NCBI RefSeq assembly: GCF_009695545.1
Contig: NZ_VUNS01000016.1
Location: 62,001-126,000 of the forward strand
Direction: 5' to 3'
Origin: Victivallis lenta
GTDB taxonomy: Bacteria > Verrucomicrobiota > Lentisphaeria > Victivallales > Victivallaceae
Length of the DNA: 64,000 nucleotides
Shown here in pieces: positions 1 to 64,000 of this stretch. The notes beneath the pieces were generated by a model. The model was not told the origin of the DNA and made no database searches. It saw only the letters and a list, made by a program, of their open reading frames with translations. Numbering within the stretch: position 1 is the first letter of the stretch; each line of letters begins with the position of its first letter. The position numbers and the translations under genes are program-made.

Positions 1-759
1 ATCAGCCGCTTTCCGCTGCTGGTGAAGCTGATCGACGCCGGCGACCGCCTGAGTCTGCAGGTGCATCCGGATGAGGCGGCCTGCGCGCGCATCGGCGGCG
101 GCGCGGAACCGAAGACCGAGATGTGGTATATCGTGGCCGCCCGCAAGGGGGCGCAGATTCTGGCCGGGCTCCAGGGCCGGGCGACGCGGCAGCAGCTGGT
201 CAGCATGCTGGATTCGCCGGAGGTCGAGAACCTGCTGCAGGTCTATCCGTCGCTGCCCGGCGACGCTTATTTCATCACCTCCGGAACGCTGCATGCGATC
301 GGCGGCGGGAACCTGATCCTCGAGATTCAGCAGAACAGCGACACGACCTACCGGGTCAGCGACTGGGGACGGGTCGATGCGCACGGCAATCCGCGCGAGC
401 TCCATGTCGAGAAGGGGATTCAGTCGATCAACTTCATGAACCGCACCTCGCCGCGCGTGGTCGGCGTCACGGACCAGGTTTCTCATAACCGCAAATTCGA
501 CGTGGTCAGCAACTGCCCGTTTTTCACGGTGACCGACCTGCGGCTGACCGAGCTTTGGACTGACGACACCGGCTCCTTCGGCAGCTTCCATATGATCAGC
601 GCCGTGAACGGTCCGGTGACGGTCGGCAAGGTGGAGAACCCGGACCGTTCGGCCCGGCTTGCGGCGGGAGAGACCGCGTTGATTCCTGCCTGCTTCGGCA
701 GTTACGTCATCGTGCCGGAACAGGCCGGCGAAACGACCGTAATCAAGACGACGCTGTAA
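1..759 (+). CDS. manA: Mannose-6-phosphate isomerase, class I (5' partial)
   Basis: Interconverts mannose 6-phosphate and fructose 6-phosphate in the cytosol. The reading frame is open from base 1, and the first residues (ISRFPLLVKLIDAGDRLSLQ) are internal to the family, so the start lies outside the window; the GTG at 22 is simply a valine codon. Zinc-site and active-site motifs of type I PMI are visible: QVHPDE, KTEMWY, GTLHAIGGG, and TYRVSDWGR with the catalytic Arg. About 253 residues are present, so only the N-terminal part is missing. The C-terminus (GETALIPACFGSYVI) is the usual cupin end. argS begins 15 bp downstream, so the two are probably cotranscribed. Confidence 0.93.
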   Translation: MSRFPLLVKLIDAGDRLSLQVHPDEAACARIGGGAEPKTEMWYIVAARKGAQILAGLQGRATRQQLVSMLDSPEVENLLQVYPSLPGDAYFITSGTLHAIGGGNLILEIQQNSDTTYRVSDWGRVDAHGNPRELHVEKGIQSINFMNRTSPRVVGVTDQVSHNRKFDVVSNCPFFTVTDLRLTELWTDDTGSFGSFHMISAVNGPVTVGKVENPDRSARLAAGETALIPACFGSYVIVPEQAGETTVIKTTL

Positions 760-774
760 AAAGGAACCGGAGAG

Positions 775-2565
775 ATGGCATATCAGTTTGTTGCGGACCT
801 CGAGAATTTTCTGCGGGGAAAATATGAGAAATTTCCGGCCGGAACGGTCATCGTGCCGGAGGCGTGTCCGCCGGGCATGACCGGAGATCTGACCGTCAAC
901 TGCTTCCGCTTTGCGAAAAGCTGCGGGAATCCGATGGCGGTTGCGGCCGAGACGGCGGCGTTCCTGAAGCAGCATGCCGATGTCGAGCAGGCGGAGGCGG
1001 TCAAGGCATTTGTGAACGTCACACTGAAACCGGGGGCGCTGCACCGCGATTCGGTTGCGGATGTGCAGAGGCTGCTGGAGGCCGGGAGGCTGCCGGAGAG
1101 CGAACGCCGGCGGATTCTCATCGAATTTTCCGCGCCGAACACGAACAAGCCGCAGCATCTCGGCCATGTGCGGAACAATACGCTCGGCATGTCGCTGGGG
1201 TCGCTGCTGAAGCGGGTCGGCCATGATGTCGTTGAGATCAACCTCGTCAACGACCGCGGCATTCATATCTGCAAGTCGATGATCGCCTATGAACGGTTCG
1301 GCAACGGCTGCACGCCGGAATCGACCGGCATGAAGGGGGATCACCTGGTCGGCAAGTTTTATGTCGACTACAACAAGGCGCTCTCGGAGGAGATCAAAGC
1401 GCTGAAGGCCGCGCGGCCGGAGCTGGCGGAGCGGGAGAGCGAGGAACTCTTCCTCGAAACCGAGCTTGGCGCGGCGACCCAGAAGATGCTCCAGGATTGG
1501 GAGGCCGGGGACCCGCAGGTGCGTGCGCTCTGGCGCAAGATGAACGACTGGGTCTTCGCCGGATTCGCGGAGACGTATGAGCGCATGGGAATTCATTTCG
1601 ATCACACCTACCTCGAGAGCGAAACCTATCTGCTCGGCAAGGACATCATCGCGGCCGGGCTCGAAAAGGGCGTTTTCACGAAGCGCGAGGACGGCGCGGT
1701 GATCTGCGACCTCGGCAAGCTCGGGAAGAAGGTCGTGCTCCGCAGCGACGGCACCAGCGTTTACATTACGCAGGATATCGGCACCACGCTGCGGAAGTAT
1801 GAGGATTACCGCCCTGAATCGATGGTCTGGGTGGTCGGCGACGAGCAGAACCTCCATTTCCAGATGCTGTTTTCGATCATGGAGAGGCTCGGGTACGACT
1901 GGGCGAAGAATCTTTTTCACCTGTCGTACGGCATGGTCAATCTGCCGACCGGCAAGATGAAGAGCCGCGAAGGGACCGTTGTCGATGCGGACGACCTGTT
2001 CGACGAGATGGCTTCGCTCGCCATGGAGGCGTGCAGGGAGCGCGGCGCGGAGGAGCTGACGCCGGAGGAGCTGAAGAGGCGCGGCGAGATTATCGGCCTC
2101 GGGGCGTTGAAATTCATGCTGCTCAAGTTCAACCCGAAAACCACGATCATGTTCGATCCGGCGGCCTCGCTGAGGTTCGAGGGCGATACCGGCCCGTATG
2201 TGCAGTATGTGGCGGCGCGGATCAACTCGATCCGGCGCAAGGCGGCGGAGCGCGGCATCGACTTCAACCCGGAGGCGGTCGACTGGAGTTTGCTCGGGCA
2301 TGCGTCGGAGAAGCTCCTGGCGGTGACCGCGTCGTTTTATCCGGCTGTGCTGCATCTGGCGGCGGAGCGGAAGGACTGTTCCGGCCTGGTGGAGTATCTG
2401 CTGAATCTCGGCAAGGCGTTCAACAGCTTTTATCGGGAGTGCCCGGTTCTCGCGGCGGAGACGCCGGAGCTTGCGGCGGCGCGCCTGGCGCTCTCCGGCG
2501 CGGTGCGCGAGATCATCGTGGACGGCCTTTCGACTTTGACGATTCAGGTCCCGGAGGCGATGTAG
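775..2565 (+). CDS. argS: Arginyl-tRNA synthetase
   Basis: Class I aminoacyl-tRNA synthetase that charges tRNA-Arg. The 596-residue protein has the ArgRS N-terminal additional domain (about residues 1-110), the HIGH-type signature NTNKPQHLGHVRNN, the ArgRS hallmark GTSVYITQDIG, a KMSKS-type loop written as GKMKSREGTVV, and the DALR anticodon-binding domain at the end (GPYVQYVAARINSI through the C-terminus). Length is normal for the family. The ATG follows a purine-rich AAGGAACCGGAGAG stretch. It sits in a five-gene plus-strand run with manA upstream and an esterase gene 28 bp downstream. Confidence 0.97.
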   Translation: MAYQFVADLENFLRGKYEKFPAGTVIVPEACPPGMTGDLTVNCFRFAKSCGNPMAVAAETAAFLKQHADVEQAEAVKAFVNVTLKPGALHRDSVADVQRLLEAGRLPESERRRILIEFSAPNTNKPQHLGHVRNNTLGMSLGSLLKRVGHDVVEINLVNDRGIHICKSMIAYERFGNGCTPESTGMKGDHLVGKFYVDYNKALSEEIKALKAARPELAERESEELFLETELGAATQKMLQDWEAGDPQVRALWRKMNDWVFAGFAETYERMGIHFDHTYLESETYLLGKDIIAAGLEKGVFTKREDGAVICDLGKLGKKVVLRSDGTSVYITQDIGTTLRKYEDYRPESMVWVVGDEQNLHFQMLFSIMERLGYDWAKNLFHLSYGMVNLPTGKMKSREGTVVDADDLFDEMASLAMEACRERGAEELTPEELKRRGEIIGLGALKFMLLKFNPKTTIMFDPAASLRFEGDTGPYVQYVAARINSIRRKAAERGIDFNPEAVDWSLLGHASEKLLAVTASFYPAVLHLAAERKDCSGLVEYLLNLGKAFNSFYRECPVLAAETPELAAARLALSGAVREIIVDGLSTLTIQVPEAM

Positions 2566-2593
2566 GCTGCCGGATTCACAGAGAGGTGTCGTT

Positions 2594-3376
2594 ATGCGCA
2601 TGATTTCGGACATTTCGTATTGTTCCGAAGCGGGGGACCGCGGCTGCGGCGACCTTTATCTTCCGGAGCGGGTTTCGACGGATACGCCGGTCGCGCTCAC
2701 GATTCACGGCGGCGGCTGGGCGTCGATGGACCGCACGAGCTTCGCCGGGGTGGCGGAGTTCCTGTGCGGACTCGGTTTCGCGGCTTTCAACATCAATTAC
2801 CGCCTGCTCGACCGGGGACCGTGGCCGCTCTGCGGCGACGACTGCCTCCGGGCCGCCGATTTTGTGCTGAACGGAACATTTCCGGGACTGGACGGCTGCG
2901 ACCGGCGGCGGCTTTTCATCATCGGCGCTTCGGCGGGCGGACACCTTGCGCTGATGACCGGTTTGCGGCTGCCGGAGGAGAAGGTATCCGGCATTGTCTC
3001 GCTCTCCGGCGTGGATGACATGGATTTCTATCCGCCGCCCGGCGCGGAGGAGTTCCGGCTGCGCTTCTTCGGCGGGAAGCCGACCGCGGCGCAGGCCGAC
3101 GCGGCGAACCCGGTCAAACTGGTCCGGGCCTCCCAGCCGCCGGTGCTCTGCACGCACACCGTGTACGATACGGTGGTCTCCTGCGATGCGGCCGAGAGTT
3201 TCGTCGCCCGGTGCCGGGAAGCCGGGGCGCGGATCGACTATTTCCGTTACAACCGTTCCGGGGACGGTCACTGCCTCTGGATTCCGGGGAGTTCGCCGCA
3301 CAGGCTGCTGCCGGAGCTCGAAAATGCGGTGGCCGGATTCGCCGCCGCCTGCGGCCTCGCGGGAGAACGGAAGTGA
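2594..3376 (+). CDS. Alpha/beta-hydrolase (esterase/lipase type)
   Basis: Predicted cytosolic serine hydrolase of 260 residues with no signal peptide. The oxyanion-hole motif HGGGW is near residue 38, the nucleophile elbow GASAGGH near 118, and candidate acid and base residues lie in the C-terminal third (HTVYDTVVSCDAAE and SGDGHCLW). This is the BD-FAE/hormone-sensitive-lipase-like layout found in small-molecule carboxylesterases. GAGAGG 7 nt upstream supports the ATG at 2594. The TGA stop overlaps the GTG start of ruvC by 4 bases (GTGA), so translation is probably coupled. The natural ester substrate cannot be told from sequence. Confidence 0.85.
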   Translation: MRMISDISYCSEAGDRGCGDLYLPERVSTDTPVALTIHGGGWASMDRTSFAGVAEFLCGLGFAAFNINYRLLDRGPWPLCGDDCLRAADFVLNGTFPGLDGCDRRRLFIIGASAGGHLALMTGLRLPEEKVSGIVSLSGVDDMDFYPPPGAEEFRLRFFGGKPTAAQADAANPVKLVRASQPPVLCTHTVYDTVVSCDAAESFVARCREAGARIDYFRYNRSGDGHCLWIPGSSPHRLLPELENAVAGFAAACGLAGERK

Positions 3377-3882
3377 TCATTCTCGGCATAGACCCCGCGA
3401 TCCGCACGACCGGCTACGGTGTGATCCGGACCGAATCGGTTTCGCGTTTCGAGATTCTCGACTGCGGCATCATCGCGAATTCGGCCCGGCTGCCGCATAC
3501 GGAGTGTCTGCGCCGTCTTGCCGGCGGCATTCGGGAGCTGGTCGGCGCGTTCATGCCGGACTATGCGTCGATCGAGGACCCGTTCGTCGGCAAGAACGCT
3601 TCGACCGCAATCATCCTCGGCATGGCGCGCGGCGCGATCCTGGCCGCGCTCGCCGAGGCGGCGGTGCCGGTTCACGCTTATGCGCCGAGTTCGGCCAAGC
3701 GCGCCGCCTTCGGCAGCGGCAAGGCGACGAAGGAGCAGGTCGCCATGATGGTCTCGGCCGAGACCGGCATCGGCATCGAGCGCATTCCGCTTGACTCGAC
3801 CGATGCGATCGCACTGGCCATCTGCCACGCCCAGCTCGTGCTGCGCCCCGGGCTTGCGGCCAAGCTCGGGAAACCGCTCTGA
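3373..3882 (+). CDS. ruvC: Holliday junction resolvase RuvC
   Basis: Endonuclease that resolves Holliday junctions with RuvAB. The GTG at 3373, overlapping the upstream stop as GTGA, gives 169 residues, the normal RuvC length; longer in-frame starts would run back into the esterase gene. The RNase H-fold acidic residues are present: D in ILGIDPA near the N-terminus, E in SIEDPFVGKN, and the C-terminal pair in DSTDAIALAICHA. A lysine-rich recognition segment (SSAKRAAFGSGKATKEQV) also matches the family. It is unusual to find it away from ruvA and ruvB, but isolated ruvC genes are common in some phyla. Confidence 0.95.
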   Translation: MIILGIDPAIRTTGYGVIRTESVSRFEILDCGIIANSARLPHTECLRRLAGGIRELVGAFMPDYASIEDPFVGKNASTAIILGMARGAILAALAEAAVPVHAYAPSSAKRAAFGSGKATKEQVAMMVSAETGIGIERIPLDSTDAIALAICHAQLVLRPGLAAKLGKPL

Positions 3883-4505
3883 TGGCCTCCGACTTTCACT
3901 CCCACCGGCCGAAATCGGCGGCGCGCACGCTGGTTTCCTGCCGGGCGGAGGAGTTGCCGTATTACCCGCTGGCTTCGCTTGAGCTGCATCCGTGGTTTTT
4001 GCCGGAGAGATTCGAGCCGTTCTCCGCCGCGTTCCGGGCGGCCGCCCGCACGGCCGCGGCCATCGGCGAGGCCGGTCTCGACCGGCTGCGCGGGCCGTCG
4101 TTCGAGGTTCAGGTGCAGTATCTGGACGCATTGCTCGAACTGGCGGCGGCGGAAGCGAAGCCGGTCGTGCTCCACTGCGTCCGGGCCGTGCCGGAGCTTC
4201 TGGCGGCGGTGAAGCGGCATCCGGGAACGCCCTGTCTGTTTCACGGCTTTCGCGGAAAGCCGGAACTGCTGGAGGAGCTGCGGAGGCACGGCTTCTACGT
4301 TTCGCTCAATCCGGCTGTGCTCGGCAGCATGCCGCTTTTCGAACATCTGAGGCGGACCGGCCTCGACCGGATCGGCTTTGAGACCGACGACACCGCCGAG
4401 ACGGTCGAAGCCGTTCTGGCCCGCGCCGCCGCGCGGCTTTCCATGCCGCCCGCGGTGCTGGAGGCGGTCACCGATTGCACGTTCGAACATTTTCTCGGCA
4501 GGTAG
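3882..4505 (+). CDS. TatD-family metal-dependent hydrolase
   Basis: Predicted TIM-barrel amidohydrolase of the TatD DNase family, 207 residues, shorter than the usual 250-270. Metal-binding motifs are recognisable: DFHSHRP at the N-terminus, the strand motif AIGEAGLDRL, VLHCVRA, FHGFRG and FETDD near the C-terminus. The start ATG shares its first base with the ruvC stop (TGATG). The shortness comes from a missing stretch after the N-terminal motif rather than from a frameshift. TatD enzymes act as 3'-5' exonucleases or deacylases; this copy's substrate is unknown. Confidence 0.82.
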   Translation: MASDFHSHRPKSAARTLVSCRAEELPYYPLASLELHPWFLPERFEPFSAAFRAAARTAAAIGEAGLDRLRGPSFEVQVQYLDALLELAAAEAKPVVLHCVRAVPELLAAVKRHPGTPCLFHGFRGKPELLEELRRHGFYVSLNPAVLGSMPLFEHLRRTGLDRIGFETDDTAETVEAVLARAAARLSMPPAVLEAVTDCTFEHFLGR

Positions 4506-4669
4506 GCTCTCGTCCCGCGGCCGGAAACGTCCGCCGAAGTCGGGAAGCCGGAGCGTGAGTACGCCGCCGGCTTGGTTTTTTCCGGAAAACGCGATGACTG
4601 GCGCCCGGGCGAGGGAGACTCGTCCGGCGATGGAATTCAGGATGAAATAGAAAGAGGCGGGATGTTGCA

Positions 4670-4698
4670 AGCGGCCGCGGTGCTTCGCCGTGGCCGCT
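4670..4698. terminator. Hairpin between convergent tatD and tsaB
   Basis: An 11-bp stem (AGCGGCCGCGG paired with CCGTGGCCGCT, one G-U in RNA) with a 7-nt loop sits between two convergent genes, 20 nt past the tsaB stop. Neither side has a clean T-run, so it may be a weak bidirectional terminator or an RNA-end stabiliser. I see nothing else in the 4506-4717 gap. Confidence 0.4.
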
Positions 4699-4717
4699 TT
4701 GCGCGAAAAATATCCCG

Positions 4718-5392
4718 TCAGGCGATCGGGGCGGTAAATACCGCCGGACGGATGTAGACCAGATCGGCCAGATTGTTGTCGAACGGTTTCCAGGAGGCCA
4801 GCGCCAGCGCTTCGGGACGGATCGAAGGGAAGGCCGTGATCCGGGCCGCGACTTCCGGCTCCAGAAGTTTTTCAAGCGCGGGGAGTTCGGATTCGAAGGC
4901 GGTCAGGCGCTTTCCCGCATAGTCCGCAAAGAACGCTTTCGCCTGCTCCGCGTTCAGCACCTTTTCGACACCGGTCGGAACCGCTTCGCCGTTCCGGATT
5001 TCCAGCTCGAAGAAGATCAGTTCGCGGTTGCGCCCGTCGCAGAGAGCGCCGATGCGTTCGCCTTCGGCCGCATCAAGATTCGCGGCCAGCGCCGCAGCGG
5101 TCGGCACGCAGCGGGTTTCCACTGCCTTGCCGTAGGTCCAGCCGTTGACGAGCGCGGCGGCGAGGCGCATGCCGGTGAAGCTGCCGGGACCGGAACCGAC
5201 CGTCCAGCGCCGGATCGACTCCAGCGCGATTCCGGCCTTCCGGAGCTCTTCTTTCACCCAGGCCGCCAGCTGCGCGGAATCGCGCCCGCGCATCGGACGC
5301 ACCAGGGAGAGGACCACCTTGCCGCCGTCGAGGACGGCGAAACCGGCCTCCCGCCCCGAAAGGTCGAGCGCCGCCGCATAATTCGTGCTCAT
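4718..5392 (-). CDS. tsaB: tRNA threonylcarbamoyladenosine biosynthesis protein TsaB
   Basis: Non-catalytic partner of TsaD needed for t6A modification of ANN-decoding tRNAs. The 224-residue protein starts MSTNYAAALDLSGREAG, has the family signature VGSGPGSFTGMR around residue 70, and keeps the ASKHA fold outline. The frame stays open upstream, but this ATG overlaps the lysA stop as ATGA, which fixes the start. The C-terminal half (LVYIRPAVFTAPIA at the end) is diverged, as is usual for TsaB. It is cotranscribed with lysA. Confidence 0.9.
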   Translation of the reverse strand: MSTNYAAALDLSGREAGFAVLDGGKVVLSLVRPMRGRDSAQLAAWVKEELRKAGIALESIRRWTVGSGPGSFTGMRLAAALVNGWTYGKAVETRCVPTAAALAANLDAAEGERIGALCDGRNRELIFFELEIRNGEAVPTGVEKVLNAEQAKAFFADYAGKRLTAFESELPALEKLLEPEVAARITAFPSIRPEALALASWKPFDNNLADLVYIRPAVFTAPIA

Positions 5393-6609
5393 AGAAATCT
5401 GCCTTCTCCGAGAATCCGGCCGCAAAGCTGCTCGGAGGTCAGCCGTTCGCGGACATAAGTGACCTTTCCGCCGGAGACAACCACTTCGGTCGGCATGGCG
5501 CGGAGATTGTAGACTCCGCCCATCGAGTAACAATATGCGCCGGCATTGCCGATCGCGAGGATATCGTATTCACGGATCTCCGGCAGCTCGCGCTGCTCGG
5601 CAAAGCGGTCGCCGGTTTCGCAGATATTGCCGCAGACGTCGTAAATCTGCGGCTTCCCGTCCGGATTGCTGAGGTTCCGCACCTGGTGATAGGCGTCGTA
5701 GAGCACGGGCCGGATCAGCTGCGGAAAACCGGAGTCGCAGCCGGCGATGACCCGCGTTCGGTTGTGCTTGATCGTGTTGACCTCGGTCAGCAGCACGCCG
5801 GCCTCGGCGAAAATATATTTGCCCGGTTCGAACAGCATATTGAGCCGGCGCCCGTAGCGGCGCGTGAACGCTTCGAAGAGACGCGCGATTTCGGCGCCCA
5901 TCGCAACGTAGTCGATGCGCGCCTCATCCGGCTTGTACGGCACCTTGAAGCCGCCGCCGAAATCGAGAAATTCGAGATCCGGGAAATTCTCCGGCACGGC
6001 AATCGCCATCAAATTCTCCATTGACCGGTAGACCGATTCGCACCGCTGCAGGCCGCTGCCGGTGTGCTCATGCAGGCCGACGACCTTCAGGTTCCCCCGG
6101 CGCACGATCTGTTTGACCTCTTCGACCGCTTCGAGCAGGATGCCGAATTTGGTCAGGTCGCCGCCGGTCATGGTCTTGACGTTGTCGCCGTCGCAGACAT
6201 CCGGATTGAAGCGCAGGCAGAGCCGCATGCCGGGATGCTTCTCCGCGATCTTTTCGAGGCGTGACAGGGAACCGATGTTCATCAGGACTCCGGTGGCCAG
6301 CACCTCCTCGAACTCCTCATCGGTCATGTTGTTCGCGGTGTAGATGATCCGCTCCTTCGGAAAGCCGAGTGCCAGCGCCATATGGACTTCGCCCGGGCTG
6401 ACCGTGTCGAGCCCGGCTCCTGCATCCCGCAGCAGGGTCAGGAGCCCGGGGTTGTAGTTGGCCTTCATCGCACAGCAGACCTTGAGCCGGTCGTACGGAA
6501 TAAAGCGGTACAGATCGCGGTAGCGTTCGACGGCCATGTCGCCGTCATATACATAAAGCGGCGTGTCGTATTCGGCCGCCAGCTTCAGCAGAAAATCGGA
6601 ATTCAGCAC
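5389..6609 (-). CDS. lysA: Diaminopimelate decarboxylase
   Basis: PLP enzyme that makes L-lysine from meso-diaminopimelate. The 406-residue alanine-racemase-fold protein has the PLP lysine in CCAMKANYN (about K49), HEHTGSGL, the phosphate-binding LDFGGGF, EPGKYIFAEAG, and the substrate motif GNICETGDR (usual form CESGD), with AYCYSMGGVYN at the C-terminal active site. The start is GTG with GGAGGG 4 nt upstream. The fold-III decarboxylase family also includes carboxynorspermidine and ornithine decarboxylases; the CETGD motif supports LysA, but a related substrate cannot be excluded. It overlaps tsaB by 4 bases. Confidence 0.88.
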   Translation of the reverse strand: MLNSDFLLKLAAEYDTPLYVYDGDMAVERYRDLYRFIPYDRLKVCCAMKANYNPGLLTLLRDAGAGLDTVSPGEVHMALALGFPKERIIYTANNMTDEEFEEVLATGVLMNIGSLSRLEKIAEKHPGMRLCLRFNPDVCDGDNVKTMTGGDLTKFGILLEAVEEVKQIVRRGNLKVVGLHEHTGSGLQRCESVYRSMENLMAIAVPENFPDLEFLDFGGGFKVPYKPDEARIDYVAMGAEIARLFEAFTRRYGRRLNMLFEPGKYIFAEAGVLLTEVNTIKHNRTRVIAGCDSGFPQLIRPVLYDAYHQVRNLSNPDGKPQIYDVCGNICETGDRFAEQRELPEIREYDILAIGNAGAYCYSMGGVYNLRAMPTEVVVSGGKVTYVRERLTSEQLCGRILGEGRFL

Positions 6610-6629
6610 GTTTCCCTCCGAAGGTTGGG

Positions 6630-6980
6630 TCAGTAGGTCGAGATCACCGCGATGAGCTCGAGCGGCTCGTCGCCGACGCAGCGGATCGCGTGTCCGTCGC
6701 CGTTGCCGGTCAGGATCGTGTCGCCGGGGCCGAGCTCGACGATGTCGCCGTTGTCGTCCGCTTCGGCGCGGCCTCTGACCACCACGAAAATCTCGTCTTC
6801 GGCATCGTGCGGATGAAAGCCGATCGAGCAGCCCGGATTCAGCGTCAGGCGCGAGAACATGCGGTTTTTCGAGCGCATTTCGGTCTTCGGCGCCCAGAAT
6901 TCTTCAAGTTTGACGCTGCCTTTGCCGCCGCGCATCTCTTCGCGGAACTCAGTCTTGTATTCTCCATTCCGACGGATCAT
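6630..6980 (-). CDS. Small cupin-domain protein
   Basis: Single-domain cupin of 116 residues. Both cupin motifs are present: motif 1 GCSIGFHPHDAEDEIFVVV with two His and one Glu as metal ligands, and motif 2 GPGDTILTGNGDGHAIRC with the fourth ligand His. There is no DNA-binding or transport domain and no signal peptide. Such stand-alone cupins may be sugar isomerases, dioxygenases or small-molecule sensors. It lies 20 bp upstream of lysA on the same strand and has a strong GGAGG site 6 nt from its ATG. No specific function can be assigned. Confidence 0.85.
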   Translation of the reverse strand: MIRRNGEYKTEFREEMRGGKGSVKLEEFWAPKTEMRSKNRMFSRLTLNPGCSIGFHPHDAEDEIFVVVRGRAEADDNGDIVELGPGDTILTGNGDGHAIRCVGDEPLELIAVISTY

Positions 6981-7045
6981 GATATCCCTCCTTGAAACTC
7001 TCTGTGATTTCCGGTGTTCCAGCCGGCTACCGTATACCCGGGAAA

Positions 7046-7061
7046 CCGTTTTTTCAAACGG
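7046..7061 (-). other. GAAA-tetraloop hairpin between genes
   Basis: On the minus strand, CCGTTT-GAAA-AAACGG forms a perfect 6-bp stem with a GNRA tetraloop, 24 nt past the stop of the dehydratase-like gene and upstream of the cupin gene. Only three T residues follow, so it is a weak terminator or processing signal at best. Confidence 0.35.
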
Positions 7062-7085
7062 GCCGGAAGTGAATTTACAGAAAAC

Positions 7086-9167
7086 TCACTTCTGGAGCGC
7101 TCCGAAAATATTCCCGTATTTTTGTTCGTTCAGCGCCTCGATGTAGGCGGAAATCTTCGTTTCGGTGCTGCACGGATCGATGGTCGGGTCGACGCAGTCG
7201 CCGTCGAGCACGAGCAGCGGAATCGCCGCCTTGTTCAGCTCTTCGCGCAGATGTTTGACGAACGAACTGTCCGCCATCGAACAGCGGCCGAAGCCGTGGT
7301 TGTAGAGGATGCAGCCGTTGTAATGCACCTTCGACGCATGATCGACAATGGTTTTGACCCGCAGCGCCGGATCCATGAACCCGACCGTCAGGATCTTCCG
7401 CGCCAGCGAACGGTACGGATCGGCCGGGTCGAGCGGCTCCCAGCCGACGAAGTTGACCTCCTCGAAGACGATCGGCGCTCTCCGGTTGACCTCGATGTAG
7501 TCGAGCAGCGAGGTGTCGTAGAAAGGCGGCAGATGCAGCCAGAGCAGCCGGTGGGTGTCCTCGATTTTGACCGAGTCGCCGATCTCCTCGCGGATCTGCA
7601 GCAGCTCCTCGTACAGCTTCTTCTGAATGTCGACCAGTTCCGGCCGCCCCCAGAGCTGGCTGAAGATCGACGCGAAATAGATCGCCTGCCCGCCGCGGAT
7701 GAGCGGCGGACTGTTGAAACGCAGCTCGTTCGCCAGTTGCGAGTAGTGACGCGCCTCGTTGGAGAGCTCGCACGCTTCGGCGAGCCGTTTCGGGTCCATC
7801 TTCAGATTGAGCGCCTTTTCCATGAGTTCGACCGAGCGCTCGAGCTCCTCGGCCAGATGCTCGACCGCGAGCGTATCGTGCGCGCCGACCGCCGGGGTCT
7901 GAAGCGAGAAGAAACGGTCCGAAAGCCCGTAGTTGCGCCCGAGGTCGCGGAAAATCCGTTCGCCCTGCTGGCACGGCTGTGAGGTCGATACCCCGAAGGC
8001 CGGCCGCGGCAGCTCGGTTCCCTCCAGCACACGCAGGAAGGAGCAGGTTTCTCCGGAGAAGCCTTTGCAGGCCGCTTTGTCGAACGCCTTTTTGATCTTA
8101 TGCTGGCTGCGCGCGAAAAGCGCGGCGTAGGTCTCGAGCGTGAGGGAGCGCGTTCCGAGCGCGTTCAGAACCTCGGTCGGGAAAAAGAGGTTGCGCCAGA
8201 CCAGCGGCTCTCTGCCGCGTCCGAGAAAATCTTTCCGGGTCGCTTTGGCGCGCAGGTTGATCGAGTCGAGATGGCGCTCCATCGGCGGCAGCCCCGAACC
8301 GGCGTTGAGTTTGCCGCGGAGCTGGTGGTACTGGCGGGCGAGACAGGCCGAACCGAGCGCGCCCATCACGCCGTGCAGTTCAGGCGTGATGATGTTGTTG
8401 CCGGTGATCTCCTTCAGATAGTGCGCGACGGCCCGGTTGTAGGCGACGCCGCCCTGGAAGACGATGTCGCCGCGGTAGTCGAGGAACAGTTCGCCGACGC
8501 CGGACATGATCGTCCGCGCCTGCGCCCGGCAGGCTCCGCCGATGATGTCGCCCATCGGAAAGCGGTTCTTGAATTTGTTGATGCTGGTGGCGGAGAGCAC
8601 GGCGCAGACGCTCGAGAATTCGAGGTCGCTGCCGTAGTTGGCGCGGTCGGCCATCTCTTCGACCGGAACGTTGAGCTTGATCGCCACGCTGTCGAGGAAG
8701 GCGCCGGTGCCGGCGGCGCAGATGCCGCTCATCTTGTAATTCCACATGTGCATCTGCTCGTTGAATACCATCGCCTTGCTGTCCTGGCCGCCGACGTCGA
8801 GAATCGCCTTGCAGTCCGGGTAGTAGTGGCGTGCGCCGGCCACATGGGCGGTCACTTCGCTGACCTGGAAGTCATAAGGCAGGAAATCGTGGGTATCCTC
8901 GACGATCTGGCTGCCGGTCACGACCGTGCAGGTGATTTCGCCGAGTCCCTTCACGCCGGCATCCATCAGGAATTTATCAACGGTCTGCCGGAGCTGGCCG
9001 AAGTTGCAGGCTCCGCATTTGGCGCAGACGCCGGAACAGCGGACCCGCCCCGTATCGACCGGGCGCGTACGCCGGTAGAGCGCCTGCCGAACCTGGCCGC
9101 GTTCATTCAGCAGGACTGCCTTGAAAGTGGTCGACCCGATGTCGATCCCGAGATATAAATTTTCCAT
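7086..9167 (-). CDS. Fused 2-hydroxyacyl-CoA dehydratase activator ATPase and HgdB-like subunit
   Basis: A 693-residue fusion. Residues 1-275 are a BadF/BcrA/HgdC-type ASKHA ATPase: GIDIGSTTFKAV (phosphate 1), DVGGQDSKAM (phosphate 2), and Cys150 (SGICAAGTG) and Cys188 (FSSVCAV) at the positions that hold the inter-subunit [4Fe-4S] cluster of the archerase. Residues about 325-690 resemble the HgdB/D-component dehydratase subunit, with cysteines in SQPCQQG, NHGFGRCSM and DGDCVD. An extra CX3CX2CX2C group (Cys44, 48, 51, 54) sits in the ATPase half. The start is the ATG at 9167; the upstream extension lacks homology-like sequence. The family performs ATP-driven one-electron chemistry in anaerobes. 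The substrate is unknown, and reductases of this superfamily (benzoyl-CoA type) are an alternative. Confidence 0.82.
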   Translation of the reverse strand: MENLYLGIDIGSTTFKAVLLNERGQVRQALYRRTRPVDTGRVRCSGVCAKCGACNFGQLRQTVDKFLMDAGVKGLGEITCTVVTGSQIVEDTHDFLPYDFQVSEVTAHVAGARHYYPDCKAILDVGGQDSKAMVFNEQMHMWNYKMSGICAAGTGAFLDSVAIKLNVPVEEMADRANYGSDLEFSSVCAVLSATSINKFKNRFPMGDIIGGACRAQARTIMSGVGELFLDYRGDIVFQGGVAYNRAVAHYLKEITGNNIITPELHGVMGALGSACLARQYHQLRGKLNAGSGLPPMERHLDSINLRAKATRKDFLGRGREPLVWRNLFFPTEVLNALGTRSLTLETYAALFARSQHKIKKAFDKAACKGFSGETCSFLRVLEGTELPRPAFGVSTSQPCQQGERIFRDLGRNYGLSDRFFSLQTPAVGAHDTLAVEHLAEELERSVELMEKALNLKMDPKRLAEACELSNEARHYSQLANELRFNSPPLIRGGQAIYFASIFSQLWGRPELVDIQKKLYEELLQIREEIGDSVKIEDTHRLLWLHLPPFYDTSLLDYIEVNRRAPIVFEEVNFVGWEPLDPADPYRSLARKILTVGFMDPALRVKTIVDHASKVHYNGCILYNHGFGRCSMADSSFVKHLREELNKAAIPLLVLDGDCVDPTIDPCSTETKISAYIEALNEQKYGNIFGALQK

Positions 9168-9245
9168 AAATATAATTCTGTTCTGCGTTGTCGACGGGGG
9201 TTGTTCAGCCTCCGGTCTGGTCTCTCTTTTAATTTCGTAATCATT

Positions 9246-9275
9246 ACTATACACCGTAAATACAAATTTTTCCAA
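9246..9275 (-). promoter_or_regulatory. Predicted sigma70 promoter for the dehydratase fusion
   Basis: On the minus strand TTGGAA is followed after 18 bp by TATAGT, about 70 nt upstream of the ATG at 9167. The -10 lies inside TATACACCGT, whose exact inverse ACGGTGTATA occurs at 9369-9378 just before the divergent helicase gene. Confidence 0.45.
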
Positions 9276-9395
9276 CTTGGCGGCGGAATAAACTGGAAAA
9301 ACTGCCTGAATGCGGCTATGTTAAATAATTCATGTTCCGATTTGCCGGAGGAGTGGTCGGGATTTTGCACGGTGTATATGCAATTTGGGGAACTG

Positions 9396-12300
9396 ATGAA
9401 AAAAAGTTTTGAAGAGAGATTGCAGGAGATTTCCGGCGCCGCCGAGCTGAAGGCGGCCAAGGGGCTGCTGAAAAGCGGCCGTCTTGCCGGCGCCTGGCGT
9501 GACCGCGAAGGGAGACTTTGCGGACGTTTTCATCTGACGGAGGGTTCCGCCGACACCCGGGTCCGGACCGGGGAGAATCCGGCCGGCAGCTGCAGCTGCG
9601 GACATGCGGCACCCGGCAGGCTCTGCGAGCATGCCGTCGCGCTGATTCTTTATTCCGGCCGTTTCAATCCGGCCGCGAAGCGTCCGGCCGAGGAGGAGGC
9701 GCCGGCTTATTACGGCGGTCTCAAGCAGGAGAATCTGCCGAAGCTCGTCGAACGGGCCAGAACGCCGCAGGCCGAGCTTCATATCGATGCGGTCTCGGCG
9801 TTTCCGCACGTGCCGAGCAAGTGGGAGAACGCCGCGCTCGCCGTCAAGCTCAAAGGGGCCGGGCGCGATTATATCGGGAATTTGAACAACCTGCGTCAGC
9901 TCTATTTCGACAAATCCCTGACAGTGACGCTGAAGCTGGACCATTTTTCTTTGCATGAGCAGCAGATCATCCGGTTTCTCGCCATCAACGGCGAGGCGGA
10001 GAATTCGCAGATTCTGCTGAATTCGGAGATGACCGCCGAATTCTTCCACTGTCTCGTCGATTTTCCGCGCTTCACGCGCGAGGGGCGCAAGCTCCATGTG
10101 CGCGGCGGTTTCGCCGAGGCTGTGCTGCTGGTTTCGGGCCGCGGGCCGAAGAGCGTGATGTCTCCCGGTATCCGGGTCAACGGGGCGGCGCTGCCGATCG
10201 CCGGCGCGAAGGTCATCACCGGCCGTTCCGGCTGCTGGATCGGCCGCGAAGGGGAGTATTTCTTCGTCCCGGCGGTCTGCGAGATCAGCTGGCTGCGCAA
10301 CTTTTTCCGGTCGGGCATCCAGCCGCCGCCGCCGGGGGAGAGCGTCGAACATTTCCTGGCGGAGTTTCCGCTTCCTGTGATCCGGACCGACGGATTCGAT
10401 CTCGATACGCGCCGTTCCGGGCTGCTGCTCGACGGTGCTCTGACCGGGCCGGACCAATTCATGCTGACGTTGCGCTATCTGTACGATTCGGACGACCGCC
10501 GGGTCAGCGTGCGCCCCGAATCGGGGCGGCTGGTGCGCGAGGGCGACCACTTCTGGCGGCGCGACGAGGAGGGGGAGCGCTCGTTCGAGAACGATCTGGC
10601 CATGTTCGGTTTCGCGCCGGAGGAGGGCGGGTATGTCCTGACCGGTTCGGACCGGATCGGCACTTTCCTCGACCGGGCGCTTCCGGAATATCTGGCGATC
10701 CGCGATGAACTTGTGCTTTCCGGCCGGCTGGCCGGGCAGCTGCGCGGCAATGCCGGGCTGCCCGGGCTTGAATTTTCCTGCCGGATGTCCGCGCGGCTGC
10801 CCGACGGCTGGGTCGTCGAATACAGCCTGACCGGGGCCGGGGCCGTCGCGGACTGGAAGAGCTGTCTCGACGCCGCGAAATCCGGCAGCGGCTTCCTCGC
10901 ATTGCCGGGGGCCGGCATGGTCAAGCTGTCGCCGGAGCTCATGCGCTTTTTCCCGGCCGCCGCCGGCGCGATCCGCAAGCTCGATCCGATCGGCCGCACG
11001 TTCGAGGTGCCGTCGTATGCGGCGGAGTATTTCACGTTTCTGGTCCGGGATATTCCGGGCGCAGTCGTCCCGGAGCTTGCCGGCGGCGGAATCGGCGATG
11101 TCCCGTCCGGTTACGATCTCCAGCCCGATTTCCGCTTCGAGGGGACGCTCCGCAAATATCAGGAGGAGGGCGTCCGCTTCCTGCAGTACATGACCGACCG
11201 GAATTACAATGTGATTCTGGCCGATGAGATGGGGCTCGGCAAAACCGTCCAGCTTCTCGCGCTGCTGGCTTCCCGCAAGAAGCGCGGCATGGCTCCGGCG
11301 CTCATCGTCTGTCCGGCCTCTCTGACCGACAACTGGGCGCGGGAGGCCGCAAAGTTCGTCCCGGAATTCAAGGTCGCCGCTCCGCATGATGGAACGGAAC
11401 GCGGCGCGATCTGGAAGAGCCTGCCGGAGTACGACCTGGTCATCCTCTCCTACGCCGCGGCCCGGCTTTCGGGCGACAAGCTCAAGCATTACAGCTTCAG
11501 CTTCGTCGTGCTCGATGAGGCGCAGCACATCAAGAACCCCGGCTCCTCCAATGCGCGCCACTGCAAGAGTCTCGATGCGGCGCACCGGATTGTGCTGACC
11601 GGCACGCCGCTTGAAAATTCGCCGGAGGACCTCTGGAGCATCTTCGACTTCCTGCAGCCCGGCATGCTCGGCAATCTCACTGCATTCCGCCGCTATTACG
11701 CGGATATCCGGAACGACTCCGCGCTGCAGCACGACCTTGCGGCCCGGATCGCTCCGTTCGTCAAGCGGCGCACGAAGGCGATGGTGACGCCGGACCTGCC
11801 GCCGAAGCATGAGCGGACCATCTACTGCGAAATGGAGCCGGAGCAGCGCCGTCTTTACGATGCGGTGCTTGAGGAAGGGCGCCGGGCGCTCCGTTCCTTC
11901 CGGCAGGACGACGCCCGCAGCAATGCGGCGATTTTCACGACGCTGCTGCGGCTGCGCCAGATCTGCTGCCATCCGGCGCTGCTCCCGGACGGCGAGGGAA
12001 AGGGGGTGCCGTCGGCCAAGATGGAGCTTCTGCTCGAGCTTTTGCACGAACACTTCGACAGCAATCACAAGGTGCTTCTGTTCAGCCAGTTCACGAGCCT
12101 CCTGTCGCTTGCGATTCCGGAGCTTGAAGAGAGCGGAATCCCGTTCGAATACCTGGACGGCGGGACCCGCAACCGGCAGCAGCGGGTCGATCACTTCAAC
12201 AATGATCCGTCCATTCCGCTCTTCCTGCTGAGCCTGAAGGCCGGCGGAACCGGCCTGAATCTGACCAGCGCGGACACGGTCATCATCTACGACCCGTGGT

Positions 12301-12521
12301 GGAATCCGGCTGTCGAGCTTCAGGCCGCCGACCGGACTCACCGCATCGGGCAGACCCGCCCGGTCAGCAGTCTCAAGCTGGTGGTCAAGGATTCGATTGA
12401 AGAGAAGATTCTCGAGCTGCAAAGCAGAAAGCAGGAGATTTTCGATTCGGTCATCGATTCGCCGGAGGCCGCCGCCGGGGCGCTCTCCATCGAAGAGCTC
12501 CGGTTCCTGCTCGACGCCTGA
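9396..12521 (+). CDS. SWIM zinc-finger SNF2-family helicase
   Basis: A 1041-residue bacterial Swi2/Snf2 ATPase. A SWIM-type zinc finger is near the N-terminus (CSCGHAAPGRLCEHAV, Cys66-X-Cys-X8-Cys-X-His79). After a long middle domain come the helicase motifs: DEMGLGKTVQ (Walker A, near 610), LDEAQHIKNP (motif II, near 706), TGTPLENSPEDLW, and in the C-terminal half SLKAGGTGLNL and DRTHRIGQTRPV. The ATG at 9396 is preferred because TTGGGGAAC lies just upstream; the ATG at 9378 is possible. Such proteins are thought to remodel DNA-protein complexes, but the bacterial role is not settled. It is transcribed away from the dehydratase fusion and has no obvious operon partner. Confidence 0.9.
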   Translation: MKKSFEERLQEISGAAELKAAKGLLKSGRLAGAWRDREGRLCGRFHLTEGSADTRVRTGENPAGSCSCGHAAPGRLCEHAVALILYSGRFNPAAKRPAEEEAPAYYGGLKQENLPKLVERARTPQAELHIDAVSAFPHVPSKWENAALAVKLKGAGRDYIGNLNNLRQLYFDKSLTVTLKLDHFSLHEQQIIRFLAINGEAENSQILLNSEMTAEFFHCLVDFPRFTREGRKLHVRGGFAEAVLLVSGRGPKSVMSPGIRVNGAALPIAGAKVITGRSGCWIGREGEYFFVPAVCEISWLRNFFRSGIQPPPPGESVEHFLAEFPLPVIRTDGFDLDTRRSGLLLDGALTGPDQFMLTLRYLYDSDDRRVSVRPESGRLVREGDHFWRRDEEGERSFENDLAMFGFAPEEGGYVLTGSDRIGTFLDRALPEYLAIRDELVLSGRLAGQLRGNAGLPGLEFSCRMSARLPDGWVVEYSLTGAGAVADWKSCLDAAKSGSGFLALPGAGMVKLSPELMRFFPAAAGAIRKLDPIGRTFEVPSYAAEYFTFLVRDIPGAVVPELAGGGIGDVPSGYDLQPDFRFEGTLRKYQEEGVRFLQYMTDRNYNVILADEMGLGKTVQLLALLASRKKRGMAPALIVCPASLTDNWAREAAKFVPEFKVAAPHDGTERGAIWKSLPEYDLVILSYAAARLSGDKLKHYSFSFVVLDEAQHIKNPGSSNARHCKSLDAAHRIVLTGTPLENSPEDLWSIFDFLQPGMLGNLTAFRRYYADIRNDSALQHDLAARIAPFVKRRTKAMVTPDLPPKHERTIYCEMEPEQRRLYDAVLEEGRRALRSFRQDDARSNAAIFTTLLRLRQICCHPALLPDGEGKGVPSAKMELLLELLHEHFDSNHKVLLFSQFTSLLSLAIPELEESGIPFEYLDGGTRNRQQRVDHFNNDPSIPLFLLSLKAGGTGLNLTSADTVIIYDPWWNPAVELQAADRTHRIGQTRPVSSLKLVVKDSIEEKILELQSRKQEIFDSVIDSPEAAAGALSIEELRFLLDA

Positions 12522-12567
12522 CGCCGGCGCGCCCGGTCGGAAAATCGCCGGTTTTTCGATCGGGCTA

Positions 12568-12595
12568 TTGACTTTTCCAAAAATCCCGCTATACT
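12568..12595 (+). promoter_or_regulatory. Sigma70-type promoter of the LacI regulator gene
   Basis: TTGACT, 16 bp, TATACT: near-consensus hexamers 35 bp before the ATG at 12630 and just after the helicase gene. Confidence 0.7.
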
Positions 12596-12610
12596 TAAAA
12601 CAGGACAACT

Positions 12611-12623
12611 AAACGATTGGTTT
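12611..12623 (+). promoter_or_regulatory. Possible LacI-family operator
   Basis: AAAC-GATTG-GTTT is a short inverted repeat between the predicted transcription start and the ATG of the LacI gene. Placement suits autorepression; the symmetry is only 4+4 bp. Confidence 0.3.
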
Positions 12624-12629
12624 GGCGGG

Positions 12630-13781
12630 ATGCAAAAAACGGCGAATGTCACATTGAAAACGGTTGCCGCGACGGCGGGGTGCTCGATCGCGGTTGCTTC
12701 GACCGTGCTGAACGGGTCGCGCGGCAACACGAAGGTCAGCGACGCGATGCGGCGCCGGATTCTGGAGCTGGCGGCGGAGCTCGGTTATCATCCGAACTTC
12801 GCGAGTCAGAGCCTCAAGACGCGCCGCTCGATGACGCTCGGGATTTACGTTCAGCCGAAGAGCTGGCGCAGCCTCAGCAACGATTACGAGATGGCGATCT
12901 TCCGCGGGGTCGAGCAGGCGGCGCGCGACCGGAACTACGATCTGCTCGTCCTGAATATCAGCAGCCGGAATCTGCCGGATATCTGCGCGGAGAAGATCGC
13001 CGAATCGCGCATCGACGGCGTGATTCTGATTCACTCCGATTCGAACGCGGACTGGGTGGACCGGCTGCTTGAGGTCAGCACGAATATTGTGGCGATCGAC
13101 CAGCCGGTGCCGCAGAGGACGCTTTCGCGCGTGATTTTCGACAACCGGGCCGCGGTGGAGCTGGCCGTGCGGACGCTGCGCGAAAGCGGGCACCGCCGGA
13201 TCGGGTTCATCGCGGACTGCGTGAACCGGGACCAGAGTGATTCGCAGATCCGGCTGGAGACGTTCCGGGCCTGTCAGGCGGCCGGGACGGTCGATCCCGA
13301 CCCGGCGCTGGTGTTCGACCGGGCGAGATGCGTTCCGCCGCCGAGCGTGGAGGAACACTACTGCCAGATTACGGGGGAAAAGGCGCTGCGCTACCTGATG
13401 GCGCTGCCGGAGCCGCCGACGGCGGTGATCGCCTACAATTCACTGGTCGGGGTGTCGGTTCTGCACGAGGCGCGGCGGATGCGGCTGGAAATTCCGCGCG
13501 ATTTGAGCGTGCTCGGCATCGACTGCTGCGAATTCATCGATCTGGTCGATCCGGTGCTGACGGTGATCGACCATGTGCTGCCGGAGATGGGGCGTGCGGG
13601 GACGGAAATGCTGATCGACCTGATCGAGCGGAAGGCGGCGGCGCCCGTGGTGAGAAGCTTCTCCCCGCTTCTGCGCACGGGCCAGACGGTCGCTCCTCCC
13701 CGAAAGCCGGGAAGCGAAGCGGCCCGGGCGGAGGCGGACGGGATCAAAGGGGCATTGTCAGTCTCAGGAGACGGGGATTGA
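12630..13781 (+). CDS. LacI-family transcriptional regulator
   Basis: A 383-residue regulator. The N-terminal LacI helix-turn-helix reads VTLKTVAATAGCSIAVASTV with the hinge helix LGYHPNFASQSL by about residue 60, followed by a PBP1-type sugar-binding core (RSMTLGIYVQPK, SRIDGVILIHSD, IVAIDQPVP, HRRIGFIAD, PPTAVIAYN, LSVLGIDCCEF). The C-terminal 30 residues are a charged tail beyond the normal end. It has its own promoter and is convergent with the GH4 gene; that gene or a distant sugar locus is the likely target. The effector is unknown. Unlike the other regulators here, no pseudopilin gene follows. Confidence 0.9.
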   Translation: MQKTANVTLKTVAATAGCSIAVASTVLNGSRGNTKVSDAMRRRILELAAELGYHPNFASQSLKTRRSMTLGIYVQPKSWRSLSNDYEMAIFRGVEQAARDRNYDLLVLNISSRNLPDICAEKIAESRIDGVILIHSDSNADWVDRLLEVSTNIVAIDQPVPQRTLSRVIFDNRAAVELAVRTLRESGHRRIGFIADCVNRDQSDSQIRLETFRACQAAGTVDPDPALVFDRARCVPPPSVEEHYCQITGEKALRYLMALPEPPTAVIAYNSLVGVSVLHEARRMRLEIPRDLSVLGIDCCEFIDLVDPVLTVIDHVLPEMGRAGTEMLIDLIERKAAAPVVRSFSPLLRTGQTVAPPRKPGSEAARAEADGIKGALSVSGDGD

Positions 13782-13872
13782 CCGGGCCGCCGGCAGTGCT
13801 GCCCCGGCTGTCATATTGAGACCGCGCGCCCGGTTTTCCGAAAGCCGTCTCTTTCCCGCCGCCGGCAGGCTG

Positions 13873-13911
13873 AAAAAGCCCCGCCGCTGCATTTCTGCAG
13901 AAGCGGGGCTT
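13873..13911 (-). terminator. Rho-independent terminator of the GH4 gene
   Basis: On the minus strand a 9-bp GC-rich stem (AAGCCCCGC/GCGGGGCTT) with a nested CTGCA/TGCAG helix is followed by TTTTT, 23 nt past the stop of the GH4 gene. Confidence 0.8.
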
Positions 13912-13933
13912 CGGGAAGCTGTTATGCCGCAGT

Positions 13934-15286
13934 TCAGTTGTACTTCGGCAGCATATCGCCGTGCGCGGCGATGAGTTCGTCGCACATCTTGACGATATCG
14001 TCGACCGACAGTTCCGAACTCGTGTGCGGGTCGAGCATCGCGGCCTGGTAGATCCGCTCGCGCTTCTTCGTCAGCGCGGCTTCGACGGTCAGCAGATGCA
14101 CGTTGATGTTCGTCATGTTCAGCGCGGCGCACTGGGTCGGCAGCTCGCCGACGTAGCAGCCCTGCACGCCGTTGCCGTCCACGAGGCACGGAACTTCGAC
14201 CACCGCCTTCGACGGAAGGTTCGGGATGAAGCCGTTGTTCAGCACGTTGCCGCCGATCTGGAACGGCTTGTTGGTCACCACCGCCTCCATGATGCCGGAG
14301 CCGTACTCATGCGACAGCTTGTGCGACAGGTGCGGATCGCTCGACAGTTCGGCATACTGCTTCTTCCAGTCCTCGATCTGGCGGATACATCTTCTCGGAT
14401 ACTCATCGAGCGGAATGTTGTACTCCTCGATGAGTTCCGGATATTTCGCCTTGATCCAGTAGGGCTGGTATTCGGCGTTGTGTTCGCTGGACTCGGTCAC
14501 GTAGAAGCCGAAGCGGCGCATCATCTCGATGCGGATCATATTGCCGGACTTCTCCTTCGGGTCCTTCGCGGCGCGCCACTGGGCGATCTTTTCGTCGGCC
14601 AGCTTCTTGAGTTCCGGGTAGAGGTCTTTGCCGTTCTCGGAGATCGAGAGCAGCCATGCCATATGATTGATGCCGGCGATATGGGCGCGGAGGTTCGCGG
14701 CGCGTTCCTCGCTGCACTCCATGCCGAGCGTTTCGAGCAGGCTCTTCGCGCAGACCTGGACCGAGTGGCAGAGACCGACGGTCTTGACCGAGGTGCCGCG
14801 CAGCATCGCGCCGGTCAGCATCGACATCGGATTCGTGTAGTTCAGGAACCAGGCGTTCGGCGCAACCTCTTCGATGTCGCGGGCGAAATCGAGCATGACC
14901 GGAATCGTGCGCAGCGCCCGGAAAATACCGCCGATGCCGAGCGTGTCGGCGATGGTCTGGCGCAGGCCGAACTTCTTCGGAATCTCGAAATCGATCACGG
15001 TCGAGGGCTCGTAGCCGCCGACCTGAATCGCGTTGACCACGAAATCGGCGCCGCGCAGCGCCTCCTTGCGGTTCTCGACGCCGAGGTGCGACGTGATGGT
15101 GGCGCGATTGTCGTTGATGTTCGCATTCAGGGTCTTCAGGATGAATTCCGACTCCTTCAGCCGCTGTCCGTCGATGTCGTACAGCGCGAAGTGGGAATCC
15201 TTCAGCGCCTCGCGGCACATGCAGTCGCCGAGAACGTTGCGGACGAACACCGTGCTGCCCGCCCCCATGAATGTAATCTTGGCCAT
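13934..15286 (-). CDS. Glycoside hydrolase family 4 (alpha-galactosidase/glucosidase type)
   Basis: A 450-residue NAD- and metal-dependent glycosidase. The N-terminal Rossmann motif (ITFMGAGSTVF) binds NAD. GLCHSVQ and AGINHMAW supply the Cys and His metal ligands typical of GH4, and NYTNPMSMLT is the family's substrate-loop motif. The protein is cytosolic (no signal peptide) and most resembles the MelA/AglA/LplD branch, which hydrolyses alpha-linked galactosides, glucosides or galacturonides; the choice among these is not clear. It is divergent from the AraC-type gene at 15502, the likely regulator. A strong terminator follows. Confidence 0.92.
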   Translation of the reverse strand: MAKITFMGAGSTVFVRNVLGDCMCREALKDSHFALYDIDGQRLKESEFILKTLNANINDNRATITSHLGVENRKEALRGADFVVNAIQVGGYEPSTVIDFEIPKKFGLRQTIADTLGIGGIFRALRTIPVMLDFARDIEEVAPNAWFLNYTNPMSMLTGAMLRGTSVKTVGLCHSVQVCAKSLLETLGMECSEERAANLRAHIAGINHMAWLLSISENGKDLYPELKKLADEKIAQWRAAKDPKEKSGNMIRIEMMRRFGFYVTESSEHNAEYQPYWIKAKYPELIEEYNIPLDEYPRRCIRQIEDWKKQYAELSSDPHLSHKLSHEYGSGIMEAVVTNKPFQIGGNVLNNGFIPNLPSKAVVEVPCLVDGNGVQGCYVGELPTQCAALNMTNINVHLLTVEAALTKKRERIYQAAMLDPHTSSELSVDDIVKMCDELIAAHGDMLPKYN

Positions 15287-15342
15287 CTTTCTCTGTTCCT
15301 TCCTGTTTCTCCGGCCGCCGGAATCGCCCTGCGGCCCGCTCC

Positions 15343-15370
15343 TTGACTTGAGGATGCCTTTCCTTATACA
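15343..15370 (+). promoter_or_regulatory. Divergent GH4/AraC promoter region
   Basis: Plus strand: TTGACT, 16 bp, TATACA, reading toward the AraC gene. On the minus strand TTTTCA and TATAAG, 16 bp apart, overlap it and read toward GH4. Overlapping divergent promoters fit regulation of both genes by the AraC protein. Confidence 0.45.
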
Positions 15371-15501
15371 ATATCCCGCTCCGCTGAAAAGTAAATGAGA
15401 AAAATATGCTATTAACAGTAATTTTGTGCTCTGATTTCAGGAAATTGCAGTTGAAAATCGATATTCCTGTGGTAAATTCTGAAAAATGGGGGATGGAAAA
15501 G

Positions 15502-16404
15502 ATGCCGGATCTGATCCGCTACGGGAAAGTCTGTTTCGAATCGTATACGCCGTTTTACACCGAGCGTACCGAACGGCTGCACTCCATGCTGCTGAACTGC
15601 GGCCACGAACTGGCCCGCAGCCCGGAGTACCGCTTCGACGGGCTCAACCGCGGCAACCACAATCTCGTGATCTGGCAGTACACGCTGAACGGCATGGGGC
15701 GGGTCAGCCACGGGGGGCGCGAGTATCCGGTTCCGCCCGGCAGCGCGTTCGTCCTCATGGTTCCCGAACCGCACGTCTATTTTCTGCCGCCCGATTCGGC
15801 GTCGTGGGAGTTCCTCTATGTCACGGTCAACGGTTCCGAGCTTGTGCGGCTCGGCACGGAATACCGGCGGCGCAACGGCATCGTGCGCCCGTTTGCGGCG
15901 GACTCCGCCACCGTTCGCATGGCGTGGGAGCTGCTGGCGGTCTGCCGGGAAAAACGGCTTGCCGGACGGTATGACGCCAGCGCCCGCGCCTATTCGTTCC
16001 TGATGTCGCTGATGGCCGAACCGGCCCTTTCCGCTCCGGCCAGGGGAGAGGATTTCATGGCCCGCGTCCACGCTTTCTGCCGGAAAAACCTCGACCGCCC
16101 CATCTCCGTGGACGAGCTGGCCCGGGTCGCCGGATGCAGCCGCTGGCATTTCACGCGCCGGTTTCAGGAGATCGAAGGGGTTCCGCCGCACGAATTCATC
16201 ATCGCCCAGAAGATGCGCCTCGCGGTCCGCATGCTGCAGACCACCGCCGCTCCGGTCAAGGAGATCGCCATGCAGTGCGGCTTCGAGGACACCAGCTATT
16301 TCTGCAAGGTGTTCAAACATCACTACGGCACGACGCCCGGCGGCTACCGCAGCGGCGGCGAAAGCGCCGGCTCCCCGCGGCGGGAGCACGGTGCCGGCGT
16401 CTGA
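15502..16404 (+). CDS. AraC-family transcriptional regulator
   Basis: A regulator of about 300 residues with an N-terminal cupin-like sugar-binding domain (YTLNGMGRVSHGGREYPVPP, then PGSAFVLMVPEPHVYFLPP) and a C-terminal pair of AraC helix-turn-helix motifs (ISVDELARVAGCSRWHFTRR and VKEIAMQCGFEDTSYFCKVF, ending HHYGTTPGGYR). The start is ambiguous: ATG 15502 has GGGGGA at a good distance, and ATG 15493 is the alternative. It is divergent from the GH4 glycosidase and followed after 157 bp by an EamA-type transporter, so it probably controls uptake and breakdown of one oligosaccharide. Confidence 0.9.
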   Translation: MPDLIRYGKVCFESYTPFYTERTERLHSMLLNCGHELARSPEYRFDGLNRGNHNLVIWQYTLNGMGRVSHGGREYPVPPGSAFVLMVPEPHVYFLPPDSASWEFLYVTVNGSELVRLGTEYRRRNGIVRPFAADSATVRMAWELLAVCREKRLAGRYDASARAYSFLMSLMAEPALSAPARGEDFMARVHAFCRKNLDRPISVDELARVAGCSRWHFTRRFQEIEGVPPHEFIIAQKMRLAVRMLQTTAAPVKEIAMQCGFEDTSYFCKVFKHHYGTTPGGYRSGGESAGSPRREHGAGV

Positions 16405-16480
16405 CGGCGCGCACGTTTTTTTTCATATTCCGGAGGAGCGGACGCGACATCTGCCGATCTGCTGCTATATTATAACGAGT

Positions 16481-16518
16481 GCCGTATGCAAGTTCCCGTC
16501 AGGAAACTTGCATACGGC
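16481..16518 (+). promoter_or_regulatory. Perfect 14-bp inverted repeat in transporter leader
   Basis: GCCGTATGCAAGTT (16481-16494) and AACTTGCATACGGC (16505-16518) are exact inverse copies around a 10-nt loop. It lies 10 nt after a TATATTATAA -10-like element (16466-16475) and 43 nt before the transporter ATG, so it would be the 5' end of the mRNA or an operator at the start site. Confidence 0.6.
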
Positions 16519-16561
16519 GTCAATGATAAAAAAATTCATTCACGCATTCGGAGAATCCATC

Positions 16562-17461
16562 ATGTGGTTCGGCGTCACCGCCGGTTTCGTCAGCGCGCTG
16601 CTGCAATCGACTTCCTATCTTTTTTCACGCCGCTTTGTGCTGAAGCATCGCAATCCGGGGCTGCTGGTCGTCTATTCGCAGCTGGTCATGTTCGGCTTCG
16701 GGCTGCTGACGCTGGCCGCGACGCTGCCGTTCGTCCGCGTGCCGCTCAACGGAACATTCTGCATGCTGCTGGTGGTTTTCGTGGCGGCGAGCTGCTCCGG
16801 CTATTTCTGTTTTTTCCAGGCGCTGCGCGAGATCGAAGCTTCACGGCTGAGTTCGCTGCTCGGGCTCAAAATCGTGGTGCTGGCGGCCATCACCGTCGCA
16901 ATCCTGCACCAGCCGCTGAATGACCTGCAATATCTTGCGATCGGCTGTTCGGCCGTCGCGGCGGTCGGCATGAACTTCTCCGGCGGGGCGCTTTCTCCGC
17001 GCGGCTGCCTCTTTCTGCTGCTGACGCTGCTGACCTATGCGACAGCCGACTTCGTCGAAACCGCCATGATCCTCATGATGCCGGGAGAAAGCCTGCTGCT
17101 GAACTCCGTTGCCGTGACCGGAGTCGCGTTCTCTGTGCTGGGCTGCGTCTCAAGCCTCGCCTTTGTCCGGCTGAAATGGAACCGGAGCTGCTTCATCGAC
17201 GCGATCCCCTACGCCGCGGCATGGTACCTCGCCATGCTGTTCCTCTTCACGTCGTTCGGAGCGATCGGCGTGCTGTTCGGGAACATCATTCAGGCCGGCC
17301 GCGGACTCATCTCGGTGCTGCTCGGGCTTCTGCTGCTCCGGTTCGGTTTTGCCGGGCTTGAGCCGCGGGTCGGCGCCCGGGCGTGGACCCGCCGGGCGGT
17401 CATGGCGGTTCTGATGCTGATCGCCATGACCCTCTACTCCTGTGCAGGGCGGCAAAGCTGA
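16562..17461 (+). CDS. EamA/DMT-type membrane transporter
   Basis: A 299-residue inner-membrane protein with about ten hydrophobic helices in two similar halves, the layout of the drug/metabolite transporter superfamily (examples: LVVYSQLVMFGFGLLTLAAT, GLKIVVLAAITVAIL, ISVLLGLLLLRFGFAG). The ATG at 16562 follows GGAGAA 6 nt upstream; an earlier in-frame ATG at 16523 lacks a ribosome site and abuts the inverted repeat. Lacking conserved substrate residues, it could export amino acids or sugars or take up metabolites. Position next to AraC and GH4 suggests a carbohydrate link. Confidence 0.8.
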   Translation: MWFGVTAGFVSALLQSTSYLFSRRFVLKHRNPGLLVVYSQLVMFGFGLLTLAATLPFVRVPLNGTFCMLLVVFVAASCSGYFCFFQALREIEASRLSSLLGLKIVVLAAITVAILHQPLNDLQYLAIGCSAVAAVGMNFSGGALSPRGCLFLLLTLLTYATADFVETAMILMMPGESLLLNSVAVTGVAFSVLGCVSSLAFVRLKWNRSCFIDAIPYAAAWYLAMLFLFTSFGAIGVLFGNIIQAGRGLISVLLGLLLLRFGFAGLEPRVGARAWTRRAVMAVLMLIAMTLYSCAGRQS

Positions 17462-17504
17462 GCGGTTCCGGGCCGGAAACCGCGCTTAAAATGCAGCCGT
17501 GCGC

Positions 17505-17533
17505 TTGAAATTTCCGGCTTTCGGGGTTAAATT
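17505..17533 (+). promoter_or_regulatory. Predicted promoter of yebC
   Basis: TTGAAA, 17 bp, TAAATT, 40 nt before the yebC ATG. Confidence 0.45.
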
Positions 17534-17572
17534 AACGTAATTATGTTCAAACTCAACTGATTGGAGTCAAAA

Positions 17573-18328
17573 ATGTCCGGGCACAGTAAATGGGCAAACA
17601 TCAAGCACAAGAAAGAAGCCGCCGATAAGGTCAAAGGCAAGGCTTTCTCCCGAATCGCCAAGGAAATCATGGTCGCCGCCAAGATGGGCGGCTCCGATCC
17701 CGATGCGAATCCCCGGCTTCGTTCCGCTCTCGTCGCCGCCAAGGCGGTCAACATGCCGAACGCCAACATCGAACGCGCGATCAAGAAGGGCGCAGGCGAG
17801 CTCGGCGACGTGGTTTACGAGGAGATCGTCTACGAAGGGTATGCCGCCGGCGGCGTGGCCGTCATCGTCGAATGCCTGACCGACAACCGGAACCGTTCGA
17901 TCAGCGACGTCCGCATGGTTTTCGACCGCAACGGCGGCAATATGGCCGGTTCCGGCGCGGTTGCCCGCATGTTCAAGCGGCAGGCTCATTTCACGATTTC
18001 CGGCGACTGGGCCGACGAGGACAAGCTCATGGAAATCGTGCTTGACGCCGGTGCGAACGATCTCTCCGTCGAGGACGGCGTCGCCGAAATCTGGGCCGAT
18101 CCCGAGAATTTCGAAGCGCTGGTCAAACTCTTCGAGGAGAAGGGCATTCCGACCGAAGAAGCCGCGGTGGTCCGCAAGCCGGAAATGGTGACGGAGATCA
18201 CCGACGTCTCCACTGCGCGTCAGGTCATGCGCCTCGTGGAGCGTATGGAAGACCTCGACGACGTTCAGGAAGTGACCGCGAACTACGAGATCGCCGACGA
18301 AATCGCCGACCAGCTCGAGGAAGAGTAA
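17573..18328 (+). CDS. yebC: YebC/PmpR/TACO1-family protein
   Basis: A 251-residue member of the universal YebC family, which eases ribosome stalling on proline-rich sequences and has also been described as a DNA-binding regulator. It begins MSGHSKWANIKHKKEAADK and shows GKAFSRIAKEI, DPDANPRLRSAL, AKAVNMPNANIERAIKKG and YEGYAAGGVAVIVECLTDN, all diagnostic. GGAG lies 6 nt upstream of the chosen ATG; an in-frame ATG 12 nt earlier is less likely. In many genomes yebC neighbours ruvC; here they are 14 kb apart. It is a single-gene unit with its own promoter and terminator. Confidence 0.96.
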   Translation: MSGHSKWANIKHKKEAADKVKGKAFSRIAKEIMVAAKMGGSDPDANPRLRSALVAAKAVNMPNANIERAIKKGAGELGDVVYEEIVYEGYAAGGVAVIVECLTDNRNRSISDVRMVFDRNGGNMAGSGAVARMFKRQAHFTISGDWADEDKLMEIVLDAGANDLSVEDGVAEIWADPENFEALVKLFEEKGIPTEEAAVVRKPEMVTEITDVSTARQVMRLVERMEDLDDVQEVTANYEIADEIADQLEEE

Positions 18329-18375
18329 GAGCTTATCAGCGGATAAGCTTTAAGTCTCTTTTCTCACCCGATGCC

Positions 18376-18406
18376 AAAGGCGGCCCGGAATCAACGGGCC
18401 GCCTTT
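18376..18406. terminator. Strong hairpin terminator after yebC
   Basis: AAAGGCGGCCCG and CGGGCCGCCTTT form a perfect 12-bp stem with a 7-nt loop, then CTCTTTT. A smaller hairpin (AGCTTATC/GATAAGCT, 18330-18349) lies between it and the stop codon. Confidence 0.75.
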
Positions 18407-18511
18407 CTCTTTTGCCGGGCCGCCTTTTCCGCAGATGCATCCGGAAATCCGGCCGTACCGTTCTGCCGGCCGGCTTTCGTCCTCCGCATCATTTTTTTGT
18501 GAAAAAATCAT

Positions 18512-18557
18512 TGATACATCTTGTACCACTGTATCAATACTGACATAATATGATACA
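18512..18557 (+). promoter_or_regulatory. Operator cluster and promoter of module A
   Basis: TGATACA (18512-18518) and TGTATCA (18530-18536) form an inverted repeat with an 11-bp spacer, and a third TGATACA lies at 18551-18557. They surround a promoter TTGTAC (18521-18526), 17 bp, CATAAT (18544-18549). TTGTACCACTGT at 18521-18532 recurs exactly at 62273-62284 in the promoter of module C. The layout suits autorepression by the GntR-type protein at 18587. Confidence 0.6.
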
Positions 18558-18586
18558 GATACACGAAGGACAAAGAGCGCGAAATT

Positions 18587-19651
18587 ATGAAAAAGAGCAA
18601 GGCAGAACAGATCTACGAGAGCATCCGGCAGGAGATCGACCACAATCCTCCCGGCACCCGGCTCGGTTCCATTCGTTCGCTGATGCGGCGTTACCATACG
18701 AGCCAGTTCTCCATCACCGGTGCAATCCGCAAGCTTGAGGAGGACAGGATTCTGCACCGCACGCCGAAGGGCGAACTGCTGGTGCGGCCGCAGGGAGAGC
18801 CGGCCATGGAACGCATCGGCATCTGGATGCCGGACTGGCCGAGTCCGGTCCACCTTCAGCACGAGGAGAAAATCCGCCGTGAAGCGCTTCGGCACGGCCT
18901 TGAAGTCGTACGTATCAATTACTCGCGGGGCTATTCGTTCCGGCAGCTCGAAACCGAAGGGCTCAGCGCAGTTATCGCCATCCTGCTGCACCGGCTGACG
19001 CCGCAGGAGGTTTACCACCTCGGGAATGCGCCGATCCCGGTTCTGATCATGGGACGGATCTTCGACAGCATCGAATTGAATTTTGTCAGCACCGATCCGT
19101 TCCAGAACGGCATGCTCGGCGCCGGATACTTTTTCCGGCGCGGCCACCGGAAATTCGCCGTTGCGCTTTCGGAGCCGCGCAACGCGATCTGCGACCGCCG
19201 GCGCGACGGCTTCCTGGCTTTCGCCCGCGCCACGGGCTGTTCCGTCGAACTTATCGACTGCAAAGTTCACGAGGGGGAAAACTCCGCCATGACGACTCAT
19301 CTCGTCTTTTCGGAACGGCTGCGCACGAAGACCCCGGAATTCACCGCGCTTTACATGATGAGCAGCGCGACCGCCTTTTCGGCGATTTCCGCGCTGGCCG
19401 ATTGCGGTTTCCGGGTGCCGGACGACATCAGCGTGATCGCCGCCGACAACGTCGACCAGGCCGCCTATTTCCTGCCGCCGGTCACCTGCATCGACGCCGA
19501 TGCGGAGGTCTCCGCCGGCAAGGTCATCGGCGCGGTCCTACGCCTCCTCCGGGAGCCGGGACTGCCCTGCATCCATGAAATCATCGATTCCAGCGTGGTC
19601 GAACGCGGGTCTGTCCGGACTCTCCCGCATCCGGCCGGTGCGCTGACTTAA
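18587..19651 (+). CDS. GntR-HTH/LacI-type sensor regulator (module A)
   Basis: A 354-residue hybrid regulator: residues 1-70 form a GntR-like winged helix ([38 protein letters not shown]), and the rest is a LacI-type PBP1 ligand domain ([68 protein letters not shown]). Proteins of this AraR-like design sense sugars. It is the first gene of a tight operon with a pseudopilin gene (25 bp downstream) and a secreted glycosidase. Repeated TGATACA sites at its promoter suggest autoregulation. The ligand is unknown. Confidence 0.86.
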
Positions 19652-19676
19652 ACGAACCCACAAGGAATGGAATAAA

Positions 19677-20378
19677 ATGAAAACGAACCGATTCACCCTG
19701 ATCGAATTGCTGGTCGTTATCGCGATCATCGCGATTCTCGCCGCGATGCTGCTGCCCGCGCTGAACCAGGCGCGCGAAACGGCGCGGCAGTCGAGCTGCC
19801 TCAACAACGTCCGCCAGCTCGGAACGGCGATGATGCTCTATGTCGACGCCGGCGACGGCTACTACCCGTCCGAAAAAAATCCGGACGGCACCAACAACAA
19901 TTACCTGAGCTGGCACGCGATGCTGCTGCCGTTCCTCGGCCGTCAGAACGAAGGCGTCTCAAACCGCAAGGCGGACATGTTCTGGTGCACCTCCGACCCG
20001 AATATCCGGAACGGAAAAAATAAGGAGACGCTGTTCACCGACTGCCGCATCAGCTACGGAATCAACTTTTTCCATGTTCCCGGCAGCAAAAGCGTCCGGG
20101 CGGTCAAAGCGAGCACGACCGTCGGCATCATCGAGGCCGACACTGATTTGAACTCGGAAAAGCAGGCCGGATACATCCGCGCCCTGAGCTGGGCTGATCC
20201 GGGCAATCCGTGTGCGACGGTACGCCACAACGGCGCCGGCAACGTGCTCTGGCTGGACGGGCACGCTTCCGCGGTCCGCAGTCCGAACCGCCTCTGGGAC
20301 GGGCTCTATCACGAGGGCGTGCTCTACAACAAGTGGTGCGACAACAACCGCTGGACCCTCTCGAACATGAAAGAGTAG
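19677..20378 (+). CDS. Prepilin-like H-X9-DG protein (module A)
   Basis: A 233-residue type II secretion/type IV pilin-like protein. The N-terminal class III signal and helix read [17 protein letters not shown], then [12 protein letters not shown]; Glu+5 is kept, but the residue before the Phe is Arg, not the usual Gly. The globular part has paired cysteines and ends with the H-X9-DG motif ([14 protein letters not shown]) common in PVC-group pseudopilins. It starts 25 bp after the regulator and ends 3 bp before the glycosidase gene. It is likely exposed on the periplasmic or outer surface through an inner-membrane helix. Role unknown; substrate capture with the neighbouring glycosidase is a guess from context. 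Confidence 0.88.
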
Positions 20379-20381
20379 CCG

Positions 20382-22706
20382 ATGATCCGGAAACCAGCAA
20401 TCATCGTATCGCTTTTCGCCGCGCTGGCCGCCGGAGCGGCCGTTTATCCGATCGACAGCTGCCGTTCGGCCCGGAACTGGGTCTTCATTGACGGAGCCGA
20501 GTTCGGGGGCGCCAGAGGCGGCGTCGCCGAGGCGCCCGGCGGACTCGCCCTCAAATATGACTTCACCGGCGGGGGCGCTTATGTCGGGATACGCCCGACC
20601 TTCCCGCTGCCGGACCTGCCGGAATACCGCATTACCGTTGCGGCGGACCGGGAAAGCTCCGTCAATTACCGCCTGACCGACGCCAACGGCCGAACCTTTC
20701 AGGGAGTGCCGGTCACGGTCCGGCCCGGCGGCGATACCGTGCTGACCGTCTCCGCTGCCGGCCCGTGGTCCGGCGCCTGGGGCGGCAGGGAGGGTGTCTC
20801 CGCCTTCACTCCGCCGGCCGCCGGACTCTGGCTGACCGTCGGGAAGCCGGGTGCCGCACCCTTCGGCGGCATGCTGCTCGTGAAATCGCTGGCCGGGGTG
20901 AGTGACACTCCGCCCGAAAAATCGCTGGCCGGAAAGCCGTTCCGGGAATCCGCCATCGGCTGGAGTCTCGCGGGGGAGTGGCTTCCGCAGTATGAAGGCG
21001 CGGAGTTGAAGCTTGCCGCCGTTCCGGGAGAGAACGCCGTCCCGGCACAGCTGACCCTCGTCGAACCGCGGGCCGGCCGCGACGCGGCAACCCGGTTCCG
21101 GCTCGACCCGAAGGATGGAGAGCGTGTTCTCCGCTGGAAGCCTGCATTCCCTTACGGTGTCAATCCGCGGAGCGTGACGCGCATCCGGTTCCGGCTCGAA
21201 GCCGAGAACGGTTCCGCCGCGGAATTCGCGTCGAGCATCGCCGGACGGGAGGCCGCGTCGCGGCCGGACGCTCCGGAGAACGGCCGCGGCATTCGTTCGG
21301 CCCGGACCGGAACCTGCGTCCACTTCAACTATGCGCCGAAACCGGAAGGGCCGTTTGCGGGCTGGTACCCGAGGGCGCGGCTGCTCGATGAGATCGCGGC
21401 ATGCGGCTACAAATACATCCGCGACGGCCTGTCGGCCGAAGAGCGGCCGGAGGGCGGCTGGAAACTCCGGGAGCATGACGCGGAGACTCTCCGCGCCGCC
21501 CGGGAACGCGGCCTCGAGCTTATCGCCGTCATCGATATGTCTGCCGATGAACCGCTCGACCGGTTCCTCGAACGGCTTGCGGCGATCGTCCGCGGCAGCC
21601 GCGGTTACGTGAACGTCTACGAACTCGGCAACGAGCCGCACAACTTCGGTCAGTGGCGGCAGACCTTCAGGCACAACGGAAGGGACGGCAGTTGGAACGG
21701 CTACGAATCCGACGGCACGGTTTCGGAATGGGTCAGAAAGCATGTCGAATATACGAACGCCGGAGCCGACCTGATTAAAAAGATCGCGCCGGACAAAACG
21801 GTCATCGGGCTCGGTTCGAATACGCCGACCAATTTTCACGCCCTGAATCTCGGCGTCTCCCCGCAGCTTGACGGCGTGGTGGATCACCCCTACACCTATT
21901 CGCTGCCGCCGGAGAAGGTTCCGTTCGGCTGGAATCTGGCCGAACGGGACGGAATCCGGGTCGGCGATGCCGAAAACACCTTCGCCGGGCTCATCGGTTC
22001 CTACCGGGAGCAGTTCCGAAAAACCGGGAAGATGCGCACGGTCTGGATCACGGAATTCGGTTTCACCGGTTTCTGGTTCGACGGGAAGAACGAAACCGGT
22101 CTTTACGCGGGCTTCACCGAGGAGGCGCAGGCGGTTTATCTCGTACGCCGCTTCATCGAAGGGCTGGCGCTGCCGGTGGCGGTCAGCTGCCAGTATGATT
22201 TTCTCGACGACTACGGTTCGGGCGAGCATGACGCGGAGTCGAATTTCGGCCTGCTTCGGGCGGACTACTCCCGGAAACCGGCATTTTACGCGGTGCGGCG
22301 GATGAACATGCTGCTGCACAATGCACAGCCGGATCCGGCTGCGAAAGTGAAGGTGACGGCGGCTCCGCTGCATCGCAGCGCGCAGCGCGGAGAGCTGATC
22401 CGCGACTGGGACAAGCAGAGCATCGCGGCGGAAAACGGGGTTCGCGCCTATGCATTCTCCGACCCGGCTGCGCCGCAGGAGCGGATGCTGGCGGTCTGGT
22501 CGATGCAGCCGTACGGACGCGAGTTCAACAACCGCGCGGTCACGCTCGAGATCGGAGGATGGGAGAGGTTCGCCGGGCTTCCGGCGGCGGTCGACCTCAT
22601 CACCGGAGACAGCTTCGGAATTCCGTTCGAGGTGAAGGACGGGCGGCTCCGGATCGAAGACCTGCCGCTGAAGGAGCATCCGCTCCTGATCACGTTCCGG
22701 GAGTGA
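20382..22706 (+). CDS. Secreted clan GH-A glycoside hydrolase (module A)
   Basis: A 774-residue exported enzyme. The signal peptide (residues 1-20, IIVSLFAALAAGAA) is followed by a beta-sandwich region up to about 310, then a TIM-barrel domain from TCVHFNYAP. Glu418 in YELGNEPHN is the predicted acid/base and Glu558 in VWITEFGFT the nucleophile, the GH-A clan arrangement seen in GH39, GH5 and GH30-like families. A C-terminal beta domain ends the protein. The family cannot be fixed by eye; the early NEP motif and TEFG suggest a GH39/GH5-like exo- or endo-glycosidase. It is the last gene of module A. Confidence 0.8.
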   Translation: MIRKPAIIVSLFAALAAGAAVYPIDSCRSARNWVFIDGAEFGGARGGVAEAPGGLALKYDFTGGGAYVGIRPTFPLPDLPEYRITVAADRESSVNYRLTDANGRTFQGVPVTVRPGGDTVLTVSAAGPWSGAWGGREGVSAFTPPAAGLWLTVGKPGAAPFGGMLLVKSLAGVSDTPPEKSLAGKPFRESAIGWSLAGEWLPQYEGAELKLAAVPGENAVPAQLTLVEPRAGRDAATRFRLDPKDGERVLRWKPAFPYGVNPRSVTRIRFRLEAENGSAAEFASSIAGREAASRPDAPENGRGIRSARTGTCVHFNYAPKPEGPFAGWYPRARLLDEIAACGYKYIRDGLSAEERPEGGWKLREHDAETLRAARERGLELIAVIDMSADEPLDRFLERLAAIVRGSRGYVNVYELGNEPHNFGQWRQTFRHNGRDGSWNGYESDGTVSEWVRKHVEYTNAGADLIKKIAPDKTVIGLGSNTPTNFHALNLGVSPQLDGVVDHPYTYSLPPEKVPFGWNLAERDGIRVGDAENTFAGLIGSYREQFRKTGKMRTVWITEFGFTGFWFDGKNETGLYAGFTEEAQAVYLVRRFIEGLALPVAVSCQYDFLDDYGSGEHDAESNFGLLRADYSRKPAFYAVRRMNMLLHNAQPDPAAKVKVTAAPLHRSAQRGELIRDWDKQSIAAENGVRAYAFSDPAAPQERMLAVWSMQPYGREFNNRAVTLEIGGWERFAGLPAAVDLITGDSFGIPFEVKDGRLRIEDLPLKEHPLLITFRE

Positions 22707-22780
22707 GGGCCGGTTCGCACATGTCTTGAGACGGCGGCGCCTCCGGCCTGCGCCGGAACGGAAAAAATCAATGATTTTAC

Positions 22781-22809
22781 TTGTAAAGTGTTCCTGTTGG
22801 TGATATAGT
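22781..22809 (+). promoter_or_regulatory. Promoter of the prs-rplY-pth operon
   Basis: TTGTAA, 17 bp, TATAGT. Transcription would begin near 22816, leaving a leader of about 185 nt before the ATG at 23002. Confidence 0.6.
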
Positions 22810-22815
22810 AAAGTT

Positions 22816-23001
22816 TGTTGGTAAAACTAAACCGGCATTTTGAGAGACCTCGATCCGTGCCTGCGGATCGAACGCGGTCGTGCATCCTCAGTGGAGACGG
22901 CCGCCGCACCGAGGGGTTTTCGAATGACGCAGTCCGTTGCGGCTGCGCTCTTTCCGCCTCCCGGACGGGTTTCCGAATTGCGAAAAACATGGAAAGTCCA
23001 A
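22816..23001 (+). other. Long leader upstream of prs
   Basis: This stretch holds a perfect hairpin CGATCCG-TGCCTG-CGGATCG (22851-22870) and GC-rich partly self-complementary sequence. An in-frame ATG at 22924 has GAGGGG 8 nt upstream and would add 26 residues to Prs. It is either an mRNA leader or a true N-terminal extension. Confidence 0.4.
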
Positions 23002-23955
23002 ATGGAAGAGGCAAAGCACATTTGTGTGTACTCCGGGAGCGCGCATCCGGAATTGTCGCAGCAGATCGCGAATTATCTCGGGATCAGTCTGGGCAAGGTT
23101 CATCTTACTCATTTCCCTGACGGCGAGTATTTCGTGCAGTTCGAAGAGAACGTCCGCCGCGCCGACGCGTTTCTGATTCAGCCCACCTGCAAGCCGCCCA
23201 ATGACAATCTGATGGAGCTTCTGATCATGATCGACGCGGCCCGCCGTGCGAGCGCCGCCCGGATCACCGCCGTGCTGCCGTATTTCGGTTATGCCCGGCA
23301 GGACCGCAAGGACAAGCCGCGGGTTCCGATCACCGCGAAGCTCGTGGCGAACCTGATCACCGAGGCCGGCGCCGACCGCATCATCACCATGGACCTCCAT
23401 TCCCAGCAGATTCAGGGATTCTTCGACATTCCGATGGACCACCTCTATGCGCGTCCGGTTCTGGTTCCGTACCTGAAGAAGCTCGTCGGCAGCAACGGCG
23501 TCGTCGTCGCGCCGGACTCGGGCTCCGCCAAGATGGCGATGAACTACGGCGACATGCTCGAGGCCGGATTTGCGGTCGTGACCAAGCGCCGCATCAATGC
23601 GACCACGGTTGCGTCGAGCCACCTCGTCGGCGATGTGAAGGACAAGAACTGCGTCATCACCGACGACCTGACCAGCACCGCCGGAACCCTCTGCGCCGCC
23701 GCGAAAATCCTGAAGGCCAACGGCGCCGCGAAGATCTACGCGGCCGTTTCGCACTGCATGCTGAGCGAATCCGGCAAGGAGAAACTGCTCGCCACGCCGG
23801 AGATCGAGCAGCTGGTCACCACCGATGCGGTTCCGGTCGTCGACGATCTCGGCGGACGCATCAAGGTCGTGTCGGTCGCACCGCTGCTCGGCGAGGCGAT
23901 CCGGCGCATCCACGACGGGAAGTCGGTCTCGTCGCTCTTCTATATCAATCACTAG
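23002..23955 (+). CDS. prs: Ribose-phosphate pyrophosphokinase
   Basis: Makes PRPP from ribose 5-phosphate and ATP for nucleotide, His and Trp synthesis. The 317-residue form beginning MEEAKHICVYSGSAHPELS has the standard length; GGAAAG is 5 nt upstream. Family motifs: FPDGEYFVQFEENVR, PYFGYARQDRKDKPR, ITMDLHSQQIQGFFD, and the PRPP-binding loop VITDDLTSTAGTL. A longer start at 22924 is possible (see the leader entry). It heads a run with rplY and pth, the same order (prs-ctc-pth) found in many bacteria. Confidence 0.96.
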   Translation: MEEAKHICVYSGSAHPELSQQIANYLGISLGKVHLTHFPDGEYFVQFEENVRRADAFLIQPTCKPPNDNLMELLIMIDAARRASAARITAVLPYFGYARQDRKDKPRVPITAKLVANLITEAGADRIITMDLHSQQIQGFFDIPMDHLYARPVLVPYLKKLVGSNGVVVAPDSGSAKMAMNYGDMLEAGFAVVTKRRINATTVASSHLVGDVKDKNCVITDDLTSTAGTLCAAAKILKANGAAKIYAAVSHCMLSESGKEKLLATPEIEQLVTTDAVPVVDDLGGRIKVVSVAPLLGEAIRRIHDGKSVSSLFYINH

Positions 23956-24000
23956 ATATTACGGCTCATAAAATTACCAAAGAATTAGGAAAGGGGTTCC

Positions 24001-24633
24001 ATGAGCAAAGTCAACAATGAAATTGCGGTGCAGGATCGTAAAGAATTCGGGAAGTGCGCTTCCCGACGCTCCCGCAAAAGCGGAATGATCCCGGCGGTCA
24101 TTTACAGCAAGGGCAAGGAAGCGAAGGCGATCATGGTCGACGCGGACGCCTGGAAGGTCCTCGCCGGACACCACGTCCAGATGGTGACTCTGGTCGACGG
24201 CGCGAACAAGACCGCCGCGCTGGTCAAGGAAGTTCAGTTCAACCACCTCAAGAACTATGTCCAGCACATCGATTTCCTCGAAGTCGACCTGAATGCGGAC
24301 GTCACCGCCCTGGTTCCGGTCCATGCGCACGGCGACTGCCTCGGCGTGAGCCGCGGCGGCATCCTCGAGTTCGAGCTGCACGAGATCGAAGTGGTCTGCC
24401 ATCCGGACCACCTGCCGGAATTCATCGCCGCGGAAGTTACCTCGCTCGACGTCGGCGATTCCCTGCATGTGAAGGATCTCGCGATGCCGGAAGGCGTCCG
24501 CACCGATCTCGATCCGGAAGCGGTTGTGGCCCATGTCGTCCGTCCGAAGGAAGAGGCCGAAGCTCCGGCCGAAGCGGCGGCCGAACCGGAAGCCATCAAG
24601 GAGAAGAAACCCGAAGCCGAAGCGAAGAAGTAA
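24001..24633 (+). CDS. rplY: 50S ribosomal protein L25 (CTC/TL5 type)
   Basis: Binds 5S rRNA in the large subunit. This 210-residue long-form L25 has the N-terminal 5S-binding domain (EFGKCASRRSRKSGMIPAVIYSKG, FNHLKNYVQHIDFLEVD) and the C-terminal TL5/CTC beta domain (FELHEIEVVCHPDHLPEFI, LDVGDSLHVKDLAMPEGV), then an acidic/lysine-rich Ala-Glu tail of about 35 residues. GGAAAGGGGTT gives a clear ribosome site. It lies between prs and pth. Confidence 0.95.
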   Translation: MSKVNNEIAVQDRKEFGKCASRRSRKSGMIPAVIYSKGKEAKAIMVDADAWKVLAGHHVQMVTLVDGANKTAALVKEVQFNHLKNYVQHIDFLEVDLNADVTALVPVHAHGDCLGVSRGGILEFELHEIEVVCHPDHLPEFIAAEVTSLDVGDSLHVKDLAMPEGVRTDLDPEAVVAHVVRPKEEAEAPAEAAAEPEAIKEKKPEAEAKK

Positions 24634-24659
24634 GCTTTGCGGGATGACGGAGTCCGGTG

Positions 24660-25295
24660 ATGAGCAACTATGACGGGAATGAGCGAATTCTGCTGGTGGT
24701 CGGCCTCGGCAACCCCGGCGCCGAATACGAAGGCACCCGTCACAACGCCGGATTCATGGTGATCGATCGCCTGCTGGCCGGATTTCCGGCCGGGCGGTTC
24801 GAAGCGAGGCATGTGGCGCAGAGTTTCGTCCATGCCGGAATGTTCCGGGGGAAGCCGCTGTTTCTGCAGAAACCGCAGACGTTCATGAATTTAAGCGGGC
24901 TGGCGGTGGCGGGATTCGCCCGGAAAGAGGGGATTCGTCCGGAAGAGATTCTGGTCGTGTCCGACGATCTGGATCTGCCGGTCGGGCGGCTGCGTCTGCG
25001 GACCGGCGGCTCGGACGGCGGCCACAACGGGCTGAAGTCCGTGATCGCCGAACTCGGGAGCGCGTCGTTCCGGCGGCTCCGGGTCGGAGTCGGCCGCCCC
25101 GCTCCGGGCGGGACGATTGATTATGTGCTGTCGAAGTTCGACGGCGCGGAAGCGGAACGGTTCGGGCTGTCGCTTGATGCGGCGGCGGAAGCGGTCCGCG
25201 CGGCGTTGGCCGGCGGAATGAGCCGCGCGATGAACAAGTTCAATGCGTGGGCGCCTCCGGCGGAAGACGAGGAAAAAACAAACCAATCACAGTAA
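24660..25295 (+). CDS. pth: Peptidyl-tRNA hydrolase
   Basis: Cleaves peptidyl-tRNA released from stalled ribosomes. A 211-residue protein with VVGLGNPGAEYEGTRHNAG (catalytic His28), FLQKPQTFMNLSG, VVSDDLDLPVGRLRLR and GGSDGGHNGLKS, and the MNKFN helix near the end. ATG 24660 has CGGAG 7 nt upstream; GTG at 24657 is an alternative. The short acidic tail (PAEDEEKTNQSQ) is extra. The stop lies 10 bp before the TTG start of rpsF. Confidence 0.95.
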   Translation: MSNYDGNERILLVVGLGNPGAEYEGTRHNAGFMVIDRLLAGFPAGRFEARHVAQSFVHAGMFRGKPLFLQKPQTFMNLSGLAVAGFARKEGIRPEEILVVSDDLDLPVGRLRLRTGGSDGGHNGLKSVIAELGSASFRRLRVGVGRPAPGGTIDYVLSKFDGAEAERFGLSLDAAAEAVRAALAGGMSRAMNKFNAWAPPAEDEEKTNQSQ

Positions 25296-25305
25296 GAGGT
25301 TTATT

Positions 25306-25635
25306 TTGAAGAAATACGAAGCTGTATTCATTCTGGACATCCGCAAGACGGATGACGAGGGCGCGGCGTTCACCAAGGAGTTCGCTGAACTGATCACCTC
25401 CCTCGGCGGGAAAATGGAATCCGCGACCCCGATGGGCCGCCGCCAGTTCACCTACGAGATCAACAAGCGCAAGGCCGGCATCTACTTCGACTTCATCTTC
25501 GAGCTCGAGACCGCGAAGGTCATCGACATCAAGGAGAAGTACAAGCTCGACGACCGCATCCTGCGCAACATGATCCTGATCTGCGACCGTCCGGAGACGG
25601 CTGCGGAGGGGCCGATCAAGCTGAACCTTGAATAA
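25306..25635 (+). CDS. rpsF: 30S ribosomal protein S6 (TTG start)
   Basis: Small-subunit protein that pairs with S18. The natural start KKYEAVFILDIRKTDD is reached from a TTG at 25306 with AGAGG 6 nt upstream, giving 109 residues; the longer in-frame reading back to 25243 would overlap pth and carry a non-family basic extension. Family motifs FAELITSLGGKMES, GRRQFTYEINKRKAG and LDDRILRNMILIC are clear. It is the first gene of the rpsF-ssb-rpsR-rplI-dnaB block. Confidence 0.94.
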   Translation: MKKYEAVFILDIRKTDDEGAAFTKEFAELITSLGGKMESATPMGRRQFTYEINKRKAGIYFDFIFELETAKVIDIKEKYKLDDRILRNMILICDRPETAAEGPIKLNLE

Positions 25636-25693
25636 GAGCGCATTCGCTCCGACGGAAGTTTGATTTTGGAAGTTTTAACCCTGGAGGCCGAAA

Positions 25694-26308
25694 ATGGCAT
25701 CACTGAACAAGGTTTTTCTGTTGGGTAATCTTACCCGGGACCCCGATCTGCGCGCTTTGCCGAGCGGCTCGGCGGTCTGTGAGTTCGGCATTGCCGTGAA
25801 CCGCCGCTACATGTCCTCCAACGGACAGGAGGTCGAGGAGCCGTGCTTCGTCGACATCGTGGTCTGGGGCAGAAGCGCGGAGAGCTGCAAGCAGTACCTT
25901 GAAAAGGGCTCCCAGGTGATGATCGAAGGCCGTCTCCAGCTCGATCAGTGGGAAGACCGCAACGGCGGCGGCAAGCGTTCGCGGCTGCGGGTGATCGCCG
26001 AACAGGTCCAGTTCCTGAGCCGCCGTCCCGGCGGCGACGGGCAGCAGGGCGGCTACGGTGACGGCGGGCAGAGTTACGGCGGCGGCCGGCAGGGCGGCTA
26101 CGGCGGGCAGCAGGGCGGCGGTTACAGCCAGCAGCCCCGCGGCAACGGCGGCTACGGCCAGCCGCGCCAGGCGCCGCAGGGCGGAATGCCGCGCGCTCCC
26201 CAGCAGCCGCAGGGCGGGATGCCCCGTGCGCCGCAGCCGGAGATGCCGCCGATGCCGGACAACGCTTTCAATCCCGATGAGGGGATGGAAGACGATATTC
26301 CGTTCTGA
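25694..26308 (+). CDS. ssb: Single-stranded DNA-binding protein
   Basis: OB-fold protein that coats ssDNA and recruits repair and replication factors. The 204-residue protein has the OB domain in residues 1-110 (SLNKVFLLGNLTRDPDLRAL, CFVDIVVWGRSAESC, LEKGSQVMIEGRLQLDQWED), a long Gly/Gln/Pro-rich disordered linker with near-repeats of QGGMPRAPQ, and the conserved acidic tip DDIPF that contacts partner proteins. The repetitive DNA at 26040-26240 is coding low complexity. GGAGG lies 7 nt before the ATG. Confidence 0.96.
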   Translation: MASLNKVFLLGNLTRDPDLRALPSGSAVCEFGIAVNRRYMSSNGQEVEEPCFVDIVVWGRSAESCKQYLEKGSQVMIEGRLQLDQWEDRNGGGKRSRLRVIAEQVQFLSRRPGGDGQQGGYGDGGQSYGGGRQGGYGGQQGGGYSQQPRGNGGYGQPRQAPQGGMPRAPQQPQGGMPRAPQPEMPPMPDNAFNPDEGMEDDIPF

Positions 26309-26385
26309 TGCCGGATGTTCCGGCCGCCGACGGATGAGAGAAAACAAAAGATTCGCATTTACGTTATAACGAAAGGTATCAAATT

Positions 26386-26616
26386 ATGCAGCCGAAAAGA
26401 CAAGGTCGCCGCCGTTCGCCGGCGAAGCCGAAGGTTTGCCGTTTCTGCGAGGCGAAAGTCACTTACATTGACTTCAAGGACGCCGAAACGCTGAGCAAGT
26501 TCCAGACCGAGAAGGGCAAGATCATGCCGCGCCGGATCACCGGGACCTGCCTCGACCACCAGAAGATGCTCGCCACCGCCGTGAAGCGCGCCCGCATCAT
26601 CGCTCTCGTGTACTAA
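26386..26616 (+). CDS. rpsR: 30S ribosomal protein S18
   Basis: A 76-residue small-subunit protein partnered with S6. It has the CRFCEAK zinc-like pair, IDFKDAETLSKF, GKIMPRRITGTCLDHQKML and the basic C-terminal helix AVKRARIIALVY typical of S18. Spacing of 77 bp from ssb and 21 bp to rplI supports one operon. Confidence 0.96.
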   Translation: MQPKRQGRRRSPAKPKVCRFCEAKVTYIDFKDAETLSKFQTEKGKIMPRRITGTCLDHQKMLATAVKRARIIALVY

Positions 26617-26637
26617 TTCCTGAAGGGGGAAAATAAT

Positions 26638-27087
26638 ATGGCTCACGTGAAACTGATCCTCCTCGATGACGTCGAGAACCTCGGGCTGGCCGGGGATGAA
26701 GTCCATGTCGCGCCGGGCTATGCCCGCAACTTCCTGCTGCCGCGCAAGCTGGCCGCGAAGGCGACTCCGGGTACGCTGCGGCTGATCGAGTCGCGCAAGG
26801 TCCAGATCGCCGCCCGCCGGGCGCAGGAGCTGGCCGACGCGAAGGCGCTCGCCGAGAAACTGGCCGGAATCGAGCTCTCGATTCCGATGCAGGCGACTGA
26901 CGACGAGCAGCTGTTCGGCTCGGTCACCGCGCGCATGGTCGCCGATCAGCTGGCCGTTCAGGGGTTCAGCATCGACCACAACCGGGTCAAGATGGACCCG
27001 ATCAAGACGCTCGGCACGTTCGATGTGGAGGTCAAGCTCCACAAGGACGTGGACGCCACGCTGAAGGTCTGGGTTGTCCGGGGCTGA
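26638..27087 (+). CDS. rplI: 50S ribosomal protein L9
   Basis: A 149-residue large-subunit protein that binds 23S rRNA domain V. The N-terminal signature LLDDVENLGLAGDEVHVAPG and YARNFLLPRKLA are standard L9, followed by the long connecting helix and a C-terminal domain (LFGSVTARMVADQL, LGTFDVEVKLHKDVDA). AGGGGGAAA precedes the ATG. dnaB starts 8 bp after the stop. Confidence 0.96.
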   Translation: MAHVKLILLDDVENLGLAGDEVHVAPGYARNFLLPRKLAAKATPGTLRLIESRKVQIAARRAQELADAKALAEKLAGIELSIPMQATDDEQLFGSVTARMVADQLAVQGFSIDHNRVKMDPIKTLGTFDVEVKLHKDVDATLKVWVVRG

Positions 27088-27094
27088 CGCGCGC

Positions 27095-28513
27095 ATGGCG
27101 TTTGAAGAGAAAGCCGCGGCCCGCCCGGTTCCCGGGATTCTTCCCGACCGGGCGCAGCCGCACGACCCATCCGTGGAACGGGCCGTCCTCGCGGCGATGC
27201 TGCGGGAGCCCAGTCCCTGTGTGGATATTGCAATTGAACACTTCCGGACCCCGGAGGTGTTCTATTCGCATGTACACCGCGAGATTTACCAGGTCATCAT
27301 CGACCTCTATGCAGATCCCGAGCTCAAGGTCGACATCATATCGGTGGCGCACCGGCTGAAGACGCTCGGCAAGCTTGATGCCGTCGGCGGCGAGCTGTTC
27401 CTCGCCGAACTGGACGGTGCGATTTCAACCACGGTCAACATCGAGTCGTGGTGCCTGATTCTCCGTAAATACGCGACTCTCCGGAAAATGATCGATGTCT
27501 GCAGCGAGTCGCTTCTGAAATGCTACGACCAGGACGCCGACGCCGGGCAGCTGGTTGAACAGATCGAAACCGATATCTACAAGGTCCGCAACGACCAGGA
27601 GAAGAGCTCGAACGTCGAAGTGCAGGATATCATCGCCGATGAATTCCGCGAGCTCATGAAGATCTACAACGGCGAAATCGAAGTCGGCATTCCGACCGGC
27701 TACGCGCAGCTCGACGCCTACACCGGCGGTCTGAAAGCCGGTGAAATGTTCGTTCTGGCGGCACGCCCCTCCATCGGCAAGACCAGTCTCGCGCTGAATC
27801 TGATCCGGAACCTCGTGCTGCCGACCCGGTCGCCGCATCCGCGGCGGGTGGCCTTTTTCAGCCTGGAAATGACCGCGGCGCAGATCGCGCGCCGCCTTTT
27901 GTGCACCGAAGCCGGATTGTCGGAGTCGGTGTTCTGGAACAAGTCCTTCCTGGACAGCGACCTGACCAAGATGACGAATGCGGTTTCCGCATTCCAGAAA
28001 GCGAAGCTTTTCATCGACGACACCGGCGGGCTGACCATCGCGGAACTCCGTGCCAAGGCGCGCCGGCTCAAAATGAAGGAGCATATCGATTGTGTGGTCA
28101 TCGACTACCTGCAGCTCATGCATGCCGACGGCCGCACCGACAGCCGCCAGCAGGAGGTGGCCGAGATTTCGAGCGGAATCAAAACGCTGGCCAAAGATCT
28201 GAAGATTCCGGTGCTCGTGCTGGCGCAGCTGAACCGCGAGGTCGACAAGACCGCCGGCGCCGGGGCGCGCCCGAAGCTTGCGCATCTGCGCGAGTCCGGC
28301 ACCATCGAGCAGGACGCGGACATCGTGACCTTCCTGCACCGGAACCGCGACGATGCGAAGGAGGTTTCGAGCGCCGACCAGAGCGTCGACGCCGAATGGA
28401 TCATCGAAAAGAACCGTAACGGACGGACCGGCATCCTGAAGCTCCTCTTCTTTCCGACGAAGATGGAGTTCATCGCGGCCGCGCCGTACAAGGAGGAGGA
28501 CTGCCCGCAGTAG
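27095..28513 (+). CDS. dnaB: Replicative DNA helicase DnaB
   Basis: Hexameric 5'-3' helicase of the replisome. The 472-residue protein has the N-terminal DnaB domain (PHDPSVERAVLAAMLREP) and the RecA-like core: ARPSIGKTSLALN (Walker A), FFSLEMTAAQIARRLL, CVVIDYLQLM (Walker B) and LAQLNREVD, then the arginine-finger region near ESGTIEQDADIV. The ATG at 27095 is chosen; a TTG at 27074 inside rplI is an alternative. No intein is present. The gene order rpsF-ssb-rpsR-rplI-dnaB is widely conserved. Confidence 0.96.
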   Translation: MAFEEKAAARPVPGILPDRAQPHDPSVERAVLAAMLREPSPCVDIAIEHFRTPEVFYSHVHREIYQVIIDLYADPELKVDIISVAHRLKTLGKLDAVGGELFLAELDGAISTTVNIESWCLILRKYATLRKMIDVCSESLLKCYDQDADAGQLVEQIETDIYKVRNDQEKSSNVEVQDIIADEFRELMKIYNGEIEVGIPTGYAQLDAYTGGLKAGEMFVLAARPSIGKTSLALNLIRNLVLPTRSPHPRRVAFFSLEMTAAQIARRLLCTEAGLSESVFWNKSFLDSDLTKMTNAVSAFQKAKLFIDDTGGLTIAELRAKARRLKMKEHIDCVVIDYLQLMHADGRTDSRQQEVAEISSGIKTLAKDLKIPVLVLAQLNREVDKTAGAGARPKLAHLRESGTIEQDADIVTFLHRNRDDAKEVSSADQSVDAEWIIEKNRNGRTGILKLLFFPTKMEFIAAAPYKEEDCPQ

Positions 28514-28558
28514 GGCGTTCCCCGGAGTCCCGGATTATCCTCAGGAGTGGAAAGTATC

Positions 28559-30886
28559 GTGAAATTCGCAACAGTTATCGGCCGGACGCTGGCGGCCCTC
28601 GTGCTTTCGGGGGCCGGAGCCTGGGCGGCCCAGGTGGCCGAAGTCAAATTCGACCAGCAGGGGCTCCAGACGCTCCCGGATGAGCAGGTCGCCTTCAACG
28701 TCCAGCTGCGTCCCGGCGCGGAGTTCAAGCGCGAAACGCTCGACGCGGACGTCAAGCGGCTGTACAACACCGGGAATTTCGCCGACGTGGTCTCCGAAGT
28801 CGAAAACCTGCCCGGCGACAAGGTGCGGATCACCTTCAAACTCCGGTTGAAGCCGCGAGTGAAGCTGATTCAGTTCAAGGGGAACGTGAAATATTCCGCC
28901 GCCGAGCTCGGCAAGGAGGTCACGGTCGTCGAAGGCGGTCTCCTGAACGACAAGGCGCTGCGCGAAAGCGCGCAGAACCTCAGGAAGTTCTATAACGACA
29001 AAGGCTATACCGACAACAGGGTCACGCCGGTCGTCATGCCGGACGAGGACGGTTCCATCACGCTGACCTTCCAGATTGAAGAGAACCTGAAGCTCCGGGT
29101 TCACGACGTGACGTTCGAGGGGGCGGAGCTCTTTTCGCAGTGGGATCTGCGTCATTCGATCGCCAACCAGTATTCGTATTGGAACTGGCTGCCGTTCGTG
29201 AACGAATATCTGAACTACGGACTGCTGGACCGGCACGAACTCGATCTCGACCGGGCGCGGCTGCGCGAAAAGTACCATGACAAGGGGTATCTCGACTTCA
29301 AGATCGACGATGTCGTGCTGACCCCGGTTCCGGACGATCCGGAGTATGTCGACCTCGACTTCAAGATCACCGAGGGCGAGCCCTACAAGGTCGGCAAACA
29401 GACCATCGTCGGCAACACGGTCTTCACCGAAGAGGAGCTGCTGCCCTATCTGCGGCTCAGGGAGGGGGAGACCTTCTCGAGTTCGGCCGAACAGGAGAGC
29501 GTGCGCGGGATTTCGGCCCGTTACGGCTCGCTCGGCTATGCCGACATGAGCTGCCGCCCGGTGCGGCACGAGGATTTCGAGAACAAGACCGTCGATATCG
29601 TCTATGAGATCACCGAAGGGCGCAAATACTTCGTGCGGCAGGTCATCATCACCGGCAACACCGAGACGAAGGATAAGGTGATCCGCCGCGACCTCGTGAT
29701 TCATGACGGCGATCCGCTCGACACGCGCCGCATCGACGTCAGCCGCCAGCGGCTGCTCGGCATGGGATATTTCGAGAATGTCGAAGCGTCGGCGGTCGGC
29801 GCGGATGCGCTCGACGAAAAGGATGTCGTGTTCAAGGTTCAGGAGAAGCCGACCCGCTACAACTTCCGGATCGGCGCCGGCGCGTCGGACATCAGCAACT
29901 TTTTCGGCATGGCCGAAATTTCGACTGACAACTTCGACATCATGAATCCCGGCAACTGGTTCTACGGCGGCGGCCAGCGCATGCGCATCCAGGGCGTGCT
30001 CGGCATCGACAACGCCGGCTTCAACGTGGATTTCGTGGAGCCGTGGCTGTTCGACCTGCCGCTGCGTTTCGAGATTTCCGGCTATATGAACATGGTCGAT
30101 TACGATGAGTGGCGCGAGAACCGCGTCGGTTTCCGCACTTCGCTGACGCGCCGGATCTTCGACGACTTCACGTCGGTCACGCTCGGCTATAAGTTCGAAT
30201 ACGTGAAAATCAATGAAGTGTCGCACCGGTTCAAGGACTACATGCGCGAGAACAGGCAGACCGACGGGCAGCTGGTCAGCCAGCCGTCGCTGACTCTCGA
30301 ACGCGACACCCGCGACAGCCTGATGGACCCGACCAGCGGCTACAATGCGAGCCTCTTCGGGTCGGTGACGCCGCAGTTCCTCGGTTCGTCGAGCAACTAC
30401 TACCGGCTCGAGGCCAAGGGCAGCTACTACTACAGCTTTTTCGACAAGGCGATCGTCGCGATGGTCGGCGGCAAGATCGGCACGGTGGCTACGGTCAACC
30501 GCGACAAGGACGTTCCGATTTTCGAGCGTTACTTCCTCGGCGGCAGCGATTCGCTGCGCGGCTTCGACTACCGCTCCGTTTCGCCGACCTTCGGCCACGG
30601 AAACAACTACGGCGGCCAGACCATGCTGCAGCTGACGGCGGAGGTGACCCACCCGATCTGGGGGCCGATCCGCGGCGCCGTCTTCTGCGATGTCGGCAAT
30701 GCCTGGAAGAACTCGTTCGAGATGGACCTCTCCGAAATCAATGTCGGCGTCGGTTACGGACTGCGTATCCGGCTGCCGGTAATCAACGCGCCGATCAAGC
30801 TCGACCTCGCTTACCCGATCGTGAACAATCAGGACTACGAATCGAACAAACTGCGCTTCCACTTCAACCTGGGATTTTCGTACTGA
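28559..30886 (+). CDS. bamA: Outer membrane assembly factor BamA
   Basis: Omp85-family protein that inserts beta-barrels into the outer membrane. The 775-residue protein begins with a signal peptide (GRTLAALVLSGAGAWAA), then five POTRA domains (strands starting about VAEVKFD, VKLIQFKGN, LRVHDVTFEGA, YKVGKQTIVGN and YFVRQVIITGN) and the 16-strand barrel from near residue 420. The barrel-lock motif RGF is in GSDSLRGFDYR, and the protein ends with an aromatic strand (FNLGFSY). GTG 28559 is chosen because AGGAG lies 11 nt upstream and the signal peptide starts there; GTG 28547 is less likely. It follows dnaB and shares one base with mazG. Confidence 0.95.
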   Translation: MKFATVIGRTLAALVLSGAGAWAAQVAEVKFDQQGLQTLPDEQVAFNVQLRPGAEFKRETLDADVKRLYNTGNFADVVSEVENLPGDKVRITFKLRLKPRVKLIQFKGNVKYSAAELGKEVTVVEGGLLNDKALRESAQNLRKFYNDKGYTDNRVTPVVMPDEDGSITLTFQIEENLKLRVHDVTFEGAELFSQWDLRHSIANQYSYWNWLPFVNEYLNYGLLDRHELDLDRARLREKYHDKGYLDFKIDDVVLTPVPDDPEYVDLDFKITEGEPYKVGKQTIVGNTVFTEEELLPYLRLREGETFSSSAEQESVRGISARYGSLGYADMSCRPVRHEDFENKTVDIVYEITEGRKYFVRQVIITGNTETKDKVIRRDLVIHDGDPLDTRRIDVSRQRLLGMGYFENVEASAVGADALDEKDVVFKVQEKPTRYNFRIGAGASDISNFFGMAEISTDNFDIMNPGNWFYGGGQRMRIQGVLGIDNAGFNVDFVEPWLFDLPLRFEISGYMNMVDYDEWRENRVGFRTSLTRRIFDDFTSVTLGYKFEYVKINEVSHRFKDYMRENRQTDGQLVSQPSLTLERDTRDSLMDPTSGYNASLFGSVTPQFLGSSSNYYRLEAKGSYYYSFFDKAIVAMVGGKIGTVATVNRDKDVPIFERYFLGGSDSLRGFDYRSVSPTFGHGNNYGGQTMLQLTAEVTHPIWGPIRGAVFCDVGNAWKNSFEMDLSEINVGVGYGLRIRLPVINAPIKLDLAYPIVNNQDYESNKLRFHFNLGFSY

Positions 30887-31707
30887 TGAGCGAAGAATTG
30901 AAATTTGAACCGACCGCCGAGTCGCTGCTGGCGATTCTCGAGCGGCTGCGGGCCCCGGGCGGCTGCCCGTGGGACCGCGAACAGACGCGCCTCTCCCTGA
31001 GCCGCAGTCTGGCCGAAGAGTGCGCCGAACTGCTCGATGCGATCGACCGGGACGACCCGGCCGATATCTGCGACGAACTCGGCGACCTCTTCATGAACGT
31101 GCTGTTTCAGGCCGTTATCGCGAAGGAGAAGGGAGAATTCACCTACACCGACATGGCCGGGCATATCGTGGAGAAGATGGTCCGCCGCCACGCTCATATC
31201 TTCGGCGACGCCGAGGCCGGGACGGCGGAGGAGGTCACCGATCTCTGGGCGAAGATCAAGGAGAAGGAAAAAGCCGCGGCCGGCAAGCCGCGCGAAACGT
31301 CGATTCTCGACGGGGTCGGCCACTATCTGACCAGCCTGAACCGGGCCGAGAAAATCCAGAAGAAGGTTGCGAAAGTCGGTTTCGACTGGAGCGACCAGCA
31401 GGGGATTGTCGGAAAGATCGAAGAGGAGCTGGCCGAGTTGAAGGAGGCGATGGCGGAGGGGAACGAGGAGCACGTCGACGAGGAGCTCGGCGACCTGCTG
31501 TTCGTGGTTTCGAATCTCGCGCGTTTCCGCAGGCGGGCGACCTCCGAGGAGCTGCTGCGGGCGGCCAACCGGAAGTTCGAATCCCGCTTCCGTTATATCG
31601 AGCGGGTGCTGGCCCGGGAGGGCGTTCCGCTTGAACAGGCCGGCGGCGCCCGGCTCGAAGCGCTCTGGCGCGAGGCAAAGCAGAAGGAAAAAGAGACGGG
31701 CCGCTGA
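30886..31707 (+). CDS. mazG: Nucleoside triphosphate pyrophosphohydrolase MazG
   Basis: House-cleaning enzyme that hydrolyses NTPs, including damaged ones, to NMP and PPi. The 273-residue protein has two tandem MazG domains, as in E. coli: domain 1 with RLRAPGGCPWDREQT and the metal-binding EEx12-16ExxD set (EECAELLDAIDRDD, CDELGDLFMNVLFQ), and domain 2 with EELAELKEAM and VDEELGDLLFVVSN. Its ATG overlaps the bamA stop by one base (TGATG). A charged 15-residue tail follows. Confidence 0.95.
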   Translation: MSEELKFEPTAESLLAILERLRAPGGCPWDREQTRLSLSRSLAEECAELLDAIDRDDPADICDELGDLFMNVLFQAVIAKEKGEFTYTDMAGHIVEKMVRRHAHIFGDAEAGTAEEVTDLWAKIKEKEKAAAGKPRETSILDGVGHYLTSLNRAEKIQKKVAKVGFDWSDQQGIVGKIEEELAELKEAMAEGNEEHVDEELGDLLFVVSNLARFRRRATSEELLRAANRKFESRFRYIERVLAREGVPLEQAGGARLEALWREAKQKEKETGR

Positions 31708-31734
31708 AGCCCGCGATCATAAGGAGAAGAGAAG

Positions 31735-32877
31735 ATGCGCAATGAATTTCTGCCTTTTACCAGGCCGGCGATCAACGAAGCCGATATCCGGGCCGTGACG
31801 GAGGTGCTCCGTTCCGGCTGGATCACGAACGGTCCGCAGAACGCGGCGCTGGAGTCCGGCGTCTGCGAAATTACCGGCAACCGGTTCGGCGTGGCGCTTT
31901 CGTCGGCGACGGCGGCCATGCACCTTTTGATGAAGATCATGAAGCTCGGTCCCGGCGATGAAGTCATCACGCCGTCGATGACCTGGGTTTCGATCGTGAA
32001 CATGATCGTGCTGGCCGGCGCGACGCCGGTTTTCTGCGAAATCGACCGCGAAACCATGCTGGCGACGCCGGAGAGCATCGCCGAGAAGATCACGCCGCGG
32101 ACGAAGCTCATCATTCCGGTCCACTTCGCGGGCGCCGCGCTGGACCTCGACGGCATCTACCGCGTTGCCGGGGAGATTCCGGTGGTGGAGGACGCCGCGC
32201 ATGCGCTCGGAACCTATTACAAGGGGCGCCACATCGGTTCGACCGGCGCGGCGATCTACTCGTTCCACGCGATCAAGAACGTGACGACCGGCGAAGGCGG
32301 CATGTTTGTCACCAACAATGAGGAGGATGCGGCTCTCATGCGCCGCTGGAAGTTCCACGGCATCGGCATGGATGCGTTCGACCGCCAGAACCGCGGCCGT
32401 TCGCCGCAGGCCGAGGTGATCGAGCCGGGGTTCAAGTACAATCTGACCGACATCTGCGCTGCGATCGGCGTATCGCAGCTGTCGCGCCTGGTCAATATCA
32501 ACACGCGCCGCCGCGAACTTGCGATGCTGTACCGCAGGGAGTTGGCGAACGTTCCGGAAATCCGGCCGCTGGCCGATCCGGACTACGATTTCAAACACGC
32601 CTGGCATCTGTTCGTCGTGCGGGTCGATACGCCGAAGATCGACCGCAACAGCTTCATGACCGAGCTGAAGGCGCGGAATATCGGCACCGGGCTGCATTTC
32701 CGTTGCGCCCACCTGCAGAAATATTACCGTGAAGTCATGGGGTTCCGGCCCGGCATGCTGCCGGCTACCGAATACAACAGCGACCGGATCTGTTCGCTGC
32801 CGCTTTTCCCGGACATGACCTTCGACGACGTGATCGACGTGGTCGAGGCGATCAAAGCGGTTCTGGCCGGAAAGTAA
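31735..32877 (+). CDS. arnB: ArnB-type UDP-4-keto-pentose aminotransferase
   Basis: PLP-dependent DegT/DnrJ/EryC1-family aminotransferase, 380 residues, most like ArnB, which makes UDP-4-amino-4-deoxy-L-arabinose. Visible motifs: [45 protein letters not shown], the PLP lysine in [15 protein letters not shown], and [24 protein letters not shown] precedes the ATG. It is followed by ArnT-like and ArnC-like genes in the same direction, which supports an aminosugar role; other DegT substrates remain possible. No arnA or arnD homologue lies in the window. Confidence 0.85.
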
Positions 32878-32889
32878 TCAGGAGAGCGT

Positions 32890-34740
32890 ATGGACAACCA
32901 TCTGGACCAGGAACTGACGGGGGCGACCCGCCGGAACGAGCTGTTTTTCTGGCTCTTTTCGATTGTCGCGCTGTTTCTCTTTCTCGGACACAATGCGCTC
33001 TGGGCGTCGGAGGACCGCTGGGCCGAAATCGCCCGCGAAATGCTGATCACCGGGGATCTTCTGCATCCGGCGCTGAACTGGCAGGTCTATTTCGACAAGC
33101 CGCATCTGACCTACTGGCTGATTCTGCCCTTCGCGATCGTGCGCGGCGGGTTCGACGAGTTCATCGTGCGGATTCCGAGCGCTCTGGCCGGGCTGGCCGG
33201 GCTCTGGGGGACGCTCATGCTGTCGAAAAAGCTGTTCGACCGCCGGACTGCGCTGCTGGCCGGCTGGATGCTGCTGACCTGTTACGGCTTCCTGTTCTGG
33301 GCGCGTACGGCGGCGGCGGACACGGCCAATCTCGCGGCGATCATCCTCGCCGTGGCGTACTTCTATCAGGTGGAGGAGAAGGCGACCTTCCACCGCTATC
33401 TGATCTTCTATCTGATCTGTTTCCTCGGCGCGCTGGCCAAGGGACTGCCGGCGCTGGTCATGCCGTTCGTGGTCATTGCGCCTCATCTGCTGGCCGAAAA
33501 ACGGTGGCTGAAGCATTTGAGAGTGTCGAACTTCCTGGCGTTTTTTCTGGCGGCGGGACTCTATTTCCTGCCGTTCTACCTCGCGTCGATCCTGCCGATG
33601 GAGCCGCCGCTGCGCGCCCAGGGGAACGAATTGAGCGGGCTTGAGCTGGTCTGGCGCGAAAACATCGTTCGTGTCTTCAACGCGTTCGATCACAAGGATC
33701 CGTTTTACAGCTACTTTTACAACCTGCCGCGCACGCTGCTGCCGTGGGTGCTCGTGATCGGCGTCTCGATCGCCGGCATGGTGCGGAACTGGAAGAAGCT
33801 CCCTCCGCCGGTCCGCGAGCTCATGATCGGCACGCTTGCGATGTTCGTGCTGTTCTGCTGCTCGACATCGCGCCGCTGGTACTACATCCTGCCGGTCATG
33901 CCGTTCTGCGCGGTGCTGGCGGCAGCCGGACTCTGCCGCGGCCTGAGCGTGGAGAAGTGGGACCGGCCGGTGCTGCTTCTGATGCGGCTGCTGGTCATCA
34001 TCGGCTCCTCGCTCGGCGTCGCGAGCCTGGTCGGGATTCCGCTCTGGAACCATTTCTTCAAGTTCTCTCCGCCGCTGCTGGCGGTGATCGCTTTGCCGGC
34101 GGCCGGATTGCTGGCGCTCGGCGCGATTCTGATCGACAACCAGCCGGAGAGTCCGGTCGAACGGTGGACCGGGCTGCCGCGCCGCATGGGCTCGATGGTG
34201 CTCGGCTGCGCGATTCTGGTCGTCTGCGTATTCGACTGCGTGATTCCGTCGCTGACCCGGTATCGGACGGAGAAACAGCTGTACGACGCAATCCTCGCCG
34301 CGGATCTCGGGCTGTCGCCGGAACGGATCTTCATCTGGCGGGACGACGCGCCGTCGAAGCTGCTGTTCTATCTGGATTTGCAGCGCCCGGTCACGGACAG
34401 CCCGGATTTCATCTGGCGCCGCGCCTTCACCGAGGAACAGATCCGGGCCATGACGCCGGAGCAGCGGCGCGCCGAACAGCAGAAGCGCAATCTGGCCGAT
34501 CTGCGGCAGTTCCTCGAACGGAACGCGGGTCATCAGGTCGCGATCTTCTCCTTCGACCGGGAATCGGATCTGAAGCCGCTGGCCCGGGCCGCGGCCGAGC
34601 TGGGGCTGCCGATCGATGTGGAGAAGCCCGATTTTTCGGAACGCCGGTTCGACGTGATGGAAAGCAAATCCCGCAGGCGTTCGGTTTGGACGCCGCGCCT
34701 GCCTCAAACCTTCGAGGAAAAGCATGAAGAAGTCAAATAA
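32890..34740 (+). CDS. ArnT-like lipid A glycosyltransferase (GT83/PMT-type)
   Basis: A 616-residue integral membrane GT-C enzyme. The N-terminal half carries about 10-12 hydrophobic helices with the PMT/ArnT acidic motif in the first periplasmic loop ([14 protein letters not shown], then [11 protein letters not shown]), followed by a periplasmic C-terminal domain from about residue 450. ArnT moves L-Ara4N from undecaprenyl phosphate to lipid A, giving resistance to cationic peptides. The flanking ArnB- and ArnC-like genes support that role, but PMT-type mannosyl or other lipid-linked sugar transferases are alternatives. It overlaps the next gene by 17 bases. Confidence 0.8.
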
Positions 34741-35692
34741 AATCGAATTCGTTTCGGTGGTTGTTCCCGTTTACAACGAAGAAGGGTGCCTGCAGGAGCT
34801 GATCGACCGTACGCTTGCGGCTCTGGACGGCTGCAACCGCCGGTTCGAATTCATCATGGTCGACGACGGGAGCCGCGACAACTCCGCCGAAATCATGAAG
34901 GAGGCGAGCAGAAAGCGGCCCGGCGAAGTCATCAGCTGCATCCTGAACCGGAATTACGGGCAGCACTCCGCGATCATGGCGGGTTTTTCGCAGGTCCGCG
35001 GCGACCTGGTCATCACGCTCGACGCCGATCTGCAGAATCCGCCGGAGGAGATTCCGAACCTGATTGCGGCGGCCGAAGAGGGCAACGACGTGGTCGGCAC
35101 CATCCGGCAGAACCGGAAGGACACGTTCTTCCGCCGGTTCGCCTCGAAGATCGTGAACAAAGTGGCTCAGAAGGCGACCGGGGTCAAGATGCGGGATTAC
35201 GGCTGCATGCTGCGCGCCTACCGGCGGCACATCGTCGACGCGATGCTGCAGTGCAACGAACGGAGCACCTTCATCCCGGTGCTCGGGAACAGCTTTGCGC
35301 GCAACACCTGCGAAATCCCGGTGCGGCACAACGAGCGGGCGGTCGGAGATTCGAAATATTCGCTCTGGAAGCTCATCAATTTGCAGTTCAACCTGCTGAC
35401 CTGCATGACTACGATGCCGCTGCGCATTCTGACCTACTTCGGGCTGTTCGCGGCATTCTGCGGTTACCTGCTCAGCGTCTACATCGTGGTCCGCCGCTTT
35501 CTGTGGGACGACGGCGACAGCTGGGGCCAGGGCGGTGTGTTCACGCTGTTTGCCGTGATGTTCATCTTCACCGGAATCCAGATGATCGGCATCGGGATGA
35601 TCGGCGAATACATCGGCCGGATCTACAACGACGTCCGCGCGCGCCCGCGTTACTTCATTGAGGAAGTTTTCGGTCGCGGCGAAGAAAAATAA
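34724..35692 (+). CDS. arnC: ArnC-type undecaprenyl-phosphate glycosyltransferase (GT2)
   Basis: A 322-residue membrane-anchored GT2 enzyme. The GT-A domain has [49 protein letters not shown] and [13 protein letters not shown] (DXD-like), then [12 protein letters not shown] and two C-terminal membrane helices ([20 protein letters not shown] and [20 protein letters not shown]) ending [17 protein letters not shown]. This is the ArnC/DPM-like pattern that loads a UDP-aminosugar onto undecaprenyl phosphate. With arnB and the arnT-like gene it forms a short lipid A modification set. Confidence 0.86.
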
Positions 35693-35785
35693 GGGGCGGC
35701 GGAAACCGCATCCGGAGCGGGAAAACGCCGGGATGCCGCCGGGTGCCGCCTGCGCTCCGTCCTGCTCCGGCGCCGCCGGCTCTGC

Positions 35786-35810
35786 ACGGAGCGGTTCCGT
35801 ACGGCTTTTT
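35786..35810 (+). terminator. Weak hairpin terminator after arnC
   Basis: ACGGA-GCGGT-TCCGT is a 5-bp stem followed by ACGGCTTTTT. It lies 94 nt past the arnC stop and just before the carB promoter. Confidence 0.35.
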
Positions 35811-35822
35811 CCCGGCCCGGGG

Positions 35823-35851
35823 TTGACAGGGTCCGGTTCGGATGCTATATT
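35823..35851 (+). promoter_or_regulatory. Near-consensus sigma70 promoter of carB
   Basis: TTGACA, 17 bp, TATATT: the best promoter match in the window. Transcription would start near 35858, about 200 nt before the carB ATG. Confidence 0.8.
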
Positions 35852-35857
35852 ACATCT

Positions 35858-36058
35858 CTGGTTTGTGTACGGACTTAATTAACATACAGCAGTGTTCGAA
35901 GCAGTGGTAAAACCGGAGTTAAAATCTTGAGCGGCCGGCTCTCTGGCGAAAGAGACGTGTTGTGCGTTTCTTTCGCTGATTTGTATACGGCACCGGGATT
36001 TCCAGTCTGGCCGGCGTGACAGAACGGAACACCGCGCAAATCAGAGAAGAAGGAATTT
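35858..36058 (+). other. Structured carB mRNA leader
   Basis: About 200 nt of non-coding leader. The strongest element is a 12-bp hairpin: GCGAAAGA (35946-35953) pairs with TCTTTCGC (35969-35976), extended by a G-U and ACG/CGT around a 7-nt loop. A smaller GAGC/GCTC hairpin precedes it, and an imperfect CACCGG/CCGGCGTG helix follows. Two similar stretches, TTTGTGTACGG and TTTGTATACGG, lie at either end. No short leader peptide with runs of one codon is evident. The 366-bp gap 35693-36058 contains only this, the promoter and the weak terminator. Confidence 0.45.
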
Positions 36059-39000
36059 ATGGCAAAGCGGGAAGACATCAAGAAGGTGCTGATCATCGGC
36101 TCGGGGCCGATCATCATCGGGCAGGCGTGCGAATTCGATTACTCCGGAACCCAGGCGTGCAAGGCGCTGCGCGGGCTCGGCTACGAGGTGGTGCTGGCCA
36201 ACTCGAACCCGGCCACGATCATGACCGATCCCGGCATGGCGGATCACACCTACATCGAACCGCTGACCGTCGACAGCATCGAGAAGATCATCGCGAAGGA
36301 GCGTCCGGACGCGCTGCTGCCGAATCTCGGCGGGCAGACCGCGCTGAACCTCGCGATTTCGCTGCAGGACAACGGCATTCTCGATAAATACAATGTTCAG
36401 GTCATCGGCGTCGACCTCAATGCGATCAAGCGCGGCGAGGACCGCATCATCTTCAAGGAGACCATGAACCAGCTCGGCGTCCCGATGGCGAAGTCCGAGC
36501 CGTGCTACACGGTCGAAGAGGCCGAAAAGATCGCGAACGAGCTCGGCTATCCGGTGGTCCTGCGCCCGGCCTACACGATGGGCGGCACCGGCGGCGGCAT
36601 CGTCTACAACGTCGAGGAGCTGCGCGAAGTGGTCGCCCGCGGGCTGGCTGCCTCGCTGATCAACCAGGTGCTGGTCGAAGAGTGCGCGCTCGGCTGGGAA
36701 GAGCTTGAGCTCGAAGTCGTCCGTGACGCGAAAGGCGACAAGATCACCGTCTGCTTCATCGAGAACGTCGATCCGATGGGCGTGCATACCGGCGACAGCT
36801 TCTGCGTGGCGCCGATGCTGACCGTGCCGGAAGAGGTCCAGCAGCGGCTGCAGGATTACGCATACCGCATCATCGACGCGGTCGGCGTCATCGGCGGCTG
36901 CAACGTCCAGTTCGCGCACAATCGCGAAGACGGCCGCATCATCGTCATCGAAATCAATCCGCGCACTTCGCGTTCGAGCGCGCTCGCCTCGAAGGCGACC
37001 GGCTTCCCGATCGCCAGTGTTTCAACGAAGCTGGCGGCCGGAATCACGCTCGACGAGCTGCCGTACTGGCGCGACGGATCGCTGGAGAAATACACGCCGT
37101 CGGGTGATTACGTCGTCGTGAAGTTTGCGCGCTGGGCGTTCGAGAAGTTCCCGCAGGCCCAGGACCGGCTCGGCACGCAGATGAAGGCGGTCGGCGAAGT
37201 CATGAGCATCGGCAAAAATTTCAAGGAGGCGCTCCAGAAAGCGATCCGTTCGCTCGAAATCGGCCGGGCCGGGCTCGGCATGGTCAAGAAAATCGAGAAA
37301 CTTTCGCTCGAAGAGCTCCGGCCTCTGGTTGCCTCTCCCTCCAGCGAACGTTTTTTCCACCTCTACGAGGCGTTCAAGAAGGGGCTTACGGTCGACGAGG
37401 CGTGCGCCCTGACCCGGATCACCCGTTATTTCCTGCAGGAGATCAAGGAGCTGGCCGACTTCGAGCTGAAGCTGGCGGCCTACACCTGGATGGCACTGCC
37501 GGACGAGCTGCTCGTTCAGGCCAAGAAATTCGGCTTCTCGGACAAATATCTCGCGAAACTCTTCAGCGTTTCGGAAAAAGAGGTGCGCGAGTGCCGTCTT
37601 GAGCTCGGCTGTGCCGCCACGTTCTGCCTGGTTCCGGTCAGCGGCGTTGAGAATGCGGACTACTATTACTCGACCTACTCCGGCGCGCCGGACGAGGTCC
37701 CGGTCAGCTCGAACCGCAAGATCATGGTGCTCGGCGGCGGTCCGAACCGGATCGGCCAGGGCATCGAATTCGATTACACCTGCGTGCATGCGGCCTTTAC
37801 GCTGCGCGACGAAGGGTATGAATCGGTTCTCATCAACTGCAATCCCGAGACGGTTTCGACCGACTACGACACGAGCGACAAGCTTTATTTCGAACCGCTG
37901 ACCACCGAGGACGTGCTTGCGATTTACGCGAAAGAGAAGCCGGAGGGCGTCATTGTCCAGTTCGGCGGCCAGACGCCGCTCAACATCGCGCAGGAGCTGA
38001 AAGACGCCGGCGTGAAGATCATCGGTACGCAGCCGGAGGGAATCCGGCTGGCCGAAGACCGCGAATATTTCCGCGAGCGCATGATCGCGCTCGGCATCAA
38101 GCAGCCGCAGAGCGGCATCGCCCGTTCGCTCGAAGAGGCGATCCGGCTCGGGCGCGAGATCGGCTACCCGGTCATGGTTCGTCCCTCCTTTGTGCTCGGC
38201 GGCCGCGGCATGGCGGTCATCTATGACGAAGAGACGCTGACCCGCTACGCGATCGAGGCGATTCAGGTCAGCCCCGAATACCCGATGCTGATCGACCGCT
38301 TCCTCGACAACGCGATCGAGTGCGAGGTCGATGCGATTTCGGACGGGGATGCGACTTATGTCGCATCGGTCATGGAGCACATTGAGCTGGCCGGCATCCA
38401 CTCGGGCGACTCGGCCTGTTCGATTCCGCCGGTGACGCTGCCGAAGAAGCACCTCGACACGATTGAGCAACAGGCGGCGGCGATTGCGAAGGATTTCCGT
38501 GTGAAGGGCATCCTGAATGTCCAGTTCGCGGTCTGCGAGGATCAGGTCTGGATCATCGAAGCGAATCCGCGCGCCTCGCGCACGGTTCCGATCGTTTCGA
38601 AGGTGACCGGGGTTCCGCTGGCCCGCATCGCGACCTGCCTCATGCTCGGGCACAAGCTTGCCGAGTTCGCCGATGTGCTCAAGCCGCACCCGCAGAGTTA
38701 TTTCGGCGTCAAGGAGGCGGTGTTCCCGTTCAATATGTTCCCGGAAGTCGACCCGGTGCTCGGTCCCGAAATGCGGGCCACCGGCGAGGTGATGGGGCTG
38801 GCGACGAGTTTCGGCATGGCGTACTTCAAGTCGCAGCAGGCGGCCGGTTCGAAGCTGCCGCTCGACGGGACGGTGCTGGTCTCCGTTTCGGAGCGTGAAC
38901 GGCAGTATCTGCTGCCGATCATCGAGACGCTCCGCGACCTCGGCTTCAAGTTCGTCGCGACGGAGGGAACCGCGAAGTTCCTGACCGCGAACGGTATCGA

Positions 39001-39265
39001 AACCGCCGAGGTGCACAAGCTCAACGAAGGGCGGCCGAATGTGGCCGACCTGATCAAGAACCGGCAGATCACGCTGATCATCAACACGCCGATCGGCCGT
39101 CTCTCGAAGATCGACGACAGCTATATCCGCATGAAGGCGATCCAGTACAAGATTCCGTACATGACCACGATTGCGGCCGCGAGGGCGACCGCCGCGGGCA
39201 TCAAGGAGGCGAAGCACGGCGAGTCGCCGCTGAAGTCGCTGCAGGAATATCAGGCCGGCCGGTAA
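36059..39265 (+). CDS. carB: Carbamoyl-phosphate synthase large subunit
   Basis: Makes carbamoyl phosphate from bicarbonate, glutamine-derived ammonia and two ATP, for arginine and pyrimidine synthesis. The 1068-residue protein has the duplicated architecture: ATP-grasp half 1 (IGSGPIIIGQACEFDYSG, NLGGQTALNLA, AYTMGGTGGGI), the oligomerisation domain, ATP-grasp half 2 (GGGPNRIGQGIEFDYTCVHA, FGGQTPLNIAQEL, PSFVLGGRGMAV), and the C-terminal MGS-like allosteric domain (LGFKFVATEGTAKFL). The carA subunit is not in the window. Length is complete. It has its own strong promoter and a long leader; the phosphatase gene follows after 36 bp. Confidence 0.97.
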   Translation: MAKREDIKKVLIIGSGPIIIGQACEFDYSGTQACKALRGLGYEVVLANSNPATIMTDPGMADHTYIEPLTVDSIEKIIAKERPDALLPNLGGQTALNLAISLQDNGILDKYNVQVIGVDLNAIKRGEDRIIFKETMNQLGVPMAKSEPCYTVEEAEKIANELGYPVVLRPAYTMGGTGGGIVYNVEELREVVARGLAASLINQVLVEECALGWEELELEVVRDAKGDKITVCFIENVDPMGVHTGDSFCVAPMLTVPEEVQQRLQDYAYRIIDAVGVIGGCNVQFAHNREDGRIIVIEINPRTSRSSALASKATGFPIASVSTKLAAGITLDELPYWRDGSLEKYTPSGDYVVVKFARWAFEKFPQAQDRLGTQMKAVGEVMSIGKNFKEALQKAIRSLEIGRAGLGMVKKIEKLSLEELRPLVASPSSERFFHLYEAFKKGLTVDEACALTRITRYFLQEIKELADFELKLAAYTWMALPDELLVQAKKFGFSDKYLAKLFSVSEKEVRECRLELGCAATFCLVPVSGVENADYYYSTYSGAPDEVPVSSNRKIMVLGGGPNRIGQGIEFDYTCVHAAFTLRDEGYESVLINCNPETVSTDYDTSDKLYFEPLTTEDVLAIYAKEKPEGVIVQFGGQTPLNIAQELKDAGVKIIGTQPEGIRLAEDREYFRERMIALGIKQPQSGIARSLEEAIRLGREIGYPVMVRPSFVLGGRGMAVIYDEETLTRYAIEAIQVSPEYPMLIDRFLDNAIECEVDAISDGDATYVASVMEHIELAGIHSGDSACSIPPVTLPKKHLDTIEQQAAAIAKDFRVKGILNVQFAVCEDQVWIIEANPRASRTVPIVSKVTGVPLARIATCLMLGHKLAEFADVLKPHPQSYFGVKEAVFPFNMFPEVDPVLGPEMRATGEVMGLATSFGMAYFKSQQAAGSKLPLDGTVLVSVSERERQYLLPIIETLRDLGFKFVATEGTAKFLTANGIETAEVHKLNEGRPNVADLIKNRQITLIINTPIGRLSKIDDSYIRMKAIQYKIPYMTTIAAARATAAGIKEAKHGESPLKSLQEYQAGR

Positions 39266-39301
39266 GGCCGCCGGCCGCATGGGAGAGGAACGTTTGTATC
39301 G

Positions 39302-40720
39302 ATGACTGCGGGAATTATCATCTTTCTGGTGATTCTGCTGCTGCCGGTCACGCTGACGGCGGTGCATTATTTCCGCCGCACGATCGAACTCGGCCGGGCG
39401 CTGGACCGTGCGAACGAGCGGCGCCGCGAGATCACAAACTTCCTCTCGCGCTTTTCGACCGGGCTCCAGGAGGAGGACGGCGTGGAGGGCGCGATGCACG
39501 CCGCCGCCCGCCACGTCGCGGAACAGACCGACGCGGAGTCGGTGGCGATCTACGAGGTTTCCGGCAATGAGCTGCGGGTGACCGGAGTCTGCGGGACGTA
39601 TCCGCTGATCCACAGTTCGAACCAGCTGCTTTTCTCCCGCCATCATCATCTGTTCGAGGCGTTGCGCCGCGAGGAGGTTCCGATCGGCAAGGGGTTCCTC
39701 GGCGGCATGGCGACGACGCGGCAGGCGGAGCTTGTGCCGGATGCGGCGGCGGACCCGCGTTTCGTCGAATATCCGGATTTTGCGAATTTCGGCAGCATCA
39801 TGGCGATTCCGCTCCTGCGGGAGGGGATGTTGGTCGGGGTCGTCTGTGCGGCGACGAACCGTCTGCGCCCCGGCAGTCCGTTCTCCGAAGCACAGTTCGA
39901 GCGGCTGCGGCTGCTTTCGGGCCAGGTGCAGATGGTGCAGAATCTGGTCAAGGTTTACAGCGAAATCAGCAAGCGGGAGCGGATCGACCAGGAGCTCGAA
40001 TTCGCGCGCCATCTCCAGCAGTCGCTGCTGCCGCAGGCGTTCCCGGCCTGGGATCAGTTTTCGGTCAACGCCCATACGCGTTCGGCCAAGGAGGTCAACG
40101 GCGATTTCTACGATTTTGTGGAGATTGATGAGGATCGGCTGCTGGTCATCATCGGCGATGCGTGCGGCAAGGGGATTCCGGCCTGCATGCTGACAGCCAT
40201 GACGCGCAGCTATGCGCGCTGTCTCGCCGCCGGAAGCTTCACGACGCTCGGGGAGTTCCTGCGGCAGATCAACGACAAGCTCTTCCGCGACACCGATGCG
40301 GACCGGTTCATCACGCTCGGCTGCTGTCTGCTGGATAAGCGGAATTCGCTGCTGGAGTTCGGCCGGGCCGGGCATACGGACCTGGTGAGCTACGTTCACG
40401 ACCATATCCGGACGTTTTCGCCGGCCGGCTCGGCGCTCGGGATCCTGCCGGACGAATTTGCGAATTTCGACACGATCTGCCTGGCGATCGAACCGGGAAC
40501 TTCGGTGATCATGTATTCGGACGGCCTGACGGAGGCTTTGAACAAGGAGCAGGAGGAGTTCGGAATCACCCGGCTTTCGGAGGTGTTCAAGGATTCGTGC
40601 GAGCTCGGCGGTTCGCCGCAGGCCGTGATCGACCGCGTGATGGAGGCGGTGATCAACTACGAGGTCGAACAGAACGACGACCAGACCATCGTGCTCATCC
40701 GCCACACCGGCAAGGCGTAA
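39302..40720 (+). CDS. GAF-SpoIIE/PP2C-type serine phosphatase
   Basis: A 472-residue signalling protein. An N-terminal membrane helix (IIIFLVILLLPVTLTAVHYF) leads to a short coiled coil, a GAF domain (about residues 60-215: ATRQAELVPDAAADPRF, SIMAIPLLREGMLVGVVC) and a C-terminal PPM/SpoIIE phosphatase: ELEFARHLQQSLLPQ, VNGDFYDFVEIDEDR, IGDACGKGIPACMLTAM, MYSDGLTEALN, EQNDDQTIVLI. The metal-binding Asp residues are present. RsbU-like enzymes of this type dephosphorylate anti-anti-sigma factors, but no STAS or kinase partner is adjacent. It is probably cotranscribed with carB, with no clear functional link. Confidence 0.88.
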   Translation: MTAGIIIFLVILLLPVTLTAVHYFRRTIELGRALDRANERRREITNFLSRFSTGLQEEDGVEGAMHAAARHVAEQTDAESVAIYEVSGNELRVTGVCGTYPLIHSSNQLLFSRHHHLFEALRREEVPIGKGFLGGMATTRQAELVPDAAADPRFVEYPDFANFGSIMAIPLLREGMLVGVVCAATNRLRPGSPFSEAQFERLRLLSGQVQMVQNLVKVYSEISKRERIDQELEFARHLQQSLLPQAFPAWDQFSVNAHTRSAKEVNGDFYDFVEIDEDRLLVIIGDACGKGIPACMLTAMTRSYARCLAAGSFTTLGEFLRQINDKLFRDTDADRFITLGCCLLDKRNSLLEFGRAGHTDLVSYVHDHIRTFSPAGSALGILPDEFANFDTICLAIEPGTSVIMYSDGLTEALNKEQEEFGITRLSEVFKDSCELGGSPQAVIDRVMEAVINYEVEQNDDQTIVLIRHTGKA

Positions 40721-40836
40721 GGCCGCTCTGAACCCGCAGCCGTCCGTAAACTGCATGTTCAATTATTCCTTTCATGCTGCACGCATTGCAGATGGAGCCG
40801 CCTCGCCATTTTCTCCGGAAAAATCCCGTTTCCGGA

Positions 40837-40866
40837 TTGACACCGGTCCGGATGCGCTGTTATATT
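40837..40866 (+). promoter_or_regulatory. Promoter of the rhamnosidase gene
   Basis: TTGACA and TATATT, 18 bp apart (17 if TTATAT is used), 45 nt before the ATG at 40911. Confidence 0.65.
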
Positions 40867-40910
40867 CCGTATTGTCGTGATGTTCTGCATGCACATGGAG
40901 GGTGGGTGAT

Positions 40911-43900
40911 ATGCGAAACGTGTTCTTCTCGTTTGTCGCGTTGTGTCTGCTGGCCGGCCGCCTCTGCGCCGCCGATTCCCTGCGGGAGGGGTTCGCGAAT
41001 CCTCCCCCCGAATACCGGGTCCACACCTGGTATCACTGGTCGAGCAATTTCGTGACGCCGGAAGGCATCACCGCCGATCTCGAAGCGATGAAGAAGGCCG
41101 GCATCGGCACGGTGCACCTGTTCGCGGCCGCCATGAGCCGTATGCCCTCCGGTCCGGCGATCCTGACGGAGAAGTGGCGGGAAAACGTCCGTCATTTCGC
41201 TTCCGAAGCGCGGCGGTTGGGACTGCAGGCCGGCGTGCATAACTGTCCCGGCTGGTCGTCGAGCGGCGGACCGTGGATCCGGCCGGAGGACGCGATGCAG
41301 TTCCTCGTCTCTTCCGAGGCGGAGGTCGCCGGCGGAGGAAAGCGGACCGTCACGCTGCCGCAGCCGGAGATCCGGAACGGCTACTACCGCGATGTCGCGC
41401 TGCTGGCCTTCCCGGCCGCGCCGTCTCCGGAAGTGACGAAAATTTCCGCCACATTCACGAAATTTCCGTCATTTCCCCTCAGCTTGCCGCTGAAGGAGAA
41501 GGGCAGTTCCGCCGAATTGCGTTTCGACTTTTCCGAATTGACGCCTCTTCGCTTTGCGGAACTGAAATTCGGGGAGACCCACCTCTATGTGCGCGGTGAA
41601 ATCGAGCTCTCGCCGGACGGCGTGAATTTCACGAAGGCCGGAACATTCGATTTCGGCATTCACAACGACCAGCGCGGTCCGAAGTACGTCCCGTTCGGCG
41701 ATCGGCCGGTCAAGGCGCGTTCGGCCCGGATTCGTTTCCGCGACCGGGTCCGGCCGGTCTGGATCGGCCCGGCCGACGTCCGGCTGGAATCGGTGCGGTT
41801 CACCGGGCAGGCGATGATTCCGCAGATCGAATTGCAAAACGCCTCCGGCTCGAGCTTCGGCTTCCGTCCTCCGGCGGCCGGATACGCCGCCGCGGCCGGG
41901 ATCGCGCCGGAGTCGATCATCGACCTGACCGGAAAACTCAATGCCGCAGGACAGCTCGAATGGGAGGTCCCGCCCGGAACCTGGAAGCTGCTCCGCATCG
42001 GCCATACGCCGACCGGCAAGCGAAACGCTCCGGCCTCGCTTTCCGGGCTCGAGTGCGACAAGCTTTCGCGCCGCGGGCTCGATGCCCACTGGCCCGGCAT
42101 GATGGAAAAATATCTGGCCGACACGAAGGGGTTCGATGTTCTGCGCTACGGCATCATCGACAGCTACGAGGTCGGCGGCCAGAACTGGACGGACGGCCTT
42201 GACCGCGAGTTCGAAACGCGCCGCGGCTACCCGTTGAAGCCATACCTGCCGGCCGTACTCGGTTATGCGGTCGGCACACCGGAAGAGTCGGCGCGTTTTC
42301 TCTACGATTTCCAGAAGACGGTCGCCGAACTTTTTGCGGAAAACTACTTCGGCCGCTTCACGGAGCTCTGCCGCAGAAGCGGTCTTCTGAGCTGCCTCGA
42401 ACCGTATGGCGGGCCGTTCGAATCGATGCAGAGCGGCAAAAGCGCGGATCTGCCGGCCGGGGAGTTCTGGATCGGCGGCGCGCCGCCCGACAAGCTCGCC
42501 GCTTCCATCGGCCGGGTTTACGGCAAAAAGACGATCGGAGCCGAAGCGTTCACGACCGATGCGCTGCCGGGGCGCTGGCTGCAGGACCCGTATCAGCTCA
42601 AGGAGTACGGGGACCGCGCCTGGTGCCGCGGAATCAATCTTTTCATGCTGCACAGCTACGTCCACCAGCCGTGGCTCCATGTGCGTCCCGGCGTTACGCT
42701 CGGACGTCACGGCGCGCACTTCAACCGGAACAACACCTGGTTCCGCGAGGCCGGCGCGTGGCTCGACTACGTGCGCCGCGGCCAGTACCTGCTGCAGTCC
42801 GGGCAGGCCGTCGCCGATGTGCTGGTCCTGTCGGGCGAATCCGTTCCGAACCGCTTTCCGGCCGAAAACGGTCTCGACGGATACGATTTCGATTACTGCG
42901 ACGTCGAAACCCTGCTTTCGCGGCTGACGGTGCGCGACGGCCGGATCTTTCTCCCGGACGGCCGCAGCTACGCGCTGTTCTCCCTCGGCACGGACCGTTA
43001 TCTGTCGCGGGCCGTGCTCCGGCGCGTCCGGGAGCTGCTCGAAGCGGGGGCTGTTGTCGCCGGAGTCGCGCCGCTCGGTTCGCCGACGCTGGCGGATCGG
43101 GGGAGCGAAGCGGAGTATCGCAGGCTCGTCGCCGACCTCTGGGAAAGCGGCCGTTATGAAGACCGGCTGATTCCGGCCGGAAAGGTGGCCGATGCGGTGC
43201 GGGCGCTGAAGCTGGCGCCGGATTTCGCAGGCCCGGTCGAATTCGGATTCCAGCACCGGAAGATCGGGGAGCGCGACATTTATCTGGTCAGCAGCGGTTC
43301 CGACCGGAGCTTTTGCGGCACGGTCAGTTTCCGTGTGACCGGAGTCGCCCCGGAGTTGTGGGACCCCGCCACCGGGGAGACGGTTCCGGCCCCGGTCTGG
43401 GAGACGCAGGGAGGCCGTACCGCTGTCCAGCTTCGGCTGCCGCCGAAAGGATCGATTTTTGTCGTTTTCTCCCCGGAAGCCGGAACGAAAAAACACCTGC
43501 TGCCGCCGGCAGCGCCGGTTCCGGCCCGGCTCGAAGTCGTTGAAGCGCTCTACCGCGAGCGCGATGCAGCGGCGGGCGGCGCGGAGGTGACCGATGCCGT
43601 GCGGCGTCTCATCGACGATTCCGGCCTCCACTTTCCGGTCAATACCAAATCGTTCGGCATCGCGGACCCGGCGCCCGGCAGATACAAGGTGCTGCTGCTG
43701 AAATTCCGGGGCGGCGACGGCGTGCTTCACGAACTCAGGACGCCGGAATACGGGCGGGTGTCGCTCGACGCCGGGAAGTACGACCGTTCGGCGGCGCTTC
43801 CGATTGAGATTGTGCGGGCCGTCTACCGGCCGCGCGGCGAGGAAAACGGCAAAGACGTGACGGACGAGGTGAAAAAGCTGTTCACTCCCGCCGGACTCGA

Positions 43901-44741
43901 CTTCATCGTCGACAATCCGACGCTCGGCGGGGATCCGGCGCCGGACCGTCCGAAGGAGCTTCTGCTCGAATATGCGTATCGGGGGGAACGCGTCACGAAG
44001 GTTTATCCGGAGTGGGCGAAGGTTTCGCTCTCCGCCGCTTTCTTCGTTCCCGGCGGCGGCGCGGAGCCGTTCATCGACCGCGACGGACGGTGTGCGGTGC
44101 TGTTCCTGCAGCCCGGTGAAGCGGAGTATCGCCTTCCCGGCGGGAAAATCTGGAAAGCGGCGTCCGGCGTTCTTCCGGAGCCGCTGGCGCTCGACCGGGA
44201 GTGGTCGCTGTCGTTTCCGCCCGGACTCGGAGCGCCGGAGCGGATCGAACTGCCCGAGCTGATTTCCTGGAGCGACCACGCCGACGACGGCGTCCGGTAT
44301 TTTTCGGGAACGGCGGTCTATCACAAGCGCTTCGAACTTCCGGCCGGGGTGACCGGCGCGGGCCGGCGTCACTATCTGGAGCTCGGCGCCGTGAAGAACC
44401 TGGCCCGGGTCAGGTTGAACGGCGCCGACCTCGGGCTGCTCTGGAAGCCGCCGTTCCGGGTCGAAGTGACGGAACGGCTGAAGCCCGGGATGAACGAGCT
44501 TCAGGTCGAGGTCACCAATTTGCTTGTGAACCGGATGATCGGCGACGAACAGCTCTCCGGCAGGGACCCGGAACGCGACGGCTTTCCGGAGTGGGTTTTA
44601 TCCGACCGCTCCGATTCCGGCAGCGGCCGCTACACCTGGTCGACCTGGAAGGGGTGGGCGAGAGATGACAAGCCGCTCGCGTCGGGACTCCTCGGCCCGG
44701 TCCGGCTGCTGACCGGCGCCGTGGTCCGGCAGGATTTCTGA
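40911..44741 (+). CDS. GH106-type alpha-L-rhamnosidase, exported
   Basis: A 1276-residue secreted enzyme. The signal peptide (FFSFVALCLLAGRLCA) is followed by the GH106-like opening FANPPPEYRVHTWYHW and a catalytic barrel region to about 640 (GVHNCPGWSSSGGPWI, YGIIDSYEVGGQNWT, SCLEPYGGPFE, IGAEAFTTD). From about 875 to 1045 are two tandem repeats of roughly 85 residues (LEVVEALYRERD and IEIVRAVYRPRG, each with VTD-V and DPAPxR then K-LLL), like DUF3395-type domains. A galactose-binding-like beta-sandwich with the GH106/GH2 signature LELGAVKNLARVRLNG ends the protein. GGAGGG 8 nt upstream supports the start. Rhamnosidase is the best family guess; the exact linkage is unknown. Confidence 0.82.
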   Translation: MRNVFFSFVALCLLAGRLCAADSLREGFANPPPEYRVHTWYHWSSNFVTPEGITADLEAMKKAGIGTVHLFAAAMSRMPSGPAILTEKWRENVRHFASEARRLGLQAGVHNCPGWSSSGGPWIRPEDAMQFLVSSEAEVAGGGKRTVTLPQPEIRNGYYRDVALLAFPAAPSPEVTKISATFTKFPSFPLSLPLKEKGSSAELRFDFSELTPLRFAELKFGETHLYVRGEIELSPDGVNFTKAGTFDFGIHNDQRGPKYVPFGDRPVKARSARIRFRDRVRPVWIGPADVRLESVRFTGQAMIPQIELQNASGSSFGFRPPAAGYAAAAGIAPESIIDLTGKLNAAGQLEWEVPPGTWKLLRIGHTPTGKRNAPASLSGLECDKLSRRGLDAHWPGMMEKYLADTKGFDVLRYGIIDSYEVGGQNWTDGLDREFETRRGYPLKPYLPAVLGYAVGTPEESARFLYDFQKTVAELFAENYFGRFTELCRRSGLLSCLEPYGGPFESMQSGKSADLPAGEFWIGGAPPDKLAASIGRVYGKKTIGAEAFTTDALPGRWLQDPYQLKEYGDRAWCRGINLFMLHSYVHQPWLHVRPGVTLGRHGAHFNRNNTWFREAGAWLDYVRRGQYLLQSGQAVADVLVLSGESVPNRFPAENGLDGYDFDYCDVETLLSRLTVRDGRIFLPDGRSYALFSLGTDRYLSRAVLRRVRELLEAGAVVAGVAPLGSPTLADRGSEAEYRRLVADLWESGRYEDRLIPAGKVADAVRALKLAPDFAGPVEFGFQHRKIGERDIYLVSSGSDRSFCGTVSFRVTGVAPELWDPATGETVPAPVWETQGGRTAVQLRLPPKGSIFVVFSPEAGTKKHLLPPAAPVPARLEVVEALYRERDAAAGGAEVTDAVRRLIDDSGLHFPVNTKSFGIADPAPGRYKVLLLKFRGGDGVLHELRTPEYGRVSLDAGKYDRSAALPIEIVRAVYRPRGEENGKDVTDEVKKLFTPAGLDFIVDNPTLGGDPAPDRPKELLLEYAYRGERVTKVYPEWAKVSLSAAFFVPGGGAEPFIDRDGRCAVLFLQPGEAEYRLPGGKIWKAASGVLPEPLALDREWSLSFPPGLGAPERIELPELISWSDHADDGVRYFSGTAVYHKRFELPAGVTGAGRRHYLELGAVKNLARVRLNGADLGLLWKPPFRVEVTERLKPGMNELQVEVTNLLVNRMIGDEQLSGRDPERDGFPEWVLSDRSDSGSGRYTWSTWKGWARDDKPLASGLLGPVRLLTGAVVRQDF

Positions 44742-44770
44742 AAGGATTCTTTTTTCGTCCCGGCAGGCCG

Positions 44771-44798
44771 TTGCAATTGGCGGAAGGCGCGCTATATT
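44771..44798 (+). promoter_or_regulatory. Promoter of the glycosidase-MlaA operon
   Basis: TTGCAA, 16 bp, TATATT, 50 nt before the ATG at 44849. Confidence 0.5.
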
Positions 44799-44848
44799 AC
44801 ATCCGGTAATATGGAACAGTAAGCGTTGACAACGAAAGAGTTTTCTAC

Positions 44849-46090
44849 ATGCCTCCCTTCTCCGGAAACAGAGCGGTCCTGCTGGAACTGGCCCTGAAGC
44901 AGACCCGTAAAATGTTCAATTCCCCCTGCGGCGGCCTGAAGCGTCCCTACCTTGATCCCGGCGCGCAATATGCCCGGAACCTGTGGGACTGGGATTCCTA
45001 CTGGGCTTCCGTCGCTTTGCTCGGCATCGCGGCGGAAGTGAAGGATGACGCGTTTTCCGCCGAAGTGCTGAAACACGCGAAGGGGTCGCTGCTGACCTTC
45101 TTCGACTATCAGGCGCCCGACGGCAGCATGCCGATCCTGCTCGACGGCGAGGGCGTCGATGTATTCGAAACCCGCAATCCCGGGCAGAATATCGGCAAGC
45201 CGATCCATGCGCAGTTTGCGCTGCTGCTCGAGGAACGCGGCGCGTTCGACGATGCGGAGAAAGCCATGCTGCTGCGCGGCCTCCGCCGCCTTGCCGAATG
45301 CCGGATCAACCGCTCCCGGAGCTGTCCGACCGGGCTTTTTGTCTGGAATACCGATGCGGCGATCGGCGTGGACGACGATCCGACCGCCTGGGGGCGGCCG
45401 CCGAAGTCGAGCGCGCATATCTACCTGAACTGCCTCGTCTACGCCGATTTTCGCGCCGCGGAAACGCTGGCCGGCCGGATCGGGGATACCGAAAGCGTCC
45501 GCTTTTTCCGGCAGGAGGCGGATGCGCTCGGGGAAGCGGTCCGACGCTGCTGTTACGACCGCCGCGACGGGCTCTACTACACGGTCGACGTGCAGTGCGT
45601 CACGACCCATCCGAAATTCAGCATGTTCACGCTGAATGCGTCGCTTGACGCATTCTGGCAGGTCCTGCCGCTGAAAATCGGGGCGTGGAGCTCGTTCCTG
45701 CCGCTCTGGTGCGGTATTGCGCGGCAGGAGGAGGCCGGGCGCATGGTGCGCGAGCACCTCATGAATCCGGCCCGTTTCTGGACGCCGTGGGGCATCCGCT
45801 CCCTCGCGGCGGATGAGGTTATGTACCGCCCGGACGATTCGCGCGGCAATCCGTCGAACTGGCTCGGGCCGGTCTGGATCATCAGCTGTTACATGGTCTG
45901 GCTCGGGCTCAAGCGCTACGGCTTCGAAGCCGAGGCGTCGCAGCTGGCCGAAAACGTGGTCGGCAATCTCGCGGAGGATTGCCGCCGGAACAATGTACTG
46001 CACGAATATTACAGCGGCGAAACCGGAGAAGGGATTTCAGGGCCCGGCTTCCTGAACTGGAATCTGCTTGCGCTGCTTATGCATCCGTGA
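44849..46090 (+). CDS. Cytosolic (alpha/alpha)6 glycosidase, GH63/GH37-like
   Basis: A 413-residue protein without a signal peptide. Its motifs match the (alpha/alpha)6-toroid clan GH-G (GH63/GH37-like): LWDWDSYWASVAL near the N-terminus with the candidate acid Asp, DPTAWGRPPKSSAHI, NPSNWLGPVWIISCYMVW and, near the end, HEYYSGETGEGISGPGFLNW with the candidate general base Glu. Related bacterial enzymes hydrolyse alpha-glucosides, mannosylglycerate or glucosylglycerate. The MlaA-fusion gene starts 17 bp downstream, apparently in one transcript. Confidence 0.78.
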   Translation: MPPFSGNRAVLLELALKQTRKMFNSPCGGLKRPYLDPGAQYARNLWDWDSYWASVALLGIAAEVKDDAFSAEVLKHAKGSLLTFFDYQAPDGSMPILLDGEGVDVFETRNPGQNIGKPIHAQFALLLEERGAFDDAEKAMLLRGLRRLAECRINRSRSCPTGLFVWNTDAAIGVDDDPTAWGRPPKSSAHIYLNCLVYADFRAAETLAGRIGDTESVRFFRQEADALGEAVRRCCYDRRDGLYYTVDVQCVTTHPKFSMFTLNASLDAFWQVLPLKIGAWSSFLPLWCGIARQEEAGRMVREHLMNPARFWTPWGIRSLAADEVMYRPDDSRGNPSNWLGPVWIISCYMVWLGLKRYGFEAEASQLAENVVGNLAEDCRRNNVLHEYYSGETGEGISGPGFLNWNLLALLMHP

Positions 46091-46107
46091 GGAAAAGGAG
46101 GGGCATC

Positions 46108-48231
46108 TTGAAAAACTCCTGGCTGCGATTGACCGGCGGAGTGCTGGCCTTGATTCTGTTTGCCGGCTGTGCTTCCACGCCGGAACCGGCTCCGGCCGAA
46201 GGGCCGTGGACGCCGAGCGAACTCTCTTTCGCCCTGTCCGGCAACGACCCGGTCGAGGGATTCAACCGTTCGATGTTCGCGGTGACGGATTTCGGCATGG
46301 AATATGTCGTCGATCCGCTCGGCCGGGTCTACACTTCGATCCTGCCGCGCCCGGCGATCGAGAAGTTCAACAATCTCTGCGTGAACCTGGAATTTCCCGC
46401 CCGGGCGTTCAGCTGTCTCGGCCGGGCCGAGTTCGGGGGGGCGTGGGATGAGCTCTGCCGTTTTCTGATCAACACGACCGTCGGCATCGCCGGATTGTTT
46501 GACCCGGCCGGAGCGTGGTTCGACATCTACTCGACCGAGTCGGATTTCGGGCAGATGTTCGCGGCGTGGGGAATCGGCCCGGGTTGCACGTTCATCCTGC
46601 CGTTCATGGCGTCGCTGAACGTGCGTGACGGCGTCGGCAGCATCTTCGACATGGCGTTCGACATCAAAACCTACATCCCGTACGCGGGTTACGCGACGGC
46701 GCTGAACCGGATGGTCGTGGCGCACCGCGCCTACGAAAAGGCAGTCGCCGGCAGTGCGGACCGTTACAAGACCTATCATGAGATGATGCTTCTGCGCCGC
46801 CAGCTGCAGCTGAAGATGTATTTCTACAATGCGCTGAATGCGGCGGCCGAGGCGCGCAAGGCCGGAATCCGGCCGGAGTTGCCGCCGGACCGGCCTGTCG
46901 CGCCGAAACCGGAGTGGGTGTCGGCCGGGTGGCGGACGATTCCGGGTTTCCGCCCCCAGAGCCCGGTGCTCGACACGATGCGCGTGGCGATGTTCCAGCC
47001 GCAGAATGACGACGACCCGTGGTATTTCCGGCTGTCGGTCTTCAACGGAGACTTCACGAAGAAATGCGATGTGCGGGAGATCCGGTTCGGGGAGGAGCTG
47101 CCGGCGCTGCGTTACGGCTACTGGCACGCGGAGAACGCCGCACCCGAAACGGCGGAGGAGCGCCTGCTCGCCGGCGAAAACGGCGGCCGGCCGGAGAAGC
47201 TGCTGGTTCTGCTGCCCGGCATCGGCGGCGATTACTCCGGCATGACCTCGACCGCACTGGCGGAGCTGTTTTACCGCAGCGGCTGGTCGGTCGCCGTGCT
47301 GGACAGCACCTTCACCTGGCAGTTCTACCTCGCCACCGGCGGCGTACTGCCGGGATTTCTGCCGCAGGACGGAGAAAACGTGCGCCGTGCGATCACCCTC
47401 GTGCTCGACGATCTCAAGCAGGAGAAACTGTTCAACCCGTTCCGGAGCCGGATCACCTTGATGGGGTACTCGTTCGGCGCGATGCACACGCTGAAGGTGG
47501 CGGAGCTGGAACAGCAGTCGAACCGGCTCTGCATCGACCGTTATGTGGCGATCAATCCGCCGGTCGATCTGCGTTATGCGATGAAGCAGGCTGATGCGCT
47601 GGCCGGAACCGGCCGCGACTGGGATGCGGACAAGGCCGTTGCGACGGTGATCGAAATCGCCGGCAAGGCGATGGGGGCGATGCAGAACCGTTATCCGTCC
47701 TACGATCCGGAGAATCCCGGCGAAGAGCCGTTCAACTACGGCGTCCCGCTCTCGCAGGAGGAGGCGGATTATCTGGCGGCGCTTTATTTCAAGACTTCCA
47801 TGCGCGGGCTCCTGTTCACGGCGCACCGCGAAAAGGGGCTGCCGGCGCTTTCGACGGAGTACCGCTGGGGCAGGCGCACCGAGCTCTACCGTGAAATCGA
47901 CCGGGTCGGCTTCGAAGAGTATGCCGAAAAATTCATCTCCCCGGAACTTGCGCCGCTGACGCTGGAAGAGCTTTATGCGCAGTCGAATCTGCGGGCTTTC
48001 GGCGATTCGCTGGCGGCGAATCCGAAGGTGCGCGTCGTGCACAGCGCGGATGACTTCCTGCTCTCCGGGGAGGATCGCCGTTTCCTGGACCGGACGTTCG
48101 GCGGGCGGCTGGTCTGGTTCGACTGCGGCGGACACCTCGGCAATCTGTATGTGAAAAGCGTCCAGCAGACGCTTCTTGATCTGGCCGAAACGAACAACGA
48201 ACCTGTCATTACGGAAAGTGTATGCAAATGA
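46108..48231 (+). CDS. MlaA (VacJ)-like lipoprotein fused to a serine alpha/beta-hydrolase
   Basis: A 707-residue predicted outer-membrane lipoprotein. The start is TTG at 46108 with AAGGAGGGG 4 nt upstream. A lipobox (ILFAGC, Cys21, Ala at +2) is followed by an MlaA domain, about residues 45-230: GNDPVEGFNRSMF, RFLINTTVGIAGLFDPAG, DFGQMFAAWGIGPGC and ILPFMASLNVRDGVGS. The C-terminal half, about 360-690, is an alpha/beta-hydrolase: LLVLLPGIGG, nucleophile elbow MGYSFGAM (Ser455), acid Asp648/649 in HSADDF, His676 in DCGGHLGN. MlaA normally removes misplaced phospholipids from the outer leaflet with OmpC/F; fusion to a potential lipase is unusual. It overlaps the next gene by 4 bases (ATGA). 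Confidence 0.85.
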   Translation: MKNSWLRLTGGVLALILFAGCASTPEPAPAEGPWTPSELSFALSGNDPVEGFNRSMFAVTDFGMEYVVDPLGRVYTSILPRPAIEKFNNLCVNLEFPARAFSCLGRAEFGGAWDELCRFLINTTVGIAGLFDPAGAWFDIYSTESDFGQMFAAWGIGPGCTFILPFMASLNVRDGVGSIFDMAFDIKTYIPYAGYATALNRMVVAHRAYEKAVAGSADRYKTYHEMMLLRRQLQLKMYFYNALNAAAEARKAGIRPELPPDRPVAPKPEWVSAGWRTIPGFRPQSPVLDTMRVAMFQPQNDDDPWYFRLSVFNGDFTKKCDVREIRFGEELPALRYGYWHAENAAPETAEERLLAGENGGRPEKLLVLLPGIGGDYSGMTSTALAELFYRSGWSVAVLDSTFTWQFYLATGGVLPGFLPQDGENVRRAITLVLDDLKQEKLFNPFRSRITLMGYSFGAMHTLKVAELEQQSNRLCIDRYVAINPPVDLRYAMKQADALAGTGRDWDADKAVATVIEIAGKAMGAMQNRYPSYDPENPGEEPFNYGVPLSQEEADYLAALYFKTSMRGLLFTAHREKGLPALSTEYRWGRRTELYREIDRVGFEEYAEKFISPELAPLTLEELYAQSNLRAFGDSLAANPKVRVVHSADDFLLSGEDRRFLDRTFGGRLVWFDCGGHLGNLYVKSVQQTLLDLAETNNEPVITESVCK

Positions 48232-48617
48232 AAACCGGAATTCTGATTGGAATCGCCGCGGCGGCGCTGAGCCTCTTCTGCGGCTGCGCCCCGACCATGA
48301 CCGTCAACGGGCAGACCTATACGATCCTCACGCAGAGCGAGGAGCAGGAGCTTGTGACCCAGGCGCGCCGCCTGCTCGGCAGACCCGGCAAAGCGCTGAA
48401 CAAAGAGGAGGTCCGGTTCGTCCAGAAGACCGACCCGGAGGTGAAGATCGAGTATCAGGGGGACCGTACCGGCGAAGCGCAGATCATCTGGAGGACTCCC
48501 GAAAAAATCATCACGATGCACTTCGGCGGCGAATTTCTCACCGAAAGAATGGGCTGGACGTTCGAGACCGAAAAGCCCATGCCGGAAGTGCTGAAATTCA
48601 TCCCGCAGGCGCAATGA
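48228..48617 (+). CDS. Small lipoprotein of unknown function
   Basis: A 129-residue protein with a lipoprotein signal (ILIGIAAAALSLFCGC, lipidation most likely at Cys20). I do not recognise the family. The mature part is charged, with a repeated TVNGQTYTILTQSEEQELV-like beta/helix start and a Trp-containing C-terminus (RMGWTFETEKPMPEVL). It starts inside the stop of the MlaA-fusion gene (ATGA) and its own stop overlaps the next start in the same way, so the three products are probably made in fixed ratio. ATG 48222 is a less likely start. Confidence 0.75.
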   Translation: MKTGILIGIAAAALSLFCGCAPTMTVNGQTYTILTQSEEQELVTQARRLLGRPGKALNKEEVRFVQKTDPEVKIEYQGDRTGEAQIIWRTPEKIITMHFGGEFLTERMGWTFETEKPMPEVLKFIPQAQ

Positions 48618-49738
48618 GCAGGCGGGACCGGAACCGGCAGCGGCTGCGGTTGTTGGCCTGCGGCATCGGAGCGGCGCTTCTGGCCGGCTGTGCCGCCGCG
48701 CCGCCGGAACCTTCGCCGTCCGCTGCGGCTGCGCCTCCCGCGGCCGCTGCGGTTTTCGATCTCGGCGCCGCGCTGGAACTCTCCGCCCGGCAGCAGCTTG
48801 ATGTTGAAACGGTCGAATCGCTGCGGCTGATCGCCGTGGAGCATGTCGACAACACGATGCTGCTGCGGCTGCCCGGAATCGCGGAGGAGTTTCGCGCCGG
48901 GGCGGATTATCCGGCTGACCGGCTGCCGGAGCTGCTCGACGGGGCGATCGCCTACAACCATATCCTCTCGGCGCCGCCCGGCAGTGATCTGGTCGAAGAG
49001 CGTCGTCCGCGCGTTGCGCAGCTGCTGGCATTCGCCGGAGCGGCGAACTGGTCGAAGCTGGCCGCCGTCCGCGAAAAAATCGCGTTGTCGGGCGGCATCG
49101 GCACGCCGGAGCTGCGCCAGGAGGAGGCGGATCTGCTGCTCGAGCTGCGGATTGCCACCGGGCTTGACACGGAAGCGCTCGAACAATTCTCCTTCGGCAG
49201 CCTTGCGGAGCCGCGGCTTCTGGTTTTCGACCTGGCCGGATTGCAGCGTTATGCGGCCCGCAGCCGGAGCGAGTCGACGCTGTCGGGATTCCCGGCGGAG
49301 CTGCCTGGAAAAGTTCGTGCCGGAATCGGTTCGGAGCGGGCGGAGATTCCGCTGCTGGCCGAATTGCTTTACCGCCTGCCGCGCCGGCTGGCTGAAGTGC
49401 AGCTGGCTTCGCCGAACCGCGACTGCCGCGAGCTGGCCGCCCTCGGTTCGGCGGTCGGAATCGCGTTCGAAATCGAGCTGTCGCTGAACCGCCTGCGGAA
49501 AGCATGGGATGAGTTCGAGCAGGCGAAACGGAAATCCGAGCTCACTCCGGATGCCGTCGAACTGAAGATGAAGCTGGCCGACACGCGGAAGGAGTGGCGG
49601 CTCGCCTACTACCGGCTGCTGACCGACCTCGGCTGCTCCGATCTGACTGTGCCGTTCGCTGCAAACGGCGGCAGCGGCGGAGATGAGCTTTCTCCGGAAA
49701 AAAGCCGGGAACTGCTCCGGCTGCTGCTGCCGGAGTGA
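48614..49738 (+). CDS. Helical lipoprotein, possibly TolC-like
   Basis: A 374-residue predicted lipoprotein (ACGIGAALLAGC, Cys about residue 20), with an Ala/Pro-rich linker and then long amphipathic helices. The segment FDLGAALELSARQQLDVETV and the closing heptad-rich LKMKLADTRKEWRLAYYRLL resemble the helical hairpins of outer-membrane efflux proteins of the TolC family, though beta-barrel strands are not obvious and the protein is shorter than TolC. It overlaps the upstream small lipoprotein by 4 bases. Its last 197 bases are antisense to the tail of the GIN-domain gene. Function unknown. Confidence 0.65.
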   Translation: MSRRDRNRQRLRLLACGIGAALLAGCAAAPPEPSPSAAAAPPAAAAVFDLGAALELSARQQLDVETVESLRLIAVEHVDNTMLLRLPGIAEEFRAGADYPADRLPELLDGAIAYNHILSAPPGSDLVEERRPRVAQLLAFAGAANWSKLAAVREKIALSGGIGTPELRQEEADLLLELRIATGLDTEALEQFSFGSLAEPRLLVFDLAGLQRYAARSRSESTLSGFPAELPGKVRAGIGSERAEIPLLAELLYRLPRRLAEVQLASPNRDCRELAALGSAVGIAFEIELSLNRLRKAWDEFEQAKRKSELTPDAVELKMKLADTRKEWRLAYYRLLTDLGCSDLTVPFAANGGSGGDELSPEKSRELLRLLLPE

Positions 49739-50531
49739 CTGCCGCAGGCGATGCTCCGGCCTGCCGCTTGCTGACCCTGGCGGAGCCGGAGAGCTCCAGT
49801 TTCACTTCCGGTTCGCCCGAATAGAGAATCCGGGAGGCGCCGCTCGCCTGAACGTCGAGAAGTTTCTCCGCCTCAAGCTGCACCGAACTTGAGCCGCTCA
49901 GGCGCAATTCCGCCGTCCGGCATTTCCCGATGGTCGCGGTGCAGCTGCCGCTCTGCTTCAGAACGAGCGTGCCGCAACTGCCGCCGAGTGCCAGTTTCGA
50001 ACTGCCGGAAAGCCTGAAATCGGCTGTTTCGAGTTTGCCGTCAAGCGTGAAATCGGTCGAGCCGCTCGCCCGGACCTGAAGCCGGTCGGCATCGAGCGAC
50101 GGAATCCGCACTTTCGAGCCGCCGGAGAGCCGCCACTCGGTTGCTGTTGTGACCTTTCCGCCGACCTCGACCGCGGAAGAGCCGGAAAACGCCAGTTTTT
50201 CCGGCATCTGCCGGAGCGACAGCCGAAGCTCCGGCCGCCTGCTCGGACGGATGGAGGCATTCACCCGCACGGTCAGAAGGCCGGCGCTGTTTTCCGCCGA
50301 GATCTCCGACTGCAGGTTTTCGTCGATGACGACGACGCACTGCTCCTGTTCCGCATCCGGCAGAATGGTGACCAGCCACTCTCCGCCGACCTTCAGCTGC
50401 GAAACGCTGCCGGGATCGACGTCCCTTTCCGTGATGACTCCATTGCCGACGACGGCGGGGGCGCCGCAGCCGCTGATGACTGACCAGGAAACCGTTCCGA
50501 GAAACGCGAAGAATCCGGCCGTTTTTTTCAT
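49542..50531 (-). CDS. GIN-domain (DUF2807-like) lipoprotein
   Basis: A 329-residue exported protein. The signal and lipobox (FLGTVSWSVISGC) precede a GIN-like beta-helix rich in repeated short strands: LAFSGSSAVEV, WRLSGGSKVRI, VRASGSTDFTL, FRLSGSSKLAL, LRLSGSSSVQL, KLELSGSARV. Such domains occur in putative adhesins and autotransporter-like proteins. The domain ends near SARVSKR, but the frame continues about 75 residues into sequence that is antisense to the convergent lipoprotein gene and looks non-native. The family's usual stop appears lost, or the assembly has an error. ATG 50531 has AAAGGG at 9 nt. Confidence 0.75.
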   Translation of the reverse strand: MKKTAGFFAFLGTVSWSVISGCGAPAVVGNGVITERDVDPGSVSQLKVGGEWLVTILPDAEQEQCVVVIDENLQSEISAENSAGLLTVRVNASIRPSRRPELRLSLRQMPEKLAFSGSSAVEVGGKVTTATEWRLSGGSKVRIPSLDADRLQVRASGSTDFTLDGKLETADFRLSGSSKLALGGSCGTLVLKQSGSCTATIGKCRTAELRLSGSSSVQLEAEKLLDVQASGASRILYSGEPEVKLELSGSARVSKRQAGASPAAVTPAAAAGAVPGFFPEKAHLRRCRRLQRTAQSDRSSRGRSAAGSRRAATPSACRPASSSVRRHPE

Positions 50532-50575
50532 GATGCCCATCCCTTTTTGAGAGCAGTGATGACTGGAACTGGTGT

Positions 50576-50604
50576 ATAATATACTTTGCCGAAGAAAAAT
50601 ACAA
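50576..50604 (-). promoter_or_regulatory. Promoter of the GIN-domain gene
   Basis: On the minus strand TTGTAT, 17 bp, TATTAT, 45 nt before the ATG at 50531. Confidence 0.55.
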
Positions 50605-50636
50605 TATGAAAAAGGGATTTTCCGCGATAAATGCCT

Positions 50637-50661
50637 CCGGCAGCGGCGGGAACGCTGCCGG
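50637..50661 (-). terminator. Hairpin terminator of module B
   Basis: CCGGCAGCG and CGCTGCCGG form a 9-bp stem with a 7-nt loop, 6 nt past the stop of the glycosidase at 50668. Only a short ATTTAT follows on the minus strand. Confidence 0.45.
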
Positions 50662-50667
50662 CGGCGT

Positions 50668-52959
50668 TTACTCCTGCCCGGTGATCTCAATGAACGGCGA
50701 CGGCCCTCCGGCAAAGTTCCCGGTGTCGAATTCGAGAAGCAGTTTCCCATCTTCCGTGCGGCGGATGGGAAGCCGCTCCCTGCGCTCCCCGTTGAACCCG
50801 AGAACGTAGGCGGCGGGATTGCGCAATGCACGGTTCCGGACGGCGATCTTCGCCCGGCCGGTCCGGATCAGCACCGGCAGTTCGCCGACCTCTTCGATCA
50901 CAGTCCGGTCCGGCGACGTGAAACGCATGCTGCTGTTGAGCGCATCGGTCGAATAGACGATGAGGAGGTGCGAGCTCTCTCCCAGCGGTTTTGCCGCATC
51001 GAGAGACGCCGCCGCCGTCATGGCCGGCACCGACGAACTCAGGACCTCAAGCTTATCCGCCCGTACCGGCAGCGTTTCCCGGACCAGCACCCCCTCCAGC
51101 CGCGGCGTGGTCAGCACAAAGCCGTTCTCCGCCGAATTCATGAGAATTTCGCCGGTGTCGCTCTCGTAGATGCGCCGGGCCATGTCGGTCCGGTTTTCCG
51201 CGGGCAGGATGCCGGTTTCGCGCATGACGGCGACGGCCTGCCGGTCCGGATTCCGGCTGTCGCGCGGAATCCGCCTGCCGCCGGGAAGGATGATTTCTTC
51301 GGCGCCGATGATGAGATCGGGCACATATTCCGCCCCGGCGGGCTGCGGCGTGCTCCCCTCGTATTTCAGCCCGATCCGGCAGAGCGGGAAGATTTTGCCG
51401 AGCACGGGGCTGAAATTCTCCGCATATCCGCGCCCGCGGTCGAACAGCTCCCGTTCAGTTACGCGAAGCTCGACCGTGTGCCGGGAAGGGGCGACGTCGC
51501 CGCGCAGGTAAGCGAGCGTGCTCACCACCTCTGAAGCGCGGCTGACCGGGTCGTTGCCGCAGTTGTTGAAGGAGACCATCGGCCGCTCCCCGAAAATCAC
51601 CGACTGATGGGCGAGGGAGATGCCGCCCCACCCCTGAAGCGCCGCAAAAGCCGGAACCAGCAGTCCCTGCTCATGACGGAAACGGTTCCAGAAGGCGTGA
51701 CCGTACTCCGAAACCAGATAGGGACGGTCGAGGAAGCGGGCGACCGCCAGCGCCCGGATGAAATACGCCTCCTTCCCGACCGCGCTGATCTGCTCGATCG
51801 TCGATCCTCTGCGGACCCATTGATTCGGATGCGCCCAGTAGCAGTGATTCGAAACGACGGGCATCATGCCGCGCAGCGGCGTCATATACTGGTACTGCTG
51901 CCAGTCCCAGTGCGTCGTCAGTCCCCTGTAGCCGGACTCCGCGACCACGCTTTGCAGGAATCCGGTGGTCTCCTGCTGGACTTCGAGGAAAAAGCGGGCC
52001 ATATCGCGCCCCATCTCTCCCCGGACGAAGTTTGGGCCGGTCAGCGGAGGCAGCGTGCCGAAGCCGGCGTCGGCCGGCAGTTCGACATCCTTCCAGGCCG
52101 CGCGCAGATTCTGCATCGTGCCGTAGCGCTTTTTCAGGTACGCCTGCCAGCCGGGGCCGAGGATTTCGTTGACCGGCCCGGTCGTATCGGCCGACAGGCG
52201 CGAGGCGTGGATGTTGATCGACTGTTCGTTGAACAGCACGAGGCAGGCGACCATCGGGTCCCCGGCCAGGGAGAGCCCGGTGTACGGATTCTCCGTCGTC
52301 AGCAGCTTCAGCACTCCGGCCCGGTAATTCGCGCGGAACGCCGGGTCGACCATGAGCCGCAGCGGGAACTCGTACGGCCGGAACGCCGTATTCCACGGAT
52401 AGGAGTCGGTGTACCCGGTGTTGTGGGTGCCGAGATCGAGCAGCACGTAAATGCCGCGCTCCTTGAGGCAGGAGAGGAAGTAATGAATCCGGTCGAACCG
52501 TTCCGCGTCGAACGGGATTGTCGCCGGATCGTCGAAAAGCGTGCCTTCGCGCTTTCGTTCGATCTTGCCCATTCCCATCAGGTAGCCGTCGAGAAAATGC
52601 AGCCGGACCATATTGTAGCCGTGCCGCCGGATCACGTCGGCATAGAGCGCAAGATCTTTTTTATCTTTCAGCTGGCTTTCGCGCATCGAAATGTCGGGCA
52701 GGATGTTGAAGCTCAGGAAACGGACGTTCCGCTCCGGCTCCCGCTCGAATGCGAAGCCGCCGGAGGCGGAGGCGATCACGCGCCCGGAGCTTCCGGCCGG
52801 AGCGCGCGGAACCAGGCCGGAGAAATCGAGCGCGCTGCCTTCGCGGATCACGAGGTCCGAAAGGTCGGCGGCCTTCCACTCTTCGCCGGGAAGGATGCGG
52901 ACCTCTCCGGCCGGAAGCAGGGCGGCGGTTAGGAACAGAACGGCAAGAAATGGTCTCAT
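50668..52959 (-). CDS. Secreted clan GH-A glycoside hydrolase (module B)
   Basis: A 763-residue exported enzyme with a signal peptide (FLAVLFLTAALLPAG). After a short N-terminal beta region, a TIM barrel starts near VRFLSFNILPDISMRE. Glu245 in VLFNEQSIN is the predicted acid/base and Glu418 in YLVSEYGHAFW the nucleophile, as in GH5/GH42/GH39-like enzymes. Other active-site-like segments are NMVRLHFLDGYLMG and VSNHCYWAHP. The C-terminal 280 residues are beta-rich accessory domains. GGAGG lies 7 nt before the ATG. It is the last gene of a four-gene minus-strand module. Confidence 0.8.
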   Translation of the reverse strand: MRPFLAVLFLTAALLPAGEVRILPGEEWKAADLSDLVIREGSALDFSGLVPRAPAGSSGRVIASASGGFAFEREPERNVRFLSFNILPDISMRESQLKDKKDLALYADVIRRHGYNMVRLHFLDGYLMGMGKIERKREGTLFDDPATIPFDAERFDRIHYFLSCLKERGIYVLLDLGTHNTGYTDSYPWNTAFRPYEFPLRLMVDPAFRANYRAGVLKLLTTENPYTGLSLAGDPMVACLVLFNEQSINIHASRLSADTTGPVNEILGPGWQAYLKKRYGTMQNLRAAWKDVELPADAGFGTLPPLTGPNFVRGEMGRDMARFFLEVQQETTGFLQSVVAESGYRGLTTHWDWQQYQYMTPLRGMMPVVSNHCYWAHPNQWVRRGSTIEQISAVGKEAYFIRALAVARFLDRPYLVSEYGHAFWNRFRHEQGLLVPAFAALQGWGGISLAHQSVIFGERPMVSFNNCGNDPVSRASEVVSTLAYLRGDVAPSRHTVELRVTERELFDRGRGYAENFSPVLGKIFPLCRIGLKYEGSTPQPAGAEYVPDLIIGAEEIILPGGRRIPRDSRNPDRQAVAVMRETGILPAENRTDMARRIYESDTGEILMNSAENGFVLTTPRLEGVLVRETLPVRADKLEVLSSSVPAMTAAASLDAAKPLGESSHLLIVYSTDALNSSMRFTSPDRTVIEEVGELPVLIRTGRAKIAVRNRALRNPAAYVLGFNGERRERLPIRRTEDGKLLLEFDTGNFAGGPSPFIEITGQE

Positions 52960-52980
52960 GCGTCATCCTCCCGGATTGCG

Positions 52981-54267
52981 TCAACGCGGTGTTTTTTTCG
53001 TTTTTTCTCCATTCCGGGCCCGGTCGTAAATGACGTTTTCCACATAGAAGAAGGCCGAATAATGAAGTTTGTCGTAATTGAAGCGCAGAATCACCTCTTC
53101 GATCTGCGGCCAATGCTGTTCGATCAGTTCCGGCTGTTCCGAGAGCACGATGATGTATCCCGCGCAGATGGCGGGCTTCAGCGACGCCTTTTCGACGGCG
53201 ATCGCGGGGCAGGCCCTGTCCCAGACTCCGATCTGTTCAAGCGCGAGCGTCTGGGCGTCGCGCTCGTTCTTCTGTTCGCGCCAGGGGGGCATCATCCTGT
53301 GCCAGTCCGGCGTGAAGGCGTAGGTTGCCGCCGTATCGTATTTGCGGTGAAGCGACAGCAGCGGAACGGCTTTTTCGGCGTTGGTCCGGAGACTTTTGCG
53401 GTAGAGTTCCCGGAGCGCCGGGTCGGTTTCGAGCCGGTACAGCTCGCGCACCGCGTACTGGGCATTCGAATTGAACCAGGCCGACCAGGGGGCGAGGTCG
53501 TCCATCCCGGCTGCGATGCGGTCCCGGCGGCGGACGCCTTTGCGGTCGGGTTCGTTCAAATAGCGGTAATGCAGTTCTTTCCAGTGTTCGTCCTTCGTAA
53601 CTTCGTACATGATCCGCGTCACTGAGGAGAGGTGGACCGCCGAGCAGAAATTTTCCCCGAGCCACCAGCCGCGGGTGAAATCCGGCATATCGCCCGGAAT
53701 GAGCCAGTTGATCTTCTCGAGTTCCCCGGCGAGACGGGCCATCCGGCCGGCGCATTCGGCCCGTTCGGCATCGGTCGGGATGTCGGTGTTCCAGTAGCTC
53801 CACAGCCCGAGGAACCACGGGAACACCTGATCGTTGGAGGAGGCCGCGTAGTGACACTCGCCGTCCGTCCCGATGCCGCGCGCGATGAAGCCCGGGGTTT
53901 TCCCGACATCCTGAAGCCTGTAAAGTCCGCCTGCCAGCCGTTTCACCTTTTCCCGGTTCTCCGCCGTGGGATTCTGCCGGTAGCGGTCGGCGGCCGCAAT
54001 CAGGTACATGCCGGTGAAGAAGCCGCCGTTCTCGACGGGCGTCCACCAGCCGAGGCCGTTCGGGATGTGTCTGCGGCACTCCTCGGGAGTCGGCAGCACG
54101 ACTTCGCCCGCCGGACCGGCGTAATCGTAGAGCACCGAATCGGGACTCATGAAGCGGCTCCACAGATTCCGGTTGACGCTTTCGGCGGCGGCCGGCAGAC
54201 CGGCATCTCCGGCCGAAAGGTTCCACAGAAGCAGGGCGGGAACGAGCAAAGACGGAAGCTTGAACAT
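52981..54267 (-). CDS. Exported predicted (alpha/alpha)6-fold protein (module B)
   Basis: A 428-residue protein with a signal peptide (SLLVPALLLWNLSAGDAG) and a helical, aromatic-rich body: WWTPVENGGFFTGMYLIAA, LQDVGKTPGFIARGIGTDGE, NDQVFPWFLGLWSYW, TRGWWLGENFCSAV, APWSAWFNSNAQYAV. Regular helix pairs with many Trp, Tyr and acidic residues suggest an (alpha/alpha)6 toroid like those of unsaturated-uronide hydrolases or GH76-type enzymes, but I cannot assign a family. It lies between the pseudopilin (17 bp) and the GH-A glycosidase (21 bp), so it probably takes part in the same polysaccharide breakdown. Confidence 0.7.
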   Translation of the reverse strand: MFKLPSLLVPALLLWNLSAGDAGLPAAAESVNRNLWSRFMSPDSVLYDYAGPAGEVVLPTPEECRRHIPNGLGWWTPVENGGFFTGMYLIAAADRYRQNPTAENREKVKRLAGGLYRLQDVGKTPGFIARGIGTDGECHYAASSNDQVFPWFLGLWSYWNTDIPTDAERAECAGRMARLAGELEKINWLIPGDMPDFTRGWWLGENFCSAVHLSSVTRIMYEVTKDEHWKELHYRYLNEPDRKGVRRRDRIAAGMDDLAPWSAWFNSNAQYAVRELYRLETDPALRELYRKSLRTNAEKAVPLLSLHRKYDTAATYAFTPDWHRMMPPWREQKNERDAQTLALEQIGVWDRACPAIAVEKASLKPAICAGYIIVLSEQPELIEQHWPQIEEVILRFNYDKLHYSAFFYVENVIYDRARNGEKTKKTPR

Positions 54268-54284
54268 GAATGATCTCTCCGGGG

Positions 54285-55067
54285 TTACGGGTAATAATAG
54301 TAGCCGTCGTGACGGATCCAGCAGTTCCAGGCGGCTTTGGACGGATAACTGTACGAGGTCCACGGCCCGGCGACCGCGCTGCCCTGCGTATTCATCAGCC
54401 ACGATGCGCCGGACTCTCCGACCACGGGGCTCCGCTGCGAGACGACGTGACCGTCGACAAATACGGCGTTGACTTCGGTGTATCCCTTGTGGGCCGGCCA
54501 GATGCACGGGTCGCTGGTCTGGTAATTCGCCGCGATCCGGTAGTTGCCGAGCGGTTCGAGCCCGGGATCGGAAAAACGGTTTTCGCGCGCCCCCTCCGCG
54601 GCCATGATCGTCCGGGAGGCCCGCGGGAACTTGCTGCTTTTCACGCCGCCGACATACTGGTGATTGATGCCGTAGTCCGGGTGCTGCCAGCCGGCGTCGC
54701 TCGCTTGCGCCAGCTGGTTCTGCCAGCTGGCCGGCTTCGTCCACCAGTCGTTGTAGAACGTGCTGCCGTTGCCCGGAATCCGTTTCCGGCTCGGACAGAT
54801 CATCGCCTTGTAGGGCAGGTAGCCGCCGCGCACCACGACGCCGGACCAGAAGAAGTTGCTGCCGTTGTAACTGGCCGGAACATAGGTGTCGTTCCAGTCC
54901 CCTGCATAGAGCTGGAGGGCGAGGCCGACCTGTTTGAGGTTGCTTTTACAGGAAGTTCCGCGGGCGTTTTCCCGCGCCTGGTTCAACGCCGGAAGCAGCA
55001 TGGAGGCGAGAATGGCGATGATTGCGATGACGACCAGGAGCTCGATCAAAGTGAAGCTTCTTCTCAT
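54285..55067 (-). CDS. Prepilin-like protein (module B)
   Basis: A 260-residue pseudopilin. The N-terminus [19 protein letters not shown], then [14 protein letters not shown], is nearly the same as in modules A and C; the residue before Phe is Ser. The globular part has Cys residues ([11 protein letters not shown] and MICPSRKR) and an H-X11-DG variant ([15 protein letters not shown]) near the C-terminus, followed by a Tyr-rich end (GYYYYP). GGGAGAAG lies upstream of the ATG. It is placed 39 bp after the LacI gene and 17 bp before the (alpha/alpha)6 gene. Confidence 0.88.
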
Positions 55068-55106
55068 TTTCTTCTCCCTGTACAGTTGCAGTTGGCGACA
55101 ATACCG

Positions 55107-56126
55107 CTAAAAAAAACGTTCCCGTAATCTCCTCTCGCAGCCGGTCCGGCTTTTGAATTCCGGTACGGTGACGAACTCCTCCTCTATGATGTTGCTCTGT
55201 TCCGGCGTGTTCTCCGGACGGTCGATCTGTTCAAGCAGAACCTCGACCGCCGTTGAAAGAATCCGCCGGAAATGGGAAAAAATAATGCCGGCCAGCAGCG
55301 GCTCGTTCAGTTCGATGACCGGGTCGTATTCGTCGAGGAAGGTGATCAGCCGCCGCTCGCCTCGGATCAGTCTCTGCAGCCGGAACAGATTATAGGCGCC
55401 GAGGTTGATGAAGGCGCAGTCGTCACGGCCGGCGACGCGGGCCAGGAGCCCGTCGCTGTAGCTGTCGGACTGGCTGCCGGCATCGGGCGGGACCAGTTCG
55501 AAATCCACTCCGTGCTTCCGGCACGCCTCCTCGAAAGCGGTGCAGTGTCCTTCCAGAACGATCGGGGCGATGATTCCGCAGATTCGCCTTGCGCCGGAAT
55601 TCCGGAGCAGAAGAACCGCCTGCTCCATCGCCCGGCGGCTGTCGGGCACGACGAAAGGCAGCCGCTCGTCCCGGCAGAGTTTGACGACCGGAAACTGTTC
55701 GCGCACGCATTGCCGGTAGACCTCCGTGTCGGGGGAGAGGGAGTCGAACTGGAAGATGATCCCGTCCACCTGCCGCTCCTTGAGGCTCAGGAACGCTTCG
55801 AGTTCCTTCGTCTTCGAGAAATGGGTCGAGGCGATCAGCAGATGGTTGCCGCGTTCAGCCGCCAGCGTCATGATTTCGGAGGCGAAGTTGGCCTGCCGGA
55901 CGATTTTAAGATCCGCGACGACAAGGCCGATGCTGCTGGTCCTGCCGCGGCTGAGCGCTTTGGCGATGTAGTTCGGCCGGTAATTGCACTCCCGCGCCGC
56001 CGCCCAGATCCGGTTCCGCGTCTCTTCGGAGAGCGTCCGGGCGACGGGATGCCGGTTCAGGCACAACGACACGGTTGCCGGCGACACCCGGGCGATTCCG
56101 GCAATGGTTTTCAGAGTTGGACGCAT
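55107..56126 (-). CDS. LacI-family transcriptional regulator (module B)
   Basis: A 339-residue regulator with a LacI helix-turn-helix (LKTIAGIARVSPATVSLCLN) and hinge (CNYRPNYIAKALSRGRTSSI), followed by the PBP1-type core: LVVADLKIVRQANFASEIM, RQVDGIIFQFDSLS, FPVVKLCRDERL, ARRICGIIAPIV, DCAFINLGAYNLF. The final sugar-domain part is shortened and ends in an Arg-rich tail. It is the promoter-proximal gene of module B, with an operator-like repeat between promoter and start, so autoregulation is likely. Confidence 0.9.
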   Translation of the reverse strand: MRPTLKTIAGIARVSPATVSLCLNRHPVARTLSEETRNRIWAAARECNYRPNYIAKALSRGRTSSIGLVVADLKIVRQANFASEIMTLAAERGNHLLIASTHFSKTKELEAFLSLKERQVDGIIFQFDSLSPDTEVYRQCVREQFPVVKLCRDERLPFVVPDSRRAMEQAVLLLRNSGARRICGIIAPIVLEGHCTAFEEACRKHGVDFELVPPDAGSQSDSYSDGLLARVAGRDDCAFINLGAYNLFRLQRLIRGERRLITFLDEYDPVIELNEPLLAGIIFSHFRRILSTAVEVLLEQIDRPENTPEQSNIIEEEFVTVPEFKSRTGCERRLRERFF

Positions 56127-56139
56127 GCGGAAATCCTGT

Positions 56140-56153
56140 CTAATGCGATTTAG
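56140..56153 (-). promoter_or_regulatory. Operator-like repeat before the module B LacI gene
   Basis: On the minus strand CTAAATCGCATTAG has CTAA/TTAG symmetry and sits between the -10 and the ATG at 56126. A perfect 12-bp palindrome GTATAATTATAC (56157-56168) overlaps the -10. Confidence 0.4.
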
Positions 56154-56161
56154 ATAGTATA

Positions 56162-56190
56162 ATTATACCAAATCGGGACAGGAAAGGCAA
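56162..56190 (-). promoter_or_regulatory. Promoter of module B
   Basis: On the minus strand TTGCCT, 17 bp, TATAAT, 36 nt before the LacI ATG. Confidence 0.65.
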
Positions 56191-56319
56191 GCGGAAAAGA
56201 AAAGAAAATCGAAAAAAACAGATCCTGCCGGTTTCATGCGTCGCGGGACCCGGAGAGGACGTCCTCCGCATAGGTGTTCATTTATTTTTGCAGTTTTAAA
56301 TGGAAGAGGGGCGTATTAT

Positions 56320-56532
56320 GTTCCGGGGAACGGAATATCTGCCGGTTTGAATAAAGAATCGGCAACAGAATCTGTTACAAACCTTCTGCCGCCGCGTGCA
56401 GGTTTCTTGCGTGAGGTTCTCCGGGAAAGTTCCGCAGGTTCCGCGCCTTGGAAAGCTGCCGGGCCGGAGGCTCTGAAGATCGCGGACGGCAGAGCCGTCC
56501 GCGATGAAAGAAACCTGTACGCGGCACTTTTT
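56320..56532 (+). ncRNA. Candidate structured RNA or inverted-repeat element in a 460-bp gap
   Basis: The gap 56127-56586 between modules B and C holds no credible gene but much base-pairing. From left to right: GTTCC-GG-GGAAC (56320-56331); GGTTTG/CAAACC (56344-56349, 56378-56383) enclosing AACAGA-A-TCTGTT (56364-56376); an 18-bp inverted repeat with one mismatch (56391-56408 against 56508-56525); inside it CTCCGG/CCGGAG and a perfect 12-bp hairpin with an AGA loop (56479-56505). The outer repeat is followed by TTTTT at 56528-56532, and TATTAT at 56314 could be a -10. This could be an sRNA of about 200 nt, a 3' structure of the glycosidase mRNA on the other strand, or a MITE-like element. 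Confidence 0.35.
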
Positions 56533-56586
56533 CGTTTAACGCCTGTGGACGTTCCTCTCCCCCTTGGGATGCGGCGGGATTGTCGT

Positions 56587-59500
56587 TCACTCCATGGCGA
56601 CCGCGCCGCCGCCTCCGGCGGACTCTTCGGCCGGCTTGTCGAATTCGGGCGGATTCACGACGAGCGTGCCGGGCTGATCGCCTTTCACGAATTCGAAGTT
56701 GAAGCCGAGCAGCTTGACGGGGTAGTCGAGCTTTTTATCGTTGTTTCCGCCGTAGACGATGAGATTCCTGCCCTGCGGAATGCGGGTCAGGTCGAAACGC
56801 ATCAGGCGCGTTTCGCCTTCCGCCGGTTTGATGTTCTCCTTCAGTTGGAAGGTTTCTCCCTTCGCATCCTGGACCAGGAAGCTGACCGAATGGACGGCGG
56901 CTTTTTCGGGACGGAAGCTGATTTCGACATTCTTCGGCCAGCTTGCGGCGTCGCGGGCGACGACCGGCAGCCGGGTGGAGAAGAGCGATGCGTAAGCGCG
57001 GCCGCCCGGTGTCCGGCTCACGACAAGCTCGGACTCATTTTTCCCTTTGCCGAGCGTGTAGCCTTCGCCGTAGACCGTCCACGCGCCGGGTTCCCAGCGG
57101 GTCAGCGGCCGGGCGCGTTCCCACTCCCGGACCAGAATCGATCCGTCCGCCGCCGCGCCGGGCTTCAGCTCGAAGTTGAATCCGAGCAGCCGGACCGGAA
57201 AATCGACTTTGCCGTCGCCGCCCTTGTGGACGATCACTCCCTTCCGGAGAATTCCCGAGGCGTCGAAGCGCAATAAGCTCCACTCCTTCTCCGGCGGCGC
57301 GATATTCTGCTTGAGCTGGAAAATTTCTCCGCTGCGGTCCATGAAAAGAAGGTTGACCGCGTGAATCATCGCGCCGTCGGGACGGACCGGCAATATGACG
57401 TCGGTCTCGAGCCCCGCCGCATTTTCGGCGAAGAGCTTCGGCGTGCGCAGATAGAAACTGGCAAACGGAGCGCGGTCCTTCTCCCAGCTGATCCGGATTC
57501 GGGCGCCGTCCGCATCGGAGGCGAGTTTGAATCCCTTTGCGTAGGTGATCCAGTCGGCCAGCTTCAGCTTCTTCGTTTCGGTGCGGAACACGACCGTATC
57601 CTGAAACTCCACGCCCGGTTCCGTTTCGAAAAACGCGTCCAGATAGAAGAGCTGCCCCGGCTTCGCGCCGCGCGGCACCGGAATTTTGAATTCCGCCTCG
57701 CCCATGCCGTCGGCGGGGAGGTCGAGTTTCACCACGGAGGGCTCGACTTTCCACGCCCACTCGCGCCAGTTGCTCTTCGGCACGAGCCGGAGGCTGCCGG
57801 AGAGCGGTTCACCTTTCAGGTTGTAAACGTGGACCTTCACGCTTTCCGCCGTCCCTGCCGCGAGTTCCGGAACCGTACCGCTCATCAGGTCGCAGGCGCG
57901 CGTTTTCTGCTTCGGCAGGATTTTCACTTTTGCGCGCGGCAGGTTCAGCGGCGGAACCGCATGCGCCGTCGATACCGGTTCGAGTTCGGGCTTCAGCCTG
58001 CCGCGGACGAAAACCGGATATTCACTGACCGGAATCTCGACAGAGCCGTTCTTCACATCCAGCTTCGATGCGCCGCCGGAGAGATTGAAGAGCTCGACGG
58101 AGCCGCCCTCCGCCGGCAATGCGACCGGCTGCGGAGCCCTGACCATGTCGAAGAACGGGATTTTGAACTGATCGTAGCCGTAGGGGTCGTTGCGCCAGAG
58201 CGTGACGACGTCGCGCCCTTCCGCGTCCCGGAAGGCCAGCCCGGCGATTTCGCCGGATTTCAGCGAGTGGCCTTTCACGAAACCGCTGAATTTTGCTTTG
58301 CCGAGCAGTTTCGCCGTGGCCCGGAAGCTTGCGGCCCCCGGTTTCGGCCGTCCGTAACGGTCGAGCATGCCGAACTCTTCCTCGAGCGAATCGACCGGAA
58401 CGTCGCGGAAGTTGTACGGGATCACCTTTGCCGCACCGAACGCAAGGCCGCCGGCCATGACCTTGGGCTGGTGGATCGCCTGGTAGCGCCGGACCTCGTC
58501 GAGCGTCCGCACCGGAATCATATGCATCGAACTGTAAGTGCAGCCGCCGATTTCGGTCAGCCAGACCGGTTTCTCCGGGATTCCGGCGGCGTTCTTCCAG
58601 CCGTTCATTTCGCGCATCTTTCCGGCGATGCCCCAGAACATCGGCACATAGAAGCCGTAGATATGGCTGGCGATCGAATCGCAGAAGGCCGCTCCGCCGG
58701 TCCGGAACACGGGCGCATGGATTGCATTCAGGTCCCCGGCCATGACATTGCAGTCCGGATCGGCCAGCTTGGCGGCCTTGTATCCGGCCTTCAGCATCTG
58801 GGCGTAATCTTCCGGCAGGACCTTCCAGTAAGTCGGTTCGTTGCCGAACTCCCAGTCGCGCACGACATCCTTATGGGCCGAGATCAGGTTGTAGACCTGC
58901 TCTGCATACCAGGCGTAATCGGCCGGAATGCCGTGGGCGGCCCACTTCCGGACCAGTTCAGGATGCCCGGCCCGGTTTTTCGCAAGACCGTCATAATCGC
59001 TGACGCCCGAACCGGTGATGATCGCCAGCGGGTTCAGCCCGGCCGCCCGGATGCGGCGCAGCACGCTCTGGGAGCCGCCGATGTCATTGTAACCGACATC
59101 GACACGGACGTTGCTGACGCCGAGACGGCGCAGCAGGTCGAAATCGAACTCCTCGAAGCTGTAGCGGCGTTCGCGGCGTGTGATGTGGCAGGTGAAGCCG
59201 AAGTTTCCCTCCGCGCCGTTGTCGGCGGCGTCGCGCATGACGGCGAGCGGAATGACGACGCTCCCGCCGTTGAATGAAGCGTCCTCCGGCGTGACGCGCA
59301 GCTCGTAGTAACCGTCCGCCGCCGGAAGTTCGATCGGCAGTTCGGTCACTCCGGGTTTCAGCTGCGGTTCGACCTGCTTGTTCCAGACCGGCCGGTTCGC
59401 AAAATCGCGCAGCTCGAGCCGGAAAACCGATTTGTGCGCCGGGGCGTCGGAACGGATCCGCAGCTTCGCCGGTTCCGCATCGTCGAAAAAGAAGTTGTTG

Positions 59501-60318
59501 CGCCGGTTCAGGCGGTCGCCGATCTGCAGCGGAGCCGTGGCGGCGACGCGGAAGCCGGCCGTTTCCCGCCCCTCGTACTCCGGCTGCTGCCAGAGGCGCG
59601 CGGTGTTCAGGCTGGCCGCGTCCGTTGCCTTGTCGTCGGCGCCGAGCACGAACGGGGCGCCCGCGTAAAATTTGTTCTCCATGTGCTCCCGGAGCCCGGA
59701 AGCATGTTTCACGATGCCGTAGCGGGACGGCTCGCTCCGGGTTTCCGCGTTCAATTCGCGGAATTTCCCATCGCCGTCATACCAGCCGGCCTTGAAGAAT
59801 TCGTGCATGTCGGGCAGAACATAGACCCGCGCCGCATCCGGGAAGGTCAGATCGCGGTAGCCGACGATCGCTTCGAACGTCCTGCCGTTTTCGCGCGGCT
59901 TCTCCGCGATCGTGTAGGCGCCCTGCGCGGCATCTCCGGTCGTCAGCCAGTTGCAGTAGCGGGCCGCGTTGACCCGGCTCACGAAGTTCACGCCGTCCTC
60001 CTCCCGGCCCGGCGCGGGGGCATACTTCCAGGCGCCTTCGCCGCCGGAGCGCACGATTTTCATGCGTTCGTCGAACAGCCGGTGCGGATCGGATTCCGCG
60101 GCGCAGGCGTTCAGAAACTCCGCATATTCCGCATTCGACACCTCGGATCTGCCGATCCGGTACGGATAGGCGACGCCTCCGCGCGGATACGGGTTCGGCA
60201 CCTCGTGAAAATAGACCTTTTTGCCCGGATTCCCGGCATCGCCGACCATGACGAGCTCGGGGGCGGCGGCCAGGGAGAATCCGGCCAGAAGGCCGCACAG
60301 CAGCAGAGTGTGTTTCAT
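56587..60318 (-). CDS. FGE-like domain fused to a clan GH-A glycosidase (module C)
   Basis: A 1243-residue exported protein. After the signal peptide (LLLCGLLAGFSLAAA), residues 20-265 form a formylglycine-generating-enzyme/sulfatase-modifying-factor-like domain (YRIGRSEVSNAEYAEFLNAC, VSRVNAARYCNWLTTG, VLPDMHEFFKAGWYD, RETAGFRVAA). Residues about 370-680 are a TIM barrel with Glu494 in FGNEPTYWKV (acid/base) and Glu589 in VWLTEIGGC (nucleophile). The C-terminal 300 residues contain two copies of a beta-sandwich sharing FQLKxNIxPxE and FPVRLLGFNFE, probably carbohydrate-binding. The start ATG 60318 has GAGGAGCC upstream. It is the last gene of module C. Confidence 0.82.
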   Translation of the reverse strand: MKHTLLLCGLLAGFSLAAAPELVMVGDAGNPGKKVYFHEVPNPYPRGGVAYPYRIGRSEVSNAEYAEFLNACAAESDPHRLFDERMKIVRSGGEGAWKYAPAPGREEDGVNFVSRVNAARYCNWLTTGDAAQGAYTIAEKPRENGRTFEAIVGYRDLTFPDAARVYVLPDMHEFFKAGWYDGDGKFRELNAETRSEPSRYGIVKHASGLREHMENKFYAGAPFVLGADDKATDAASLNTARLWQQPEYEGRETAGFRVAATAPLQIGDRLNRRNNFFFDDAEPAKLRIRSDAPAHKSVFRLELRDFANRPVWNKQVEPQLKPGVTELPIELPAADGYYELRVTPEDASFNGGSVVIPLAVMRDAADNGAEGNFGFTCHITRRERRYSFEEFDFDLLRRLGVSNVRVDVGYNDIGGSQSVLRRIRAAGLNPLAIITGSGVSDYDGLAKNRAGHPELVRKWAAHGIPADYAWYAEQVYNLISAHKDVVRDWEFGNEPTYWKVLPEDYAQMLKAGYKAAKLADPDCNVMAGDLNAIHAPVFRTGGAAFCDSIASHIYGFYVPMFWGIAGKMREMNGWKNAAGIPEKPVWLTEIGGCTYSSMHMIPVRTLDEVRRYQAIHQPKVMAGGLAFGAAKVIPYNFRDVPVDSLEEEFGMLDRYGRPKPGAASFRATAKLLGKAKFSGFVKGHSLKSGEIAGLAFRDAEGRDVVTLWRNDPYGYDQFKIPFFDMVRAPQPVALPAEGGSVELFNLSGGASKLDVKNGSVEIPVSEYPVFVRGRLKPELEPVSTAHAVPPLNLPRAKVKILPKQKTRACDLMSGTVPELAAGTAESVKVHVYNLKGEPLSGSLRLVPKSNWREWAWKVEPSVVKLDLPADGMGEAEFKIPVPRGAKPGQLFYLDAFFETEPGVEFQDTVVFRTETKKLKLADWITYAKGFKLASDADGARIRISWEKDRAPFASFYLRTPKLFAENAAGLETDVILPVRPDGAMIHAVNLLFMDRSGEIFQLKQNIAPPEKEWSLLRFDASGILRKGVIVHKGGDGKVDFPVRLLGFNFELKPGAAADGSILVREWERARPLTRWEPGAWTVYGEGYTLGKGKNESELVVSRTPGGRAYASLFSTRLPVVARDAASWPKNVEISFRPEKAAVHSVSFLVQDAKGETFQLKENIKPAEGETRLMRFDLTRIPQGRNLIVYGGNNDKKLDYPVKLLGFNFEFVKGDQPGTLVVNPPEFDKPAEESAGGGGAVAME

Positions 60319-60328
60319 CGGCGGCTCC

Positions 60329-61084
<756 letters not shown>

Positions 61085-61116
61085 GATGGTCCCCCGTTTT
61101 GTAGTGGTGAGCTTTT

Positions 61117-62256
61117 TCATTCGGAAAACTGTGGTGCGTCCATGCCGTTTTTCGTCAAATCCTTCACGCTTTCGCGTTCGATCAGATGTTGCGGAAAAAA
61201 GAGGTTGTGGTTCTTCGGCTTGAGTTTGCCGAGCACGATATCGACGGCGGTGCAGCCGAGCTTTTCGTAATCCATGGTCACGACGGTGAGCCCGGGCGTC
61301 AGATAGCGGTACAGATCGCGTTCGCCTTCGCCGATCACGCTGATCCGGTCCGGAACCGGCAGCCCGGCCTCTTTCAGCGTCTTGAGGGTGACCAGGGCAC
61401 CGCTCGACGATTTGTAGATCAGTGCGGTCAGGCCGAGCTTTTTGATCTGGTCGAGGTTGTTTTCCGTCAGCTGCACCGCCGCATCGAGCGAGCTCTCCCA
61501 GGAGCGGATTGTCGAACTGAAAATCCGCTCCGGCCCGAATTCGATTCCCTCGCGCTTCATTGCCGCAATCAGGGTTTTTCGGTACAGGTCGTTGTACTCG
61601 CTGCGCGGTTCGTTCCGGACGAAGCCGATCCGGCGGTGTCCCTTTCTCAGCAGGACTTCAACGGTTTTTTCGGCGCAGTTGACGGCGTCGGGGGAGAGGA
61701 TGTAAACGTTGTCCGGCAGGTAGTTCGCATAAAAATACATGCTGTCGACGACCACGATCGTCATCGGCAGGCTGCCGAGAGCCTCAAGCCGTTCGGCATC
61801 CATCCGGTCGGCGCCGACCAGCAGGATCAGGCCGGAGCAGTCGGATTGCGCCTTGACGAATTCGATCAGCGATTCGGTCGAGGTGTCCGGATAGATTTTG
61901 CAGTCGACCATATTACAGCCCTGAAGCCGGGAATAGTGCGCGATCGTGTGCACCATCTTCCAGGTGCTTTCATCCGGATAATCATTGTAGGCGAAGAGAA
62001 GGTTGCGGACTCCGGCGGCTTTCCCCTGCAGCCGTGCCACGGTTCTATGCTTGCCGGCGGCGACGATGCCGGAGCCCTGCCGGCGGACGATCACGCCGTC
62101 GTTTTCAAGTTCGGAGAGCGCCCGGTTCACGGTGGCGAGCGAGACATTGAACTGGTTCATCAGCTCGCGGACCGTCGGCATCCGCATCGCGGACTCCGGT
62201 TTGACCGCCACAGCCTCCAGATAGGATTTGACTTTCAGATATTTCAGCGGGGGCAT
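61117..62256 (-). CDS. GntR-HTH/LacI-type sensor regulator (module C)
   Basis: A 379-residue hybrid regulator: a GntR-like winged helix in residues 1-75 ([40 protein letters not shown]) joined to a PBP1-type ligand domain ([77 protein letters not shown]). It is the same design as the module A regulator, though the ligand domains differ. It is the first gene of module C, with a consensus-like promoter and a motif shared with module A. Confidence 0.88.
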
Positions 62257-62272
62257 GGCAATTTCCTGTTTT

Positions 62273-62284
62273 TTGTACCACTGT
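62273..62284. promoter_or_regulatory. Shared 12-base motif in module C promoter
   Basis: TTGTACCACTGT, followed at the same offset by ATAC, is identical to 18521-18532 in the module A promoter. It lies just downstream of the predicted start site. CCTGTTTT (62265-62272) and AAAACAGG (62307-62314) form a further inverted repeat around the promoter. Confidence 0.55.
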
Positions 62285-62296
62285 TGCGATACTATT

Positions 62297-62325
62297 ATTA
62301 TGAATCAAAACAGGTGAATTGTCAA
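62297..62325 (-). promoter_or_regulatory. Sigma70 promoter of module C
   Basis: On the minus strand TTGACA, 17 bp, CATAAT, 40 nt before the regulator ATG at 62256. Confidence 0.75.
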
Positions 62326-62367
62326 GAGCATGAAGAAAAAAAATCGGAAAATTCAAAGAAAGGCGTC

Positions 62368-62421
62368 ATGCCTGCAAACATGGGAAGGCGACTTTTGCCG
62401 TCTTTCACGTTTGCAGGCGTG
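62368..62421 (-). terminator. Long hairpin after the LemA-like gene
   Basis: CATGCCTGCAAACATG and CACGTTTGCAGGCGTG form a 16-bp stem with two G-U-type positions and an inner GGC/GCC helix. On the minus strand CTTTCTTTGAATTTT follows, so it probably ends the LemA-like transcript. Confidence 0.5.
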
Positions 62422-62438
62422 CAGCAGGAGATCCCGGG

Positions 62439-62897
62439 TCAGAACCGTTCCCGCGGTTCGAAACGGAAGAGCCGCATTGCCCAGTTCGCATCCGGATTTT
62501 CGACGATCCGGTTGTACTGTTCGAGACTGACCCGGCAGAGCCCGATGGTGTCGTCGAGCGTTTTTTCGAGTTCGTTGTACTCGGTCAATGGCTCCGGATC
62601 GGGTTCCTGCAGCTCCTTCACGACGGCGGCGGCTTCGGTGTCCATGCGGAGCTGTTCGGCGATCGGCGCGGAGAGCGGGAACTCCGGCAGGTCCGGCGCC
62701 AGCTGCCGCGCGAGTTCGGCACGCCGCTTCAGGATGATCCTGATGTGGGCGAGCTGGCGGTCCAGCTGGCTGCGGCGCATCGAAAGCGAGTTGTACAGGT
62801 AGATGAACAGGATGGCGACGGCGATCAACACGAATGCGATGATGCTCGTCGTACTCGAATAATCGGCGACATGGCCGAAAAACGCGGGTCCATTCAT
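62439..62897 (-). CDS. Short LemA-like membrane protein
   Basis: A 152-residue protein with one N-terminal membrane helix (IIAFVLIAVAILFIYLY) and then a LemA-like helical bundle: YNSLSMRRSQLDRQLAHIRI, LKRRAELARQL, EYNELEKTLDD, and the closing YNRIVENPDANWAMRLFRFE, which resembles the LemA end (YN, then P-N, then F-F). It is shorter than LemA (about 185). LemA proteins have an unclear role in the cell envelope. ATG 62897 has GGAGAAG 8 nt upstream; a TTG further upstream is less likely. It has its own promoter. Confidence 0.65.
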   Translation of the reverse strand: MNGPAFFGHVADYSSTTSIIAFVLIAVAILFIYLYNSLSMRRSQLDRQLAHIRIILKRRAELARQLAPDLPEFPLSAPIAEQLRMDTEAAAVVKELQEPDPEPLTEYNELEKTLDDTIGLCRVSLEQYNRIVENPDANWAMRLFRFEPRERF

Positions 62898-62931
62898 AAC
62901 GACGCTTCTCCTCTGATACAAGTTTGTCTAT

Positions 62932-62960
62932 AATGTACCGCGTTTTCCGGCACGGGTCAA
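62932..62960 (-). promoter_or_regulatory. Promoter of the LemA-like gene
   Basis: On the minus strand TTGACC, 17 bp, TACATT, inside the short gap after the GH5 gene. Confidence 0.4.
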
Positions 62961-62963
62961 GCG

Positions 62964-64000
62964 CTACTTCCGGTTGCGGCTCATATAGTCGGTCAGAAGC
63001 TTCATGCGCGGGGTTGATTCATACCGTGTTTTGTCGTCCGGGTCGGTGGAGTGCTCGGCGCTCCAGCCGTCCCATTCGCGGAACGCATGATAGGTCCAGT
63101 CCCAGCCGTACTCCTCGAAGAGATCGATATAGTCGGCCAGGTACTGTTCGGCGCCCGGCGCCCAGCGTGCGGCGCCGAACTCCCCGACATAGATCGGAAC
63201 CTTGTACTGCTGCTGGAATTTCACGACCGGTTCGAGCGACCGGCGCAGCATCTCCTTGTTCCACACGCGGCCGTCATGTTTCACGCCGGGATAGGCGCCG
63301 ACCATTTTTGCGCCGTGCACCCCCTGATGCGTGTATCCGTGCGGCAGGTAGCAGTGGACTGTGTAGATCGTGTTCGGCACATCGATCGGCCGGAGCGAAC
63401 CGAAACCGACCGGATTGCCGCCGACGGCACAGGCCACGATGATCGGCGTATCGGGATCGATTTCGCGGATCGCCTTTCCGATGCGTTCCGCCAGCCGGTT
63501 CCAGTCGAGTGCGCCGCCCGGCCGGTAAACGTAGGAGGGTTCCAGCGGCTCGTTCAGGATATCGTAGCCGTAGATGTTCGAATTCCCTTTGTAATGTCTG
63601 GCGATTTCGCGCCAGAGGTCGACGATCATATCCTGGGCTTCGGTTGTCCAGATGCCGACGTTCTGCAGGATTTCATTCATGGTGGCCGGTCCGCTGTGGA
63701 GGTCGATCACGACTTTGATGCCGTACTTTTCGAATTCAGGCAGGAGCCGGTCGAGATCCGCCATGCGCGCCTCGCCCCATTTCCGGTACTTTTCCGGCGT
63801 GTTGGCATCTCCGCCGCCTCCGAACTGGTAACGGACCAGATTCCCATGCCATTTTTCGCCGAATATGCGGATGGCGTCGTTGTCGCCGCGCAGGCTGCCG
63901 ACCATGGCGCCGCGGTACTGCGGGGTTTTCTGGAGCGGCTGTTCATTGATATAAGTGCAGGGGGAGGGAACCGGAACCAGCGTCAGCTTCACGTCCGCAT
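62964..64000 (-). CDS. GH5-type glycoside hydrolase (5' partial)
   Basis: The C-terminal 345 residues of a clan GH-A enzyme of the cellulase (GH5) type. The frame is open to the window edge (ADVKLTLVPVPSPC), so the start lies outside; the GTG at 63992 is an internal Val. Motifs: WHGNLVRYQF, KYGIKVVIDLHSGP, YGYDILNEPLEPS with the acid/base Glu, YTVHCYLPHGYTHQG, and PIYVGEFGAARWAP with the nucleophile Glu, then WDWTYHAFREWDGWS. Endo-glucanase or mannanase activity is likely. No pseudopilin or regulator gene is seen on this side. Confidence 0.85.
   Translation of the reverse strand, partial: ADVKLTLVPVPSPCTYINEQPLQKTPQYRGAMVGSLRGDNDAIRIFGEKWHGNLVRYQFGGGGDANTPEKYRKWGEARMADLDRLLPEFEKYGIKVVIDLHSGPATMNEILQNVGIWTTEAQDMIVDLWREIARHYKGNSNIYGYDILNEPLEPSYVYRPGGALDWNRLAERIGKAIREIDPDTPIIVACAVGGNPVGFGSLRPIDVPNTIYTVHCYLPHGYTHQGVHGAKMVGAYPGVKHDGRVWNKEMLRRSLEPVVKFQQQYKVPIYVGEFGAARWAPGAEQYLADYIDLFEEYGWDWTYHAFREWDGWSAEHSTDPDDKTRYESTPRMKLLTDYMSRNRK

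Follow-up and report, generated by a model that had tools for sequence, protein, structure and literature searches.

The gene at 46108-48231 on the forward strand of the window (the whole stretch of 64,000 nucleotides of Victivallis lenta DNA analysed here) encodes a predicted lipoprotein in which an MlaA domain is followed by an alpha/beta-hydrolase homologous to the lipase MlaY. This protein is a one-chain variant of the MlaYZ system and not a plain member of it, because its two parts form a single chain with MlaA first. PMC11131202, PMC11977310, PMC12569750 and PMC10474453 cite Guest et al. (2023, PNAS) as the source of MlaYZ; according to PMC11131202 and PMC12569750, MlaZ takes phospholipid from the outer leaflet and hands it to MlaY, the lipase that degrades it. 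We consider it probable that in the one-chain form the MlaA domain extracts glycerophospholipid from the outer leaflet and the tethered lipase destroys it, with no return through MlaC. The features of the gene and its product are as follows.

46095..46101, forward strand: Shine-Dalgarno AAGGAGG, with a 6-nt spacer before the TTG start, read from the sequence
46108..48231, forward strand: coding sequence of the MlaA-hydrolase fusion lipoprotein (one-chain MlaZ-MlaY), 707 aa, TTG start
46108..46170, forward strand: putative signal peptide, residues 1-21, lipobox FAGC, by sequence motif
46243..46803, forward strand: MlaA domain, residues 46-232, by PF04333, by sequence match to PDB MlaA chains and by fold match to 5nur_B
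46804..46962, forward strand: helix and proline-rich linker, residues 233-285, by the AlphaFold model, linker length in relatives and dN/dS
46963..48192, forward strand: MlaY-like alpha/beta-hydrolase, residues 286 to about 695-700, by Pfam, the model, Foldseek, VIA-align and MlaY homology
47464..47478, forward strand: nucleophile elbow G-Y-S-F-G, residues 453-457, an invariant Gly-x-Ser-x-Gly forming a strand-turn-helix in the model
48052..48054, forward strand: Asp649, triad acid, invariant, aligned with MlaY Asp388
48133..48135, forward strand: His676, triad base, within GGHLGNLY, invariant, aligned with MlaY His415

The frame is open throughout up to its stop codon. Cys21 (codon 46168-46170) is followed by Ala, with no Asp at +2, and the motif suggests that this cysteine is lipid-anchored. 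A rough lipobox pattern, which misses some true cases and serves only as a rough guide, was found in 44 of 83 fused MlaA proteins vs none of 19 split ones. Both halves are under purifying selection, with dN/dS values, for pairs with finite dS, of 0.03-0.14 in the MlaA part and 0.10-0.29 in the hydrolase. An assembly error or frameshift joining two genes was considered and rejected: many assemblies made independently carry it too, among them Victivallis vadensis DSM 14823 and the complete chromosome CP071032.1.

The MlaA domain is matched by PF04333 over residues 46-232 with an E-value of 9.6e-41 and 140 bits, against a curated cut-off of 25, and solved MlaA chains in the PDB are matched by sequence. 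An AlphaFold model of the fusion, built from a 56-row alignment, reached a mean pLDDT of 91.6 and a pTM of 0.91, and Foldseek superposed it on MlaA 5nur_B with a TM-score of 0.81 (target) and an rmsd of 2.8 over 198 columns. The preliminary description had read the product as one lipoprotein carrying an MlaA-like domain, expected at residues 45-230, and an alpha/beta-hydrolase; the intact frame, the Pfam match and the presence of both folds in the model bear this out. Residues characteristic of the MlaA family are conserved in this part of the fusion, which is presumably located in the outer membrane.

The hydrolase is matched weakly in a Pfam scan of the whole protein (PF00561, E 0.0044). Scanned alone, the domain scores 26.5 bits with Abhydrolase_6, against a curated cut-off of 26.3, and the same family matches 25 of 34 relatives at E 0.1 or better; the Pfam and PDB sequence searches gave no specific name for it. 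By structure, Foldseek matches the model to many hydrolases, lipases and esterases among them, and VIA-align gives Z-scores of 17.6-19.9 against esterases and lipases in alignments spanning about 220-290 residues. In the model, Ser455 (codon 47470-47472, aligned with MlaY Ser187), Asp649 and His676 stand at the canonical places of the hydrolase fold, and all three are invariant in 48/48 of the first relatives and in all uncut rows of the 56-row alignment. The serine and histidine are those proposed at the outset, when the acid had been left between Asp648 and Asp649; it is Asp649 that holds, position 648 being D or N, with Asn in one third of the rows. Homology predicts an active hydrolase.

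The link to MlaY emerged solely when plasmid records were searched at the protein level: tblastn with the hydrolase gave matches in Pseudomonas aeruginosa, Skermanella and Fusobacterium, and in each of these loci a lipase gene is directly followed by a VacJ/MlaA gene. From gene order and neighbours, we take the P. aeruginosa lipase-MlaA pair to be PA3238-PA3239 (MlaY-MlaZ). Its translated lipase has S, D and H at exactly positions 187, 388 and 415, the active-site numbers (Ser187, Asp388, His415) given for MlaY in PMC11977310, which confirms this identification. BLASTP aligned the hydrolase of the fusion with MlaY at E 2e-28 over 362 residues. A profile made of Verrucomicrobiota hydrolases only scored 166-223 bits on the intact P. 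aeruginosa, Fusobacterium and Skermanella genes, vs at most 33 bits on other hydrolases of the phylum. The MlaY triad shares its alignment columns with that of the fusion, S and H being present in 81/81 rows and D in 80/81.

Both systems therefore combine an MlaA-family protein with a homologous hydrolase bearing the same Ser-Asp-His triad, genetically linked and exported. MlaYZ differs in consisting of two polypeptides with the lipase gene first, whereas the Victivallis protein is one polypeptide with MlaA first; moreover, in P. aeruginosa it is additional to the canonical MlaA (PA2800) pathway, whereas no MlaC was found in the Victivallis genome. The earlier suggestion that a single lipoprotein could extract and cleave lipid gains support from the two predicted folds, the invariant triad and the MlaY homology. 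The partner imagined then, a PldA-like phospholipase, has to be abandoned in favour of the MlaY lipase of MlaYZ, as the PldA family PF02253 was absent from the window's genome and from all 31 genomes searched, and the fusion protein itself has no match to it.

The protein was matched in 80 of 100 genomes (that of the window and its relatives), and in most of these both domains lie in one long frame. In families f6, f7 and f8 and in genomes G021, G068 and G087 the halves are separate genes, MlaA first, and each split locus has at least one plausible start that leaves -37 to +29 nt between them. When the whole phylum was searched by profile, 106 of 388 genomes gave strong hydrolase matches, the best place in each scoring at least 118 bits, and a scan of 84,980 species genomes with an 8-row alignment as query returned 65 loci, whose titles, where a group was named, indicated Lentisphaerota, Verrucomicrobiota or Kiritimatiellota. 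The two-domain architecture looked for beyond the window's genome is old and widespread in the phylum, recurring throughout Victivallales, in other Lentisphaeria and in other Verrucomicrobiota. The preliminary description knew of no described case of the fusion, and none was found in the literature searched. The fusion is no rarity, however, being the form that MlaA usually takes in these lineages of the phylum. Wherever a contig end does not cut the locus, the hydrolase was always found alongside MlaA, in one chain or in the gene next to it; chance acquisition of a generic hydrolase was discarded on the ground that strong matches occur only with MlaA. Neither MlaA nor an MlaY-like hydrolase was detected in six Victivallaceae genomes of 92-98% completeness (G010, G025, G034, G045, G049 and G051), and some lineages therefore appear able to dispense with the system.

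The fusion is the only MlaA of the window's genome, as it is in most genomes. MlaC (PF05494) was absent from the window's genome and present in 1 of the 31 genomes searched, with the limit that an MlaC too divergent for this profile would escape detection. MlaE and MCE (MlaD) genes are kept in 30 of the 31; the window's genome has two of each, in two MlaE-MCE loci (G000:C1 at ~408-410 kb and G000:C8 at ~39.6-40.7 kb) where the MCE frames span 330-345 codons and MlaC is absent. The single MlaC carrier among the 31, G070, belongs to the window's order and has the gene beside a stand-alone MlaA without hydrolase. The phylum sample contains 153 genomes with an MlaA: 105 possess the hydrolase but not MlaC, 44 possess MlaC but not the hydrolase, one (G222) possesses both, each at its own MlaA locus, and three have neither, including G302 in which the contig ends inside MlaA. 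The Fisher value for this exclusion, 1e-33, is overstated, as genomes of one clade are not independent. Nevertheless, both kinds occur within family f19, within f39 and within the window's order. In 46 of 47 places, MlaC and a stand-alone MlaA are no more than 468 bases apart. Cleavage at the membrane may stand in here for recycling by MlaC. Given the persisting MlaE and MCE genes, some inner-membrane lipid traffic is possible, perhaps without MlaC. At two loci (L190, 1-1107; L188, 2377-4500) the gene after a stand-alone MlaA, which has MlaC alongside in G070, codes for an RND/HpnN-like transporter, another kind of partner for MlaA in this phylum.

A hydrolase tree rooted with MlaY proteins places the fusions of other Lentisphaeria and Verrucomicrobiota in one group and Victivallales in the other, the latter containing a clade of split pairs beside fused proteins; the frame of L050, counted as split on this tree, is truncated at the end of its contig. 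In the MlaA tree, the split pairs form a basal grade of Victivallales, so the fusion may have arisen twice. One fusion with a later fission and two fusions both fit the data, two being slightly favoured. The MlaA-then-lipase order of the fusion is that of the Victivallales gene pairs and the opposite of that in P. aeruginosa. MlaZ falls beside E. coli MlaA and not with the MlaA of the fusion, on deep branches that are weak and with three MlaZ rows; because MlaZ lies outside the MlaA group of the fusion, the pairing of lipase with MlaA could have occurred repeatedly, unless the deep branches are misplaced. One fusion from another class (L164; genome G352, family f39) groups inside the Victivallales fusions, a placement that suggests horizontal transfer or contamination; in other f39 genomes MlaA lies beside MlaC.

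According to the mechanism that we propose, the N-terminal lipid anchor and the MlaZ-type MlaA domain would seat the protein in the outer membrane, where this domain would remove glycerophospholipid from the outer leaflet. On emerging from the MlaA channel, the lipid would meet the covalently tethered, periplasmic MlaY-type serine hydrolase, which would cleave its acyl esters, and misplaced lipid would be broken down at the membrane, with no transport back to the inner membrane by MlaC. Outer-membrane location, phospholipase activity, direct hand-over and this physiological role are all deductions, and in the published accounts found hand-over from MlaZ to MlaY is itself a proposal. A wider reading, to which we give slightly less than even credence, is that across much of Verrucomicrobiota a channel-tethered lipase cleaving lipid in place has become a replacement for the MlaA-MlaC retrograde carrier, and not a supplement to it, through a fusion made perhaps twice.

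Other activities can be envisaged for the hydrolase. It might remodel lipids and not destroy them, as an acyltransferase or a deacylase-reacylase acting on outer-membrane lipids or lipoproteins: acyltransferases occur among alpha/beta-hydrolases, the fold does not fix the substrate, and the Foldseek matches include an acetyltransferase as well as a bacterial membrane phospholipase A (6i8w). However, PMC11131202 and PMC11977310 report that MlaY, the homologue already described, is a lipase that breaks lipid down, and we hold remodelling to be improbable. That MlaA would be reduced to a mere outer-membrane anchor for a hydrolase acting on a non-phospholipid substrate is the least credible proposal, even if fusion alone does not prove that substrate is handed over, for purifying selection is stronger on MlaA than on the hydrolase, the family residues of MlaA are conserved and the split versions retain a complete MlaA.

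A nutritional role, in which MlaA would admit foreign lipids or esters of host or plant origin and the hydrolase would digest them for uptake, would suit a genus with many gut metagenomes and, in the window, a neighbouring glycoside hydrolase that evokes a polymer-degrading life. Yet the same fusion occurs in non-gut genomes, such as bog and lake Verrucomicrobiota according to record titles, and its position as sole MlaA in most genomes suits housekeeping, which makes this role very unlikely. Extraction by MlaA followed by destruction by the tethered lipase is the reading that we hold most probable.

With MlaA/VacJ (PF04333) of the MlaA-MlaC-MlaFEDB system, the Victivallis protein shares the MlaA domain by profile and fold, but it carries a C-terminal hydrolase, and MlaC is missing from its genome and from nearly all relatives. 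PldA (OMPLA) has the job proposed here, the destruction of phospholipid misplaced in the outer leaflet, but it is an unrelated beta-barrel enzyme. A three-component MlaEFD without MlaA and MlaC was described in Veillonella (PMC10665443, Nat Commun 2023), and PVC MlaD is reported without a beta-barrel; Victivallis similarly has MlaE and MCE proteins without MlaC, but differs in possessing an MlaA, tied to a lipase. In the literature found, with Guest et al. (2023) outside its coverage, accounts of MlaYZ concern P. aeruginosa alone and no MlaA-lipase fusion is described. The kind of system is already known as MlaYZ; its one-chain form, phylum-wide spread and exclusion of MlaC were not found in that literature.

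That a covalent fusion is kept across a phylum, and that the split genes elsewhere are neighbours, argues strongly and independently for joint action of channel and lipase; the fusion also offers a single construct for testing hand-over. The mutual exclusion with MlaC suggests that bacteria maintain outer-membrane asymmetry in one of two ways, recycling or destruction, both fed by the same kind of channel, and it gives MlaA a role in bacteria devoid of MlaC.

Some plasmid loci deserve mention. On Skermanella plasmids (L196, L198) the lipase-MlaA pair has an RND efflux operon on one side and a TamB-domain gene on the other, flanks that suggest a lipid-transport cluster on a plasmid. In P. aeruginosa pPALO11 (L199), a frameshift interrupts the MlaY-like gene and the adjacent MlaA-family gene is intact.

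The fusion has no conserved neighbours beyond the nearest relatives. Directly upstream, a glycoside hydrolase of the GH63/trehalase kind (44849-46090, forward strand) is not conserved as a neighbour. Downstream, two genes (48222-48617 and ~48566-49738, both forward strand), the first overlapping the end of the fusion by 10 bases, putatively encode small exported proteins or lipoproteins, which gave no Pfam match and have counterparts in just the three nearest relatives (L081-L083). They are followed on the reverse strand (49542-50831) by a probable lipoprotein with a repetitive, beta-rich sequence resembling head-GIN/DUF2807 proteins.

Follow-up and report, generated by a model that had tools for sequence, protein, structure and literature searches.

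Miniature inverted-repeat elements (MITEs) derived from insertion sequences of the IS982 family have been described in Cardinium cOegibbosus. MITECca01 of that bacterium (PMC9769881) was derived from ISCca4, measures about 240 bp, is present in 169 mostly intergenic copies, and is held to move in trans. Given this precedent, the family reported here from Victivallis lenta is not new in kind. It resembles MITECca01 in being short and non-coding, in carrying the ends of a resident IS982-family element, and in having many copies that lie mostly between genes. It differs in sequence, in the phylum of its host, and in consisting of about 14 old, diverged loci. MITECca01 keeps short stretches of its parent inside its ends, whereas none were seen in the V. 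lenta family, whose inside is palindromic.

A complete insertion sequence with the same ends occurs in a Victivallaceae genome (L194:6693-7734). It spans 1,042 bp with TATTTA on both sides, and its 295-aa ORF matches the IS982 transposase model NF033520 (E 5.3e-66) and contains the DDE domain PF13612. The V. lenta family shares the 18-bp ends and 6-bp duplication of this insertion sequence, but the element studied here encodes no transposase. MITE families of STD1_2, a Victivallaceae MAG, and of V. vadensis (G007), a member of the same genus, are similar in having the same ends, self-complementary insides and, mostly, 6-7-bp duplications, although by eye their insides look unrelated to that of the V. 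lenta family. The STD1_2 copies are young, with a mean identity of 0.894 and a minimum of 0.511 in 39 sampled pairs, whereas the V. lenta family is old, as six of its copies have a mean pairwise identity of 62% (0.62; 15 pairs). Our literature search found no paper treating miniature inverted-repeat elements together with Victivallis.

The element lies in a 64,000-nucleotide stretch of V. lenta DNA, here called the window, in a segment that the sequence-only reading had singled out as a strong candidate for either a non-coding RNA or a MITE. The second half of that proposal stood: the element is short and lacks a transposase gene, it has terminal inverted repeats in common with dispersed copies, a parental IS982-family element with identical ends resides in the genome, and the family shows target duplications. 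We conclude that it is very probably the fossil of a MITE that an IS982 transposase once moved in trans; such movement is suggested because the element carries no gene, while a transposase whose ends correspond is at hand. A strong RNA candidate is thus explained away and its cause named: the element is not evidence of a new RNA, and the family is new while its kind is known from bacteria.

Structure and setting of the element

The segment at 56320-56532 is highly self-complementary, with a predicted fold of -103.5 kcal/mol (z -6.28) that none of 200 shuffled sequences equalled. Its outer inverted repeat has 18-nt arms (56391-56408 and 56508-56525, spaced 99 nt) that are complementary at 17 of 18 positions (94%), the single mismatch being G-T, and encloses an inner hairpin (56479-56490 and 56494-56505) paired at 12 of 12 positions, confirming the first description. 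A listing for the window gave 50 inverted repeats; in its 25 longest entries, only two with arms of at least 17 nt reach 94% complementarity, namely this one and another at 16481-16518, which turned out to belong to the same family. The segment had been taken for one 213-bp element, but the true unit, which we designate copy A, is 139 bp long (56389-56527, no strand assigned), is colinear with copies on contigs C1, C3, C7 and C20, and folds strongly by itself on both strands (z -6.64 on the + strand and -5.31 on the - strand). The upstream part (56320-56388), with its two extra palindromes, does fold (z -3.63), but these two small hairpins (56320-56364) lie outside the element and are single-copy, no second copy above chance being found in the V. 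lenta genome. Likewise, the TTTTT thought to terminate the element is present (56528-56532) but is flanking DNA, and the -10-like TATTAT placed at its left edge exists at 56314-56319, just outside that edge.

The left terminal inverted repeat of copy A, CCGCCGCGTGCAGGTTTC (56389-56406, + strand), matches the IS982 end ACGCCGTGTGCAAGTTTT at 14 of 18 positions, and the right one, GTGCCGCGTACAGGTTTC (56510-56527, - strand), matches it at 12 of 18. The perfect 12-bp hairpin (56479-56505) belongs to the right module of the family. Internally, copy A is about 40 bp shorter than copies C and J, the result of a deletion. CTTCTG on its left (56383-56388) and TTTTTC on its right (56528-56533, including the T-run) occupy the two positions of a putative, decayed 6-bp target duplication.

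Copy A sits in a gap between two ORFs. A single ORF crosses it (346 aa, + strand) and continues antisense into a gene for a 1265-aa protein. That gene, the upstream neighbour (56587-60384, - strand), ends 59 bases from copy A, and its product has no Pfam match. The downstream neighbour encodes a LacI-type regulator (55107-56126, - strand), and a promoter-like site between it and copy A (56190-56162, - strand) would serve the lacI-type gene. The surrounding region (54285-62256) shows a recurring arrangement in which a DUF1559 pseudopilin-like protein (54285-55067 and 60329-61120) lies beside a regulator, LacI-type in one case (55107-56126) and GntR-type in the other (61117-62256), with the 1265-aa protein in between.

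Copies, ends and target duplications

A first search of the region against its own genome found one other clear place, C4:121640-121701, with 84% identity over 62 bp. The segment common to this locus and the window includes the motif GCCGYRTGCARGTTTC, which is also an arm of the inverted repeat at 16481-16518. With at most one mismatch, the end motif GCCGNRTRCARGTTTC occurs 24 times in the V. lenta genome, versus 2 for the backwards control, and 55 times, versus 0, in V. vadensis. A longer end motif at three mismatches was too loose and was hardly enriched (74 versus 58 for the control in the V. lenta genome). Two ends were recognized in copies C (C1:34134), F (C3:93947), J (C20, near 17671-17843), M (C7:159564) and Q (C8:78792), which, together with copy A, share a colinear layout, in which a left module containing GAGGTT..CCGGGAAA..TCCGC and a hairpin-bearing right module lie between the ends. 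Other copies are reduced. Copy B, the C4 locus of the first search, has a poor left end and retains the right module only, copy D (C14:69767) has two ends and hardly anything besides, and copy E (window 16479-16520, 42 bp, no strand assigned) consists of two ends and a 6-nt loop. Copy E lies shortly before an apparent + strand start codon.

A sequence-only model was built from an alignment of copies A, B, C, F, J and M, which are colinear in whole or in part. At E <= 0.001 it gave 13 matches in the V. lenta genome, representing 12 loci because Q accounts for two matches, and six of these loci are independent of the model; copy A, itself one of the model sequences, matched with 94.6 bits (E 1.7e-26). 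With copies D and E the family amounts to about 14 diverged loci, dispersed over many contigs and ranging from 42 to 217 bp in size. Copies may have been missed, because the search with this model (R1) went on to score just 150 of the 4,289 candidates that its first look at the V. lenta genome yielded. The sequence-only reading had proposed a search for further copies and had held that it would be refuted by a unique, non-conserved sequence together with the lack of a transcript on either strand; since such copies were found, the element is not unique, and that part of the refuting condition fails. Beyond V. lenta, the model had no matches at the same threshold in the nine other genomes searched, and a BLAST search of the region against 61 genomes, its own included, returned elsewhere only chance-level pieces (best E 0.007). 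No close copy of the family's inside was thus found in relatives by either method, and the BLAST result can be attributed to the divergence of the family and to its genome-specific inside. The region had no match in phage records.

An IS982-family insertion sequence resident in the genome has the family ends, AYGCCGTGTGCAAGTTTY, as its terminal inverted repeats. The insertion-sequence end GCCGTGTGCAAGTTTT is present at 5 of the 24 motif sites, four of which are less than 0.5 kb from a contig end, the kind of place at which assemblies break on repeats. Behind one of these ends an ORF runs off the contig, and its 116 residues match NF033520 (E 1.4e-11), a match to a partial transposase that falls below the curated cut-off of the model. 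The same 18 bases occur at the opposite end of the insertion sequence, both here and in V. vadensis. The V. lenta assembly has the two IS982 ends and a 116-aa piece of the transposase; the middle is not assembled, and no complete transposase is present in the assembly. The transposase of the complete Victivallaceae insertion sequence is 62% identical to the fragment, and relatives of the transposase were found in 10 of 61 genomes searched, often as fragments. No similarity was seen between the inside of the family and that of the IS982 element.

When 84,980 species genomes were scanned for ACGCCGTGTGCAAGTTTY, 84 stretches turned up. Of the 80 that were listed, 72 belong to records whose names contain Victivallis, Victivallaceae, Victivallales or Lentisphaer-, while 8 are from other phyla. 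The IS982 end has been kept over much of Lentisphaerota, where several MITE families carry it, and an inverted pair of GCCGYRTGCARGTTTY marks the footprint of a mobile element, to be expected again in other Victivallis-type genome stretches. Inverted pairs of the 18-bp end were also observed in an Omnitrophica record (L191:5396-5528, 133 bp) and in a Gemmataceae record (L166:128-298, 171 bp), both without an exact target duplication; transfer between phyla, binning error or chance are possible explanations for these two loci.

Target duplications were examined at three levels. Among the scan loci, 24 inverted end pairs lie no more than 1.3 kb apart, 16 of them with an exact 6-7-bp direct repeat directly outside and 8 without. 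In V. vadensis, four pairs were inspected: three are flanked by 6-bp repeats without a mismatch (ATATTC, CAATAC and GGATTC), and the fourth, in L102, agrees at 3 of 6 positions. In V. lenta, agreement is complete in copy J (GATTTC, 6/6), reaches 5/6 in copy C and 4/6 in each of copies D, E, F and Q, and is weakest in copies A (3/6), M (2/6) and B (1/6). Taken alone, the agreement at copy A cannot be told apart from chance and would not have revealed the duplication. Pooled over the nine copies, 33 of 54 positions are equal, compared with a permutation mean of 19.7, and only 190 of 362,880 permutations reached as high a value; shifting the right flank by 1-3 bases lowered the agreement to 12-21 of 54. 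When copies B and M were left out, the remaining seven (A, C, D, E, F, J and Q) gave 30 of 42 (1 of 5,040 permutations), but we rely on the nine-copy count. The one-ended copies at C14:100357, C16:37972, C16:44949, C2:425645 and C5:156761 stand outside these counts. The family has therefore moved by transposition, duplicating 6 bp of target. No empty site was found for copy A, as homologues of the 1265-aa gene have different neighbours and no conserved neighbourhood.

These observations suggest how copy A may have arisen. The 18-nt ends would be the sites at which the IS982 transposase binds and cuts, and the inside would need only to be short, so that an element composed of AYGCCGTGTGCAAGTTTY ends and a palindromic, non-coding inside, of which the 12-bp hairpin is part, could have been recognized and moved by a transposase of the IS982 family that another locus of the genome supplied. 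It would have inserted between the 1265-aa gene and the lacI-type gene with duplication of 6 bp of target, and divergence and the loss of some 40 bases from its interior would have followed. Because no more than 14 and 12 of the 18 positions in its two ends still agree with the present insertion sequence, copy A is presumably dead, and it probably has no function of its own now.

Other readings of the fold

The strength of the + strand fold (z -6.64) and the T-run immediately after the outer stem would also suit a + strand transcript that stops at TTTTT, either a structured small RNA or one that acts in cis. The window has no Rfam match at gathering scores, however, and in a consensus scan of 56000-56700 the + strand gave no promoter-like site, the single match being the - strand site at 56190-56162. 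The hairpin is whole in copy A and aligned over 26 of 27 columns in copy B, and it has decayed in the other seven aligned copies without compensatory change: taken over all nine, the 12-bp stem has 76.4% of its cells paired, compared with 76.2% when partners are shuffled, and shows no surplus of double changes. The fold is accounted for by transposon ends together with a palindromic inside, and the T-run, which is flanking DNA, is missing at copy B. Lacking covariation, an Rfam match and a + strand promoter-like site, the small-RNA half of the original proposal is unsupported, and we regard it as very unlikely. The retention of the hairpin in copies A and B, alone among the nine, raises a different idea, that a MITE copy was later co-opted as a 3'-end structure (a terminator or mRNA-end protector), in copy A that of the 1265-aa gene on the - strand. 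Each of the two lies close behind a gene on the - strand, 59 bases past its stop codon in the case of A and 67 in that of B, with the hairpin module on the gene side. Nevertheless, the hairpin lacks a U-run after it on the - strand and is not reported by the terminator scan, and two copies are few. We consider the case for such later use of A and B to be weak, and the co-option itself improbable.

Short, palindromic, intergenic and repeated sequences also bring to mind REP-type palindromes moved by a Y1 (RAYT) transposase, or integron attC sites. Target duplications are not expected of REP/RAYT systems, whereas the family has duplications of 6-7 bp, and in relatives every base of its ends is identical to those of a DDE-type IS982 element. 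An attC site has the core pair GTTRRRY / RYYYAAC, which is absent from the ends when these are read directly, and the copies are scattered over many contigs. An origin of either type is scarcely credible, and the fossil MITE remains our preferred explanation.

Palindromes and arrays in Victivallis

The V. vadensis genome contains nested palindromes of 700-850 bp (L276-L285 and L102:287-1131), in which hairpins lie within hairpins around GGGATTTCGC...GCGAAATCCC. BLAST pieces of these palindromes number 153 in V. vadensis, 8 in V. lenta and 0 in seven other genomes of the genus. In V. vadensis some carry IS982 ends and most do not, so that a palindromic inside occurs there both with and without the ends. 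It is conceivable, if on balance doubtful, that a single IS982 transposase lineage makes MITEs out of local hairpin repeats time and again, by placing its own ends on either side of them. Each genome (V. lenta, V. vadensis and STD1_2) would then have an unrelated palindromic inside between identical ends, perhaps also the single Omnitrophica and Gemmataceae loci, with the 18-bp end preserved letter for letter over much of Lentisphaerota.

The outer hairpin of the nested palindromes was also observed standing alone (L094). Ten V. vadensis copies were read with their flanks, and most start about 20 bases or less from an apparent stop codon, as judged by eye with ORFs not called; by the same reading, the palindromes possibly lie between convergent genes. 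A narrow literature search found no paper on nested palindromes between convergent genes, and these palindromes may be worth more than the MITE finding itself. Apparently non-coding tandem arrays were observed in V. lenta (L286-L300), for example at C16:29.8-31.1 kb, C8:160.4-161.7 kb and C20:95.1-96.1 kb. In array L295 the units are about 256-268 bp long with a spacing of 268-283 bp, and array L299 has 300-bp units at 536 and 552. The tandem arrays contain a palindrome of about 51 bp in common with the V. vadensis palindromes.
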